A stretch of DNA of 46,286 nucleotides from Phycisphaeraceae bacterium (GTDB lineage: Bacteria; Planctomycetota; Phycisphaerae; Phycisphaerales; UBA1924), in assembly GCA_007693965.1 (NCBI GenBank), contig RECQ01000058.1, forward strand, positions 1 to 46,286, given 5' to 3'. The notes under the pieces are model-generated. The model was not told where the DNA came from, made no database searches, and saw nothing but the letters and a program-made list of their open reading frames with translations. The position numbers were made by a program, and so were the translations under genes. Every line of letters starts with the position of its first letter. Within the stretch, counting starts at the first letter, position 1. Positions 1-46,286 of this stretch are shown in pieces.

Positions 1-4
1 TCAA

Positions 5-78
5 TGGGCGGAGCCGGATTCGAACCGGCGACCACTCGCGTGTAAGGCGAGCGCTCTGGCCAGCTGAGCTATCCGCCC
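5..78 (-). tRNA. tRNA-Val (anticodon TAC)
   Basis: The minus strand folds into a full 74-nt cloverleaf. The acceptor stem GGGCGGA pairs with TCCGCCC, followed by discriminator A. The anticodon stem CTCGC/GCGAG encloses the loop CTTACAC, giving anticodon TAC for valine GTA codons. The T arm carries GTTCGAATC. The 3' CCA is not encoded, since TTGA follows. The 3' end points out of the left window edge, so the restriction-modification island lies on the 5' side of the tRNA, not at its 3' integration side. Confidence 0.96.
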
Positions 79-161
79 GGGTACTGAAGGGCATCATATT
101 CGGTAGTCTGATCCCTGCTGCCAGCGATTCCACCCCAGACCCGTGGTGCTTCAAGTAGAGG

Positions 162-190
162 TTGAAACTCGCTGCACCACTAGATATGGT
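162..190 (+). promoter_or_regulatory. Probable sigma-70 promoter of the restriction-modification operon
   Basis: A -35-like TTGAAA (162-167) and a -10-like TATGGT (185-190) are separated by 17 bp. Transcription should start near 197, leaving a leader of about 29 nt before the methyltransferase ATG. A GGAGAAGGA Shine-Dalgarno-like stretch lies just before that ATG. No operator palindrome or controller-protein gene is visible, so methyltransferase and nuclease would be transcribed together with the methyltransferase first. Confidence 0.5.
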
Positions 191-225
191 CCTGTACGGG
201 TTCCGTCAGGACTGGAGAAGGAAGA

Positions 226-1545
226 ATGGAGTCTCACCATCTCACTGTGACATCCGCTGCCGTCGCACATGGTCGCTTACTTGTGACGCCATGCGGCCGC
301 AACTTTTTCCCACGTGATTCCTTCGGCAAACCTCAACGGAATGCCGGCATGGGTAAACCCATCCGACTTCACGTCGACGGGCTGGGAAAAGTTGTGGAAA
401 CCGATCTACCTACCGATCGAGCCGGCCGCCCGCGATGGTTCTTCCGGGATCGACGCTGGTTGCGCGAGTTTCTGCAACTTCACGAACTCACCGCTGGCGA
501 TTCTGTGCTCATCACCAGACAAAGCACATATGACTACAAAATCGCACCCGCTTTCCGCGATCCCAGATTCATTGACCTCTTTGCTGGAATCGGTGGCATG
601 CGACTCGGATTCGAGTCCGCTGGCGCCCGCTGCGTATTTTCGTGCGAGTGGGACAAGCATGCGCAGCGCACATACGAAGAGAATTTTGGAGACAAACCCG
701 CTGGCGACATCCGCTTGGTCGATGCACAGTCGGTACCAGACCATGACATCCTTCTCGCAGGATTTCCATGCCAGCCTTTCAGCATTGCAGGAGTCAGCAA
801 GAAGAACGCGCTAGGCCACCTGCACGGCTTCAAGTGCAAGACTCAGGGAACATTATTTTTTGACGTTGCGCGGATCATAGAGGCAAAACAGCCCCGATGC
901 TTCGTCCTCGAAAATGTCAAGAACCTTGAGAATCACGACAAAGGCAGAACGTTCGCCACGATACTCGACACCCTCACGAAGGAGCTCGGCTATCACGTGA
1001 CGCACCGTGTAATTGATGCACGGCATGTCGTACCACAACATCGCCAGCGCGTGTTCATCATCGGATCAAAACCACCTGCGCCCTTCGACTTTCCAACTGC
1101 CAGGGATTTGGAGAAATACCGACTTGCAGAGACTGTCGGGCAGATACTGGAGCGCCGCGTGGATCCCAGATACACACTTACCGACCATCTGTGGAAATAT
1201 CTGCAGAATTACGCCAAGAAACATCGTGCAGCAGGAAATGGATTTGGCTTTGGGCTGGTAAATCGGTCGATGACAACTCGAACACTCAGCGCACGCTACT
1301 ACAAGGACGGCAGCGAAATCCTGATTGAACAAAAGGGCAAGAATCCAAGGCGACTGACTCCTCGCGAGTGCGCCCGCCTTATGGGATATCCAGATTCTTT
1401 CCGCATACCTGTCAGCGACACACAGGCATACCGGCAGTTCGGCAATTCGATCGTCGTCCCAATCGTTCAGAGTATCGCCGATCGACTGATTCCAGCCATG
1501 CGAGCGACGCCAGGCATAGCTTCCGGCCAGCAACTGGTGTTGTAA
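226..1545 (+). CDS. DNA (cytosine-5-)-methyltransferase with N-terminal DNA-binding-like domain
   Basis: This enzyme transfers a methyl group from S-adenosylmethionine to C5 of cytosine in the target site of the restriction system. The m5C motifs are in order: motif I FIDLFAGIGG (residues 115-124), the catalytic motif IV GFPCQPF with Cys182, motif VI ENV (229-231), motif VIII QHRQRV (271-276), motif IX around LTPRECARLMGYPDSF, and motif X FGNSIVVPIV near the C-terminus. About 110 residues precede motif I. Their pattern (NFFPRDSFG, then a basic stretch, then LTAGDSVLI and YDYKIAP) resembles a B3/EcoRII-N-type pseudobarrel DNA-binding domain; this is an inference. The ATG has a good ribosome binding site. 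The nuclease gene starts 4 nt after the stop. The region is less GC-rich than what follows, which suggests transfer. Confidence 0.95.
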   Translation: MESHHLTVTSAAVAHGRLLVTPCGRNFFPRDSFGKPQRNAGMGKPIRLHVDGLGKVVETDLPTDRAGRPRWFFRDRRWLREFLQLHELTAGDSVLITRQSTYDYKIAPAFRDPRFIDLFAGIGGMRLGFESAGARCVFSCEWDKHAQRTYEENFGDKPAGDIRLVDAQSVPDHDILLAGFPCQPFSIAGVSKKNALGHLHGFKCKTQGTLFFDVARIIEAKQPRCFVLENVKNLENHDKGRTFATILDTLTKELGYHVTHRVIDARHVVPQHRQRVFIIGSKPPAPFDFPTARDLEKYRLAETVGQILERRVDPRYTLTDHLWKYLQNYAKKHRAAGNGFGFGLVNRSMTTRTLSARYYKDGSEILIEQKGKNPRRLTPRECARLMGYPDSFRIPVSDTQAYRQFGNSIVVPIVQSIADRLIPAMRATPGIASGQQLVL

Positions 1546-1549
1546 TCCG

Positions 1550-2881
1550 ATGTCCCTCAAAACGCTTCTGGAATTACTGCGCCAGCAAGGCGCGACACGA
1601 TATCTGGCCAAGATTCTTGCGCCAAACGACAACTCAAAGAACCAGTTCTATGTCGGAGGCTCGTCTGAAGTATTCTCGATCCTGCCACCCATTAGTATTA
1701 TCCCTGACCAGAATCAGAAGGGAATACCGTCCTTTAAAGCATCCCTTGATTTTTCTTGGGTGACAAGCACAGGAGAACGTTTAACAGCGCCCGATGCTCG
1801 TCTGATTTACTACCCCCAGTATCCTGAAGTGCGACTCTCCAGTCTGATACAGGGGTGCCCTCTGGCCCCGAGCGAATTGTTGAAATCTAGGGATCCGGGC
1901 CGTGTACTTGTGCTGGGCGTAAGCTCTGACAAGAAAATATTCGGCTATCTTGCTTCAGCAGGAGATCCAGTTGCTAAGGAAGTACTTTCCCTCGAACGCG
2001 CCCCAGACGATGGCGTATTCATTACCCTGAGTCACGATGTAAAAAAAGAAAAACCGCACGAGTTGCTGTTCGATGAATTGTGTCGTGTGTCTCGCAAGGG
2101 TTGGATCAGCGGCATGCGACTTGCCAGAAACAAACAACTGCTGCCCTGCAGAAGCACGAACTGCGGGGGTTACACGCTTGAAGCCGAGCTCGGGATCTCT
2201 TCAAACGGCTACTCTGAGCCGGATTTCCTTGGCTGGGAGGTAAAGTCATTTTCAGTCCCGACAATTCCCAGTGAAAGAAGTGTTGTTGTCACACTTATGA
2301 CACCGGAGCCCACTGGCGGCTACTACACAAGCCATGGTCCAGAGGCATTCATCCGTAAATATGGCTATCCCGACCGCAGGGGACGCCTCGACCGCTTGAA
2401 TTTCGGTGGGATTTACCGCGTTGGCGCGAAACACGAGACAACTCGACTGACGATGAACTTGGATGGATCTGACAAGTGCGGCACTATCCTCCGTTCGGAT
2501 GGGCACATTGCACTGACTGACGAAGACGACCAGATTGCTGCCTCCTGGTCGTTCAAGACGATGCTTGAACACTGGAATCGCAAGCATTCCAAGGCGGCTT
2601 TTGTGCCCAACATGATGCGTCTTCTCGACTCAGGCATCCGAGAGTATCAATATGGAAACCACATACGGATCGGCGAAGGCACTGATTTCCAGCTGCTTCT
2701 CAGATCGTTTGCTACAGGAGCAGTGTATTACGACCCGGGCCTGAAAATAGAGGCCGCTTCATCGGATAATCCCCGGACCAAGCGACGCAGTCAATTTCGC
2801 ACGACGACTTCAAAACTCCAGACGCTGTATCACTCTTGGCGGGAAGTTGACGCCTGTGCTCATGGACGTTCTGACTCCTAA
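1550..2881 (+). CDS. MvaI/BcnI-family type II restriction endonuclease
   Basis: This is the restriction nuclease of the island. The key sequence is EPDFLGWEVKS, with Asp225, Glu230 and Lys232 forming the D...ExK metal-binding centre of the MvaI/BcnI family. It is preceded by the family-like stretch LLFDELCRVSRKGWI and LGISSNGYS. Known members (MvaI CCWGG, BcnI CCSGG) act as monomers that nick each strand, so a CCNGG-type target is plausible but not shown. At 443 residues the protein is far longer than MvaI or BcnI (about 240-250): some 165 N-terminal residues of unknown function precede the nuclease domain. The gene follows the methyltransferase stop by 4 nt, and its 3' end overlaps vsr by 20 bp, so all three are probably one transcript. 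Confidence 0.87.
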   Translation: MSLKTLLELLRQQGATRYLAKILAPNDNSKNQFYVGGSSEVFSILPPISIIPDQNQKGIPSFKASLDFSWVTSTGERLTAPDARLIYYPQYPEVRLSSLIQGCPLAPSELLKSRDPGRVLVLGVSSDKKIFGYLASAGDPVAKEVLSLERAPDDGVFITLSHDVKKEKPHELLFDELCRVSRKGWISGMRLARNKQLLPCRSTNCGGYTLEAELGISSNGYSEPDFLGWEVKSFSVPTIPSERSVVVTLMTPEPTGGYYTSHGPEAFIRKYGYPDRRGRLDRLNFGGIYRVGAKHETTRLTMNLDGSDKCGTILRSDGHIALTDEDDQIAASWSFKTMLEHWNRKHSKAAFVPNMMRLLDSGIREYQYGNHIRIGEGTDFQLLLRSFATGAVYYDPGLKIEAASSDNPRTKRRSQFRTTTSKLQTLYHSWREVDACAHGRSDS

Positions 2882-3269
2882 ACAACGCCGCAGGAACATG
2901 CAGGCGATACGATCATCCGGCAGCAGGGCCGAGCTGATTGTTCGCCGACTTGTTCACTCCATGGGATACAGGTATCGATTACATCGCTCAGATCTCCCGG
3001 GCACACCAGACCTCGTGCTTCCCCGTCATCGCAAGATTATTTTCGTACATGGGTGTTTCTGGCATCGGCATCCCCGCTGCAGATACGCGTATACTCCGGG
3101 GAGCAACGTTGCGTTCTGGAAGAAGAAATTCAACGAGAACGTCGCCCGTGATCGACGAGTTTCCCGAGAATTGCAACGCATGGGCTGGAAAGTTATTATT
3201 GTGTGGGAATGCCAGTGCAGAGACCCTGACAAACTTGCAGAGCGACTCGCCACTGCCCTTGACACCTGA
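2862..3269 (+). CDS. vsr: Very short patch repair endonuclease Vsr
   Basis: Vsr nicks DNA 5' of the T in T:G mismatches that arise when 5-methylcytosine deaminates, and starts repair back to C:G. The 135-residue protein has the whole family pattern: N-terminal RRRNMQAIRSSGS, LPGTPDLV with catalytic Asp50, then FVHGCFWHRHPRC with the catalytic and zinc-binding His and Cys residues, NVARDRR, and IVWEC with the last zinc Cys. I chose the ATG at 2862 because MDVLTPKQRRRNM matches the usual Vsr start; upstream in-frame TTG (2847) and GTG (2856) codons are alternatives. The gene overlaps the nuclease gene. Pairing with an m5C methyltransferase is the classic context. Confidence 0.96.
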   Translation: MDVLTPKQRRRNMQAIRSSGSRAELIVRRLVHSMGYRYRLHRSDLPGTPDLVLPRHRKIIFVHGCFWHRHPRCRYAYTPGSNVAFWKKKFNENVARDRRVSRELQRMGWKVIIVWECQCRDPDKLAERLATALDT

Positions 3270-3281
3270 GGGAGCGTCCTG

Positions 3282-3590
3282 ATGACACAAATCATACCCT
3301 GCTTTCCTGAAACTTTGTCTGCCACAGATGCAGTTGATTGGCTTCGGGAATCGATCGCTGCAGTTGGCCCGGGGTTTCACTTTGATACTGCGGGCAGTGA
3401 ATATGTCGATGACAGCGGCGCGCCATCATTCTCTGCCGAGGCTGCAGCCCGGTTGGATCGTGGACTTGCGACTGCGTTGACAATTCTTGACCGTGACGCC
3501 TTTGAAAAAGTTTGTCTTGAAGAGGTATGGCGAGGCCTTGGCGTCCGGTACGATCCCGTTAGTGAACTTCTCGTCTCAGTCACTGACTGA
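3282..3590 (+). CDS. Hypothetical protein at the end of the restriction-modification operon
   Basis: A 102-residue protein that I do not recognise. The ATG lies 12 bp after the vsr stop, in the same orientation, and GGGAGCG just upstream can act as a ribosome binding site. The gene has the lower GC content of the island, so it travels with it. The product is acidic, with no membrane segment, signal peptide or Cys cluster. Helix-forming stretches are likely at residues 13-26 and 50-85. It ends 11 bp before the glycosyltransferase start. Whether it takes part in restriction or repair cannot be told from sequence. Confidence 0.7.
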   Translation: MTQIIPCFPETLSATDAVDWLRESIAAVGPGFHFDTAGSEYVDDSGAPSFSAEAAARLDRGLATALTILDRDAFEKVCLEEVWRGLGVRYDPVSELLVSVTD

Positions 3591-3601
3591 CCCTGCGTTT
3601 C

Positions 3602-4711
3602 GTGCCCCCACCTCCTGAAAAAATCCTCCTCATCCGCCCCAGCGCCCTCGGCGATGTCTGCCGCTCCGTCCCCGTGCTGGCGCGGCTGAAGCGGCGCTGG
3701 CCGGAGGCGCGGATCGACTGGCTGGTGCAGGAGGAGTTTGCGCCGGCGGTGGCGGCGCATCCGGATCTGGGGGCGGTCGTGCCGTTTCCGCGGCGGCGGC
3801 TGCGCGGGTGGTGGCGAAGGCCGCGGGCGGCGCGGGAGACGGTCGGGTTTCTGGGTTCGCTGCGCGCCGGCGGGTATGACGTCGCGATCGACTGCCAGGG
3901 GCTGCTGCGCAGCGGAATCTTCGCGCGAGCGACGGGGGCGCGGGAGCGGGTCGGCTTCGCCGCGGCGAGAGAGCTGGGGTGGCTGGGGCTGAACCGGCGC
4001 GTGGATGTGCCTGATGATGCGCACGCTGTGGAGCGGATGATGGCGCTGGTGGATGGGTGGCTTGAGAGATGGCACAGCGGCGCGAAATCTGAAGAATCCG
4101 ACGGCGCCGCCCCGGACATGCGTCTCTACGTGCGTGATGAAGATCGAACGGCGCTCGAGCCCTCGCTCGCGTCGGCGCGCGGGCGGTATGCGCTGGTGGC
4201 GCCGACCAGCCGGTGGCCGGGGAAGCGCTGGCCCGCGGAGCGGTTCGCGCTTCTGTGCGCACACATGCTGAACGAGGGGATGGTCGAGCGGATCGCGGTG
4301 GTCGGGGCGGGGTCGGAGCGGGATCAGTGCGGGCCGCTGCTGGAGCTGGCGGCGCGGGAGGAGCGGATCGTGGATCTGGTCGGGCGGACCAGCGTGGGCG
4401 GGCTCATGGCGGCGGTCGAGGGCTCGGGGCTGGTCATCGCCAACGACTCGGCGGCCCTGCACATGGCGGTGGGGTTCGATCGGCCCGTCGTGGCCCTCTT
4501 CGGACCCACGCGGGTGGACCGGGTGGGGCCGTGGCGGCGGGAGGCGGATGTCATCCAGCACATCGAGACGGGGGAGCGGATGGACCACAAGAGCGAGGCG
4601 GCGGGCAGGCGGATGATGGAACGGATCAGCCTCGAGGAGGTACTGGAGAAGACCCGGACCGCGCTGCGACGGGCCGGGGAGCGCATCCCCGGCGAGGGCG
4701 CGAACGTCTGA
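3602..4711 (+). CDS. Glycosyltransferase family 9 (heptosyltransferase-like)
   Basis: Family 9 enzymes transfer ADP-activated heptose to the LPS inner core at the cytoplasmic face of the inner membrane. The 369-residue protein begins with ILLIRPSALGDVCRSVPVL, the family start motif, followed by ARIDWLVQEEFAPAV. The second Rossmann domain contains LVAPTSRWPGKRWP, then VIANDSAALHMAVGFDRP and VALFGPT, the donor-binding region. The start is GTG. Linked lpxK and hldE support a role in lipid A/core assembly. It looks closer to WaaC-type than WaaF-type, but I cannot assign the acceptor. A sharp rise in GC relative to the upstream island marks the return to core genome. Confidence 0.9.
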   Translation: MPPPPEKILLIRPSALGDVCRSVPVLARLKRRWPEARIDWLVQEEFAPAVAAHPDLGAVVPFPRRRLRGWWRRPRAARETVGFLGSLRAGGYDVAIDCQGLLRSGIFARATGARERVGFAAARELGWLGLNRRVDVPDDAHAVERMMALVDGWLERWHSGAKSEESDGAAPDMRLYVRDEDRTALEPSLASARGRYALVAPTSRWPGKRWPAERFALLCAHMLNEGMVERIAVVGAGSERDQCGPLLELAAREERIVDLVGRTSVGGLMAAVEGSGLVIANDSAALHMAVGFDRPVVALFGPTRVDRVGPWRREADVIQHIETGERMDHKSEAAGRRMMERISLEEVLEKTRTALRRAGERIPGEGANV

Positions 4712-4772
4712 CCTGTGCGGCTCGGGAGAGCCGCTCCACCTGACCTCAGCGACTCGGGAGAGCCGCTCCACC
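4709..4772 (+). repeat. 32-bp tandem duplication carrying small GGGA-loop hairpins
   Basis: Two copies lie end to end (4709-4740 and 4741-4772) between the glycosyltransferase and maf; the first begins at the glycosyltransferase stop codon. The last 20 bp, starting CTCGGGAGAGCC, are identical; the first 12 differ at a few positions. Copy 1 forms a perfect 6-bp stem, CGGCTC-GGGA-GAGCCG; copy 2 has one mismatch in the stem. There is no T tract, so a Rho-independent terminator is unlikely. Confidence 0.75.
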
Positions 4773-4791
4773 CTGGCCCTACGATCCACCA

Positions 4792-5532
4792 GTGAGCATT
4801 TCACCGCCACAACTCGCCGACCAGAAACCGGCGCCGGTCCTGTATCTCGCCAGCGCTTCGGCCCGGCGCCGGCTGCTGCTGCAGGAGCACGGCGTGGCCC
4901 ACGTGGCGGCGGCGCCGGGGGTGGATGACGGGGAGCTGAAGCCGGGGCGGGTTTCGCCGGAGCAGTGGGTTGCGGCGCTGGCCTATCTGAAAGCACGGGC
5001 GGGGCTGGAGAGGTTGATGCGGGGGAGCAATCGACGAGCCCGAAGCGTGAGCGAGGGATTCCCTGAGCACGGGGGGACACCGACCGTCGAGGACGACGGT
5101 CGGTGGCACGGTGTGGTGCTCGGCGCGGACACGGTGGTGGTGAAGGATGGGGAGATCATCGGCCAGCCGCGGGACAAGGAGCACGCGGGGTGGATCGTGC
5201 GGCGGCTGGAGTCGGGCTCGCACGATGTCGTGTCGGGCGTGGCGCTGCTGGGTCCGGGCGACGGCGAGCGGCTGCTGCTGGTCGATCGTTCGCGTGTGAC
5301 TGTGGGCGCGATCGGTGATGCGCGTATCGAGTCGTACCTTGCATCGGAAGACTGGCGCGGCAAGGCGGGGGCGTACAACTTTTCGGAGCGCATCGCGGAC
5401 GGGTGGCCGATCGCGTGCGAAGGGGACGAGACGACGGTGATGGGATTGCCGATGCGCCGGCTGACGCCGATCTTGACATCGCTGGGCGTGGCGTCGAGCG
5501 CGCGGGGCGCCTCGGAGGCGACGCCATGCTGA
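4792..5532 (+). CDS. maf: Maf family nucleoside triphosphate pyrophosphatase
   Basis: Maf proteins hydrolyse non-canonical or modified nucleoside triphosphates to monophosphates and limit their incorporation. The N-terminal LYLASASARRRLLL is the family P-loop-like start. VLGADTVVVKDGEIIGQP contains the conserved Asp, and AYNFSERIADGWPIACEGDETTVMGLP is the usual C-terminal signature. The 246 residues exceed the usual 190-210 because of an insert of about 29 residues (76-104), described separately. The start is GTG, 20 bp after the tandem hairpin repeat. The stop codon overlaps the ATG of the next gene (ATGCTGA), implying translational coupling. Confidence 0.93.
   Translation: MSISPPQLADQKPAPVLYLASASARRRLLLQEHGVAHVAAAPGVDDGELKPGRVSPEQWVAALAYLKARAGLERLMRGSNRRARSVSEGFPEHGGTPTVEDDGRWHGVVLGADTVVVKDGEIIGQPRDKEHAGWIVRRLESGSHDVVSGVALLGPGDGERLLLVDRSRVTVGAIGDARIESYLASEDWRGKAGAYNFSERIADGWPIACEGDETTVMGLPMRRLTPILTSLGVASSARGASEATPC
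5017..5103 (+). repeat. In-frame repeat-like insert within maf
   Basis: Residues 76-104 of the Maf protein, including RRARSVSEGFPEHGG, have no counterpart in ordinary Maf proteins and lie between two conserved blocks. The DNA CCCGAAGCGTGAGCGAGGGA inside it resembles, from memory, a short dispersed repeat of planctomycete genomes. I cannot confirm that here, and no second copy was noticed in this window. The reading frame is kept and both flanks remain intact, so Maf is probably still functional. Confidence 0.5.
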
Positions 5533-5945
5533 CGGGAACCGTGCTGTCGCCGTGGATCGTGCTGCCGCTGGGCGCCATCGCGATGCTGCTGACCGCCATT
5601 CACATTTCGTACACGGAGCAGCACACCGAGCCTGCGAGCCGGCGGCGCATCCGCATGGCGAACGGGTGGGTGCTGCTGCTGCTGATTCCGCTGCTGGCGG
5701 CGGGGTTCGGCGTGATCGATCCGAACGCCAATGCGCGCATGTTCGCGCTGGTGTGGTTCGCGGCGATCGTGCTGCTGGGGCTGTGTGTGTGTCTGGCGGT
5801 GCTGGACATGCTCAACACGCTGCGGCTTTCGCGGAACGCGAGCCGCTACCTGTCGCACGCCGCCTCTGCGCGCACGCGAGAGGAACTGCGCCGCCGCGGC
5901 ATGACCAACAACGCCGGAGCGGGATCGGATGGCCGTGATGATTGA
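5526..5945 (+). CDS. Small integral membrane protein, function unknown
   Basis: A 139-residue protein with three predicted membrane segments: residues about 7-29, 46-64 and 72-96. The C-terminus is basic and Arg-rich (RNASRYLSHAASARTREELRRRG) and probably cytoplasmic. The ATG overlaps the maf stop codon, and the 3' end overlaps the lpxK start by 17 bp, so it is translated inside this tightly packed operon. I do not recognise the family. Its position directly before lpxK suggests a membrane role, but nothing more can be said. Confidence 0.8.
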   Translation: MLTGTVLSPWIVLPLGAIAMLLTAIHISYTEQHTEPASRRRIRMANGWVLLLLIPLLAAGFGVIDPNANARMFALVWFAAIVLLGLCVCLAVLDMLNTLRLSRNASRYLSHAASARTREELRRRGMTNNAGAGSDGRDD

Positions 5946-7011
5946 GGGCAGGCGTCGCCCCCCGATGCCGGGTCCGCCGGGACGGATCGTCGAGCGGATC
6001 TACCGCGCGGTGGTTTCATCGCGCAACCGCGCCTTTGATGCGGGCCGGCGCGTCGCCGACATCGGCGTTCCCGTCATCAGCGTGGGGAACATCAGCGTCG
6101 GCGGCACGGGGAAGACGCCCATGGTCGCCCACATCGTGCGCACATTGCTGGACGCCGGCGCCAACCCGGCGATCGCAATGCGGGGATACAAGTCGCAACC
6201 GGGCGAGCCCTCGGACGAAGAGGCCCAGCACGAGGCGATGTTCCCGGAGACGCCCATCGTCGCCCAGCCCGATCGGATCGCAGGGCTGCGCACGCTGCTC
6301 TCTTCGCAGCGCGGCGCCGGCGTGGACTGCGTCGTGCTTGACGATGGCTTCCAGCACCGGTTCATCGCGCGAACGCTGGACATCGTGCTGGTCGACGCAT
6401 CGCGCGATCCATTCAATGATCGCTGCCTGCCCGCGGGGTGGCTGCGCGAGCCGGTGGAGTCCTTGGCGCGGGCGGATGCGGTCGTCATCACGCACGCGGA
6501 GCGCGTGAGCGGGGAGGAGATCGATCGGCTGGCCTCGATGATCGAGGTTGCGCACGGCGCAACGCCGCTGGCGGCGGCGCGGCACGCGTGGTCGCACATC
6601 GAGACGCCGACGGGGCCGATGGATGTCGAGGCGCTCGAGGGACTCCGGGTGTACGCGGTGTGCGCGATCGGTCATCCGGAGGCATTCGTGGATCAGCTCA
6701 AGGCGGCCGGCGCGGAGATGACCGGCGCTGCGGTGCTTCGCGATCACGCCCGCTACACCCCGACGCTGGCCCGGCGCATCATGGCGGCGGCGCAGGAGAC
6801 CGGGGCGGAGGCGATCGCGACGACGGAAAAGGACTGGGTGAAGCTGTGGCGGGCCCTGCCGGACGAGATGTCAAGGGGCGAGGATGGCTGGGCGCCCGTC
6901 TACCGGCCGGCGCTGGCGCTGGCTTTTGATTCCGGGGAAGAGGCCCTGCGCGAGGCGGTGCTCGGCGCCGCGGGGCGCACGGGCGTGCTATCCTCGTCGA
7001 TCCATGGGTGA
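5929..7011 (+). CDS. lpxK: Tetraacyldisaccharide 4'-kinase
   Basis: LpxK phosphorylates the 4' position of the tetraacylated disaccharide to give lipid IVA, at the inner membrane. The 360-residue protein has the P-loop in VISVGNISVGGTGKTPMV, then AIAMRGYKS, VVLDDGFQHR with the family DDGFQH motif, and LPAGWLREP. Near the C-terminus ATTEKDWVKL matches the TEKD motif. The start could be ATG 5929 or ATG 5938; both overlap the upstream membrane-protein gene. The 3' end overlaps hldE by 8 bp. Together with hldE and the family 9 glycosyltransferase it indicates that the organism makes an LPS-type outer membrane. Confidence 0.95.
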   Translation: MAVMIEGRRRPPMPGPPGRIVERIYRAVVSSRNRAFDAGRRVADIGVPVISVGNISVGGTGKTPMVAHIVRTLLDAGANPAIAMRGYKSQPGEPSDEEAQHEAMFPETPIVAQPDRIAGLRTLLSSQRGAGVDCVVLDDGFQHRFIARTLDIVLVDASRDPFNDRCLPAGWLREPVESLARADAVVITHAERVSGEEIDRLASMIEVAHGATPLAAARHAWSHIETPTGPMDVEALEGLRVYAVCAIGHPEAFVDQLKAAGAEMTGAAVLRDHARYTPTLARRIMAAAQETGAEAIATTEKDWVKLWRALPDEMSRGEDGWAPVYRPALALAFDSGEEALREAVLGAAGRTGVLSSSIHG

Positions 7012-8551
7012 ACTTCTGGCGAAACTGGCTGCGTGGCGCCCCTTCACGGCCCTGGTCGTGGGCGACTTCATGCTCGATCAACTCGTCTACGGCGACGCCG
7101 AGCGGATGAGCCCCGATGCGCCGGTGCCGGTGCTGCGGGTGCACAGGACCGAGGCCCTTCCCGGCGGCGCCGCCAATGTGTGTCTGGACATCGTGGCACT
7201 GCGCGGACGCGTGATCGCCTTCGGCGTGACCGGCGAAGATGCGGAGGGCGCGACGCTGCGGGAAGCGCTCGGCGCCGGGGGTGTGGACACGAATGGACTC
7301 ATCACCGACAGCGCCCGCCCCACCACCGTCAAGCGCAGCCTGGTGGGCCTGGCCCAGCATCGGCATCCGCAGAAGATGTTCCGCATGGACATGGAGTCCA
7401 CTGAGCCGCTGAGCGATGGTCGGCTTGAAGAGCTGCTGCGCCGCTTCGATGCGGCCCTGGCTGATGCGGATGTGGTGTGCATCGAGGATTACAACAAGGG
7501 CGTCTGCTGCGAGCGGCTGTGCTGCGCGGTGATCGAGCGCTGCCGGAGCGCCGGCAAACCGGTGATCGTGGATCCGGCACTGATCGAGAGTTATGAGCGG
7601 TATCGCGGCGCGACAGCGATCACGCCGAACCGCACCGAGGCGGAGCTGGCGACCGGCCGCCGCGTCGGCGATGCGCCGGCATCGGTGGACCAGATCGACC
7701 TGGCGGTGACGATGGCGCGCGGGCTCGATCTCGAGGCGCTGGTGCTCACGCTCGATCGCCACGGCGCTCTGCTGGTTGAGAATGGCGGCGAGGCAGACGT
7801 GAGAGCCACGCACCTGCCCACGGTCGCGCGGCAGGTGTATGACGTGACCGGCGCCGGTGACATGGTGCTTGCGGCGCTGGCGGCGGCGCGGGCCAACGGG
7901 ACGAGCTGGCCGGACGCGGTGCGCTTCGCCAACGCCGCAGCTGGGCTGGAGGTCGAGATCTTCGGCGTCAAGCCGATTCCGCTGGAGCGCGTGCACCACG
8001 CGCTGCTGGTCGAGAGCCGCAAGCTGCTGGGCAAGGAGCGCACGCTGGAGGAGGCGGCGATCGAGGCAGCGGCGCTGCGGCGGGAGGGGAAAACCATCGT
8101 CTTCACCAACGGCTGTTTCGACATCCTGCACGCGGGGCACGTCTCGCTGCTGCGCAAGGCGGCGCGGATGGGCGATGCGCTGGTGGTGGGGATCAACAGC
8201 GATGCGTCGGTCCGCCGGCTCAAGGGGCCGGACCGGCCGGTGCATCATGAGCAGGATCGCATCGAGATTCTCAGTGAACTCGAATCGGTGGACATGGTGA
8301 TCGTCTTCGACGACGAGACGCCGCTGAAGCTGATCGAGGCGGTGAAGCCGGATGTGCTGGTGAAGGGGGCGGACTACACGCGCGACCGCGTGGTGGGCGC
8401 CGACCTGGTCGAATCCTGGGGCGGGCGCGTCGAACTGGCGCCGCTGCTGGAAGGGCGGAGCACATCTGGCGTGGTTTCGCGGATGCGGAGCGCGCGATCA
8501 GGATCTGCTGATGGCCCGCCCGTGTCGCCGCGGGGAGCTCAGGACGCATGA
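7004..8551 (+). CDS. hldE: Bifunctional heptose 7-phosphate kinase / heptose 1-phosphate adenylyltransferase
   Basis: HldE carries out two steps of ADP-heptose synthesis for the LPS core: phosphorylation of heptose 7-phosphate at C1, and, after dephosphorylation, adenylyl transfer from ATP. The N-terminal half is a ribokinase-type domain, with PGGAANV early and DVTGAGDMVLAAL as the second PfkB signature. The C-terminal half is a nucleotidyltransferase with FTNGCFDILHAGHVSLL and, at the end, LLEGRSTSGVV. The length (515 residues) is slightly above the usual 475-480. The chosen ATG is inside the end of lpxK; an upstream extension of the frame would only read antisense-like lpxK sequence. The stop overlaps the nadC start (ATGA). 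Confidence 0.96.
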   Translation: MGELLAKLAAWRPFTALVVGDFMLDQLVYGDAERMSPDAPVPVLRVHRTEALPGGAANVCLDIVALRGRVIAFGVTGEDAEGATLREALGAGGVDTNGLITDSARPTTVKRSLVGLAQHRHPQKMFRMDMESTEPLSDGRLEELLRRFDAALADADVVCIEDYNKGVCCERLCCAVIERCRSAGKPVIVDPALIESYERYRGATAITPNRTEAELATGRRVGDAPASVDQIDLAVTMARGLDLEALVLTLDRHGALLVENGGEADVRATHLPTVARQVYDVTGAGDMVLAALAAARANGTSWPDAVRFANAAAGLEVEIFGVKPIPLERVHHALLVESRKLLGKERTLEEAAIEAAALRREGKTIVFTNGCFDILHAGHVSLLRKAARMGDALVVGINSDASVRRLKGPDRPVHHEQDRIEILSELESVDMVIVFDDETPLKLIEAVKPDVLVKGADYTRDRVVGADLVESWGGRVELAPLLEGRSTSGVVSRMRSARSGSADGPPVSPRGAQDA

Positions 8552-9498
8552 ATTCACGGATGCTCGACCTGAACACGCTGTCGCTACCTGATCTGTACGA
8601 GGAGCTGACGCGGAGCGGGCTGGCCCATCGGCTCTTTTCGCTGGCGCGTGATGAAGACCTGGTCTGCTACGCCACCGGCGTCGAGACCGATCTCACCAGC
8701 GAGTTGTACATCGATGAAGACTCGGAGACGACCGCGATGTTGCGCAGCCGGGGCGCCGGCGTCGTCGCCGGTCTGGCCGCGGCGCCGGAGCTGCTCTCCG
8801 TCTTCACCACCGAGTGCGAATTTCTCGGTATTGCTTCGGACGGCGACACGATCGAGGCGGGCGCCGCGCTCGGAGAAGTCTCCGGCCCCACGCGCCAGGT
8901 GCTTCGCACGGAGCGGGCGCTGCTGAATCTGGTGTCGCGCCTGTCCGGCGTCGCGACCTTCACGAACCGGTTCGTGCGCGCCATCGAGGCGACCGGCGCT
9001 GATGCGATGCTCTACGACACGCGAAAGACCACGCCGGGGCTGCGCATCCTGGAGAAATACGCCGTCCGCTGCGGCGGGGGCATGTGCCACCGCATCGGCC
9101 TGCACGATGCGGTGATGATCAAGGACAATCATCTCGCGGGCGTCGAGCTGGAGGGGCTGGCCGACCGGATCGCCGCCGCGGCCCGCAGGGCGCTGGACGC
9201 CGAGGGAGGCGTGCGGTTCGTCGAGGTCGAGGTCGATTCGCTGGCGCAGTTCGAGCAGGTTCTGCGTGTGGAGGCGGAGCTGATCGACATCGTGATGCTC
9301 GACAACATGGCGCCTGATTCGATGCGCGAGGCGGTGCGACTGCGCGATGAGGCGGGATCGGAGATTCAACTCGAAGCCAGCGGCGGCGTGACGCTGGAAT
9401 CGGTGGACACGATCGCAAAGACGGGCGTCGACCGCATCAGCGTGGGCTCGATCACGCAATCGGCGCCGGCGCTGGACATCGGGCTGGACATCGAGTGA
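8548..9498 (+). CDS. nadC: Nicotinate-nucleotide pyrophosphorylase (carboxylating)
   Basis: NadC converts quinolinate and PRPP to nicotinate mononucleotide in NAD synthesis. Recognisable parts of the 316-residue protein are ERALLNLVSRLSGVATFT, DTRKTTPGLRILEKYAV, GGGMCHRIGLHDAVMIKDNH, FVEVEVDS, IVMLDNM, and the C-terminal IQLEASGGV and GVDRISVGSIT, which cover the phosphate and quinolinate binding sites. The ATG overlaps the hldE stop by 4 bp, so it is the last gene of the overlapping block that starts with maf. The following gene is on the opposite strand and converges on it. Confidence 0.96.
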   Translation: MNSRMLDLNTLSLPDLYEELTRSGLAHRLFSLARDEDLVCYATGVETDLTSELYIDEDSETTAMLRSRGAGVVAGLAAAPELLSVFTTECEFLGIASDGDTIEAGAALGEVSGPTRQVLRTERALLNLVSRLSGVATFTNRFVRAIEATGADAMLYDTRKTTPGLRILEKYAVRCGGGMCHRIGLHDAVMIKDNHLAGVELEGLADRIAAAARRALDAEGGVRFVEVEVDSLAQFEQVLRVEAELIDIVMLDNMAPDSMREAVRLRDEAGSEIQLEASGGVTLESVDTIAKTGVDRISVGSITQSAPALDIGLDIE

Positions 9499-9532
9499 GG
9501 GAGAGAATGTGGAATGTGGGTGTGAGAAAGAT

Positions 9533-10033
9533 TCATGCGCAGGCCGGCGCGGTCGTGTGAAAACCGGCGGCGGTGAGCGCGCGGGACAGGCCTTCGGCGT
9601 CCTGTTCGTCGAAGGCGCCGACCTCCCATGAATCGACGTCGAGCACGCCCCAGCATGGCGCGTGCGGGTTCTTCTCGATGCTTTCCTCGAAGAGCGGCAG
9701 GACGATCTCGGAGCGATCGCGCGGATCGCAGGCGATGTAGTTGTCGCCGAGTTCTGCGACATCGCGCACGATGCGCACGGAGCGTGATGTGAGCGACTGG
9801 CCGCAGACACCGAAGAGCCCGATGGGCGAGCAGGCGGGGGTGTTGCGGCTGGGACCGAGAATCATGCGCTGATCGTCGGGGGCGCCGGGCTGGTCGAGGT
9901 AGAAGCCGACCCAGGAGACTCCGGCGGTGGAGAGTTCATCCCAGAGGGTGTCGACGAGCAGACGCATGCGAGTTGCACGGTCGCCGGTCGCCTTGGCCGC
10001 AAGCCCTGCGATTCGGTCGTAGTTTCGCTTCAT
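9533..10033 (-). CDS. GAF-domain protein, free methionine-(R)-sulfoxide reductase-like
   Basis: The 166-residue protein is one GAF domain. Three cysteines line up with those of the free methionine-(R)-sulfoxide reductases (MsrC): Cys in TPACSP, Cys in FGVCGQSL and Cys in YIACDPRDRSEIVLPL. GVLDVDSWEVGAFDEQDAEGL is also typical. It probably reduces free Met-R-sulfoxide with thioredoxin. The spacing between the first two cysteines is one residue shorter than in the E. coli enzyme, so activity is likely but not certain. I chose the ATG at 10033 because it gives the normal length and the family start; the frame runs open further upstream without any recognisable domain. It converges on nadC. Confidence 0.82.
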   Translation of the reverse strand: MKRNYDRIAGLAAKATGDRATRMRLLVDTLWDELSTAGVSWVGFYLDQPGAPDDQRMILGPSRNTPACSPIGLFGVCGQSLTSRSVRIVRDVAELGDNYIACDPRDRSEIVLPLFEESIEKNPHAPCWGVLDVDSWEVGAFDEQDAEGLSRALTAAGFHTTAPACA

Positions 10034-10162
10034 GGGCGTCAGTTTAGGACTGAAGTTCGGGCGGGGGCCGGTTATACTCGGCATCCTGCGGGGCCAGGCT
10101 TGTATCGGGCGATGCCGAAGGTCCCCGAGGTGGAAGGCCTGTCGCGTTTCAGGAGCAACAAG

Positions 10163-10681
10163 ATGTCCGACCAGGTGAAGGATGTGGATGCGTGCGCTGC
10201 GATCGGCGCGCCTGTGAAGCAGCACACGCTCCTCGAACCATTCGTGGGGACGTTCCGAGCCCGTGTGAAGCTGTGGATGGGGCCGGGCGATCCGATGGAG
10301 TCGACCGGGGTGATGACCAACACGATGGATCTGGGTGGAACGTTTCTGAAGCAGCACTACGTTGGCGATCCCGGGCCGGGGCCCTTCCCGGAGTTCGAGG
10401 GCCGCGGCTACTGGGGGTACAACACGGTCGACCATCGCTACGAAGGATTCTGGATCGACTCCTCCAGCACCTTCATGATGACCGAGCAGGGGCAGGTGAA
10501 TGAATCCGGGAAGGTATGGACCATGATCGGCTCGAACACCAATCCAGAAACTGGCGAGCCGATGAAGAAGCGCACGGTGATCACGCTCAATGACAACGAT
10601 CACCACCTTATGGAAATGTACTTCGAGACGCCGGAAGGCGAATCGAAGTCGATGGAGATCCGCTACGAGCGGATGAAGTAA
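10163..10681 (+). CDS. DUF1579 family protein
   Basis: A 172-residue protein of the DUF1579 type. It begins near HTLLEPFVGTFRARVKLWMGPGDP and continues with STGVMTNTMDLGGTFLK, FEGRGYWGYNTVDHRYEGFWID and the late MKKRTVITLNDNDHHLMEMY, all typical of this beta-rich, lipocalin-like family of unknown role. The ATG at 10163 has AGGAG 7 nt upstream; an in-frame TTG at 10100 would add 21 residues without family support. No signal peptide is seen, so it is probably cytoplasmic. The neighbours do not reveal a pathway. Confidence 0.85.
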   Translation: MSDQVKDVDACAAIGAPVKQHTLLEPFVGTFRARVKLWMGPGDPMESTGVMTNTMDLGGTFLKQHYVGDPGPGPFPEFEGRGYWGYNTVDHRYEGFWIDSSSTFMMTEQGQVNESGKVWTMIGSNTNPETGEPMKKRTVITLNDNDHHLMEMYFETPEGESKSMEIRYERMK

Positions 10682-10748
10682 GCAGATCCCAATACTCCGT
10701 CGCCACGTTGCGGCGGGTTCAATTCGTTTGAGATGGAAGAGGAGAGAC

Positions 10749-12152
10749 ATGAGTATTTCTGTACGAAGTCGTCCGCTGGCGCTGTCCGCGGTGCTGTGTG
10801 TGTTCGCCGGGGCGTCCGTTGCGCAGGCCCAGCTTCCCGATTACAACGACTTCGAGCTGCAGGCCCGGGCCAACTTCTCCGGCGCCTTCAACCTGCCGAA
10901 TTCGACCTTCTTCACCAGCGCCACGCCCTCGATCAATGACAACGCCGACGTGGCGATCAAGCTCATCAACTTCCCGGGGACGGACCGGCAGGCGGTCTGG
11001 TTTGGAGGCGCGGGCGCGGGCAAGACCGTCTTTACCTCCGCCGACGGCGCCATCATCACCGATGTCTCGCTGAACGATGCGGGCCAGATCGTCACCTACC
11101 AGTTCCTTGCCTCCCCCACCGCCATCATCGGCATCGACGGGCATGCGCAGACCAGCACGATCCGCGTGGCGCCGGGCGGTTTCTTCGGGCTCATCGAGCT
11201 CGGGACGCCTGAGATCAACAATGCGGGCGTCGTCGGCTTCCGCGGCAAGCCGGGAATCGGCGGCCAGGCGTTCATCAGCGATGACGCCGGCTCTCAGGCG
11301 ATGCACGTCAACGAGGTCGACACCGACCCCGCCAGCCCATACTCGTTCCTCTTCTCACCTTCGATCAACAACAACCGGCAGATCGCCGGCAAGGCCCGCG
11401 TCGGCGCCTCGGGGCAGTTCGGCAACAGCCAGCCCGATGAAATCCGCCTGTGGAACACGGACGGCAGCTCGGTCCTCATCGCCGTGGACGCAGACGGCGA
11501 CCCGATGTCGCCCTACAGCGGCTTCGACAACAGCGTGGGCGTGAACGATGTCGGCCAGGTCGCGTTCACCGCCTCGCTCGTCGGCGGCGGCCGCGGCGTT
11601 TTCCTGTCCGACGGCGCGACGACGCTCACCATCGCCACCACACTTCAGCCGGAAGTGAATGAGATCCAGTTCTTCAGCCCGGACGTGAACAACAGCGGAC
11701 TTGTCGTCTTCCGCGGCCGCGACGGCGCGGGCGTCGAGACGATCTTCGTCGGCGACGGGACGGACCTGACGACCGTCGTCCAGCGCGGCGACATCGTGCC
11801 CAGCGACCTCGGCGACGCCCGCATCGATCAGCACGACACCAGCCTCGCCTTCGGCGGGGCGCCCAAGATCAACAACAACGGCGATGTCGCCTTCCAGTGC
11901 GGCCTCACGCCTCCGGATGACAACCAGATCGAATGGGGCAGCGGGCTCTATGTCGCGTTTGCCTCGGGCGTCTGCCCCGGCCCGACCGACCTCAGCGGCG
12001 ACGGCGCCGTCGGCAGCGCCGACCTGGCCATCCTGCTGGGCAACTGGGGGCCGTGCCCGTCGGGCCAGCCCTGCCCCGCGGATCTCGACTGCGACGGCGC
12101 GGTGGGCAGCTCGGATCTGGCGATTCTGCTGGGGAGTTGGGGATCGCCCTGA
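10749..12152 (+). CDS. Secreted NxxGxxAF-repeat protein with dockerin-like EF-hand tail
   Basis: The first 28 residues are a Sec signal peptide (LALSAVLCVFAGASVAQAQ). The body carries at least seven repeats about 50-60 residues apart, each with an NxxGxxxF-like core: INDNADVAI, LNDAGQIVTY, INNAGVVGF, INNNRQIAG, VNDVGQVAF, VNNSGLVVF and INNNGDVAF. This is the choice-of-anchor NxxGxxAF type seen in planctomycetes, probably a beta-propeller-like fold. The last 60 residues hold two copies of D(L/C)xGDGAVGSxDLAILLGxWG, each with EF-hand calcium-binding Asp residues, as in the dockerin-like tails common in Phycisphaerae. The ATG at 10749 follows GAGGAGAG; an upstream in-frame start would spoil the signal peptide. 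Role unknown, probably surface or extracellular. Confidence 0.87.
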   Translation: MSISVRSRPLALSAVLCVFAGASVAQAQLPDYNDFELQARANFSGAFNLPNSTFFTSATPSINDNADVAIKLINFPGTDRQAVWFGGAGAGKTVFTSADGAIITDVSLNDAGQIVTYQFLASPTAIIGIDGHAQTSTIRVAPGGFFGLIELGTPEINNAGVVGFRGKPGIGGQAFISDDAGSQAMHVNEVDTDPASPYSFLFSPSINNNRQIAGKARVGASGQFGNSQPDEIRLWNTDGSSVLIAVDADGDPMSPYSGFDNSVGVNDVGQVAFTASLVGGGRGVFLSDGATTLTIATTLQPEVNEIQFFSPDVNNSGLVVFRGRDGAGVETIFVGDGTDLTTVVQRGDIVPSDLGDARIDQHDTSLAFGGAPKINNNGDVAFQCGLTPPDDNQIEWGSGLYVAFASGVCPGPTDLSGDGAVGSADLAILLGNWGPCPSGQPCPADLDCDGAVGSSDLAILLGSWGSP

Positions 12153-12190
12153 TGAGAATATGCAAAGTGAAACGCGGCGAGCGGTCCGTG

Positions 12191-12207
12191 ACTCGTTTCA
12201 AACGAGT
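12191..12207. repeat. 17-bp palindrome
   Basis: ACTCGTTT, a single C, then AAACGAGT form a perfect 8-bp inverted repeat, 38 bp after the dockerin-protein stop. There is no T tract, so it is more like a protein-binding site or a transcript-end hairpin than a canonical terminator. Its function cannot be inferred. Confidence 0.55.
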
Positions 12208-12254
12208 TGATTGAACGCTCGCGAACACGGCCGCATGCAACCGAGGCTCACACG

Positions 12255-12587
12255 GTGTTTCCAATAGTTCCATTGAGAGGTGGATACGAAGCACGCGAAC
12301 CGGCAGGAGTGCTGCGCGCACGATACGCCCTCGTGAAGCCATTGCTGATCCGCGAGGTGTTTCTGCGATATGCGGTGCTCGGCGGAATTGGAGCGGGGGC
12401 CTCGTGGCTCTGGCTGCTGTATATGTCTGCGCACTCGAACGGCGTCGTAAAACTGCTGGCGGCAGGCGTCGCGCTCGGGTTCACCACGGGCTTCGTGTTG
12501 AATGGGTACGGCGCCGTTCGCCCGCGGCATGCGCGCATGGTGATGGTTCGCTTCATCCGGAAGCGCGAGCGATCAAGAATCGAGTGA
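12255..12587 (+). CDS. Possible small membrane protein
   Basis: The frame encodes 110 residues from a GTG, with two likely membrane segments (about residues 38-57 and 63-85) and a strongly basic C-terminus (RPRHARMVMVRFIRKRERSRIE). Other starts are possible: TTG 12207 upstream or GTG 12333, which would leave 84 residues. None has a clear ribosome binding site. The hydrophobic pattern and basic cytoplasmic tail look like a real membrane protein, but I recognise no family. Confidence 0.45.
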   Translation: MFPIVPLRGGYEAREPAGVLRARYALVKPLLIREVFLRYAVLGGIGAGASWLWLLYMSAHSNGVVKLLAAGVALGFTTGFVLNGYGAVRPRHARMVMVRFIRKRERSRIE

Positions 12588-12671
12588 CTCACGACGGTCC
12601 AAGCCCGGAGAGCGCCCAGCCCCGGACGCTTTTTTGACGCCCGCAGCGATCATCACTTCAGCGCGAAAGTC

Positions 12672-12700
12672 TTGACAGCCCGGCCGGTTCGGTATATGTT
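12672..12700 (+). promoter_or_regulatory. Consensus sigma-70 promoter giving a probably leaderless mRNA
   Basis: A perfect -35 TTGACA (12672-12677) and a -10 TATGTT (12695-12700) are 17 bp apart. The expected start of transcription is about 12706-12708, which is at the ATG (12707) of the radical SAM gene. No Shine-Dalgarno sequence fits between them. The -10 lies in a small direct repeat, TCGGTATATGTTCGGTATATG-like, whose second copy supplies the start codon. Confidence 0.65.
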
Positions 12701-12706
12701 CGGTAT

Positions 12707-13825
12707 ATGTCCGCCGAGCACGCCGACGCCCTCATCACCGGCCCGGTCCGGGGGCGGGGCGCCGGGATCAATCCCGGCAACCGCTTCGAGGATGTCCGTC
12801 TGCACGTGCTGGGGGAGCATCTGGACGACGAGGCCCGCGACCGCCGCGGGGTTGCGGCGAACGTGCGCACCGAAGTCCTCGACGACCACAGCCGCACGGT
12901 CATCAACAAGGTCGACAGCCCCGACCTCGGCATGCGCTGGACCTTCAACCCCTACCGCGGCTGCGAGCACGGGTGCGTCTACTGCTACGCCCGGCCCACG
13001 CACGAGACGCTCGGCTTCTCCTGCGGCCTCGACTTCGAAACACGCATCATGGCCAAGCGCGATGCGCCGGCCCTGCTGCGCAAGGAGCTGTCGGCGCCGC
13101 GGTGGGCGGGCGAGCCGATCGTCATGTCCGGCGTGACCGATCCGTACCAGCCGCTCGAAGCGCGGCTGCGGCTGGTGCGGGCGTGCCTGGAGGTCTTCGT
13201 CGAGTTCCGCCAGCCGATCGCGATCATCACCAAGAACCGCATGATCACGCGCGATCTGGATCTGCTGCGCGAGCTTGCGGTCCACGGCACCATCGGGTGC
13301 GCGGTCAGCATCACCACGCTCGACCGCACGCTGGCGGCGAAGATGGAGCCGCGGGCAAGCAGCCCGTCGGACCGGCTGCGGGCCATCGAGGAGCTGAGCA
13401 GCGCGGGGATTCCGGTGTCGGTGATGACAGCGCCGATCATCCCCGGCCTGAACGATCATGAGATCCCCGCCATTCTGAAGGCCGCGAGCGAGGCGGGGGC
13501 GAGCGGCGCGGGGTATGTGCTGCTCCGCCTGCCGCACCAGTTGAAGGGGCTGTTTCTCGACTGGCTGCATCGGCACTACCCGGATCGGGCGGGGAAGGTC
13601 GAGGGGCAGCTTCGAGAGGCGCGAGACGGCAAGCTGTACGACGCAACGTTCGGCACGCGCCAGCGCGGCGTCGGCGCCCGGGCGGAGCAGATCGGCAGGA
13701 CGTTCGATGTCTTTTCGCGGCGCTACGGACTGAACGACGCCCGCCGTTCACTCAACAGCGATGCGTTCCGGAAACCGGTCGGCGCGGACGGTTCGGGGCA
13801 GATGGGGCTCTTCGCGAGCGATTGA
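12707..13825 (+). CDS. PA0069-family radical SAM protein
   Basis: Radical SAM enzyme of the PA0069/SplB-like group; the substrate is unknown. The cluster motif CxxxCxxC is at Cys86, Cys90 and Cys93 in FNPYRGCEHGCVYCYARP. PVRGRGAGINPGNRF at the N-terminus is characteristic of the PA0069 group, as are VMSGVTDPYQPLE, IITKN and TAPIIPGLND. The 372 residues fit the family. Its own near-perfect promoter sits directly at the start codon. It stands alone between repeats, so context does not suggest a pathway. Confidence 0.9.
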   Translation: MSAEHADALITGPVRGRGAGINPGNRFEDVRLHVLGEHLDDEARDRRGVAANVRTEVLDDHSRTVINKVDSPDLGMRWTFNPYRGCEHGCVYCYARPTHETLGFSCGLDFETRIMAKRDAPALLRKELSAPRWAGEPIVMSGVTDPYQPLEARLRLVRACLEVFVEFRQPIAIITKNRMITRDLDLLRELAVHGTIGCAVSITTLDRTLAAKMEPRASSPSDRLRAIEELSSAGIPVSVMTAPIIPGLNDHEIPAILKAASEAGASGAGYVLLRLPHQLKGLFLDWLHRHYPDRAGKVEGQLREARDGKLYDATFGTRQRGVGARAEQIGRTFDVFSRRYGLNDARRSLNSDAFRKPVGADGSGQMGLFASD

Positions 13826-13848
13826 CTCGGCGGCGCCGCGAAACAGAA

Positions 13849-13883
13849 GGGTGCCGTGGTAGAGCCGTCCCCGGCTCTGCAAC
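13849..13883 (+). repeat. Dispersed 35-bp repeat with internal hairpin (copy 1)
   Basis: The element starts GGGTGCCGTGGT and contains AGAGCCG-TCCC-CGGCTCT, a perfect 7-bp hairpin. A second copy, on the other strand at 16327-16361, matches at 31 of 35 positions. The outer 13 bp, GGGTGCCGTGGTA, are also inverted at 13923-13935 (TACCACGGCACCC), so the whole 13849-13935 stretch can fold into a larger stem. The 241-bp gap between the radical SAM and LOG genes holds only this element and the tandem repeat below. Confidence 0.8.
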
Positions 13884-13912
13884 GCGTCTGGAAGTACGGC
13901 GTGGCAAAGGCG

Positions 13913-13958
13913 AAGACGCCTTTACCACGGCACCCAAGACGCCTTTACCACGGCGCCC
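13913..13958 (+). repeat. Two tandem 23-bp repeats
   Basis: AAGACGCCTTTACCACGGC(A/G)CCC occurs at 13913-13935 and 13936-13958 with one mismatch. The right half of each copy is the reverse complement of the start of the 35-bp element at 13849, so these are partial, inverted copies of the same repeat family. Confidence 0.8.
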
Positions 13959-14066
13959 AACAAGATTACCCGTTTTTCAAACTGGTCCGTATGAATTTCC
14001 CCATCAGGTATCATCGCCGCTTCGCGCCGCCGATCCCGCGCCGGCGCGATCGACCCGGAGCAGCAG

Positions 14067-14909
14067 ATGAGCCGACCCACCGAGCAGACTTTCGAACAGG
14101 ATGAACAGCAGCAGCCCGATTCGGGTGAACGCGCCGGCGCCGAGCACACCCACTCCACGGAATGGGGAAAACACTCGCCCGACCCCGAAGAGCGCCGCCT
14201 GCTCGCTGGGCCGCAGCGGCGGGACATCGAGCTTTTCCGCGCCGTCCGCATCTTCTGGGAGTGCATCCGCGGCTTTCGCTCGCTGCACTTCGTGGGGCCC
14301 TGCGTCACCGTCTTCGGCTCGGCCCGCTTCGATGAGGACCACCGCTATTACCAGATGGCCCGCGCCGTCGGCGCCGAGCTGAGCCGGGCCGGCTTCACCG
14401 TCATGACCGGCGGCGGGCCGGGCATCATGGAGGCCGCCAACCGCGGCGCCAGGGACATCGGAGGCCGCTCCGTCGGCTGCAACATCAAGCTCCCCTTCGA
14501 GCAGGACCCCAACCCGTACCTCGACGATTTCGTCGAGTTCCGCTACTTCTTCGTGCGCAAGCTGATGCTGGTGAAATATTCCTACGCCTTCATCACCATG
14601 CCCGGCGGCTTCGGCACGCTCGACGAGGTCTTCGAGACCGCCACGCTGGTCCAGACCGAGAAGATCCACGACTTCCCGCTCGTCCTCATGGGCGCCGACT
14701 ACTGGCGCCCCCTGCTCGACTTCCTGCGCGAGAAGATGGTCGTCGAAAAGACGATCGACCCCGCCGACCTCGACCGCTTCATCGTCACCGACTCGCCCGA
14801 AGAAGCCGTGGCCCACATCCGCGAGGTGGCCATGGGCCGCTTCGGCCTGAAGGAGAAGGAGCGGCTGAAAAGCCACTGGTACTTCGGGGAGAAGGGCTCG
14901 CCGGGGTGA
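14067..14909 (+). CDS. LOG-family (TIGR00730) Rossmann-fold protein
   Basis: LOG-family proteins hydrolyse nucleoside 5'-monophosphates to base plus ribose 5-phosphate. The 280-residue protein has VTVFGSARF, then MTGGGPGIMEAANRGA (nucleotide-binding loop, residues 113-128) and the signature PGGFGTLDEVFE (179-190), with catalytic Glu and Arg positions kept (RKLML, GTLDE). About 75 N-terminal residues, rich in Gln, Glu and His, precede the fold. The ATG at 14067 gives this extension; a later start is possible. A second, longer LOG protein lies at 35613-36719. The true substrate is unknown, and older annotations call such proteins lysine decarboxylases. Confidence 0.9.
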   Translation: MSRPTEQTFEQDEQQQPDSGERAGAEHTHSTEWGKHSPDPEERRLLAGPQRRDIELFRAVRIFWECIRGFRSLHFVGPCVTVFGSARFDEDHRYYQMARAVGAELSRAGFTVMTGGGPGIMEAANRGARDIGGRSVGCNIKLPFEQDPNPYLDDFVEFRYFFVRKLMLVKYSYAFITMPGGFGTLDEVFETATLVQTEKIHDFPLVLMGADYWRPLLDFLREKMVVEKTIDPADLDRFIVTDSPEEAVAHIREVAMGRFGLKEKERLKSHWYFGEKGSPG

Positions 14910-15000
14910 GTGCGGCGGAAGGCGCGTGACTGACGAAAGCGGCGTGTTCGGCGCAGCGCGCCGGTGTCCGTGGAATCAAAGTCGAGGTCCGAGCCCGACC

Positions 15001-15031
15001 CCAGCATGTCCAGGCTCCGCCTCTCGCTGCC
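15001..15031 (+). repeat. Dispersed repeat with AGCATGTCCAGGCTCC core (copy 1)
   Basis: The 16-bp core is at 15003-15018, followed by an imperfect CTCTCGCTGCCC-like tail. The second copy is at 16147-16177 in the same orientation. Read on the minus strand, the core is GGAGCCTGGACATGCT: a Shine-Dalgarno-like GGAG, 7 nt, then ATG. This copy lies in the 207-bp gap after the LOG gene and does not start a recognisable gene. Confidence 0.7.
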
Positions 15032-15116
15032 CGGGGAAAGGGCCTCACAATTGGCCTCCTGCAGCCACGCTGACCAACTTGCGCCCGGGGAAACTTGCTT
15101 GGCATGTTGCGAGTAT

Positions 15117-15485
15117 TCAATCCACAAATTCTATTGCCGCAGAGGTGATGATTCCATTCTCATCGACTTTCAGAGACAATGTGTAAAAACTCGGCCCATA
15201 CCCCACCTCCCTTGTGTCACTCTTCAAGGGATAAGTGTATCGGCCCCCCTCTACAGAATGCTGATTCGGAAGGTTGTGCTTAAGCAACACAGCATCCAAT
15301 GGCTGGCCAACCATGGAGCCAAGATCGGACTCAATCCGGCGCATCTCTGAGGGTGCAAAGCCGACCAGATAATGCCACAACAACGCCGCAAGTATCGCCA
15401 CCACAAAGACCCCTCCCGCGAGGACGAGAGAGAGCTTGCGACTACCACAAAATAGATGCTTGACGTTGGCTCGGAATGAGCTCAT
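15117..15485 (-). CDS. Membrane-anchored protein with BamE-like domain
   Basis: A 122-residue protein with an N-terminal membrane anchor (about residues 17-37). A small domain follows whose pattern resembles BamE/SmpA folds: MVGQPLDAVLLKHNLPNQ, then a Tyr-containing strand and YTLSLKVDENGIITSAAI. It is similar to the product of 16364-16753 in exactly these blocks (IG...V, then YTxxLxVDExGI), so the two are likely paralogs. The chosen ATG (15485) puts the anchor at the N-terminus; the frame is open further upstream. It is the last of three minus-strand genes. The precise function is unknown, and the fold assignment is an inference from a weak pattern. Confidence 0.62.
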   Translation of the reverse strand: MSSFRANVKHLFCGSRKLSLVLAGGVFVVAILAALLWHYLVGFAPSEMRRIESDLGSMVGQPLDAVLLKHNLPNQHSVEGGRYTYPLKSDTREVGYGPSFYTLSLKVDENGIITSAAIEFVD

Positions 15486-15547
15486 GAATAGTATCCAATT
15501 TCCTATCACCACATATCGTAAGGCAGAATGCAGGGTGATTAACGCCT

Positions 15548-16153
15548 TTAGGCATCTCCTTCCATACAGGGCTTCTTCGAACGGCGCCACCTGAGAATCA
15601 GAAACACTCCTGTATAACTCATGCCTGAACCAATTACCGCGCCAGGAGCGCCGATGACGATCGGCACGATGAGCAGGGTGAGAACGCTGAGCGCATCGGT
15701 GGTGTAATCAAAGGAGAGAGCATAGACCGAAACGAGCATGCACCACACCAGGCCAACCAGTCCGGGAATGCCATGCGCGCCGCGGTAGCGTTTTACGATG
15801 AAGCGACACAATACACCGTTCAGGAGGTAGGGCAACGCCATCGCGAACACCAGTAGCATCAGAAAGATCACGCTTGAGAGAGACAGTAGGCGAGTCGGAT
15901 CGGCGACTTCAACAAGTCGTGCGACAGTTATCAGCACGATCAGGATGGCCGCGATCGCATGAGCAACCAGGAGCCACTCCCGACGCAATCGTGCCTGTAA
16001 CGAGATCTCTTGCATACTGCGACGCAGCGTGGACCCACATTCCGGACAAGCCCGATCATGCAGACCCTCCATGCTGTAGCCGCATGCGGCGCAGACTGCA
16101 TGCCAGCAGTCATCATCCACGTCTTTCTCGATTTCGCCACGGTTCCCGAGCAT
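15548..16153 (-). CDS. Membrane protein with N-terminal zinc ribbon
   Basis: A 201-residue protein. The cytoplasmic N-terminus has CAACGYSMEGLHDRACPECG, a four-Cys zinc ribbon of the CxxCGYxLxGL...CPECG kind that is common in planctomycete membrane proteins. About four hydrophobic segments follow (roughly residues 58-78, 88-108, 132-150 and 158-185). The end is basic (RWRRSKKPC). The start at 16153 uses a GGAG 7 nt upstream, both supplied by a dispersed repeat (16147-16177). The frame is open further upstream, so a longer form cannot be excluded. It lies between two BamE-like paralogs on the same strand. Function unknown. Confidence 0.7.
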   Translation of the reverse strand: MLGNRGEIEKDVDDDCWHAVCAACGYSMEGLHDRACPECGSTLRRSMQEISLQARLRREWLLVAHAIAAILIVLITVARLVEVADPTRLLSLSSVIFLMLLVFAMALPYLLNGVLCRFIVKRYRGAHGIPGLVGLVWCMLVSVYALSFDYTTDALSVLTLLIVPIVIGAPGAVIGSGMSYTGVFLILRWRRSKKPCMEGDA

Positions 16154-16177
16154 GTCCAGGCTCCAGCGTTCGCTCCC
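16147..16177 (+). repeat. Dispersed repeat with AGCATGTCCAGGCTCC core (copy 2)
   Basis: The core is at 16149-16164. On the minus strand it provides the GGAG ribosome binding site and the ATG of the zinc-ribbon membrane-protein gene. It is the same sequence as at 15003-15018. Confidence 0.7.
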
Positions 16178-16326
16178 CCCGGCGCTTTCTCCCACATCGC
16201 GTTCCCGGACGCCGCGGTGGGCCACGATCTGGGGTTCAACCCATCATACGCGTGCTCCCAGTCGCGGTTCTTGCGGCTGGTGTGTTGAGGGGACATGTTG
16301 GGTACGGGCGATGAAGTTGTGATCTC

Positions 16327-16361
16327 GTGGCAGAGCCGAGGACGGCCCGACCACGGCACCC
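16327..16361 (-). repeat. Dispersed 35-bp repeat (copy 2)
   Basis: The reverse complement begins GGGTGCCGTGGTCGGGCCGT and matches the element at 13849-13883 at 31 of 35 positions; the central hairpin is less perfect here. It lies directly after the stop of the minus-strand gene at 16364, in the gap of about 210 bp before the zinc-ribbon gene, which otherwise holds nothing recognisable. Confidence 0.75.
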
Positions 16362-16363
16362 GG

Positions 16364-16753
16364 CTAATCATGGAAGATGCTCGCGTCACGGACTATCCCT
16401 TCTTCATCCACACGAAGAAGAAGAAATGTATAATGAGACACTCCGAGCCCAGGCTGTTCATCTAGTGTATAGGTGTACGTCCACTCGCTTGAATAGGCAT
16501 CCCCCCTTTGCCCGGCGAGACCGTAGCTCTGTTCAACATCCTCGATCGAACGGCCGATCATCGCCGATATTGATTGGTGGGTTACTCCGTTCGCCCATTC
16601 TTGTCTCGTCCCCAGGGGATTCATGAACACACACAATGGCGTCAGCACAAGAACAGTCAGAATCGCCGCCACCATCAGCGCACGGCGCCATCGTCCTGCA
16701 GGAGCATCTTCGCTCGGGCCATCCTGCACTTCTGTCATCTGGTAGTTGACCAT
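16364..16753 (-). CDS. Membrane-anchored protein with BamE-like domain (paralog)
   Basis: A 129-residue protein with one membrane segment at about residues 25-45 and a C-terminal domain: SAMIGRSIEDVEQSYGL, a central YTYTLDEQPGLG and FLLLRVDEEGIVRDASI. It shares the arrangement and several residues with the product of 15117-15485. The IG...V...L...G pattern and the closing VDExGI strand recall the BamE/SmpA fold, but no lipobox Cys is present, so it would be anchored by its helix. ATG 16753 is used; ATG 16738 is an alternative. It is the first of three minus-strand genes downstream of fumC. Function unknown. Confidence 0.62.
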   Translation of the reverse strand: MVNYQMTEVQDGPSEDAPAGRWRRALMVAAILTVLVLTPLCVFMNPLGTRQEWANGVTHQSISAMIGRSIEDVEQSYGLAGQRGDAYSSEWTYTYTLDEQPGLGVSHYTFLLLRVDEEGIVRDASIFHD

Positions 16754-16849
16754 CGGTTCGCTCGCTGATCATGGGATACTGAACAACAAGTCATGGCTGC
16801 CCCTTGGAGGCAGTCTGGTGTGATCAGGGATATTTTCAACTCACTGCAT

Positions 16850-18295
<1,446 letters not shown>

Positions 18296-18913
18296 GGGTC
18301 TGATGTCTCCTGAAGCTTTTGCGTCCGGGGAGTTTATCAAGTCCCTATGGCCCTTCTGTGAGTCTGTGACGATGGTGGATGGCGGCGTTGCGGTCCTGCG
18401 CTCCGCGATGCGGCCTGCCGGAAGCCCGTCCGAATCTCAGCGCCAAGCGACCCCGGATTGATGAATGAGCCCACATCATGAGGCGATCGGCAGGTGACTG
18501 CGCGACACTGAACCCACCCCTCATATGTGGGGCTTTTGTCCATTTGTGGTACTCCTCATAAGGGTGACCCCCCCAATTTCCGATCTCCCCATCTGGAATA
18601 CTTCCAGAGCGTCGGTTGAACGGCGAACCGGACCGAAGTGTTTTCCATGAACACAGCGCTCCGCGCACGACTGACAACGGAAAGCACATGGAGTCAAGCA
18701 ATCAGCAATCGAGCATGAGGCAATGAGATGACTTGAAGGTGCGCACACCTTGGCGCAAAACTTCAACAGGTTCTGCCGATGATTTCTCGATGAACAGCAC
18801 TGCATCATCTCAAAACATCTTTTTTCAACCGTATCTCGAGCATCAAGACGCAAATCTGATTGCGAATCAGAAACGTGGCATGGGATTTGTTTCTAAGGAA
18901 TCTGGAGCCAGCA
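18296..18913. other. fumC/receptor-1 divergent intergenic region
   Basis: 618 bp without a recognisable gene. It should hold the promoters of fumC (leftward) and of receptor 1 (rightward). The part next to fumC is partly repeated at 20954-21192: fumC-like start, TCTCCTG(A/G)AG-type leader, then a small CCCC/GGGG hairpin 222 bp away here and 225 bp away there. Several short frames exist, but none has coding features. Confidence 0.6.
18517..18537 (+). promoter_or_regulatory. Small hairpin plus T-rich stretch upstream of receptor 1
   Basis: CCCC-TCATATGT-GGGG followed by CTTTTG. Similar small stems with T tracts occur before receptors 2 (21178) and 3 (23460). The stem here is only 4 bp, so it is a marker of shared ancestry more than a proven terminator or regulatory RNA. 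Confidence 0.35.
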
Positions 18914-20716
18914 ATGTTGAAGCGCATTCTTTCCGCGGGTCTCGCGACAAAGATCATCCTCGCCAGCGCGGTTGTGCTGATCGTGGTGATCGGTGCGAAT
19001 TATGTGGTGTTCGTCACCGGGTACAAGGATTCGGCGATCAAAGCCATGATCGAGCGGGCCCAGAACTTCACCGCGCTGGCGGACGAAACCAAGAATCATG
19101 TCGGCAAGCTGCACGCCGACGGCGTCTTTGACACCGAGACTATGCTGGCGGAGCTGCAGGCGGCGCGCGAGAAGAACCCTCGATATGACTACAAGGAGTC
19201 ACGCCTGTTCGGGACCATACCGGTCGTCGCGGGTTGGCTCGCGGCCGGAGAGGCCGCTGAGCGCGAGGGCCTTGAGTTTCATACACCCGCGTACGACGCC
19301 CGCAATCCTGCAAACGACCCCAAGAACGATCCGAATCCTGACACGAGCGGATTTCGATCTCAATTGCTGACGCAATTGACCGCCCAGGCTCGCTCCGGCC
19401 AGTCCACTGAGGTTCATGCAATCAATCCGCGCACGAATTCTCTGCACTACATGCGGGCTATCACTCTCGACAACTCCTGCATGATGTGTCACGGCACACC
19501 CGGAAACCCCGCGCACGATCTGAACGGAACCGGTTTGGATCCCCTCGGATTCCCCATGGAGGGATGGGCCATCGGTGATATGCACGGCGCTTTCGAGATC
19601 GTGATGCCGCTCGATGATGTGAATGCGCAGGTCGCAAGCTTCATCGGTCGTGGCGCCATGTTCACCATTCCAATCGCCGGCTTCGGAGCCCTCGGACTGA
19701 TCCTGCTGATGAGGATGCTTCTCGTCAAGCCCATCAACGGCCTCATCGACATGGTGCGCGACATCGCAGATGGTGATGGCGACCTGACCAAGAGACTGAA
19801 CGCCGATCGCAAGGACGAAATCGGGACCCTGTCCAAGTGGTTCAATCAGTTCCTTGACAACCTGCGCGATCTGATCAGCGAGGTTGCGTCGGTGACTTCC
19901 GAGGTCGCCTCCGCCTCCACTCAGATCGCAGCCTCTAATGAACAAATGGCGTCCGGTATGCAGCAGCAACAGAGCCAGACCGCTCAGGTCGCATCCGCCG
20001 TCGAGGAGATGGCGGCGTCCGTCACCGAAGTGGCCCAGAAGGCCACTGAGGCCTCGCAGAAGTCTGACGAGGCCGGCAAGCTCGCCACCCAGGGCGGCGA
20101 CATCGTCCGCAAGACCGTCGAGGGCATGCAAGGCATCAGCGAGCAGGTCAACGAGTCGGCCGTCGCCGTCGGTGAACTCGGCAAGCGCGGCGAGCAGATC
20201 GGTGAGATCATCGGCGTCATCAACGACATCGCCGATCAGACGAACCTGCTGGCCCTCAACGCAGCAATCGAAGCCGCACGGGCCGGTGAGCACGGACGCG
20301 GCTTCGCCGTCGTCGCCGACGAGGTCCGCAAGCTCGCGGAGCGCACCCAGAAGGCCACAGAAGAGGTCGCCGACTCCATCAAGGCCATCCAGACCGACAC
20401 CACCCGCGCTGTCGAACGCATGCAGACAGGCCGCGAGCGCGTCGGCGAGGGCGTCACGCTGGCCGAGCAGGCGGGTGAGTCGCTGCGATCCATCGTCGCG
20501 GGCTCGCGCGAGGTGGCGGCCATGATCCAGTCCATCGCCGCCGGCGCCGAGGAGCAGAGCGCCGCCAGCACACAGGTCTCGCGTTCGGTCGAGTCGATCA
20601 ACGCGGTGACCAGCGAGTCGGCCGAGGGCGTCCGCCAGGCCTCCGCCGCGGCGACACAGCTCTCGACCAAGGCCGAGCAGCTCCAGGCGCTGGTAGGACG
20701 CTTCAAGCTCGAGTGA
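18914..20716 (+). CDS. Methyl-accepting chemotaxis protein with heme-binding (DUF3365/Tll0287-like) sensor
   Basis: A 600-residue chemoreceptor. The N-terminal membrane helix is at about residues 12-34. The extracytoplasmic part (to about 245) resembles DUF3365/Tll0287-like sensors, with [22 protein letters not shown] holding a CxxCH heme c motif (Cys189, Cys192, His193). The second membrane helix is about 246-269, followed by a HAMP domain and a long MA signalling domain containing the conserved tip ([19 protein letters not shown]). It ends in FKLE, without a CheR-docking pentapeptide. It probably senses redox state or a heme ligand and reports to CheA/CheW encoded elsewhere. ATG 18914 has a GGAG 6 nt upstream. 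The last third is nearly identical to receptors 2 and 3. Confidence 0.93.
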
Positions 20717-20869
20717 GTCGAGACTATTCAGGCTGAACGAGCGTGGTTGTAGTATGGGCGCTAGGACTCAGGACTTGGCGTCCGCGCTTTCTTCCATCTT
20801 GTCAGATGGCGTAGCCGCTGTCTCATCGCTCCAATCACTCCTGATCAACCGGGCATTCATGCATACGCC

Positions 20870-20953
20870 TTAGAGGGCGTCGGCGGGGACGGTCATTTCG
20901 CCCATGGAGTCGCGTTCTGTGCGGGTTGAGGTGGAGGGGGCGCGGTCGGGCAT
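20870..20953 (-). pseudogene. Truncated 5' fragment of fumC
   Basis: The minus strand reads ATG plus 26 codons and then TAA. The peptide starts MPDRAPSTSTRTERDSMGEM and ends TVPADAL, nearly the same as the FumC N-terminus, with two extra residues. The DNA from about 20867 to 20937 matches 18211-18287 almost base for base, then homology stops inside codon 28. Upstream, CTCCAGGAGAACG corresponds to the fumC ribosome binding site region. It cannot encode an enzyme. It is best explained as the end point of a tandem duplication of the fumC/receptor region. Confidence 0.92.
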
Positions 20954-21177
20954 GAACATCGTTCTCCTGGAGGGTTTTCGCACGAAAGTGTATCAGCTCC
21001 CCGGCGACTCCTGGGGATGATGCGCAGCGCTGGTCAGGCCCCGCACGGCTCTGTCGGATGGGCGGCGGCCCACGCAGGCTGCGGCTTCAATGAGCGCGCA
21101 GCGACGTCCCACCTGATTACCTGCTTGGAAACGGATGCTCGATTCGTGCCATCTTTGCGTTAGTGAGTAGATTCCAT

Positions 21178-21196
21178 CCCCTGAGCATGGGGTTTT
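21178..21196 (+). promoter_or_regulatory. Small hairpin plus T tract upstream of receptor 2
   Basis: CCCC-TGAGCAT-GGGG followed by TTTT. It corresponds in position to the element at 18517, measured from the fumC start and from the fumC fragment respectively. The stem is weak; a regulatory role is unproven. Confidence 0.35.
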
Positions 21197-21383
21197 CTGA
21201 TCGCGCGGCCTCGCTGCATCACAAGTGGGGTGATCGCAACACCGATTGCTGTCACGCCAATGAGGGAGAGGCCCCGTCGCCGAACCTGCACGGCCTGAGT
21301 CTGACAGCGGAAGAGGACACGGACACACGGGGTGCGGATCGGCATGCGCCGCCGGCCTGATGTCTCATTGAAGGGGACCAGAA

Positions 21384-23330
21384 ATGAAGCTCACGATCGC
21401 GAAGAAGCTGGCGCTTGGATTCGGCGCGCTGCTGTTGATGCTGGTTGTCGTCGGGGTGGTGTCGATCCGGGGCGGGCGCATCGCCGCGCACGGGGTCGAG
21501 GAGATCGATCACATTGTCGACGAGCTCGTGCTCGGCGCTGAGGCGATGGAGGCCCTGCTCACGATGCGTTTGCGCATCTACAGCTTTCTGATCAACAACG
21601 ACGAAGAATCCGTCCAGGCGTACCGCGAGGCCCGCGCCACATTCATCAAGGACATTGATGAGTGTGAGGCGAGATTCAAGGATCCCGAGCGACTGACCGC
21701 GATCCGAGACATCCGCGGGCTCTTCACCGAGTACGACGCCGCTTTCGACCGTGTGCAGGTGGTCGTCAACGGTCGGCACAACACCATCGTCAATCAGCTC
21801 AACCCAGCCGCCGAGCAGACGCGCGAGCACATCGACGGAATGATGCAGGCTGCTTTCGCCAGCGGCGACATCGAGCTGTCTCAGCTCACCTCCAACTGTC
21901 TGCGTGATTTTCTGCTCGCTCGCGACTACGTCATGCGCTATCTCAATCTCAATACGTCCGCGAACTATCTTCGCGCCCGCCAGGAGGTCAACAACACGCT
22001 TGACCGCCTTCGCGAGGCTCGGGATGCAGCGACGGGCACCGGCGTGAATGGCTTCAGCCGCGCTCTTGAGATGGTCGGCGGGTACTCAGAAGCGCTCGAT
22101 CGCGTCAGCCAGTACGTGAGCCAGCGGAACGAGGTCGTCGACAACTCGATCAACGTCCTCGGCCCGCAGATCGCCAACATCAATCGCGACATCCAGTCCG
22201 GCCTGGCCAAGGAAGCCCACGACGATGTCGCCATGGTCGCCGCGGCCGTCTCCGGCGCCCAGATGATGATCATCTTCATCACGCTCTTCGCCATCGTCTT
22301 CGGAGTCGTCACCGCGATCATGATCGCCCGTGGCGTCATCAAGCCCATCCGGGCCATCACCGAGCGGCTGCAGGACATCGTCGAGGGTGAGGGCGACCTC
22401 ACCCAGCGCGTTGACGAGGATCGCCCCGACGAGCTGGGCGTGCTCGGCAAGTGGTTCAATGTCTTCGTGGCGCGAATTCAGGATCTCATCCTTGAAGTCG
22501 CAGGCTCCGCCAACGAGGTCGCCTCCGCCGCCACCGAGATCGCCGCTTCCAGCGAAGAGATCTCCAGCGGCATGCAGCAGCAGCAGAGCCAGACTGCGCA
22601 GGTCGCCTCCGCGGTCGAAGAGATGGCGGCGAGCGTCACCGAGGTCGCTCAGAAGGCCACCGAGGCCTCGCAGAAGTCCGACGAGGCCGGCAAGCTCGCG
22701 ACCGACGGCGGCGATGTCGTCCGTCAGACCGTCGAGGGCATGCAGGCCATCAGCGAGCAGGTCAACGAGTCCGCAGTCGCAGTCGGTGAACTCGGCAAGC
22801 GCGGCGAGCAGATCGGTGAGATCATCGGCGTCATCAACGACATCGCGGATCAGACGAACCTGCTCGCGCTCAACGCCGCCATCGAGGCTGCACGCGCCGG
22901 CGAGCACGGACGCGGCTTCGCCGTCGTCGCCGACGAGGTCCGCAAGCTCGCAGAGCGCACTCAGAAGGCCACCGAAGAAGTCGCCGACTCCATCAAGGCC
23001 ATCCAGACCGACACCACCCGCGCTGTCGAACGAATGCAGACTGGACGCGAGCGCGTCGGTGAGGGTGTGACGCTCGCCGAGCAGGCGGGCGAGTCGCTGC
23101 GGTCAATCGTCGCGGGCTCGCGCGAGGTGGCGGCCATGATCCAGTCCATCGCCGCCGGCGCTGAAGAGCAGTCCGCCGCCAGCACGCAGGTTTCGCGCTC
23201 GGTGGAGGCGATCAACGCCGTCACCAGCGAGTCGGCCGAGGGCGTTCGCCAGGCGTCCGCCGCGGCGACACAGCTCTCGACAAAGGCCGAGCAGCTCCAG
23301 GCGCTCGTCGGACGCTTCAAGCTCGAGTGA
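21384..23330 (+). CDS. Methyl-accepting chemotaxis protein (receptor 2)
   Basis: A 648-residue chemoreceptor. Membrane helix 1 is at about residues 9-29 and helix 2 at about 290-313; between them lies a helical extracytoplasmic sensor of about 255 residues, large enough for a two-layer helical bundle (HBM-like). HAMP (from [16 protein letters not shown]) and the MA domain follow, with the conserved tip [19 protein letters not shown] and the end VGRFKLE. The ATG is preceded by GAAGGGGACC. Receptor 3 has the same length and the same layout but a diverged sensor. Synonymous differences separate its signalling domain from receptors 1 and 3. A perfect terminator follows at 23371. Confidence 0.93.
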
Positions 23331-23370
23331 GCCGAGACTGTTCAGACTGAACTGCCATGCTTGCAGGATG

Positions 23371-23404
23371 GGCGCCCGGTCGAAGGACCGGGCGCCTTTT
23401 TTTT
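23371..23404 (+). terminator. Rho-independent terminator of receptor 2
   Basis: An 11-bp perfect stem GGCGCCCGGTC/GACCGGGCGCC (23371-23381 with 23386-23396), loop GAAG, then eight T. It lies 40 bp after the receptor stop. The same core occurs after receptor 3. Confidence 0.95.
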
Positions 23405-23459
23405 CGCACTGCGTTGGTCCGAAAAGCTCCGGGTTCGATTGCCCGATCGTCAGAGCAAT

Positions 23460-23479
23460 CCCCCACTCTGTGGGTTTTT
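23460..23479 (+). promoter_or_regulatory. Small hairpin plus T tract upstream of receptor 3
   Basis: CCCAC-TCT-GTGGG (23462-23474) followed by five T. A related AATCCCCCAC sequence without the right arm occurs at about 25749-25758 before the efflux operon. It may be a weak terminator, a regulatory element or only a duplicated leader. Confidence 0.35.
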
Positions 23480-23657
23480 GATCCCAATGAAGGTAGGAAT
23501 CCACAAGTGATTTCGATCTGGCTCCGATGGCAGTGCCGCAATTGTGGGGGCAATCACCTCCATGCCATTGCATTGCATATGCCCGACGGCACATGGGACA
23601 GGGGACCTCGGCGACGGCACATCCGACGCCCGCACAACAGAGATGAAGGGATTGAAG

Positions 23658-25604
23658 ATGAAGCTCACAATCGCAAAGAAGCTTGCGCTCGGATTCGGCG
23701 CGCTGGTGCTGATGCTGATCGTCGTCGGCGTGGTTTCCATCCGCGGCGGACGTGTGGCGACATATGGCGTTCAAGAGATTGACGTCATCGTCGATGATCT
23801 GGTGCTCGGCGCCGAGGCGCTCGAGGCCCTGCTGACGATGCGCATGCGGGTCCAGAATTTCCTGGTCGACAACGACGAGGAATCCATCGCCGGCTTCAAT
23901 GAAGCTCGTGCGATTTTCCTGAAAGACCTTGAGGAGTGCGAAGCGAGTTTCACGAACCCGGAGCGGGTTGCGGCCCTTCAAGGGATTCGCGAAGGCTTCA
24001 CCGCGTATGACAATGCATTCAACCTGCTTCAGGACGCCGTGTACGGGCGTCAGAGCACGATCCTCAACAGACTGAATCCCATCGCTGAAGAGATGCGCGA
24101 ACATGTCGACGGCATGGTGCAGGATGCGTTTGCCGCAGGAGAAATCGAACTCGCCGAGCAGGCCGCCTACTCGCTCCGTGACCTGCTGCTCGCTCGCGAC
24201 TACGTGATGCGGTACATCAACCTGAACACCGATGAAAATTACCAGCGTGCTCGCGAAGAGATCGCCAACACGATTCAGGGCCTTCGCGAGGCACGAGCGA
24301 ACGCGACAGGCACCGGCGTGAACGGATTCGGACGCGCGATCGAACTGATCGAAGATTACAACAACGCTCTCGATGAAATGAGCGGCTTTGTCAATCAGCG
24401 CAACAACCTGGTTGAAAACCAGATCGACGTCTATGGGCCTCGGATCGCCGATTACAACCGCGAAATTCAGGAATCACTCGCCCAGGAGGCCCACGACGAT
24501 GTCGACATGGTCGCCGCGGCCGTCGCCGGCGCCCAAATGATGATCATCTTCATCACGCTCTTCGCCATCGTCTTCGGCGTCGCCACCGCGATCATGATCG
24601 CCCGCGGCGTCATCAAGCCCATCCAGGCCATCACCGAACGACTGCAGGACATCGCCGAAGGCGAGGGCGATCTCACCCAGCGCGTCGACGAAGATCGCCC
24701 CGACGAGCTCGGTGTGCTCGGCAAGTGGTTCAACGTCTTCGTGGCCCGCATCCAGGATCTCATTCGCGAGGTCGCAGGCTCCGCCAACGAGGTCGCCTCC
24801 GCCGCCACGCAGATCGCCGCATCCAGCGAGCAGATCTCCAGCGGCATGCAGCAGCAGCAGAGCCAGACCGCGCAGGTCGCCTCCGCGGTTGAAGAGATGG
24901 CCGCCAGCGTCACCGAGGTCGCGCAGAAGGCCACGGAGGCCTCGCAGAAGTCCGATGAGGCCGGCAAGCTCGCCACCGACGGCGGCGATGTCGTCCGACA
25001 AACCGTTGAGGGCATGCAGTCCATCAGCGAGCAGGTCAACGAATCGGCCGTCGCCGTGGGCGAACTCGGCAAGCGCGGCGAGCAGATCGGTGAGATCATC
25101 GGCGTCATCAATGACATCGCCGATCAGACGAACCTGCTGGCCCTCAACGCGGCAATCGAAGCCGCACGGGCCGGCGAGCACGGACGCGGCTTCGCCGTCG
25201 TCGCCGACGAGGTCCGCAAGCTCGCCGAGCGCACGCAGAAGGCCACCGAAGAGGTCGCCGACTCCATCAAGGCCATCCAGACCGACACCACCCGCGCTGT
25301 CGAACGCATGCAGACAGGCCGCGAGCGCGTCGGCGAGGGCGTCACGCTGGCCGAGCAGGCGGGTGAGTCGCTGCGATCCATCGTCGCGGGCTCGCGCGAG
25401 GTGGCGGCCATGATCCAGTCCATCGCCGCCGGCGCCGAGGAGCAGAGCGCCGCCAGCACACAGGTCTCGCGTTCGGTCGAGTCGATCAACGCGGTGACCA
25501 GCGAGTCGGCCGAGGGCGTCCGCCAGGCGTCCGCCGCCGCGACCCAGCTCTCGGCCAAGGCCGAGCAACTCCAGACGCTCGTCGGGAAGTTCAAGCTCGA
25601 GTGA
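23658..25604 (+). CDS. Methyl-accepting chemotaxis protein (receptor 3)
   Basis: A 648-residue chemoreceptor closely related to receptor 2: the first 75 residues are largely the same ([27 protein letters not shown]), the middle of the sensor differs, and the HAMP and MA domains are almost identical. Membrane helices are at about 9-29 and 290-313. I chose the ATG at 23658 (AAGGGATTGAAG just upstream) because it matches the receptor 2 start. Within the signalling domain, 25248-25528 is identical in DNA to 20360-20640 of receptor 1, but not to the adjacent receptor 2. A strong terminator follows. Confidence 0.93.
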
Positions 25605-25906
25605 ATCGAGCAATCCGAACCTGAACTGCCACGTTCGCAGGACGGGCGCCCGGTCGAAGGACCGGGCGCCCGTTTTTTGTTGCCGATCGGCTTGGAACCC
25701 GAGTGGCGTCCCGGAGGTCCGAAAACAAAAGGCAGTCGAATCCCCCACCTTTCACCAATTGAGCCGAAACCGAATTGAGGCCACACCCAATAAGGAGGGT
25801 ACCGACCCCGGTCTGGTATCGTGGATGCCGGGCAGCACGCTGTGGACGCGGCTGTCGGCTTCGAAAGCACTCTCAATGCCGCAGTCAGGCGGTCGGTGAG
25901 GCGTTC
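25605..25906. other. Intergenic region before the efflux operon
   Basis: 302 bp with the receptor 3 terminator on the left. Further right are AATCCCCCAC (like the receptor 3 leader) and a direct repeat of AATTGAG. The promoter of the efflux operon must lie here, but I see no convincing -35/-10 pair. Confidence 0.5.
25642..25678 (+). terminator. Rho-independent terminator of receptor 3
   Basis: A 14-bp perfect stem starts ACGGGCGCCCGGTC, has a GAAG loop, and ends in a run of T (25673-25678). The core is the same as in the receptor 2 terminator, so gene and terminator were duplicated together. Confidence 0.95.
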
Positions 25907-27337
25907 ATGCAGTCCCTTTTGTCAGCGTTGAAATGGATTGTCGGCATCCTGCTTGTATTGGTGCTCATCTTCGGGGGGCTGGGGGTCTTCCTGTACCCAC
26001 AGATCCGCGAGATGGTCGACCAGGCGCGTCTCGGCGAGAGCGGCATGAAGGTGCGGCTGGAAACCGCCGAGCGTGGCCGGTTGGTTCGCACGGTCAGCGC
26101 CCCGGGCACGCTGGAGCCGAGACGAAAAGTCTCAATCTCGGCTCGTGTCGCGGCCCAAGTCGAATCGCTGCCCTTCCGCGAGGGCGACACTGTCCAGGCC
26201 GGCGAGATCGTCGTGCGGCTGGATGATCGGGAGTTGAAGGCCTCGCTGGACTCCGCCGAGGCGCAGCTCAGAGGCGATGAAGCAAGACTTGAGGGCGCAC
26301 AGGCCACCTACGTGAACGCCGTGGCGGAGTGGGAGCGACTGCAGTCGCTCTTCGACTCCAAGGACGTCAGCCGTTCGGCCCTCGACCAGGCCGAGTCGGA
26401 TCGGCGCGGGCAGGAATCGAACCTCAACGCGGCCCGCGAGAACATCGAAGTCTCGCGGGCCCGCGTCACCCAGGCGCGGGAGAACCTTCGCTACGCCACC
26501 ATCACCTCCCCCATCAGCGGGCGGGTCACGAAGCTCAACACCGAGGAAGGTGAGATCGCGGTTACGGGCACCATGAACAATCCCGGCACGGTGATCATGG
26601 AGATCGCCGACCTTTCCGAGATGCTGGTCAAGGCGTCGGTGAGCGAGCTCGACATCGCTCGCGTAGAGGTCGGACAGACCGCGCGCGTCTACATCAACGC
26701 CTTTCCCGACGACATCTTCGAGGGAACAGTCCGGCAGATCGCGCTCCAGCACACGATGGATCGCGATGGATCCAAGTACTACGAAACCGAGATCCTGCTC
26801 CATCTCTCCGGCGATCGCACGCTCCGCTCAGGGCTCAGCGCCAACGTGGACATCGAGATCGAGACGGTCGAGGGCGTCATCATGGCGCCGAGCCAGGCTG
26901 TGATCGACATCCGCGTCGATGAGCTTCCCTCCGACATCGCCGCCTCGCCGGAAGTCGATCGGGACAAGACCTTCGCGCGGGTGATCTACAAGATGGTCAA
27001 CGGACGCGCCGTCGCTACGCCGGTCCGCATCGGAAGCAGCGATCTTACGCACACTGCCATTCTCTCTGGCATTGACGACACAGACGAGATCGTCACCGGG
27101 CCGTGGTCGGCGCTGCAGAGGATCAAGCACAACGACGCAATCCGCAGGCAGTCTGATGCAGACAAGTCGGACACTGCTCCAGCTGACGCTGACGCAACCG
27201 CGGACTCGATGGCTTCGGGTGAAAACGATGAAGCGGCCGAACGGCCCGCGGCGTCCGAGGAGACAGAAGCTTCGTCCGGCGACGATTCTGATGAAGAAGC
27301 CGCGGTCGCGCAGTCCGACACCGGAACCGCGTCATGA
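25907..27337 (+). CDS. MacA-like periplasmic adaptor (HlyD family) with acidic C-terminal tail
   Basis: Adaptor that links the inner-membrane ABC transporter to the outer-membrane channel. The 476-residue protein has an N-terminal membrane anchor (about residues 9-30), a lipoyl half-motif ([29 protein letters not shown]), a long helical hairpin (about residues 100-195), the second lipoyl half ([16 protein letters not shown]), then beta-barrel and membrane-proximal domains. The last 60 or so residues are Asp-, Glu-, Ala- and Ser-rich with no predicted fold, which is unusual for this family. ATG 25907 gives the anchor at the N-terminus; the frame is open to 25775. The stop overlaps the ATPase start. 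It is the first gene of a four-gene operon. Confidence 0.9.
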
Positions 27338-28128
27338 GCATCTCGATCCGCAAACTCACAAAGGTCTATCGCGTGGGCGTCGAGCCCGTGCATGCGCTGC
27401 GCGGCGTAGATCTGGAAATCGGGAACAACGAATTTGTCGCCATCATGGGCGCTTCGGGCTCCGGCAAGTCGACGCTGATGAACATTCTCGGCTGCCTGGA
27501 CCGGCCCACCTCAGGAGCATATTCGCTCAAGGGTCAGCCGACGCACAAGATGGGCGCCGCGGCCCTGGCGCACATCCGCAACAAGGAGATCGGCTTCGTC
27601 TTCCAGTCCTTCGAGTTGCTGCCGCGGGCGACGGCGTTGAAGAACGTGATGTTGCCGCTGCTCTACTCCAAGTCGGGCTGGTGGCGAGCCCGCCGGGCCG
27701 CAAAGGAGGCTCTCGATCGAGTCGGCCTGACCGATCGCATGACGCACCGGCCCAACCAGCTCTCCGGCGGCCAGCGTCAGCGCGTCGCGGTCGCCCGGGC
27801 CCTTGTGAACCAGCCGAGCATCGTGCTTGCAGACGAACCCACCGGCAACCTCGATTCGACCACGAGTGAAGAGATCATCGAGCTGTTTCGCCAGCTCTAC
27901 CAGGATGGCCAGACCATCGTCATTGTCACGCACGAGGAGGAAGTCGCCGCCCACGCCAGGCGCATTGTCCGACTTCGCGACGGCAGGATCGTTTCCGACC
28001 TGCCCACCGACCAGGACCCCGACCACCGCGCCTGGGCCGAGAGGGCCGCGACGCGGATGCAGTCATATACCGCGGCGCCCGGCGCGAGCAAGGCCGACGC
28101 TGTTGAACACGTGGAGGCCACAACGTGA
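27334..28128 (+). CDS. ABC transporter ATP-binding protein (MacB/LolD type)
   Basis: Energises export by the transporter of this operon. The 264-residue protein has Walker [10 protein letters not shown] (39-47), Q-loop VFQSFELLP, signature [15 protein letters not shown], Walker [13 protein letters not shown] and the His switch VTHE. It belongs to the LolD/MacB ATPase group, here encoded separately from the permease. The C-terminus is extended by about 35 residues with no known role. It overlaps its neighbours on both sides by 4 bp. Confidence 0.95.
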
Positions 28129-29363
28129 TCATCCTGCGCGTGCTGGTGCAGACAGTGGCGCTGGCGCTGGGCCAGATCTGGGCCAACAAGGCCCGGGCCT
28201 TTCTCACAGCCCTCGGCATCATCATCGGTGTGGCCTCCGTCACCGCAGTGATCGCGGCCCTCACCGGCATGCGCGAAAGTGTGCTCTCGGAGTTCGAGAC
28301 CTTCGGCGCCCGCAAGATTTACTTCAACGGCTACGTGCCGCGCGAACAGCGCGGGGTGATCTCGTGGGATCAGGTCCGCCTGACGCCTGCTGAGTGGGAG
28401 GCCGTCGTCGAGAACGCCCCCGCCATTGAGATGGTGACGCCGATCACCTCCCGGAGTTATGAGGTCAGACACGACGATATCGTGCAGCCCAGCGTCCGCA
28501 TCACCGGAATCTGGCCCTCCTGGCACGATATCGAAGATCGGTTCGCCATCGCAGGCCGCCAGTTCACACGCATAGACAATGACGAATCGCGCCAGGTCTG
28601 CATGGTGAACGAGAAAGCCATCGAGGAGCTCGGCCTGGATCGCGACCCGACCGGAGATTCGATCTTCATCGATCGACGCCGCTTTCTCATCATCGGGTTG
28701 ATCGAGACCAAGGAAGTCAGCCCCATGTTCGGCGGCGGCGACTCTCAGGCCGAGATCTACATCCCCTTCAGCACCGCGAAGCGGCTGGACCCATTCGGAT
28801 GGAATTACTGCATCGGCCAGATGTACAACCCCGAAGACGCCACCGAGGCGATGGAGCAGGTGCGATTCGTCCTGCGCAAGATGCGCGGCCTCGATCCCGA
28901 GGATGAGGATACGTTCCGCATCGAGGTCATCCAGCAGTACATCGATCAGTTCAGCCGCATGGCCGGCATGCTCACCGCGATCGCGGGTGGCGTCGTCAGC
29001 ATCTCCCTTCTGGTCGGCGGCGTCGGGATCATGAACATCATGCTCGTCTCCGTGAGCGAGCGCACGCGTGAGATCGGCCTGCGCAAGGCCGTCGGCGCTC
29101 GGCCTGCGATCATCCTGCTCCAGTTCCTCGTTGAGGCAGTCACGCTGTGTCTCGTCGGTGGCCTGATCGGCCTCGTGGTGGGTCAGACGATGACGATCGG
29201 CCTGGCGAGCGTGCCCGGCATCGGACTCGAGGACGCGGAGATACCGACATGGGCCATTGTGCTGGCCTTCGCATTCAGCGCCGGCGTCGGCGTTCTCTTC
29301 GGCATGTTCCCCGCCATCAAGGCCGCCCGGCTGGATCCCATCGAGGCCCTGCGACATGAATGA
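28125..29363 (+). CDS. ABC transporter permease (MacB/FtsX type)
   Basis: Membrane subunit with the MacB layout, 412 residues. One helix is near the N-terminus ([21 protein letters not shown]). A periplasmic MacB_PCD-type domain of about 230 residues follows. Three helices close the protein, in [49 protein letters not shown] and [23 protein letters not shown]. The end, [13 protein letters not shown], is typical. The start is GTG, overlapping the ATPase stop. MacB-type transporters drive efflux of macrolides, peptides or lipids by a mechanotransmission cycle; the substrate here is unknown. Confidence 0.95.
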
Positions 29364-29484
29364 ACCGATCGCTCCCGACCGCGACGCCCGCCCACTTTTT
29401 TCATCGCGTCCCGGTCGAAGGGCTGTGGCATGGACGAAACCGGCGCGGTCGAACCGCCAAAGAGCGGCCATGGAGACCTCGCTG

Positions 29485-31149
29485 ATGAATCCCGCCACGG
29501 TCCGCTGCTCCATCGCTCTGCTGCTCTGCCTTCTCCTTCCAGCAGGCTGCAAGAGTCCGTTTCACTCGCACCCCGACGACTACGGCCCACGGATTCCGCT
29601 CGAACGCATCCAAACCGTGCAGCGGCTTCCCATCGAGGAGTACACACGGGAGGAGGCGCCGGAGGACGACCCCGCAGCGCTGCAGCGCGGCCAGACCCGC
29701 TTCGAAGGGCTCGATTCGTTCGACATCTCCCTCGAACAGGTCCGCGCCTGGACGCTGGAGAACAACCTCGATCTGCGCATCGCGCTCATCAACCCCGAAA
29801 TCGCCAACCAGGCTGTCACTGAAGAAGAGGCGCGCTTCGAATCGGTCTTCACGGCCGGCGTGCGGCGAACCGAGACGCAGCAGCCCACCGCGCTGCAGAC
29901 GGTCGGCTCGGAGGTCGACACGACCAATGTCGACTTCGGTCTGGAAATCCCCATGCGCACCGGCGGGCGCATCGACCTTGCCCTCCCGATCAATGAGACC
30001 GCGACAAACAATCCTTTTGCGACGCTTGATCCCTCGCTGACCGTAAGGCCCAGCGTCTCGATTACACAGCCGCTCCTGCGGAACGCGGGGCGTCGGTCCA
30101 ACACCCACGGCATTCGCGTGGCGTCGATCCAGGCCGGCATCGAGCAGGCGCGCACCAAGCTGGAGGTGATCCGCCAGATCGCCGCCGCGGACCGGGCCTA
30201 CTGGCGCCTGTACGCGGCGCGCCGGGCCCTGGACGTGCGCGTGCAGCAGTATGACCTGGCGGTGGCTCAGCTCGAACGGGCCCGTCGCCGCGTGCGTGCC
30301 GGGCAGGATGCGGACATCGAGATCATCCGCGCCGAGGCGGGCGTGGCCGAGCGCATCGAGGCAATCATTCTTTCGGAGAATGATGTGCTGCTGCAGCAGC
30401 GTTCACTCAAGCGCATCATCAACGCGCCGGACCTCGGCATGGACACCCATGTGCTGCTGGCCACCATCAGCGATCCGGATCCCCTCCCCTACCTGTTCGA
30501 CCCCACCGCCCTCACCAAGCTGGCGATGGACAACCGCATGGAGATGCTGGAGCTCGAACTCCAGCTCGCCATCGACTCCAGCTCCATCGACTTTCAGCGC
30601 AATCAGGCCCTCCCGCTCTTCGTGATGGACTTCACCTACCGCCTCAGCGGCCTCGGGCAGAACGTCAGCCAGGCGAGCAGGCAGGTGCGCGACGTCGATT
30701 TTCAGGACTGGTCGCTCGGCCTCAGCGCGGAGATCCCCATCGGCAATGAAGCGGCCAAAGCGCGCGTCGCACGGGCGGTCCTGACGCGCCTCCAGCGGCT
30801 CTCAACGCTTGACGCCCGGCGGCTCGCCATCACGCAGGAGACGCTCGACGCACTGGACCAGATCGACGCCGGCTGGCGCCGGATCATCGCAGCCCGCCAG
30901 TCCGCGATCCTCGCCGGCCGCACGCTCGAAGCCGAGCAGCGCCAGTTCGATGTGGGCATGCGCACCAGCACCGACGTCCTCGACGCCGCCACCCGCCTCG
31001 CCGATGCGCAGCTCGCGGAGATCCGGGCCCTCGCCGAATACCAGATCGCCCAGATCGACCTCGCCTTCGCGACGGGCACGCTGCTGGGGGCCGCACGGGT
31101 GGACTGGACGCCGCTGGATCCGCGCGGTGAGCAGAAGGTGGATTACTGA
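29485..31149 (+). CDS. TolC-family outer-membrane efflux lipoprotein
   Basis: Outer-membrane channel of the efflux system. The 554-residue protein begins with a lipoprotein signal peptide, ALLLCLLLPAGC, with lipobox Cys22. After a linker come the two OEP repeats of TolC-like proteins: helices around WTLENNLDLRIALINPEIA, a strand block ending SITQPLLRNAGRRSN, and a second set from AAKARVARAVLTRLQRL to the end. ATG 29485 has GGAGA 8 nt upstream; ATG 29470 is an alternative. It starts 121 bp after the permease stop and completes the tripartite pump operon. Confidence 0.92.
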   Translation: MNPATVRCSIALLLCLLLPAGCKSPFHSHPDDYGPRIPLERIQTVQRLPIEEYTREEAPEDDPAALQRGQTRFEGLDSFDISLEQVRAWTLENNLDLRIALINPEIANQAVTEEEARFESVFTAGVRRTETQQPTALQTVGSEVDTTNVDFGLEIPMRTGGRIDLALPINETATNNPFATLDPSLTVRPSVSITQPLLRNAGRRSNTHGIRVASIQAGIEQARTKLEVIRQIAAADRAYWRLYAARRALDVRVQQYDLAVAQLERARRRVRAGQDADIEIIRAEAGVAERIEAIILSENDVLLQQRSLKRIINAPDLGMDTHVLLATISDPDPLPYLFDPTALTKLAMDNRMEMLELELQLAIDSSSIDFQRNQALPLFVMDFTYRLSGLGQNVSQASRQVRDVDFQDWSLGLSAEIPIGNEAAKARVARAVLTRLQRLSTLDARRLAITQETLDALDQIDAGWRRIIAARQSAILAGRTLEAEQRQFDVGMRTSTDVLDAATRLADAQLAEIRALAEYQIAQIDLAFATGTLLGAARVDWTPLDPRGEQKVDY

Positions 31150-31362
31150 CGACTGCTTTTCCGCCGCGGCGCCGGTGCGCTGGAGACTGTGCGCCGACGG
31201 GAATCGCCAATGACTCGGCGCCGGCATCCACGGTTCTTCAATCCAATCTAATCGCACTCACGGGCACGGTCCCCAACTGCCGAGCAATGTCGCAAGGCAA
31301 GCAGAGCCCACCTGTGCGCTCTCACAGCAGGTCTCCAACGCCGGTGGCGGCGGCGATCCCCC

Positions 31363-32286
31363 TCACTCCGAGAAGAGCGCATCTACGAATCGCTCCGGAT
31401 CGAAGGGCTCCACATCCTCCGGGCGCTCTCCCACGCCGATGAACTTGACGGGGATTTCCGTCTGGTCGCGGATCGCGATCACGGCCCCGCCCCGTGCTGT
31501 GCCGTCGAGTTTCGAGAGGAACAGGCCCGTCACGCCGATGGCGCGGGTGAACTCCTCCGCCTGCCGCAGCGCGTTCTGGCCTGTTGTCGCGTCGAGCACC
31601 AGCAGCACCTCGTGCGGCGCCCCGGGGATCTTCTTCGCCGTCACATCGCGGATCTTGGTGAGCTGGCGCATCAGCGGGTCCTGCGTGTGCAGACGCCCGG
31701 CGGTGTCAATGAGCAGCACATCGACGCCTCGCGCCAGCGCCGCCTGGCACGCGTCGAAGGCCACCGCCGCGGGGTCGCCCCCCTGCTGCCCCTTCACCAC
31801 CTCGACATCGAGCCGCTCGGCCCAGATCTCGAGCTGGCGGACTGCGCCGGCGCGGAATGTGTCGCACGCCGCCAGCAGCACACTCTTGTTCTGATCGCGC
31901 AGCGCCTTGGCGATCTTGGCGACGCTGGTCGTTTTTCCCGAGCCGTTGACGCCTGCGACGAGAATCACCGTGGGGGCTGTTTCGGCGAAGCGCACGGAGC
32001 GGTCCTGCTCCGGCCACATCGCCTTCAGCTCGCGTTTGAGATAGTCGAGCACATCCTCGCCGCGGGAGAGCTTGCCCGCCTTGAAGTCCGTGCGAATGCC
32101 CTCGACAAGCCGCTGCGCCGCCTTCACGCCGACATCGGACTGAATCAGCCGCGCTTCGAGCTCGCTGATGAGCTGATCATCAAGTGTGCGCCCCATGAGC
32201 ATGGAGCGCAGACCACCGACGAAGGATTCCCGCGTCCGAGCGAGTCCCTTGGCGATCTTCGAAACGACGGACTTGAATAGAGCCAT
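31363..32286 (-). CDS. ftsY: Signal recognition particle receptor FtsY
   Basis: FtsY is the membrane-bound GTPase that receives SRP-ribosome complexes for co-translational insertion. The 307 residues comprise an N domain (helices, residues 1-95) and a G domain with GVNGSGKTT (112-120), DTFRAGAV, DTAGRL, SKLDGTARGG and GVGERPEDVEPFDPE. The long acidic A domain of enterobacterial FtsY is absent, as in many other bacteria. It follows nusB by 85 bp on the same strand; a heptamer repeat fills that gap. Confidence 0.97.
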   Translation of the reverse strand: MALFKSVVSKIAKGLARTRESFVGGLRSMLMGRTLDDQLISELEARLIQSDVGVKAAQRLVEGIRTDFKAGKLSRGEDVLDYLKRELKAMWPEQDRSVRFAETAPTVILVAGVNGSGKTTSVAKIAKALRDQNKSVLLAACDTFRAGAVRQLEIWAERLDVEVVKGQQGGDPAAVAFDACQAALARGVDVLLIDTAGRLHTQDPLMRQLTKIRDVTAKKIPGAPHEVLLVLDATTGQNALRQAEEFTRAIGVTGLFLSKLDGTARGGAVIAIRDQTEIPVKFIGVGERPEDVEPFDPERFVDALFSE

Positions 32287-32306
32287 GGCGGTGAAATCAG
32301 GTCAAA

Positions 32307-32394
32307 GTTCCGAGTTCTGGGTTCTGAGTTCTCAATGTTGCGAAAAATCCAACGCACTCAGCACTCAGCACTCAGAACTCAGAACTCAACACTC
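32307..32394. repeat. Heptamer tandem repeats in inverted arrangement
   Basis: The left arm (32307-32334) has four heptamers of the GTTCTGA kind. The right arm (32354-32388) has three GCACTCA and two GAACTCA. TGAGTTC is the reverse complement of GAACTCA, so the arms can pair around a central stretch of about 20 bp. The right arm overlaps the 3' end of nusB and supplies its last codons and stop. The spacing is too short and regular for a CRISPR array. Confidence 0.85.
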
Positions 32395-32854
32395 CCCCCA
32401 TCTCAGACTTTCCCTCCGCGGCGCCGCCGCCCTCGTCGCGCTGCGCCAGCACCCGCTTGAGCACCTTGTCCAGCACGCCGTTGATGAAGGCCGGCGAGCG
32501 CTCGGTGCTGAACTGCTTGGCCAGCTCGATCGCCTCGTTCACAGCGATCTTGGGGCTGGCGCCGTCGCGGGTCATTTCATAATGGGCCAGCCGCAGGATC
32601 ACCCGGTCGACCGCCGGCTGGCGATGGGCCGGCCAGGTCGGGGCCAGCTCGCGGATGGCGTCGTCCGCGGCACGGCGGTCGGCGTAGGCGCCGATCGCGA
32701 GCTGGTAGGCCTGCTCCCGCTCCTCATCCGTCAGGTCCACGGCGGGGTCGCTCAGCACACTGGCGCGCACCGCGTCAAGGTCGCTCTCGCCGCGAGCATC
32801 GAGCTGGAAGAGCGCCTGGAAGGCGAGTCTGCGGATGTCACGGGTGTTGGCCAT
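32372..32854 (-). CDS. nusB: Transcription antitermination protein NusB
   Basis: NusB binds boxA RNA with NusE and promotes antitermination in rRNA operons. The 160-residue protein starts RRLAFQALFQLDARGE and ends its fold with AVNEAIELAKQF and SPAFINGVLDKVL, the usual conserved blocks. The last residues (GVLSSEF) and the stop are read from the heptamer repeat, so the true C-terminus has been replaced or extended by repeat DNA. It lies 88 bp after ribH, the classic ribH-nusB order. Confidence 0.95.
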   Translation of the reverse strand: MANTRDIRRLAFQALFQLDARGESDLDAVRASVLSDPAVDLTDEEREQAYQLAIGAYADRRAADDAIRELAPTWPAHRQPAVDRVILRLAHYEMTRDGASPKIAVNEAIELAKQFSTERSPAFINGVLDKVLKRVLAQRDEGGGAAEGKSEMGGVLSSEF

Positions 32855-32942
32855 CGTGCTGCGGGGTTCCTTGCGATCGCTGGTGTACTCGGGCCAGACA
32901 GGGTAGCGGCGCCGTCGGGAACGGGAGCGGATCGGGGCCGAA

Positions 32943-33467
32943 TCATGTGCGGTTTCGGATCTTTTCCAGCGTCCGGGCCGTGAGCACCGCCGCCGCCATC
33001 GCCTCGACGCCCTTGTTGTCCACAGGCGCCTTGGCTGAGCCCGGCGCCAGGCTCGATGCCTCCCGACCCAGCGGCTGCGAGCGGGCCGCGGCCTGCTCGG
33101 GGGTTTCCACGGTGAGCAGGCCGAATCCCACCGCCTTGCCCGTATCGACGCCGAGCCGGGCCAGCTCTGCCGCCACAGAATCGCCGATGACGCGGTCGTG
33201 ACGGGTCTCGCCACGGATCAGGCATCCCAGCGCGACAACCGCGTCCACCCGCTCGAGGGCCGCACGCGCCAAAACAACAAGCTCGAAGGCGCCGGGGGCG
33301 GGAATCACCAGCAGGTCCTCCGGCCGGCCGCCAAGACGCCTGAATTCGGTGGCGGCGCCGTCGAGGAGCCGGTCGGTCACATTCCGGTTGTAGCGACTGA
33401 CGACCACGGCGATGCGCAGTCCCCGCGCATCGGGCTCGACCTCGATCGTGTGGTGTGCATCGCTCAC
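32943..33467 (-). CDS. ribH: 6,7-dimethyl-8-ribityllumazine synthase
   Basis: RibH condenses the ribityl-aminouracil with 3,4-dihydroxy-2-butanone 4-phosphate in riboflavin synthesis. The 174-residue protein has VVVSRYNRNVTDRLLDGA, VIPAPGAFELVVLAR, ALGCLIRGETRHDRVI with the catalytic His, VGFGLLTVETPEQA and DNKGVEAM. About 18 residues (PLGREASSLAPGSAKAPV) are inserted before the DNKG helix compared with the usual form. The start is GTG at 33467, the only fitting start, since the frame has no ATG nearby. It is divergent from the UbiA gene, 87 bp away. Confidence 0.94.
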   Translation of the reverse strand: MSDAHHTIEVEPDARGLRIAVVVSRYNRNVTDRLLDGAATEFRRLGGRPEDLLVIPAPGAFELVVLARAALERVDAVVALGCLIRGETRHDRVIGDSVAAELARLGVDTGKAVGFGLLTVETPEQAAARSQPLGREASSLAPGSAKAPVDNKGVEAMAAAVLTARTLEKIRNRT

Positions 33468-33554
33468 AGGTCGGGATCGTAGGGTTGAACGCCGGTCCCG
33501 GCCAGCGATTCTGATCGGCGCTTCGGGTCCGATCGACCGGGTACCATCGGCGCC

Positions 33555-34529
33555 ATGCTCCGTGTCTTTGCGCGCCTGGCGCCATTTCTCCATCTCACGC
33601 GCGTGACAACCGCCTTCGCCGCGGTCGCCAACGTCTGGTTCGTCATCCTCTGGACGCGGGCCAACGAAGCGGAAGGTTCGACCTCCGCTCTCGCGAGGAC
33701 GCCGGAATGGGCGGCGCTGGCCAGCGGCGCCGTGGTGGCGGTCGGCCTGTACGCCTTCGGGGCCGCCTTGAATGATGTGCTGGACATCCGGCGCGACCGG
33801 GCTCTGCACCCGGAGCGGCCCATCCCCTCCGGGCGGCTCAGTGTGGACGCCGCCGTGGGGCTGGTCGCCGTCGCGCTGATCGCGGCGGTGTTGGGCTCGA
33901 CGCTGCTCGGCATTCCCGCGGTGCTGATGTGCCTGCTGACCGCCGGCGCCATCCTCGCCTTCAACGCCGGGGCGCGATTCGTCCCTTCCGTCGGCATCGT
34001 GTCGCTCTCGCTGATCTACGGCGCGCACATGATGATTCCGAATGTCGAGCTCGTCTTCGTCTGGCCGGTGTGGTTGGTAATGACGCACGCGATCCTGATC
34101 GCCGCGGCGACACACGTTCTCGCCGGTCGCCGGCCGCGGCTGACGCGCCCCGCCGTCGCCAGCGCCATCGCGGGGTGGACGTTCTGGTCGCTGGTGCTGC
34201 TCTTCGTTGGTTGGCGGCGCGTCGGCGGGCTGTGGCCGGAGTGGGTGCACTGGACCGCCGCAGCGGGCCCGCTGATTCTCGCGGCCCTCTTCCTTCTCGT
34301 CGCGGTGCGCAAGGTAAAGCGCGCCAAGACGCCCGCGGCGGCGGCGGACAAGCTGATGCGCTACGGCGCGCTCTGGCTCGCCCTCTACGCCGCGGCGTGG
34401 CTGCTGGGCCAGGGGCAACTCCGCGAGGGAATCATGCTCAGCGTTCTCGCGGCGGTGGGATTCCTGGGCATGACCATCCTGCGCGAACTGTACGGACTCA
34501 TCGAGCAGCCGGTGGGATACAGGCGCTGA
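33555..34529 (+). CDS. UbiA-family prenyltransferase
   Basis: Integral membrane enzyme that transfers a prenyl chain to an acceptor, often an aromatic ring. The 324-residue protein has eight to nine hydrophobic segments. The first Asp-rich motif is NDVLDIRRD, following YAFGAALNDVLDIRRDRALHPERPIPSGRLS, which is a very typical UbiA block. The second Asp-rich motif is not clear, which weakens any assignment to a specific quinone pathway. It is divergent from ribH and monocistronic as far as can be seen. Confidence 0.87.
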   Translation: MLRVFARLAPFLHLTRVTTAFAAVANVWFVILWTRANEAEGSTSALARTPEWAALASGAVVAVGLYAFGAALNDVLDIRRDRALHPERPIPSGRLSVDAAVGLVAVALIAAVLGSTLLGIPAVLMCLLTAGAILAFNAGARFVPSVGIVSLSLIYGAHMMIPNVELVFVWPVWLVMTHAILIAAATHVLAGRRPRLTRPAVASAIAGWTFWSLVLLFVGWRRVGGLWPEWVHWTAAAGPLILAALFLLVAVRKVKRAKTPAAAADKLMRYGALWLALYAAAWLLGQGQLREGIMLSVLAAVGFLGMTILRELYGLIEQPVGYRR

Positions 34530-34596
34530 GTTTTCGACACACAGCGACAAGAGGGCGGAGCGCTCCGGCTCACCCCTCTGGAAGTGATGTTTCTGG

Positions 34597-35529
34597 TTAT
34601 GGAAGCAGCCGGTACACGCCGCTTGTGCGCGGCAGCAGAACCACGATCGCCTTCATCGTCGCGCGCTCGCTCTCCGGGAGCGTGCGACGCATCATCGCCT
34701 CCCCCGGAGTGAGTGGAGGACGCACGCGCGGCCCCTGCACCATCAGCGACACATCGTCGTCGACTTCTTCGTCATCCTCGCCCCACTCCGCATCGGGCCG
34801 CTCGGGAACGAGCACATACGCCCATCCCGGCTCGAGATCGAGCCGCGCGGTCAGGCCGCGGAGCGTCATGCCCTCTTCATCGACATCGCGCCCGGTCGGC
34901 GGCATGAACGCGACTGAGGGATCGGGCCGGCGGTTTTCGACATGCTGCACCACGAGATCGGTGCGGATCCGCGGACCCGCCGTCGTCGGCGCCGTCCACG
35001 CCCGGGTGATCAGGCGGAGGCGACCGGGCTTCATGAACAGGAGCGATCCATTCACCGCGAAGGCCTGCTCGCCGGCGCTCGTGGGCCCTTTGACCAGTTC
35101 GGTCCATGCGTGCGTCTGGCCGAGCCAGTATCGGTCGATGCGCCCGCTGGAGGGCAGAGCGCGCTGCACATCCAGGTATTCATCGAGGGACATGCGGATC
35201 AGGCGCAGGCCGTGGCGGCGCCATGACTGGCGCACCTCTTCAGGCAGACCTGCATCCTGAGCATCGTATTGGGCCAGAGCGGCGCCGATCTCGCCGTCGG
35301 TCTCGAGGAAGGTCCACCAGCGAACTTCCAGGCCGTTCTCGCCGCCGGAGACGACGGGCCCGGCGCCCTCCCCGAAGGTGGAGAGGTCGGTGGCGCTGGC
35401 GGGCGTGTGGCTTGTCCGTGTGGTCGGGCTGCAACCGGTGAGACAGACGCCGAGCAGGCAGACAACAGCGCCCGCGATTCGACGCCGCGCCGCCCCCCGG
35501 CCGCGATGGCTGCTCGATGGAAGTCCCAT
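34597..35529 (-). CDS. Putative lipoprotein, function unknown
   Basis: A 310-residue protein with a lipoprotein signal peptide: AGAVVCLLGVCLTGC, Cys33 in the lipobox. The rest shows no family I recognise. It contains an acidic stretch (WGEDDEEVDDDVSLM) and Trp-rich segments near residues 60 and 120. The ATG at 35529 is preceded by AGCCATCGCGG-like sequence without a strong ribosome binding site; the frame is open further upstream. It follows the LOG gene by 83 bp on the same strand and may be the last gene of the AsmA-LOG-lipoprotein operon. Confidence 0.75.
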   Translation of the reverse strand: MGLPSSSHRGRGAARRRIAGAVVCLLGVCLTGCSPTTRTSHTPASATDLSTFGEGAGPVVSGGENGLEVRWWTFLETDGEIGAALAQYDAQDAGLPEEVRQSWRRHGLRLIRMSLDEYLDVQRALPSSGRIDRYWLGQTHAWTELVKGPTSAGEQAFAVNGSLLFMKPGRLRLITRAWTAPTTAGPRIRTDLVVQHVENRRPDPSVAFMPPTGRDVDEEGMTLRGLTARLDLEPGWAYVLVPERPDAEWGEDDEEVDDDVSLMVQGPRVRPPLTPGEAMMRRTLPESERATMKAIVVLLPRTSGVYRLLP

Positions 35530-35612
35530 TGAGAAAAACCGACTTGTCCGATCCACGCCCGGCGCTCCAATGGTTCGAGCCGGGTCGCCCTCCGGTTCCA
35601 TCCGTCCGCCGA

Positions 35613-36719
35613 TCAGGCGGGGTCAAAGTCATTGATGCGGTTGATCAATCTCCGGACCAGTCCGAAACTGCGCCGGGTGTGGGTGAAGACGATGCGTGGA
35701 AGTTCGGGATGATCGTCCTCGACGTCAAGCGGGCCCCGCTGGATGACCTCCCCCTCCCTGATGAGGGGCTTGAACTCGCGCTCCAGCTCGGCGATGTCCT
35801 CGTCCCGCAGCCGCTGATTCACCCGGATGACCAGGTCGTCGCGCACATAGCGCGAGGAGTGGTAGTTGCGATAGAAGCGATCGATGTGCTTCGCGGCGTC
35901 CGAGGCGTCTGGGGCGATGTAGAAGATCTCCTGATCCTCATCGCTGATGAACCCCCCTCCCAGCAGCGTCTCCTGGACGTACTCGAGCCAGTGCTGCCAG
36001 TAGCCGCTGCCTTCACCCTCGATGAGGACCACAGGCACGATGGCCGACTTGCCCGTCTGCACAAGGGTGAGCACCTCGAAGGTCTCGTCCTGGGTGCCAA
36101 AGCCGCCCGGGAAGCAGACGACCGCATCCGCCTGGCTGACGAACATCAGCTTGCGTGTGAAGAAATAGCGAAAGTTGATCAGCTTCGAGTCGCCGGCGAT
36201 GATTTCGTTGGCCGTGGTCTCGAATGGCAGTCGAATCGAGAGCCCGAAGGAGGACTCACGCCCCGGCCCCTCGTGCCCCGCCTTCATGATGCCGTCGCCG
36301 GCGCCGGTGATGACCAGCCAGCCATCGTCGGCCATGATGCGCGAGAACTCGACGGCGGTGATGTAGTCAGGATGCTCCGGCGGCGTGCGCGCCGAGCCGA
36401 AGATGCTGATCTTCTTCACATCTGGATACTGCGCAAAGATGCGGTATGAGTGGCGCATCTCCTTCAACGCCGCGGCCATGAGCTTGAGCTCACCCGAATT
36501 CCGCCCATCGGAGATGAGCTTCAGGCTCGTCGCCATCAGGTCGCGGATGAAGCCGCCGTCATAGGACTCAGGATCGGCGCCCATCTCCTGGATTAGCTTG
36601 TCGATCGTGTCCGCCATCTCGGGCGTGGCCATGCGGGGCCTGGCGCGCCGACGCGGAGGATCGGTGGTTTCTGTCGCCTGGATCTCGGGGCGTCCGTCGA
36701 TATTGGGATCACTCTGCAT
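35613..36719 (-). CDS. LOG-family (TIGR00730) Rossmann-fold protein, long form
   Basis: Second LOG-type protein of the window, 368 residues. The core has ISIFGSARTPPEHPDY, VITGAGDGIMKAGHEG (a variant of the GGGxGxMxA loop) and the signature VCFPGGFGTQDETFEVL. Known members hydrolyse nucleotide N-glycosidic bonds; the variant loop could mean a different substrate. About 100 residues precede and 80 follow the Rossmann core, including several Arg-rich helices. ATG 36719 starts MQSDPNIDG. It lies 79 bp downstream of the AsmA-like gene, on the same strand. Confidence 0.87.
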   Translation of the reverse strand: MQSDPNIDGRPEIQATETTDPPRRRARPRMATPEMADTIDKLIQEMGADPESYDGGFIRDLMATSLKLISDGRNSGELKLMAAALKEMRHSYRIFAQYPDVKKISIFGSARTPPEHPDYITAVEFSRIMADDGWLVITGAGDGIMKAGHEGPGRESSFGLSIRLPFETTANEIIAGDSKLINFRYFFTRKLMFVSQADAVVCFPGGFGTQDETFEVLTLVQTGKSAIVPVVLIEGEGSGYWQHWLEYVQETLLGGGFISDEDQEIFYIAPDASDAAKHIDRFYRNYHSSRYVRDDLVIRVNQRLRDEDIAELEREFKPLIREGEVIQRGPLDVEDDHPELPRIVFTHTRRSFGLVRRLINRINDFDPA

Positions 36720-36798
36720 GTGTGGCTTCAGGTCTGAAGATTGGTGTGAAGGCGGTCGAGCGAAAAGACGCCCGCAAGGAGCGCCCACAGGGAGAACA

Positions 36799-39700
36799 TC
36801 ATCCGCCGCTCGGCGTCGCTTCGCTCGCCCGGCGTCTCGGCCGGTCCGTCTGGAAGACCTCACGCAGGAAGTCGCTGGTCGCGGGAAGCTGGGTCACACC
36901 GAAACGCGGATTGTCGAGCGACCCGCTCACGGTGATGGCCAGCAGTTCGTTCCGGAGCGCATCGACGAGATCGCTCACGAAGGGAACCCGTATGTTCCCG
37001 CTGGTGCGGAACCGGAGGTCAAGCCTCAGGTCCGGCCACGAGGCGCTGCCACGACCGGCCACCGTGATCGAGTTGGATCGGGCGAAGAGCGTATCAAAGT
37101 TCGCCCGGGAGCCGCGGATGAAAAAGTGCGCCTCGGCGCCCTGCAGCGATTCCCCCCGGGGGGGCTGGAGGTTCCCCACCTCCAGGATCGACATCAGCAG
37201 GGGCATTCTGGCGAACCGCCCCCCCTCGACCCGCACCAGGCCCCGACCCCGGGCCGAGAGCGGATCCCCCACCACACCCGACAGGGACAGCTCGGCGTCC
37301 AGACGCCCGCCGCTCTCCTCCGTCGCCTGATCCACATCGGTGGGCTGGCCCCGCGTGGCGATGAGGCGCCCGAAATCCACACTGACAGCACGGGCGTCCA
37401 CCTCGTAGCGTGTCTTGGCCTCATCCGAGCTCGTCGTCGACACTTCGCCCGACTCCGACCGGGCGGCGCCGCCCGCGATCGCCTCCGACAGCACCAGCGC
37501 CGAAGCGGTGATGCGTCCGCCATACAGGGCGCCGTTGAAGTTATTGATTTCGATCAGGCCGGGGGTGACGCCGGTGACGACCTCGGCCCGGGCCCGGTTC
37601 ACCACCATGCCCGCCAGGAGCACCTGGTCGGCCGTGACATCCACCCGAACATGGGTCGTTGACTCGGCGTCGGGCCGTGTGGCGGAGATCCGGGCATGTC
37701 CGTTCACATCGGCGACCGGAAACGCCCCGGTGTAGGACGCCCCGGTGTATTGCACATCGCCCGTAAATGACAGCGCTCCCGGCGCGGCTGGAGGCGTCGC
37801 ATCGGTCTCTTGCGATGCTCTTTCCGCCGTCGACTCCAGGCCGTAGCGGAGCGTGGCGTCGGACAATTCGAATCCGCCGGCGATGGCGATGGAGTTCAGG
37901 GCGATGCGCGCATCCTCTGGCAGCATCGAGCGCAGATCATCGCCGAGCGCCGACCCCGATGCGCCAAGCTGCATCTCCATCATCGGGCCGGATTCATCCA
38001 GCCGCCACCAGCCGTCCGCGCTCCACCGCCACTCCGGCGCTTCGAGCACGAGCGCTTCGACCCGGCCGCCGGTCTGATCGAACTCGATGCGCCCCGCGAT
38101 ATCGGGGATGTCGACCCTGCCGGCGTCATTCGCCAGGGACAGCGAGAGAGGCGACATCGAGCCCTCGAATGACAACGTCTCGAGCGTCGCCCCGGCGATA
38201 CGCAGGGTTGCATCGAACACGCCCGCCGGGTTGTACTCGGCGACACCCTCCACGATCTGCTTCGGAGCGAATTGCTCAACCATGGCCCGGAGGACAGGGT
38301 CTTCGAATCGGGCATCCTCGATCGACATCCTGAGGTCCACGCCGATCTCCTGGGCAAGCCCGAATGCGCCGTCGACCAAGATGGCCGCGCCGGGCGCATC
38401 ACCAGCGACTCCGACGTCGCACTGCAGATTATCGAAGTGGATCGCCTCCCCCGTGACGAGCACGCCGCCGCCGGTGCGCGTGAGCTCGATGCGCCCGCCG
38501 GGCGCATCGAATGCAAGTCGGTCTGCACCAAGAATCTCCAGACGAGTCGAGACCGGCTGGCCGGCGCCTCCCTCAATCCTTGCCAGCGCATCAAGCCGTC
38601 CCAATGGCCGATACGCCTGACGCAGCTCCAGAATCTGCTCAGCCACCTCCGGCGCCAGCGTCACGAGCATGTCCTCAACTGGTCGCCCGACATCCAAGCC
38701 CGCAGCGCGCACGAATCCGTGCAGTTCGCCGGCGCCGACGAAGCTGCGCACCAGCTCTACTTCAATCTGTGCGCCGTCGCCTGTCGATCCCGAGAGCGGC
38801 CCGACGAGCAGTCGCTCGTTGTTGACGCGGAACGTGCCGGTGATGTCGGTCATCAGCGCGGTGCGCTGCCGATCCGCCTTCATCGGCTCCGGCGACGCGG
38901 TGAGGCCGCTGAAGCCGCCCTCCAGCGAGAAGACGATGTCCCCAGCGGTGTTCGATTGCACGCCGACACGAGCATCAATCGTCCCGTTCAGACCGAAGCC
39001 GCGGATCAGCTCGCTCGGCGCGGCGCCCGGCGGGCCATCGTAAACTTCATTCGGAGCAGGGATCGCCGCGAGCATCAGTTCGTCGATCGGAGCGCCGTTG
39101 AGCGTAGCGCGAATGTCGGTACGAGGCGCCTCCCCGGGGGTGTCAACGAGGCCGACATCGCCTCGCAACTCGCCGCGAGCGCCGCTTAATCCCTCGATGT
39201 GAGGGGAGCTGAAGCGGGCGGCGTTACCCCGGATGTTGAGTTCGAGGTCATGGGCGCGCAACGGATAGGGCGCTTCGGCGGGCAGCAGGTCAAGCGCATC
39301 GAATCTTGCGCTGATGTCCGTGTTGAATGGTTCGCCCACACCTCGCGACAGGGTGACGACAACATCGGCGCGTCCTGCCATCTCGAAGACCGGCGTGCTC
39401 ACGCGCGCCTCCGATTCCTCGATGGCCCGCTCCAACGCGATGCGCCGGCTGGCCGTGCCGCCCTCTCGCTGCAGAGTCGCGAGATCGGAACGAATCCGAT
39501 TCAGCCTCGCCAGGGTCTCATCGCGCATTGAACCCGTCTGCACGACGCCTGTTTCGAGCAGTTGTTTGTATCCCTCGACATCGCGGGCGGCCTCAACGAT
39601 GGCGCGATAGGAGTCGTTCATTGCCTCCAGCAGTGTGTCATCCACCGGGACGGCGCCCGCGCTGATGATCATCTCCGCGTCCCCGCCGCCGGTCTGGAAC

Positions 39701-41121
39701 CAGCCCGTTGCCGTCACCGTCGCGCCGGAGGGCGCGACCCCGGCGATGTCGACAAGCTCGATGCGCGCATTCTCATCGAACCGGATCATGCCGGAGATAT
39801 TTTCGAAGAAATAAGGAAACTCCTTGTGGGCCGCGACGCCGTTCACAAACCGGAACTCCCCGCTCACGCGCATCCGCGAGGCGGTCCCGTCAATGGGTGC
39901 GTCGCGCTCGAACCACACGACGGCGGCGACGTCCGCGACGGGATCTGAGAAATCCCCGAAATACCGCCGGACCGCAGGAGGTGTGAAAGGCAGGAAATCG
40001 GGGCGCTCGCTGAGGGCGTATTCCTCGACGACGATCTCGCCTCGCAGCGCCGCATCGAGCGCGAGCCCTCGGGTGTCGAGGCGGATGCGCATGGGAAGGT
40101 CTTCAATGAGGCCTGTGAGATCGATGTGCAGCCCCTGCGAATCGAAACGGATCACGCCGCTGGCGCCCGCGATGCGCATCCACTCGGTCGCCGGCCACTC
40201 ATCTTCCGTCTCGACCTGCTTGGGAACCGGCGTGGTCATGTCGACGCCGGCAAGCTCGAACTCAGCGCTGAAGCCATTCTCGTCGTAGCGAAGGGAGGCG
40301 CGAGGCACATCGCCCTCGATCGCGAGCCGGCGCCACAGCGCCCGACCATCCGCGGTCGGCGTCCCGATGCTCCAGTCCGCCAGGTCGATGTCGGTCATGT
40401 CCAGCCAGACGCTGCCGGCCTGCAGATCGAGCCCGCCGTCCATGCGCATGGGATTGTCGTCGGCAGGATCAATCTGCGTGAGCTCGATGGCGTGCAGGCC
40501 GCGTGCGGGATCGAGTGCAGCGAGCGTTCCGCGAACCCTGAGCTCCTGCAGCGAAAGGAAACGCCCCGCGCCGTGCTCGCCGAAGATGATGCGCCCCTCG
40601 CTGATGCCGATGTTCGGGATCACGGTCGGGGCGACGCCGGGTCCGTCGGGCCGCACGAGCAGCGGGGCGATGTTGAAGGAGCCATCCTCGACCGACTGGC
40701 TGAGGCGGAACGTGGGTTCGCTGAAGCGGATGGAGCGAACGGCCCGCTCCCCGCTCCGGCCGGTCAGTCCGCGAAACGCCTCACGCCAGTTGAGCTGGAC
40801 CGCGACGCGCGACACCTGCAGGAATTCGCTTGCCGGCCCATCCACCTCGGGGATTCGCAACTCCAGATCGCGGATGACCAGTCGCCCGGAGAGGCTGAGT
40901 GAGACATTGCGGCATTCCGCCTCGCACCCGAGCGCCTCGGCGAGTATGGGCTCCAGGAAGGACCGGAGCATGCCCGATCGTGTAAACCCGTACCCTGCGG
41001 CGACCAGCAGCACACACACGCCCACCAGCGAGTAGGCCGCAATGCGGACCCTCCGGGCCCAGCGGCCTGGCCTGCGCGAACGCTTGCCGCCCTCGATCTG
41101 TTTCGCTCGCTTCCCGGACAC
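36799..41121 (-). CDS. Very large AsmA-like protein
   Basis: A 1440-residue protein anchored by one N-terminal helix (about residues 27-48), the rest in the periplasm. The first region (LEPILAEALGCEAECRNVSLSLSGRL, then VIRDLELRIP) matches the AsmA start. The C-terminal 200 residues have the AsmA_2/DUF3971-like pattern: RGRGLVRVEGGRFARMPLLM, SILEVGNLQPPRG, ITVAGRGSASWPDL, and the closing ITVSGSLDNPRFGV. A predicted coiled coil lies near residues 505-585. AsmA-like and TamB-like proteins form long beta-sheet bridges that move phospholipids between membranes; this is the likely role. The start is GTG with a strong AAGGAG 6 nt upstream. It is the first gene of a probable operon with the LOG protein and a lipoprotein. 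Confidence 0.85.
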   Translation of the reverse strand: MSGKRAKQIEGGKRSRRPGRWARRVRIAAYSLVGVCVLLVAAGYGFTRSGMLRSFLEPILAEALGCEAECRNVSLSLSGRLVIRDLELRIPEVDGPASEFLQVSRVAVQLNWREAFRGLTGRSGERAVRSIRFSEPTFRLSQSVEDGSFNIAPLLVRPDGPGVAPTVIPNIGISEGRIIFGEHGAGRFLSLQELRVRGTLAALDPARGLHAIELTQIDPADDNPMRMDGGLDLQAGSVWLDMTDIDLADWSIGTPTADGRALWRRLAIEGDVPRASLRYDENGFSAEFELAGVDMTTPVPKQVETEDEWPATEWMRIAGASGVIRFDSQGLHIDLTGLIEDLPMRIRLDTRGLALDAALRGEIVVEEYALSERPDFLPFTPPAVRRYFGDFSDPVADVAAVVWFERDAPIDGTASRMRVSGEFRFVNGVAAHKEFPYFFENISGMIRFDENARIELVDIAGVAPSGATVTATGWFQTGGGDAEMIISAGAVPVDDTLLEAMNDSYRAIVEAARDVEGYKQLLETGVVQTGSMRDETLARLNRIRSDLATLQREGGTASRRIALERAIEESEARVSTPVFEMAGRADVVVTLSRGVGEPFNTDISARFDALDLLPAEAPYPLRAHDLELNIRGNAARFSSPHIEGLSGARGELRGDVGLVDTPGEAPRTDIRATLNGAPIDELMLAAIPAPNEVYDGPPGAAPSELIRGFGLNGTIDARVGVQSNTAGDIVFSLEGGFSGLTASPEPMKADRQRTALMTDITGTFRVNNERLLVGPLSGSTGDGAQIEVELVRSFVGAGELHGFVRAAGLDVGRPVEDMLVTLAPEVAEQILELRQAYRPLGRLDALARIEGGAGQPVSTRLEILGADRLAFDAPGGRIELTRTGGGVLVTGEAIHFDNLQCDVGVAGDAPGAAILVDGAFGLAQEIGVDLRMSIEDARFEDPVLRAMVEQFAPKQIVEGVAEYNPAGVFDATLRIAGATLETLSFEGSMSPLSLSLANDAGRVDIPDIAGRIEFDQTGGRVEALVLEAPEWRWSADGWWRLDESGPMMEMQLGASGSALGDDLRSMLPEDARIALNSIAIAGGFELSDATLRYGLESTAERASQETDATPPAAPGALSFTGDVQYTGASYTGAFPVADVNGHARISATRPDAESTTHVRVDVTADQVLLAGMVVNRARAEVVTGVTPGLIEINNFNGALYGGRITASALVLSEAIAGGAARSESGEVSTTSSDEAKTRYEVDARAVSVDFGRLIATRGQPTDVDQATEESGGRLDAELSLSGVVGDPLSARGRGLVRVEGGRFARMPLLMSILEVGNLQPPRGESLQGAEAHFFIRGSRANFDTLFARSNSITVAGRGSASWPDLRLDLRFRTSGNIRVPFVSDLVDALRNELLAITVSGSLDNPRFGVTQLPATSDFLREVFQTDRPRRRASEATPSGG

Positions 41122-41271
41122 GGTTCTCCTTCGGAGAGTATGAGCACCAGTATACGCCCGGCCATTGTCCCGGCCGTCCGCCGCAGCGATTGCTCGGCTC
41201 GGTCGATCGAGGGTCAGTGAGGAAGCGCGGCCACATCCGGCTCGACCTGCTCGCGCCGGCGCCGGGGCTAC

Positions 41272-42555
41272 TTATAGTTCGGGCCCGCCCGTCTGCAGCG
41301 TTGCAAACGCGGCGCGCTCCCGCGCGGCGAGAAGGTCCTGCGGATGATCCATTGCGACTTCGGACCGGGCGAGCGCGGCGCGGGCGTGCCGAAACGCAGC
41401 AGCGCGGATCTTCGGGCATTCGATCGTCGCGAGCGAGCGGAAGGCTTCCTGCAAGCGTGTGGCCACCTCCACATGGCCGGCGCCATCCCGCGCGATCGCG
41501 GTGAATGCGTCGTCGAACATTGCTTCGACACAGAGCTCCGGCATTTCCACACGATCGTATTTGATGGGAGCCGCAAACTCGCTCTCGCACAGCGGCTTCG
41601 ACCAATCCGAGAAGAGCCGAACCAGCGAGCAGATGATTTCAACTGCAGTGCCAGGGTCGTTGACCGCCGGCGAGAGCGCTTTGCCCGCGATCTCCGACAG
41701 CACGACGAGCCCGAAGTGAGGATCTTCGTCGAAAGTCCGGCGTCCTTTGATCCGGAAGGCCTTCCGAACCGCATCGTGGTGGCTGTCTGTCACAGACCTG
41801 CCCGACGCGATGATGGCGGCCAGCATGGTGTCAGGGCCGGCGAAGGCGCCGGGGACGGCCAGCACACGGATCCGCAAGCCTTGTGCTTCGGCGAATTCCT
41901 GGAGATCGGACACCATGACCTGCTGGACCCAACCGATTGACTCCGTGCCCACGGGCGCGCCAGTATTGTCTGAATGCGAGACGGGGACGCACCCGAGCGT
42001 CGGCGATTTGCGCCTGGATTCGAGCGAGTCGGCGGCGGTCGATTCGACCTTGCTGATGGTGGCGCCCATGAGCCCGAGCCTGGCGATTGAGTCAATCCAC
42101 CGCACAAACGTCAGCACCACCCAGATGAAGACGATCACGGTCAGGGCGAGCAAAGCGGCCTGTCCATCATCGTTGTAGAAGTCGTTCTCGTGAAAGAGGA
42201 TCGACACGATGCTGAAGATGAATGCGCCGATGAAGATCGACAGGGCGTTCTGCGAGACGTCGTCTGAGATGACCAGCGTGAGCGCCCGCGGGGTTGTGTG
42301 CCTGCTCGCCGATGCGTACGAGGCGACCATGGCGCCAACGGCGAATGTCGCGATCACCAGCATGCCGCCCGCGAGAATCGTGAGCAGTTTCTCGACAGAA
42401 TCCGGCGTGAGTTCCGGCGCAAAGCTGGCCAGCGGGGTGCGCTCGAACGCCTTGGCCAGGTAGACGGCGCCGATCGAGAACACGCACATCGCCAGCGGCT
42501 TCACCCACAACCGCTCCAACAGCCGGTTGTAGAGAAATTGAATACGCTCGATCAT
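41272..42555 (-). CDS. DUF2254 membrane protein
   Basis: A 427-residue membrane protein. The first half has four hydrophobic segments, with SRHTTPRALTLVISDDVSQNALSIFIGAFIFSIVSIL as the most characteristic DUF2254 block, where Ser, Thr and Pro precede the Arg. The cytoplasmic C-terminal half contains GLVVLSEIAGKALSPAVNDPGTA, also typical. The function of the family is unknown; its topology recalls ion channels or mechanosensitive proteins, which is only a guess. I start at ATG 42555 (MIERIQFLYNRLLERLW), like other members; ATG 42663 would add 36 residues, and the frame is open to 42813. Confidence 0.85.
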   Translation of the reverse strand: MIERIQFLYNRLLERLWVKPLAMCVFSIGAVYLAKAFERTPLASFAPELTPDSVEKLLTILAGGMLVIATFAVGAMVASYASASRHTTPRALTLVISDDVSQNALSIFIGAFIFSIVSILFHENDFYNDDGQAALLALTVIVFIWVVLTFVRWIDSIARLGLMGATISKVESTAADSLESRRKSPTLGCVPVSHSDNTGAPVGTESIGWVQQVMVSDLQEFAEAQGLRIRVLAVPGAFAGPDTMLAAIIASGRSVTDSHHDAVRKAFRIKGRRTFDEDPHFGLVVLSEIAGKALSPAVNDPGTAVEIICSLVRLFSDWSKPLCESEFAAPIKYDRVEMPELCVEAMFDDAFTAIARDGAGHVEVATRLQEAFRSLATIECPKIRAAAFRHARAALARSEVAMDHPQDLLAARERAAFATLQTGGPEL

Positions 42556-43110
42556 GACGGGCTCTCTGGCGATCGCCGCCACCGTTGTTTCGACATCGGT
42601 GGAGTCTACGTTGAGCGCAGCGAGGTTTTCAGATGGGCGCCGCTTTCCAACGTGAAGTCGCATGTCGTCTGCGGCTTCTGCGAGCGACAACGTGAGGTGA
42701 TTCACTGAGTGCAAAGACACCAGGAGTCTCTGAAAAATCCACCAGTCGCCACTCCCCGGCCTAACCGCCGTCTGGATTGTGCGCACACCCTTGCGGCGTG
42801 ACAGGCGCCGCATAGATGCCGATGATCGCTGAGCGGAAAAGCGCGGAGTTCGGGCTGGTGGACGCCTGGAGGCGGGGCGCAGGGACGTGGAGCGCGAGCG
42901 GCCCCCGGAGCCTCGCGTGCGGCGTGCGCGATGGAACTCAAGAGGCGATCGCTCCGCCGCCCCTGGACACCCGCACCCTCACGCTCCGCTTCGAGGGAAA
43001 CCGCGAGCGAGACATCCAAAATTATGTATCCCGTCGCTCGAATTTCAGCTCCGCGATTAGAATTGTCCGGTCGGCTGTCCACCCGACCCATCATTCGAAG
43101 GAAGAAACAC
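42556..43110. other. Divergent intergenic region
   Basis: 555 bp. The left part may be an N-terminal extension of the DUF2254 frame (to 42813). The right part ends with GAAGGAAGAAACAC, a good ribosome binding site for the broken PEP-CTERM gene. I see no other gene, repeat or clear promoter. Confidence 0.5.
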
Positions 43111-43827
43111 ATGACATTCGCTCATGTCACAGGCGTGTCACTCCTCAGCATCCTGCTTGCGCAAGCCGCCTCCGGAGCCGCTTTGCAGGTCACGTCTCTT
43201 GAAGCGATGGTTTCCGCGAACGCGAGCGCAGGCGATGTCTTCGGCGGTTCCGACAGCGACATGCAATGCGCGATGGCGTCATCGTTCGCCGAGCTGCCGA
43301 TCTCCGCCCAGGCGGACGCATCGGTCTCCATCGCCTCCGCCTCAGCGTTGCGATGATCTCCGGCTCGCTCACCAGCGACACGGCGACCTTCTTCGGAGAC
43401 AGCACCGCGCAAAACTTGGACCCACCTCGGACGAGGACGGTGGAAGCCTGGCCTTCGCGAGCAGCAGGATCGAGCTCGAGTTTCTGGCGCCGGCCGGCGC
43501 CGAGTACGTGTTGGACTACGGACTCAACGCATCATCATCGTTCGGGACGCTCGGCGTGTCGCTGCGGTCATCGGTCCATCCGGGGTCCTTCTGGCGTTTG
43601 ACGCATCGAGCGGCGATCTCACGGAGGGGATCGACTTCGGCATGCTCGATGGGGGAATACACCGTCTCGTGATCGAATCCGGCCCCGCCACGGACACGTT
43701 CGGATTTCAGGACTACTCTGAGAGTTTCTTTGTGTCCCTCTTTGTCATCCCCTCCCCCGGCGCCGCCGGGCTGCTCACGTTGGCGGCGCTCCTGAATGGC
43801 GCAAGCCGACTTCGAACGAGACAGCTC
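43111..43827 (+). pseudogene. Frameshifted secreted PEP-CTERM-type protein
   Basis: Protein-like sequence continues over this stretch but changes frame three times. Frame A (43111 to about 43345) has a signal peptide (LLSILLAQAASGAA) and ends at a TGA. The second piece (about 43346-43415) reads ISGSLTSDTATFFGDSTAQN. The third (about 43416-43560) reads SDEDGGSLAFASSRIELEF and VLDYGLNASSSFGTLGVSL. The fourth, back in frame A, reads GPSGVLLAFDASSGDLTEG and ends VIPSPGAAGLLTLAALLNGA, followed by SRLR: a PEP-CTERM-like sorting helix. Each change equals the loss of one base (or gain of two). No stop follows the sorting helix; the frame runs into the tRNA-like fragment. It was a surface protein; sequencing error at several sites is an alternative explanation. 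Confidence 0.8.
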
Positions 43828-44167
43828 CTGCAGCCCCAAGTCACGCCAAGCACGATCCGCGCGGTTTCTTCTGGGAAAGAGCGGGCGAGCGGACTCGAAC
43901 CGGCTCTGGACGGGCGTAGAGGGGGCTGGATGCTGGTCTGTGAAGAAGAGAGCCCCGGCTCATTCGAGAGGCTGCAGGAAATTGAGAGGAAGGGTCGAGC
44001 ATCACCCGACAGCGTGTCTGAGGAGGCGAACTGCGCCCTTCTGGAGGCGCCCGGATTGCACCTTCATCACCTCGCCTGCGGAACCCGGCAATACGCCGAA
44101 GGGCCCCGCGTTCAACGTGTGACGTCGCTCCGAGTGAGCCGTTCCGAACGTGATTATTGGAGGCTTT
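43828..44167. other. Intergenic region with tRNA-Gly fragment
   Basis: 340 bp. It contains the 25-bp copy of the tRNA-Gly 3' end (43880-43904) and, at the right end, the GGAGG ribosome binding site of the next gene. No other gene was recognised; the reading frame that crosses it is the run-on of the broken PEP-CTERM gene. Confidence 0.6.
43880..43904 (-). repeat. tRNA-Gly 3'-end fragment, att-like direct repeat
   Basis: The 25 bp match 46245-46269 of the tRNA-Gly at 24 of 25 positions and in the same orientation. They cover the discriminator base, the 3' acceptor strand and most of the T arm. The 5' part of a tRNA is absent on the minus strand upstream, and the T stem contains a mismatch, so this is not a functional tRNA. 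Direct repeats of a tRNA 3' end are the usual trace of site-specific integration. Confidence 0.75.
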
Positions 44168-45967
44168 ATGATGCTCAGCAGCTTGCAAACATTTCGTGTT
44201 CTTGTGCTTCTCGGCGGCGTGTTGAGCAGCGCCGGGATCGCCTGTGCTCAGGCGTCGCAGGCTTCGGATCTACGCCGGAACGCGTCGGCGCGCGATGTAG
44301 ACATGCGTCCACCGCGCACGGACGCTGAGCGACGAGCGCTGCACAACGAACTGCCGAACCCGACGCTATTCGATGGTTCACCTTCAGCGCAGGGACACTT
44401 CGGCAGCTCCAAGCAGGCTTCGACCTGGCTTGAGGGCCCCTCCCCCGGCAACCTGAGCGTCCAGATTCTCGACCTTGAGAATCAACTGGGCAAGTATGTC
44501 GGCACATCGCCCTGGCATGTCGTGAGCACCCGCCGCTATCTCGAGCGCAAGGCGGTCACGATCTGGGGCGCAACGCTGACCGACGCGTACCGGATCATCG
44601 TTGACGGCGAGCGCTTCGAAGCCACCGACCGCTTCGCCATCAACCGGTTCCCGATCTCGCTCCCGTGGAATCTCTTCGCGGCGGACGACGGTCGCGTGTT
44701 CGTGCCCGATCCCGCCGGCCGGCGACTGAGGCCCGGACGGACCTCGGGCCCGACGCTCCTTGTGCTCAGCGATGATCCGAACGGCTCCGGGCGGCTCGAC
44801 CAAGGCATCAATCTCCTCCAAGCCGTGGAGCTGGACGAGGACGCACTCCGAGCGGCGTGCCGCCCGCCGAGGAGCGCGACGCTCGTCAAAGGGGAAACAG
44901 GCTCAAACTTCCGCCCCGGATTCAACGGCGAAATCATCACAAAGGTGGTGTACAAACTCGATGACGGCGAGATCCGGTCTTACCTGGTCGCGCTCGACAC
45001 ACAGTTCGAGATCATCGCTGGTGGGGAGATCGGCCCCACGGCGCCATCGAACGACATCCCCGCTGAGCCCGACGGCCCGGGCCGAACAGCCTTCTATGTG
45101 GCGACAGATGTGGCCATCGTCAAGATGGTGTTCGACTCGAGCCGACGCACCATGGAGCGGCGGTGGACGGTGCAACTCCCGATCCGCGGGCGCTTCGGCA
45201 CGACGCCGACGCTCATGAATACACCCGATGGCGAGCGGTTCGTGATCGCAGTGGATGCGAAAGCGGCTGTGGTCTCCGGGTTCAACGGCCTGATCGCCTA
45301 CAGCCCCGATACGCGTCCGAACGCGCTGATCGCGGTCCGTCGAGACGATCAGATTGGTGGGAAACCGCGCGTGATCACATTCGAACTGCCCGAATGGCTG
45401 GGAGCGATCGAGAACTCCCCGGCGGTTCGCGGCGGTGTGGCTGTGATCACGAACTACACCGGCTATCTGCCGAACGGGCTGGCGATCCCGCCGGGCGGTC
45501 AGGCTCCCCCCGCGAAGGCGGCGAGCTGGGGGCAATCGCCCGATGCCCGGCCCGAGTTTGCCACCGGCGTGCTTGCGGTTGCTTATGCGCCCGCCCTGGA
45601 CTCTTTCGAGATTCTCTGGCAACGACCGGATATCCAGTACAGCGGCATCGCGACGATCAGCGAGTCGTCGAACATCGTCTATGGCGCCGGCGCCGAGTGG
45701 GAGAGCGGGATGACCTACTTCTACGGCCTCCGGCTTCTCGACGATGCCAACGGCCGCGGGGGTGAGCTGATCATTCGCGAGGAACTCGGCGTCGCCCCGT
45801 TCCGCGAGCCGCGCAGGGACCGTCGCGGAAACTTCGGCTTCGAGCGTTCGGATTACCGATTTGCTGAAGGCGAATTCTTTGACGCAGGCAACAGCCTGAT
45901 CATCCTTGAAGACGGATCAGCCATCGTCAACGGCGGTCGGGCGCTCGCTCGGATTCGAGCTCGGTAG
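44168..45967 (+). CDS. Secreted protein, function unknown
   Basis: A 599-residue protein with a signal peptide (FRVLVLLGGVLSSAGIACAQA). The body is beta-rich. Repeated strand-like segments (ISLPWNLFAADDGRVFVPDP, VVYKLDDGEIRSYLVALD, FNGLIAYSPDTRPNALIAVR, LIILEDGSAIVNGGRALARI) suggest a beta-propeller of the PQQ/WD kind, which is an inference. GGAGG precedes both ATG 44168 (4 nt) and ATG 44171 (7 nt). It is the only clear gene between the two tRNA-Gly repeats, so it may belong to a small insertion. I recognise no family or catalytic motif. Confidence 0.8.
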   Translation: MMLSSLQTFRVLVLLGGVLSSAGIACAQASQASDLRRNASARDVDMRPPRTDAERRALHNELPNPTLFDGSPSAQGHFGSSKQASTWLEGPSPGNLSVQILDLENQLGKYVGTSPWHVVSTRRYLERKAVTIWGATLTDAYRIIVDGERFEATDRFAINRFPISLPWNLFAADDGRVFVPDPAGRRLRPGRTSGPTLLVLSDDPNGSGRLDQGINLLQAVELDEDALRAACRPPRSATLVKGETGSNFRPGFNGEIITKVVYKLDDGEIRSYLVALDTQFEIIAGGEIGPTAPSNDIPAEPDGPGRTAFYVATDVAIVKMVFDSSRRTMERRWTVQLPIRGRFGTTPTLMNTPDGERFVIAVDAKAAVVSGFNGLIAYSPDTRPNALIAVRRDDQIGGKPRVITFELPEWLGAIENSPAVRGGVAVITNYTGYLPNGLAIPPGGQAPPAKAASWGQSPDARPEFATGVLAVAYAPALDSFEILWQRPDIQYSGIATISESSNIVYGAGAEWESGMTYFYGLRLLDDANGRGGELIIREELGVAPFREPRRDRRGNFGFERSDYRFAEGEFFDAGNSLIILEDGSAIVNGGRALARIRAR

Positions 45968-46244
45968 CGATCCGCCGCGGTTGACCGTGTCGCGGCTGAC
46001 GCCCGCGATCCCGCAGAGCTGGCCGAGTGACCAACTGTTCATGCGTTGGATTCGCTACTCAAACACCGTTGCAGGGTTGCCCCGGAGGGCACTGCGAGCA
46101 GGGTCCGGCGCACTGCATTTCGGGCAGACCTGCAATGCAAAGGCCCAGAAAGCATCCGACGCAGTACCCATGCAATGCGCACTACTCGAGCGAAAAATGT
46201 CCGCAAACACTTGCCTGGCAATCGCTGGCGGGCATTATCTTGAA

Positions 46245-46286
46245 AGCGGGCGACCGGACTCGAACCGGCAACATTCAGCTTGGAAG
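46245..46286 (-). tRNA. tRNA-Gly (anticodon TCC), partial at window edge
   Basis: The minus strand reads CTTCCAAGCTGA and on through a T arm GCCGG-TTCGAGT-CCGGT to the 3' acceptor strand CGCCCGC with discriminator T. The anticodon TCC in the loop CTTCCAA reads glycine GGA codons. The 5' half lies beyond the right end of the window. The 3' CCA is not encoded. Its 3' end points left, towards the secreted orphan and the att-like repeat. Confidence 0.92.

Follow-up and report, generated by a model that had tools for sequence, protein, structure and literature searches.

The final 2.3 kb of the DNA considered here are most probably what is left of an integrative element whose insertion site was the 3' end of a tRNA-Gly(TCC) gene. 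The window, as we term the whole stretch analysed, is a contig of 46,286 nucleotides from a Phycisphaeraceae bacterium (GenBank assembly GCA_007693965.1, contig RECQ01000058.1), and the segment in question lies between a partial tRNA gene at the contig end and a displaced copy of that gene's 3' end, hereafter the scar (Table 1). Our handles beginning with G, C and L denote genomes, contigs and loci, respectively, with G000 and C62 standing for the genome and the contig of the window. Integration at tRNA genes is an established habit of tyrosine integrases. An earlier note, made from the sequence alone, had proposed a decayed integrated element at this gene and had seen no integrase in it, and both statements have held up. 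The decayed, integrase-less element is supported by the geometry of such scars in relatives, by decayed attachment-side repeats and by a fragment of a DUF932-like gene. No integrase was found among the scanned open reading frames (ORFs) of the segment, all nine PF00589 matches in G000 lie on other contigs, and the integrase of the element family described below had no match in G000 at E 1e-20.

Table 1. Features of the window at and around the tRNA-Gly segment.
Feature	Position	Strand	Basis or remark
PEP-CTERM-type probable pseudogene, three frame changes, outside the scar	43111..43821	+	our reading of the three-frame translation
Displaced attachment-site scar, 25-nt copy of the tRNA-Gly 3' end	43880..43904	-	repeat alignment; genome 25-mer search
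Spacer without recognised features or integrase-side repeat	43905..44167	.	sequence comparison; repeat model
599-aa protein gene, signal-peptide-like N-terminus, GGAGG upstream (our reading), possible cargo	44168..45967	+	ORF list; one distant homologue, in G195
24-codon DUF932-like gene fragment, both ends missing	45977..46048	-	22/24 residues as in G409
tRNA-proximal end (leader) of the element	46050..46244	-	resembles DNA 3' of tRNA-Gly in G409 and G592
Decayed paired repeat GCATTGCA-N14-GCAGTGCG	46109..46138	-	106 nt from the tRNA end; intact form GTAGTGCA-N14/15-GTAGTGCA
3' 42 nt of tRNA-Gly(TCC)	46245..46286	-	contig ends inside the gene; remainder on C12

Alignment bears out the direct repeat that had first drawn attention to the locus: positions 43880-43904 and 46245-46269 agree at 24/25 positions in the same orientation, with the scar on the 3' side of the tRNA and 2340 bp between the two copies. 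The single mismatch falls in the T stem, at position 64 in our own numbering, where it would break a pair. The tRNA gene is read from the minus strand and only its last 42 nt are contained in the window, the complete gene being found at C12:14-85; because the contig ends inside it, ARAGORN did not call tRNA-Gly in the window. When the 25-mer (one free position, up to 3 mismatches) was searched across the 3.48 Mb of G000, five places were recovered, namely the scar and the tRNA copy, C12, which is the same tRNA seen across the contig overlap, a tRNA-Gly(CCC) on C16, and a phage-like contig, C42. The reversed 25-mer, used as a control, had no match in the same 3.48 Mb, and the repeat is therefore beyond chance. 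The scattering of tRNA-like fragments through the genome, which the earlier note had named as a sign against insertion, was not seen: besides the scar, the sole truncated match is that on C42, beside an integrase. The position of the tRNA at a contig end might favour a chance similarity or an assembly artefact, but the scar lies 2.4 kb inside the contig, the reversed pattern found nothing in the genome, and C12 reads the tRNA along with 13 bp of this flank, such that we give this explanation practically no credence.

The way in which the contig ends is itself informative. Its final 55 bp are the initial 55 bp of C12, and it stops exactly at the last base of the 42 bp that it has in common with C42, where the next base is G in C12 and T in C42. 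This break suggests a mixed population in the sample, in which the assembler met both empty and occupied tRNA-Gly sites. The left end of the contig also breaks inside a tRNA gene, in this case tRNA-Val, with a 55-bp overlap with C53. Near that end, the ORFs at 226-1545 and 1550-2881 have fairly unusual codon usage (distances of 0.232 and 0.260), and the first encodes the motif FIDLFAGIGGM, which we take to be that of cytosine methyltransferases.

The arrangement at the window end recurs at the tRNA-Gly genes of relatives. Across 37 genomes (G000 and 36 others), a search with the tRNA-Gly sequence gave 137 matches, of which 30 were partial, a class defined by the query end reached; all 30 keep the 3' end and none keeps the 5' part only. 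Three of these partial matches are in G000, one being the tRNA itself, which the end of the contig interrupts; the match on G012:C1 likewise stands at a contig end. With 18 partial matches left out for want of a full match on the same contig, 12 pairs remained, and in 12/12 the fragment was on the strand and the 3' side of the near-full gene; one of these (G015 C123) was dropped, its near-full gene being tRNA-Asp. The 11 true tRNA-Gly pairs, distributed over seven genomes with spacings of 0.9-44.5 kb, are arranged in this way without exception (11/11). PF00589, in a search that took in 12 of the 37 genomes, exceeded the cut-off in 8 of the 11 gaps between full gene and fragment, the gaps without a match being those of G001 C10, G001 C81 and G049 C18:4539. 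A segmental duplication or rearrangement that copied the tRNA 3' end with no integrase involved is very improbable: nothing specific speaks for it beyond the failure to find an integrase gene in the segment, and it is opposed both by the uniform strand and side of the 11 pairs and by the element end and gene fragment that abut the tRNA.

Two further observations concern the elements at these sites. In G049 (C18:908345-953006), a full tRNA-Gly gene and two displaced 3' copies form a tandem array, with an integrase match adjoining the tRNA-side end of each unit. In G017, G011, G016, G038 and G049, integrase ORFs adjacent to tRNA-Gly extend into the tRNA gene, and their C-termini are thus encoded on its antisense strand, in various frames. 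A similar reading of 46050-46244, as an integrase C-terminus running into the tRNA, was dropped on finding that its similarity to G049 lay mainly in the tRNA-encoded stretch.

Geometry of this kind is familiar from the literature. Islander recognises an island by a tRNA gene that is followed on its 3' side by a displaced, like-oriented 3' fragment (PMC4383910). The segment resembles such islands in the shared orientation of tRNA and fragment, in the position of the fragment on the 3' side and in its retention of the tRNA end, and the 2340 bp between the copies fall within the length range of 2-200 kb; it differs in that no integrase gene was found inside, such that it fails the integrase filter (PMC4383910). 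The generation of tRNA gene fragments by element integration has also been described (PMC9897764), and the scar is similarly a partial tRNA copy, differing from those fragments in that only 25 nt are left and the element is almost deleted.

The locus before insertion could not be recovered by comparison. No empty site was found among 60 relatives, all of other genera, nor did a relative among those compared carry the same 2.3-kb segment. For synteny, the ORFs of the window beyond 20 kb, together with the initial 20 kb of C12, were compared with 21 loci, 20 of them at tRNA-Gly. Genes of C12 recur at the G002 locus, with short pieces in G021 and G008. Only two ORFs of C62 matched tRNA-Gly loci, 25775-27337 at one locus and 27334-28128 at six, and therefore no empty site was readable. 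The G016 relative of the DUF2254 gene (41272-42813) sits away from tRNA-Gly.

An indication of what was inserted comes from the 195 bp directly behind the tRNA, the leader of Table 1. This stretch resembles the DNA behind tRNA-Gly in G409 and G592: tblastx gives 45% over 84 codons, 14 of those codons being inside the tRNA, and a DNA alignment agrees. A 65-residue query derived from it matched 44 of 301 genomes at E <= 0.1, the own genome among them, with one clear match besides the latter: G409 at E 2.4e-6 (the next at E 0.0057), where the matching DNA is directly behind tRNA-Gly(TCC). Behind their tRNA-Gly genes, G409 and G592 share 433 bp at 80% identity. In G592 (C83, L115:1696-2662), the same element end recurs behind tRNA-Gly(CCC) in what looks like a truncated form, followed by an ORF that we read as short-chain dehydrogenase-like.

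Beyond the leader, positions 45978-46049 are 93% identical in DNA to G409 over 72 bp (E 7e-24), within a DUF932-like gene. Against the DUF932-like genes of other genomes, the 72-bp piece is 88% identical in G625 and 85% in G020, and in G015 and G251 the identity is 84-85% over 62 bp. The assignment to DUF932 derives from fuller copies of the gene, with matches at E 4.4e-5 in G251 (over the cut-off) and 3.4e-4 in G625 (below it). The G409 stretch matched 26 of 400 genomes of the order, many over short lengths only, and relatives of the DUF932-like protein are present in 5 viral contigs. The tRNA and the DUF932-like piece are 195 bp apart in the window against 601 bp in G409, and some 400 bp are therefore missing in the window.

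Behind tRNA-Gly in G409, G015, G020 and G251 we also found a paired repeat, GTAGTGCA-N14/15-GTAGTGCA. A search of 400 genomes for the exact pair, allowing gaps of 10-16, returned 27 matches in 17 genomes, none of them in G000. The reversed pattern gave 18 matches in the same search (our count from the table), and the number of matches alone is therefore a weak argument. Weight attaches instead to the constant gap and the proximity to tRNAs: the gap is 14-15 in 26/27 exact pairs, and 25/27 adjoin a tRNA, either complete or as a 3' fragment (full genes by ARAGORN, fragments by eye). The pairs are of two kinds. On the tRNA side (n=14), a full tRNA-Gly precedes 11 and a tRNA-Gly fragment 2, with neither at the remaining one (L175). 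On the integrase side (n=12), six stand before a full tRNA (three Gly, and one each Arg, Ala and Met) and six before a tRNA-Gly 3' fragment; an integrase-like N-terminus is readable opposite 11 of these 12, the exception, L162, being too near a contig end, and some of the other integrase-side loci are interrupted by contig ends. The pair at L159 lacks a neighbour of this sort.

A decayed form of the tRNA-side pair is present in the window. With a model built from the 14 tRNA-side copies, which extends a few bases beyond the core, positions 46138-46109 score 25.1, against 3.1 for the second-best place in the window and 12.8 for the highest of 12 random sequences of window length; the intact copies score 46.1-58.6, but constitute the training set of the model. 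The decayed repeat also aligns with G015 (blastn, 83% over 36 bp, E 5e-4). Its distance from the tRNA, 106 nt, is that of G409, the range in ten other copies being 72-92. The corresponding integrase-side model gave no convincing match, either at the scar or in the rest of the window (best score 4.3, against 44.2-58.3 for its training copies).

Fuller copies of the family make the decayed one legible. In G251 (JAJDDK010000002.1), 3' copies of tRNA-Gly are found at 130687, 139339 and 175218, with 0, 1 and 7 mismatches in 44 nt. The copies at 130687 and 139339 are each followed by tRNA-side repeats, and the one at 175218 is preceded by integrase-side repeats, with an integrase gene starting 53 nt from these. 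The unit from 139339, annotated up to about 149 kb and from about 173 kb on, runs from tRNA-Gly 3' copy through repeats, a DUF932-like gene, defence genes, integrase and repeats to the outer tRNA-Gly 3' copy; near the first end the defence genes, which accompany the DUF932-like gene, encode an HmaC/DUF499-like ATPase and an HmaB-like methyltransferase. An Hma-type ATPase and methyltransferase are found in G625 as well. In a lambda-type tyrosine-integrase attP, arm sites flank the core on both sides. The G251 unit resembles this plan in that its core lies in the 3' half of the tRNA, with repeat pairs on both sides and an integrase adjacent, and the paired repeats would accordingly be candidate integrase-binding sites, as judged from their sequence and placement. 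Measured against this family, the segment retains the repeat pair 3' of tRNA-Gly as a decayed copy only and the DUF932-like gene after the repeats as a fragment only. An integrase with a repeat pair at the other end was not found, and the outer tRNA copy measures 25 nt, as opposed to the 44 nt that reach the anticodon loop in G251.

The defence genes place the fuller copies near a described system. Hma is treated as a DUF499-centred, BREX-related system in PMC12839542, and the fuller copies in relatives resemble Hma/BREX-related systems (PMC12839542; PADLOC) in their HmaC/DUF499-like and HmaB/DUF1156-like genes. The window segment differs from such systems in that no DUF499 ATPase, methyltransferase or helicase gene was recognised in it.

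The family integrase (L180:200-1447, P0001) gave no Pfam match at E 0.01 in a scan of this one full protein, whereas it matches PHROG integrases at E 5e-23; finders that rely on PF00589 could therefore miss it. Its PDB matches, viral surface proteins at E 0.08 and above, were set aside as chance. At E 1e-20 it gave matches in 8 of 101 genomes, and it had no match in the viral contigs. Querying the genome contig collection with it returned six loci, all in Phycisphaerales or Phycisphaerae metagenome-assembled genomes. A 3' fragment of tRNA-Gly lies close to where the integrase begins in 6/6, and the exact repeat pair is present in 4/6; these loci were already in the repeat and relative set and do not constitute an independent sample. 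We found no description of the family in open-licence PMC papers.

Between the first two tRNA-Gly 3' copies of G251 lies an 8.6-kb unit (C2:130731-139339) with MarR-like and HlyD-like genes, tRNA-side repeats, no integrase-side repeats by the model and no integrase in the two ORFs scanned, and it directly adjoins the unit with the complete integrase end. By this parallel, the segment might belong to a class of integrase-free cargo cassettes that are bounded by attachment sites at tRNA-Gly and depend for their mobility on an integrase supplied in trans by a neighbouring element, a reading that we consider improbable.

Two other histories would give the scar a different author. In one, an older and unrelated element with a T-stem-region site would have left the scar as its outer end, the repeats and the DUF932-like fragment would stem from another insertion at the same tRNA, and the secreted gene would have lain between them. 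The length of the scar, unlike that of the G251 copies, would suit such a sequence of events, as would the tandem units at tRNA-Gly in G049 and G251 and the 1836 of 3919 islands that Islander lists with T-stem-region sites (PMC4383910). No second element end is recognisable beside the scar, however, and a deletion ending within the core accounts for its shortness as simply; we regard two insertions as unlikely, albeit worth serious consideration. In the other, the scar would have been left by the phage on C42 (L014:14663-14704 in G000), a phage-like contig with genes for a primase, a helicase, a Sak4-like protein and an integrase. Its 42-bp copy is identical to the tRNA 3' end and its integrase gene starts only ~0.3-0.4 kb away, but a search of the own genome with the segment DNA, in which 40 of 108 candidates were scored, matched C42 at the tRNA end only, and the tRNA-side end of the segment matches another element family. 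This origin is accordingly quite improbable.

The 599-aa protein gene occupies most of the segment, and its status as element cargo is unproven. Across the genome and viral contig collections a pattern scan for the secreted ORF returned no relative, and the 60 relatives gave none at E 0.001; in the other 396 genomes of the class, G195 alone matched at E < 0.001, with 18 further genomes at E 0.0026-0.087. The G195 homologue is 24% identical over an alignment of 570 columns, nearly the whole length (E 8e-16, computed against that locus alone), and its locus has no neighbour gene in common with the window. The Pfam scan of this ORF, the one long ORF of the segment, gave no match below E 0.16, the AlphaFold single-sequence model had a mean pLDDT of 32.5 and was useless, and a PDB sequence search with the two-member alignment found one chance match (E 0.76). 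Codon usage is host-like (distance 0.109, against 0.114-0.255 in 17 background genes) and the GC content of the segment differs little from that of the window (0.637 vs 0.643); there is therefore no foreign mark on the gene. The earlier description of a secreted orphan as the only clear gene of the segment thus needs amending on two counts, given the 24-codon trace of a DUF932-like gene and the distant homologue in G195.

Outside the scar, the PEP-CTERM gene had been thought to run into the repeat without a stop, as if cut by the insertion. The first part is accurate, as the frame is open through the repeat up to 44328. The second is not borne out: on our reading, three-frame translation shows three frame changes and a PEP-CTERM-like signal that is complete ~59 nt ahead of the repeat, and the gene therefore looks like a frameshifted pseudogene rather than one cut by the event.

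For the reading that we favour, of a single decayed element, the following course may be proposed. A tyrosine integrase would have recombined the tRNA 3' half carried by the element with that of the chromosome, restoring the tRNA at the joint and displacing the old 3' end, of which the 25-nt scar at 43880 would be the remains. The element would have belonged to a family of the Phycisphaerales with paired GTAGTGCA repeats at the tRNA-side end, a DUF932-like gene next in several copies, HmaC/DUF499-like and HmaB-like defence genes in the fuller ones, and, at the other end, an integrase and another pair of repeats adjoining the outer copy of the tRNA. We infer that one insertion produced both the scar and the tRNA-side end, as its two ends. 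Deletions, themselves reconstructed together with their order, would then have removed ~400 bp from the tRNA-side end, the greater part of the DUF932-like gene and the sequence past it, a loss that extended to the integrase, the integrase-side repeats and ~17 nt on the inner side of the outer tRNA copy. The secreted protein gene may be surviving cargo or a later arrival.

As a remnant the segment is ordinary. It nevertheless exposes a family of tRNA-Gly elements in the Phycisphaerales with recognisable ends, some copies of which carry Hma/BREX-related defence genes, and the repeat signature makes decayed copies detectable where island finders that require an integrase would not look.
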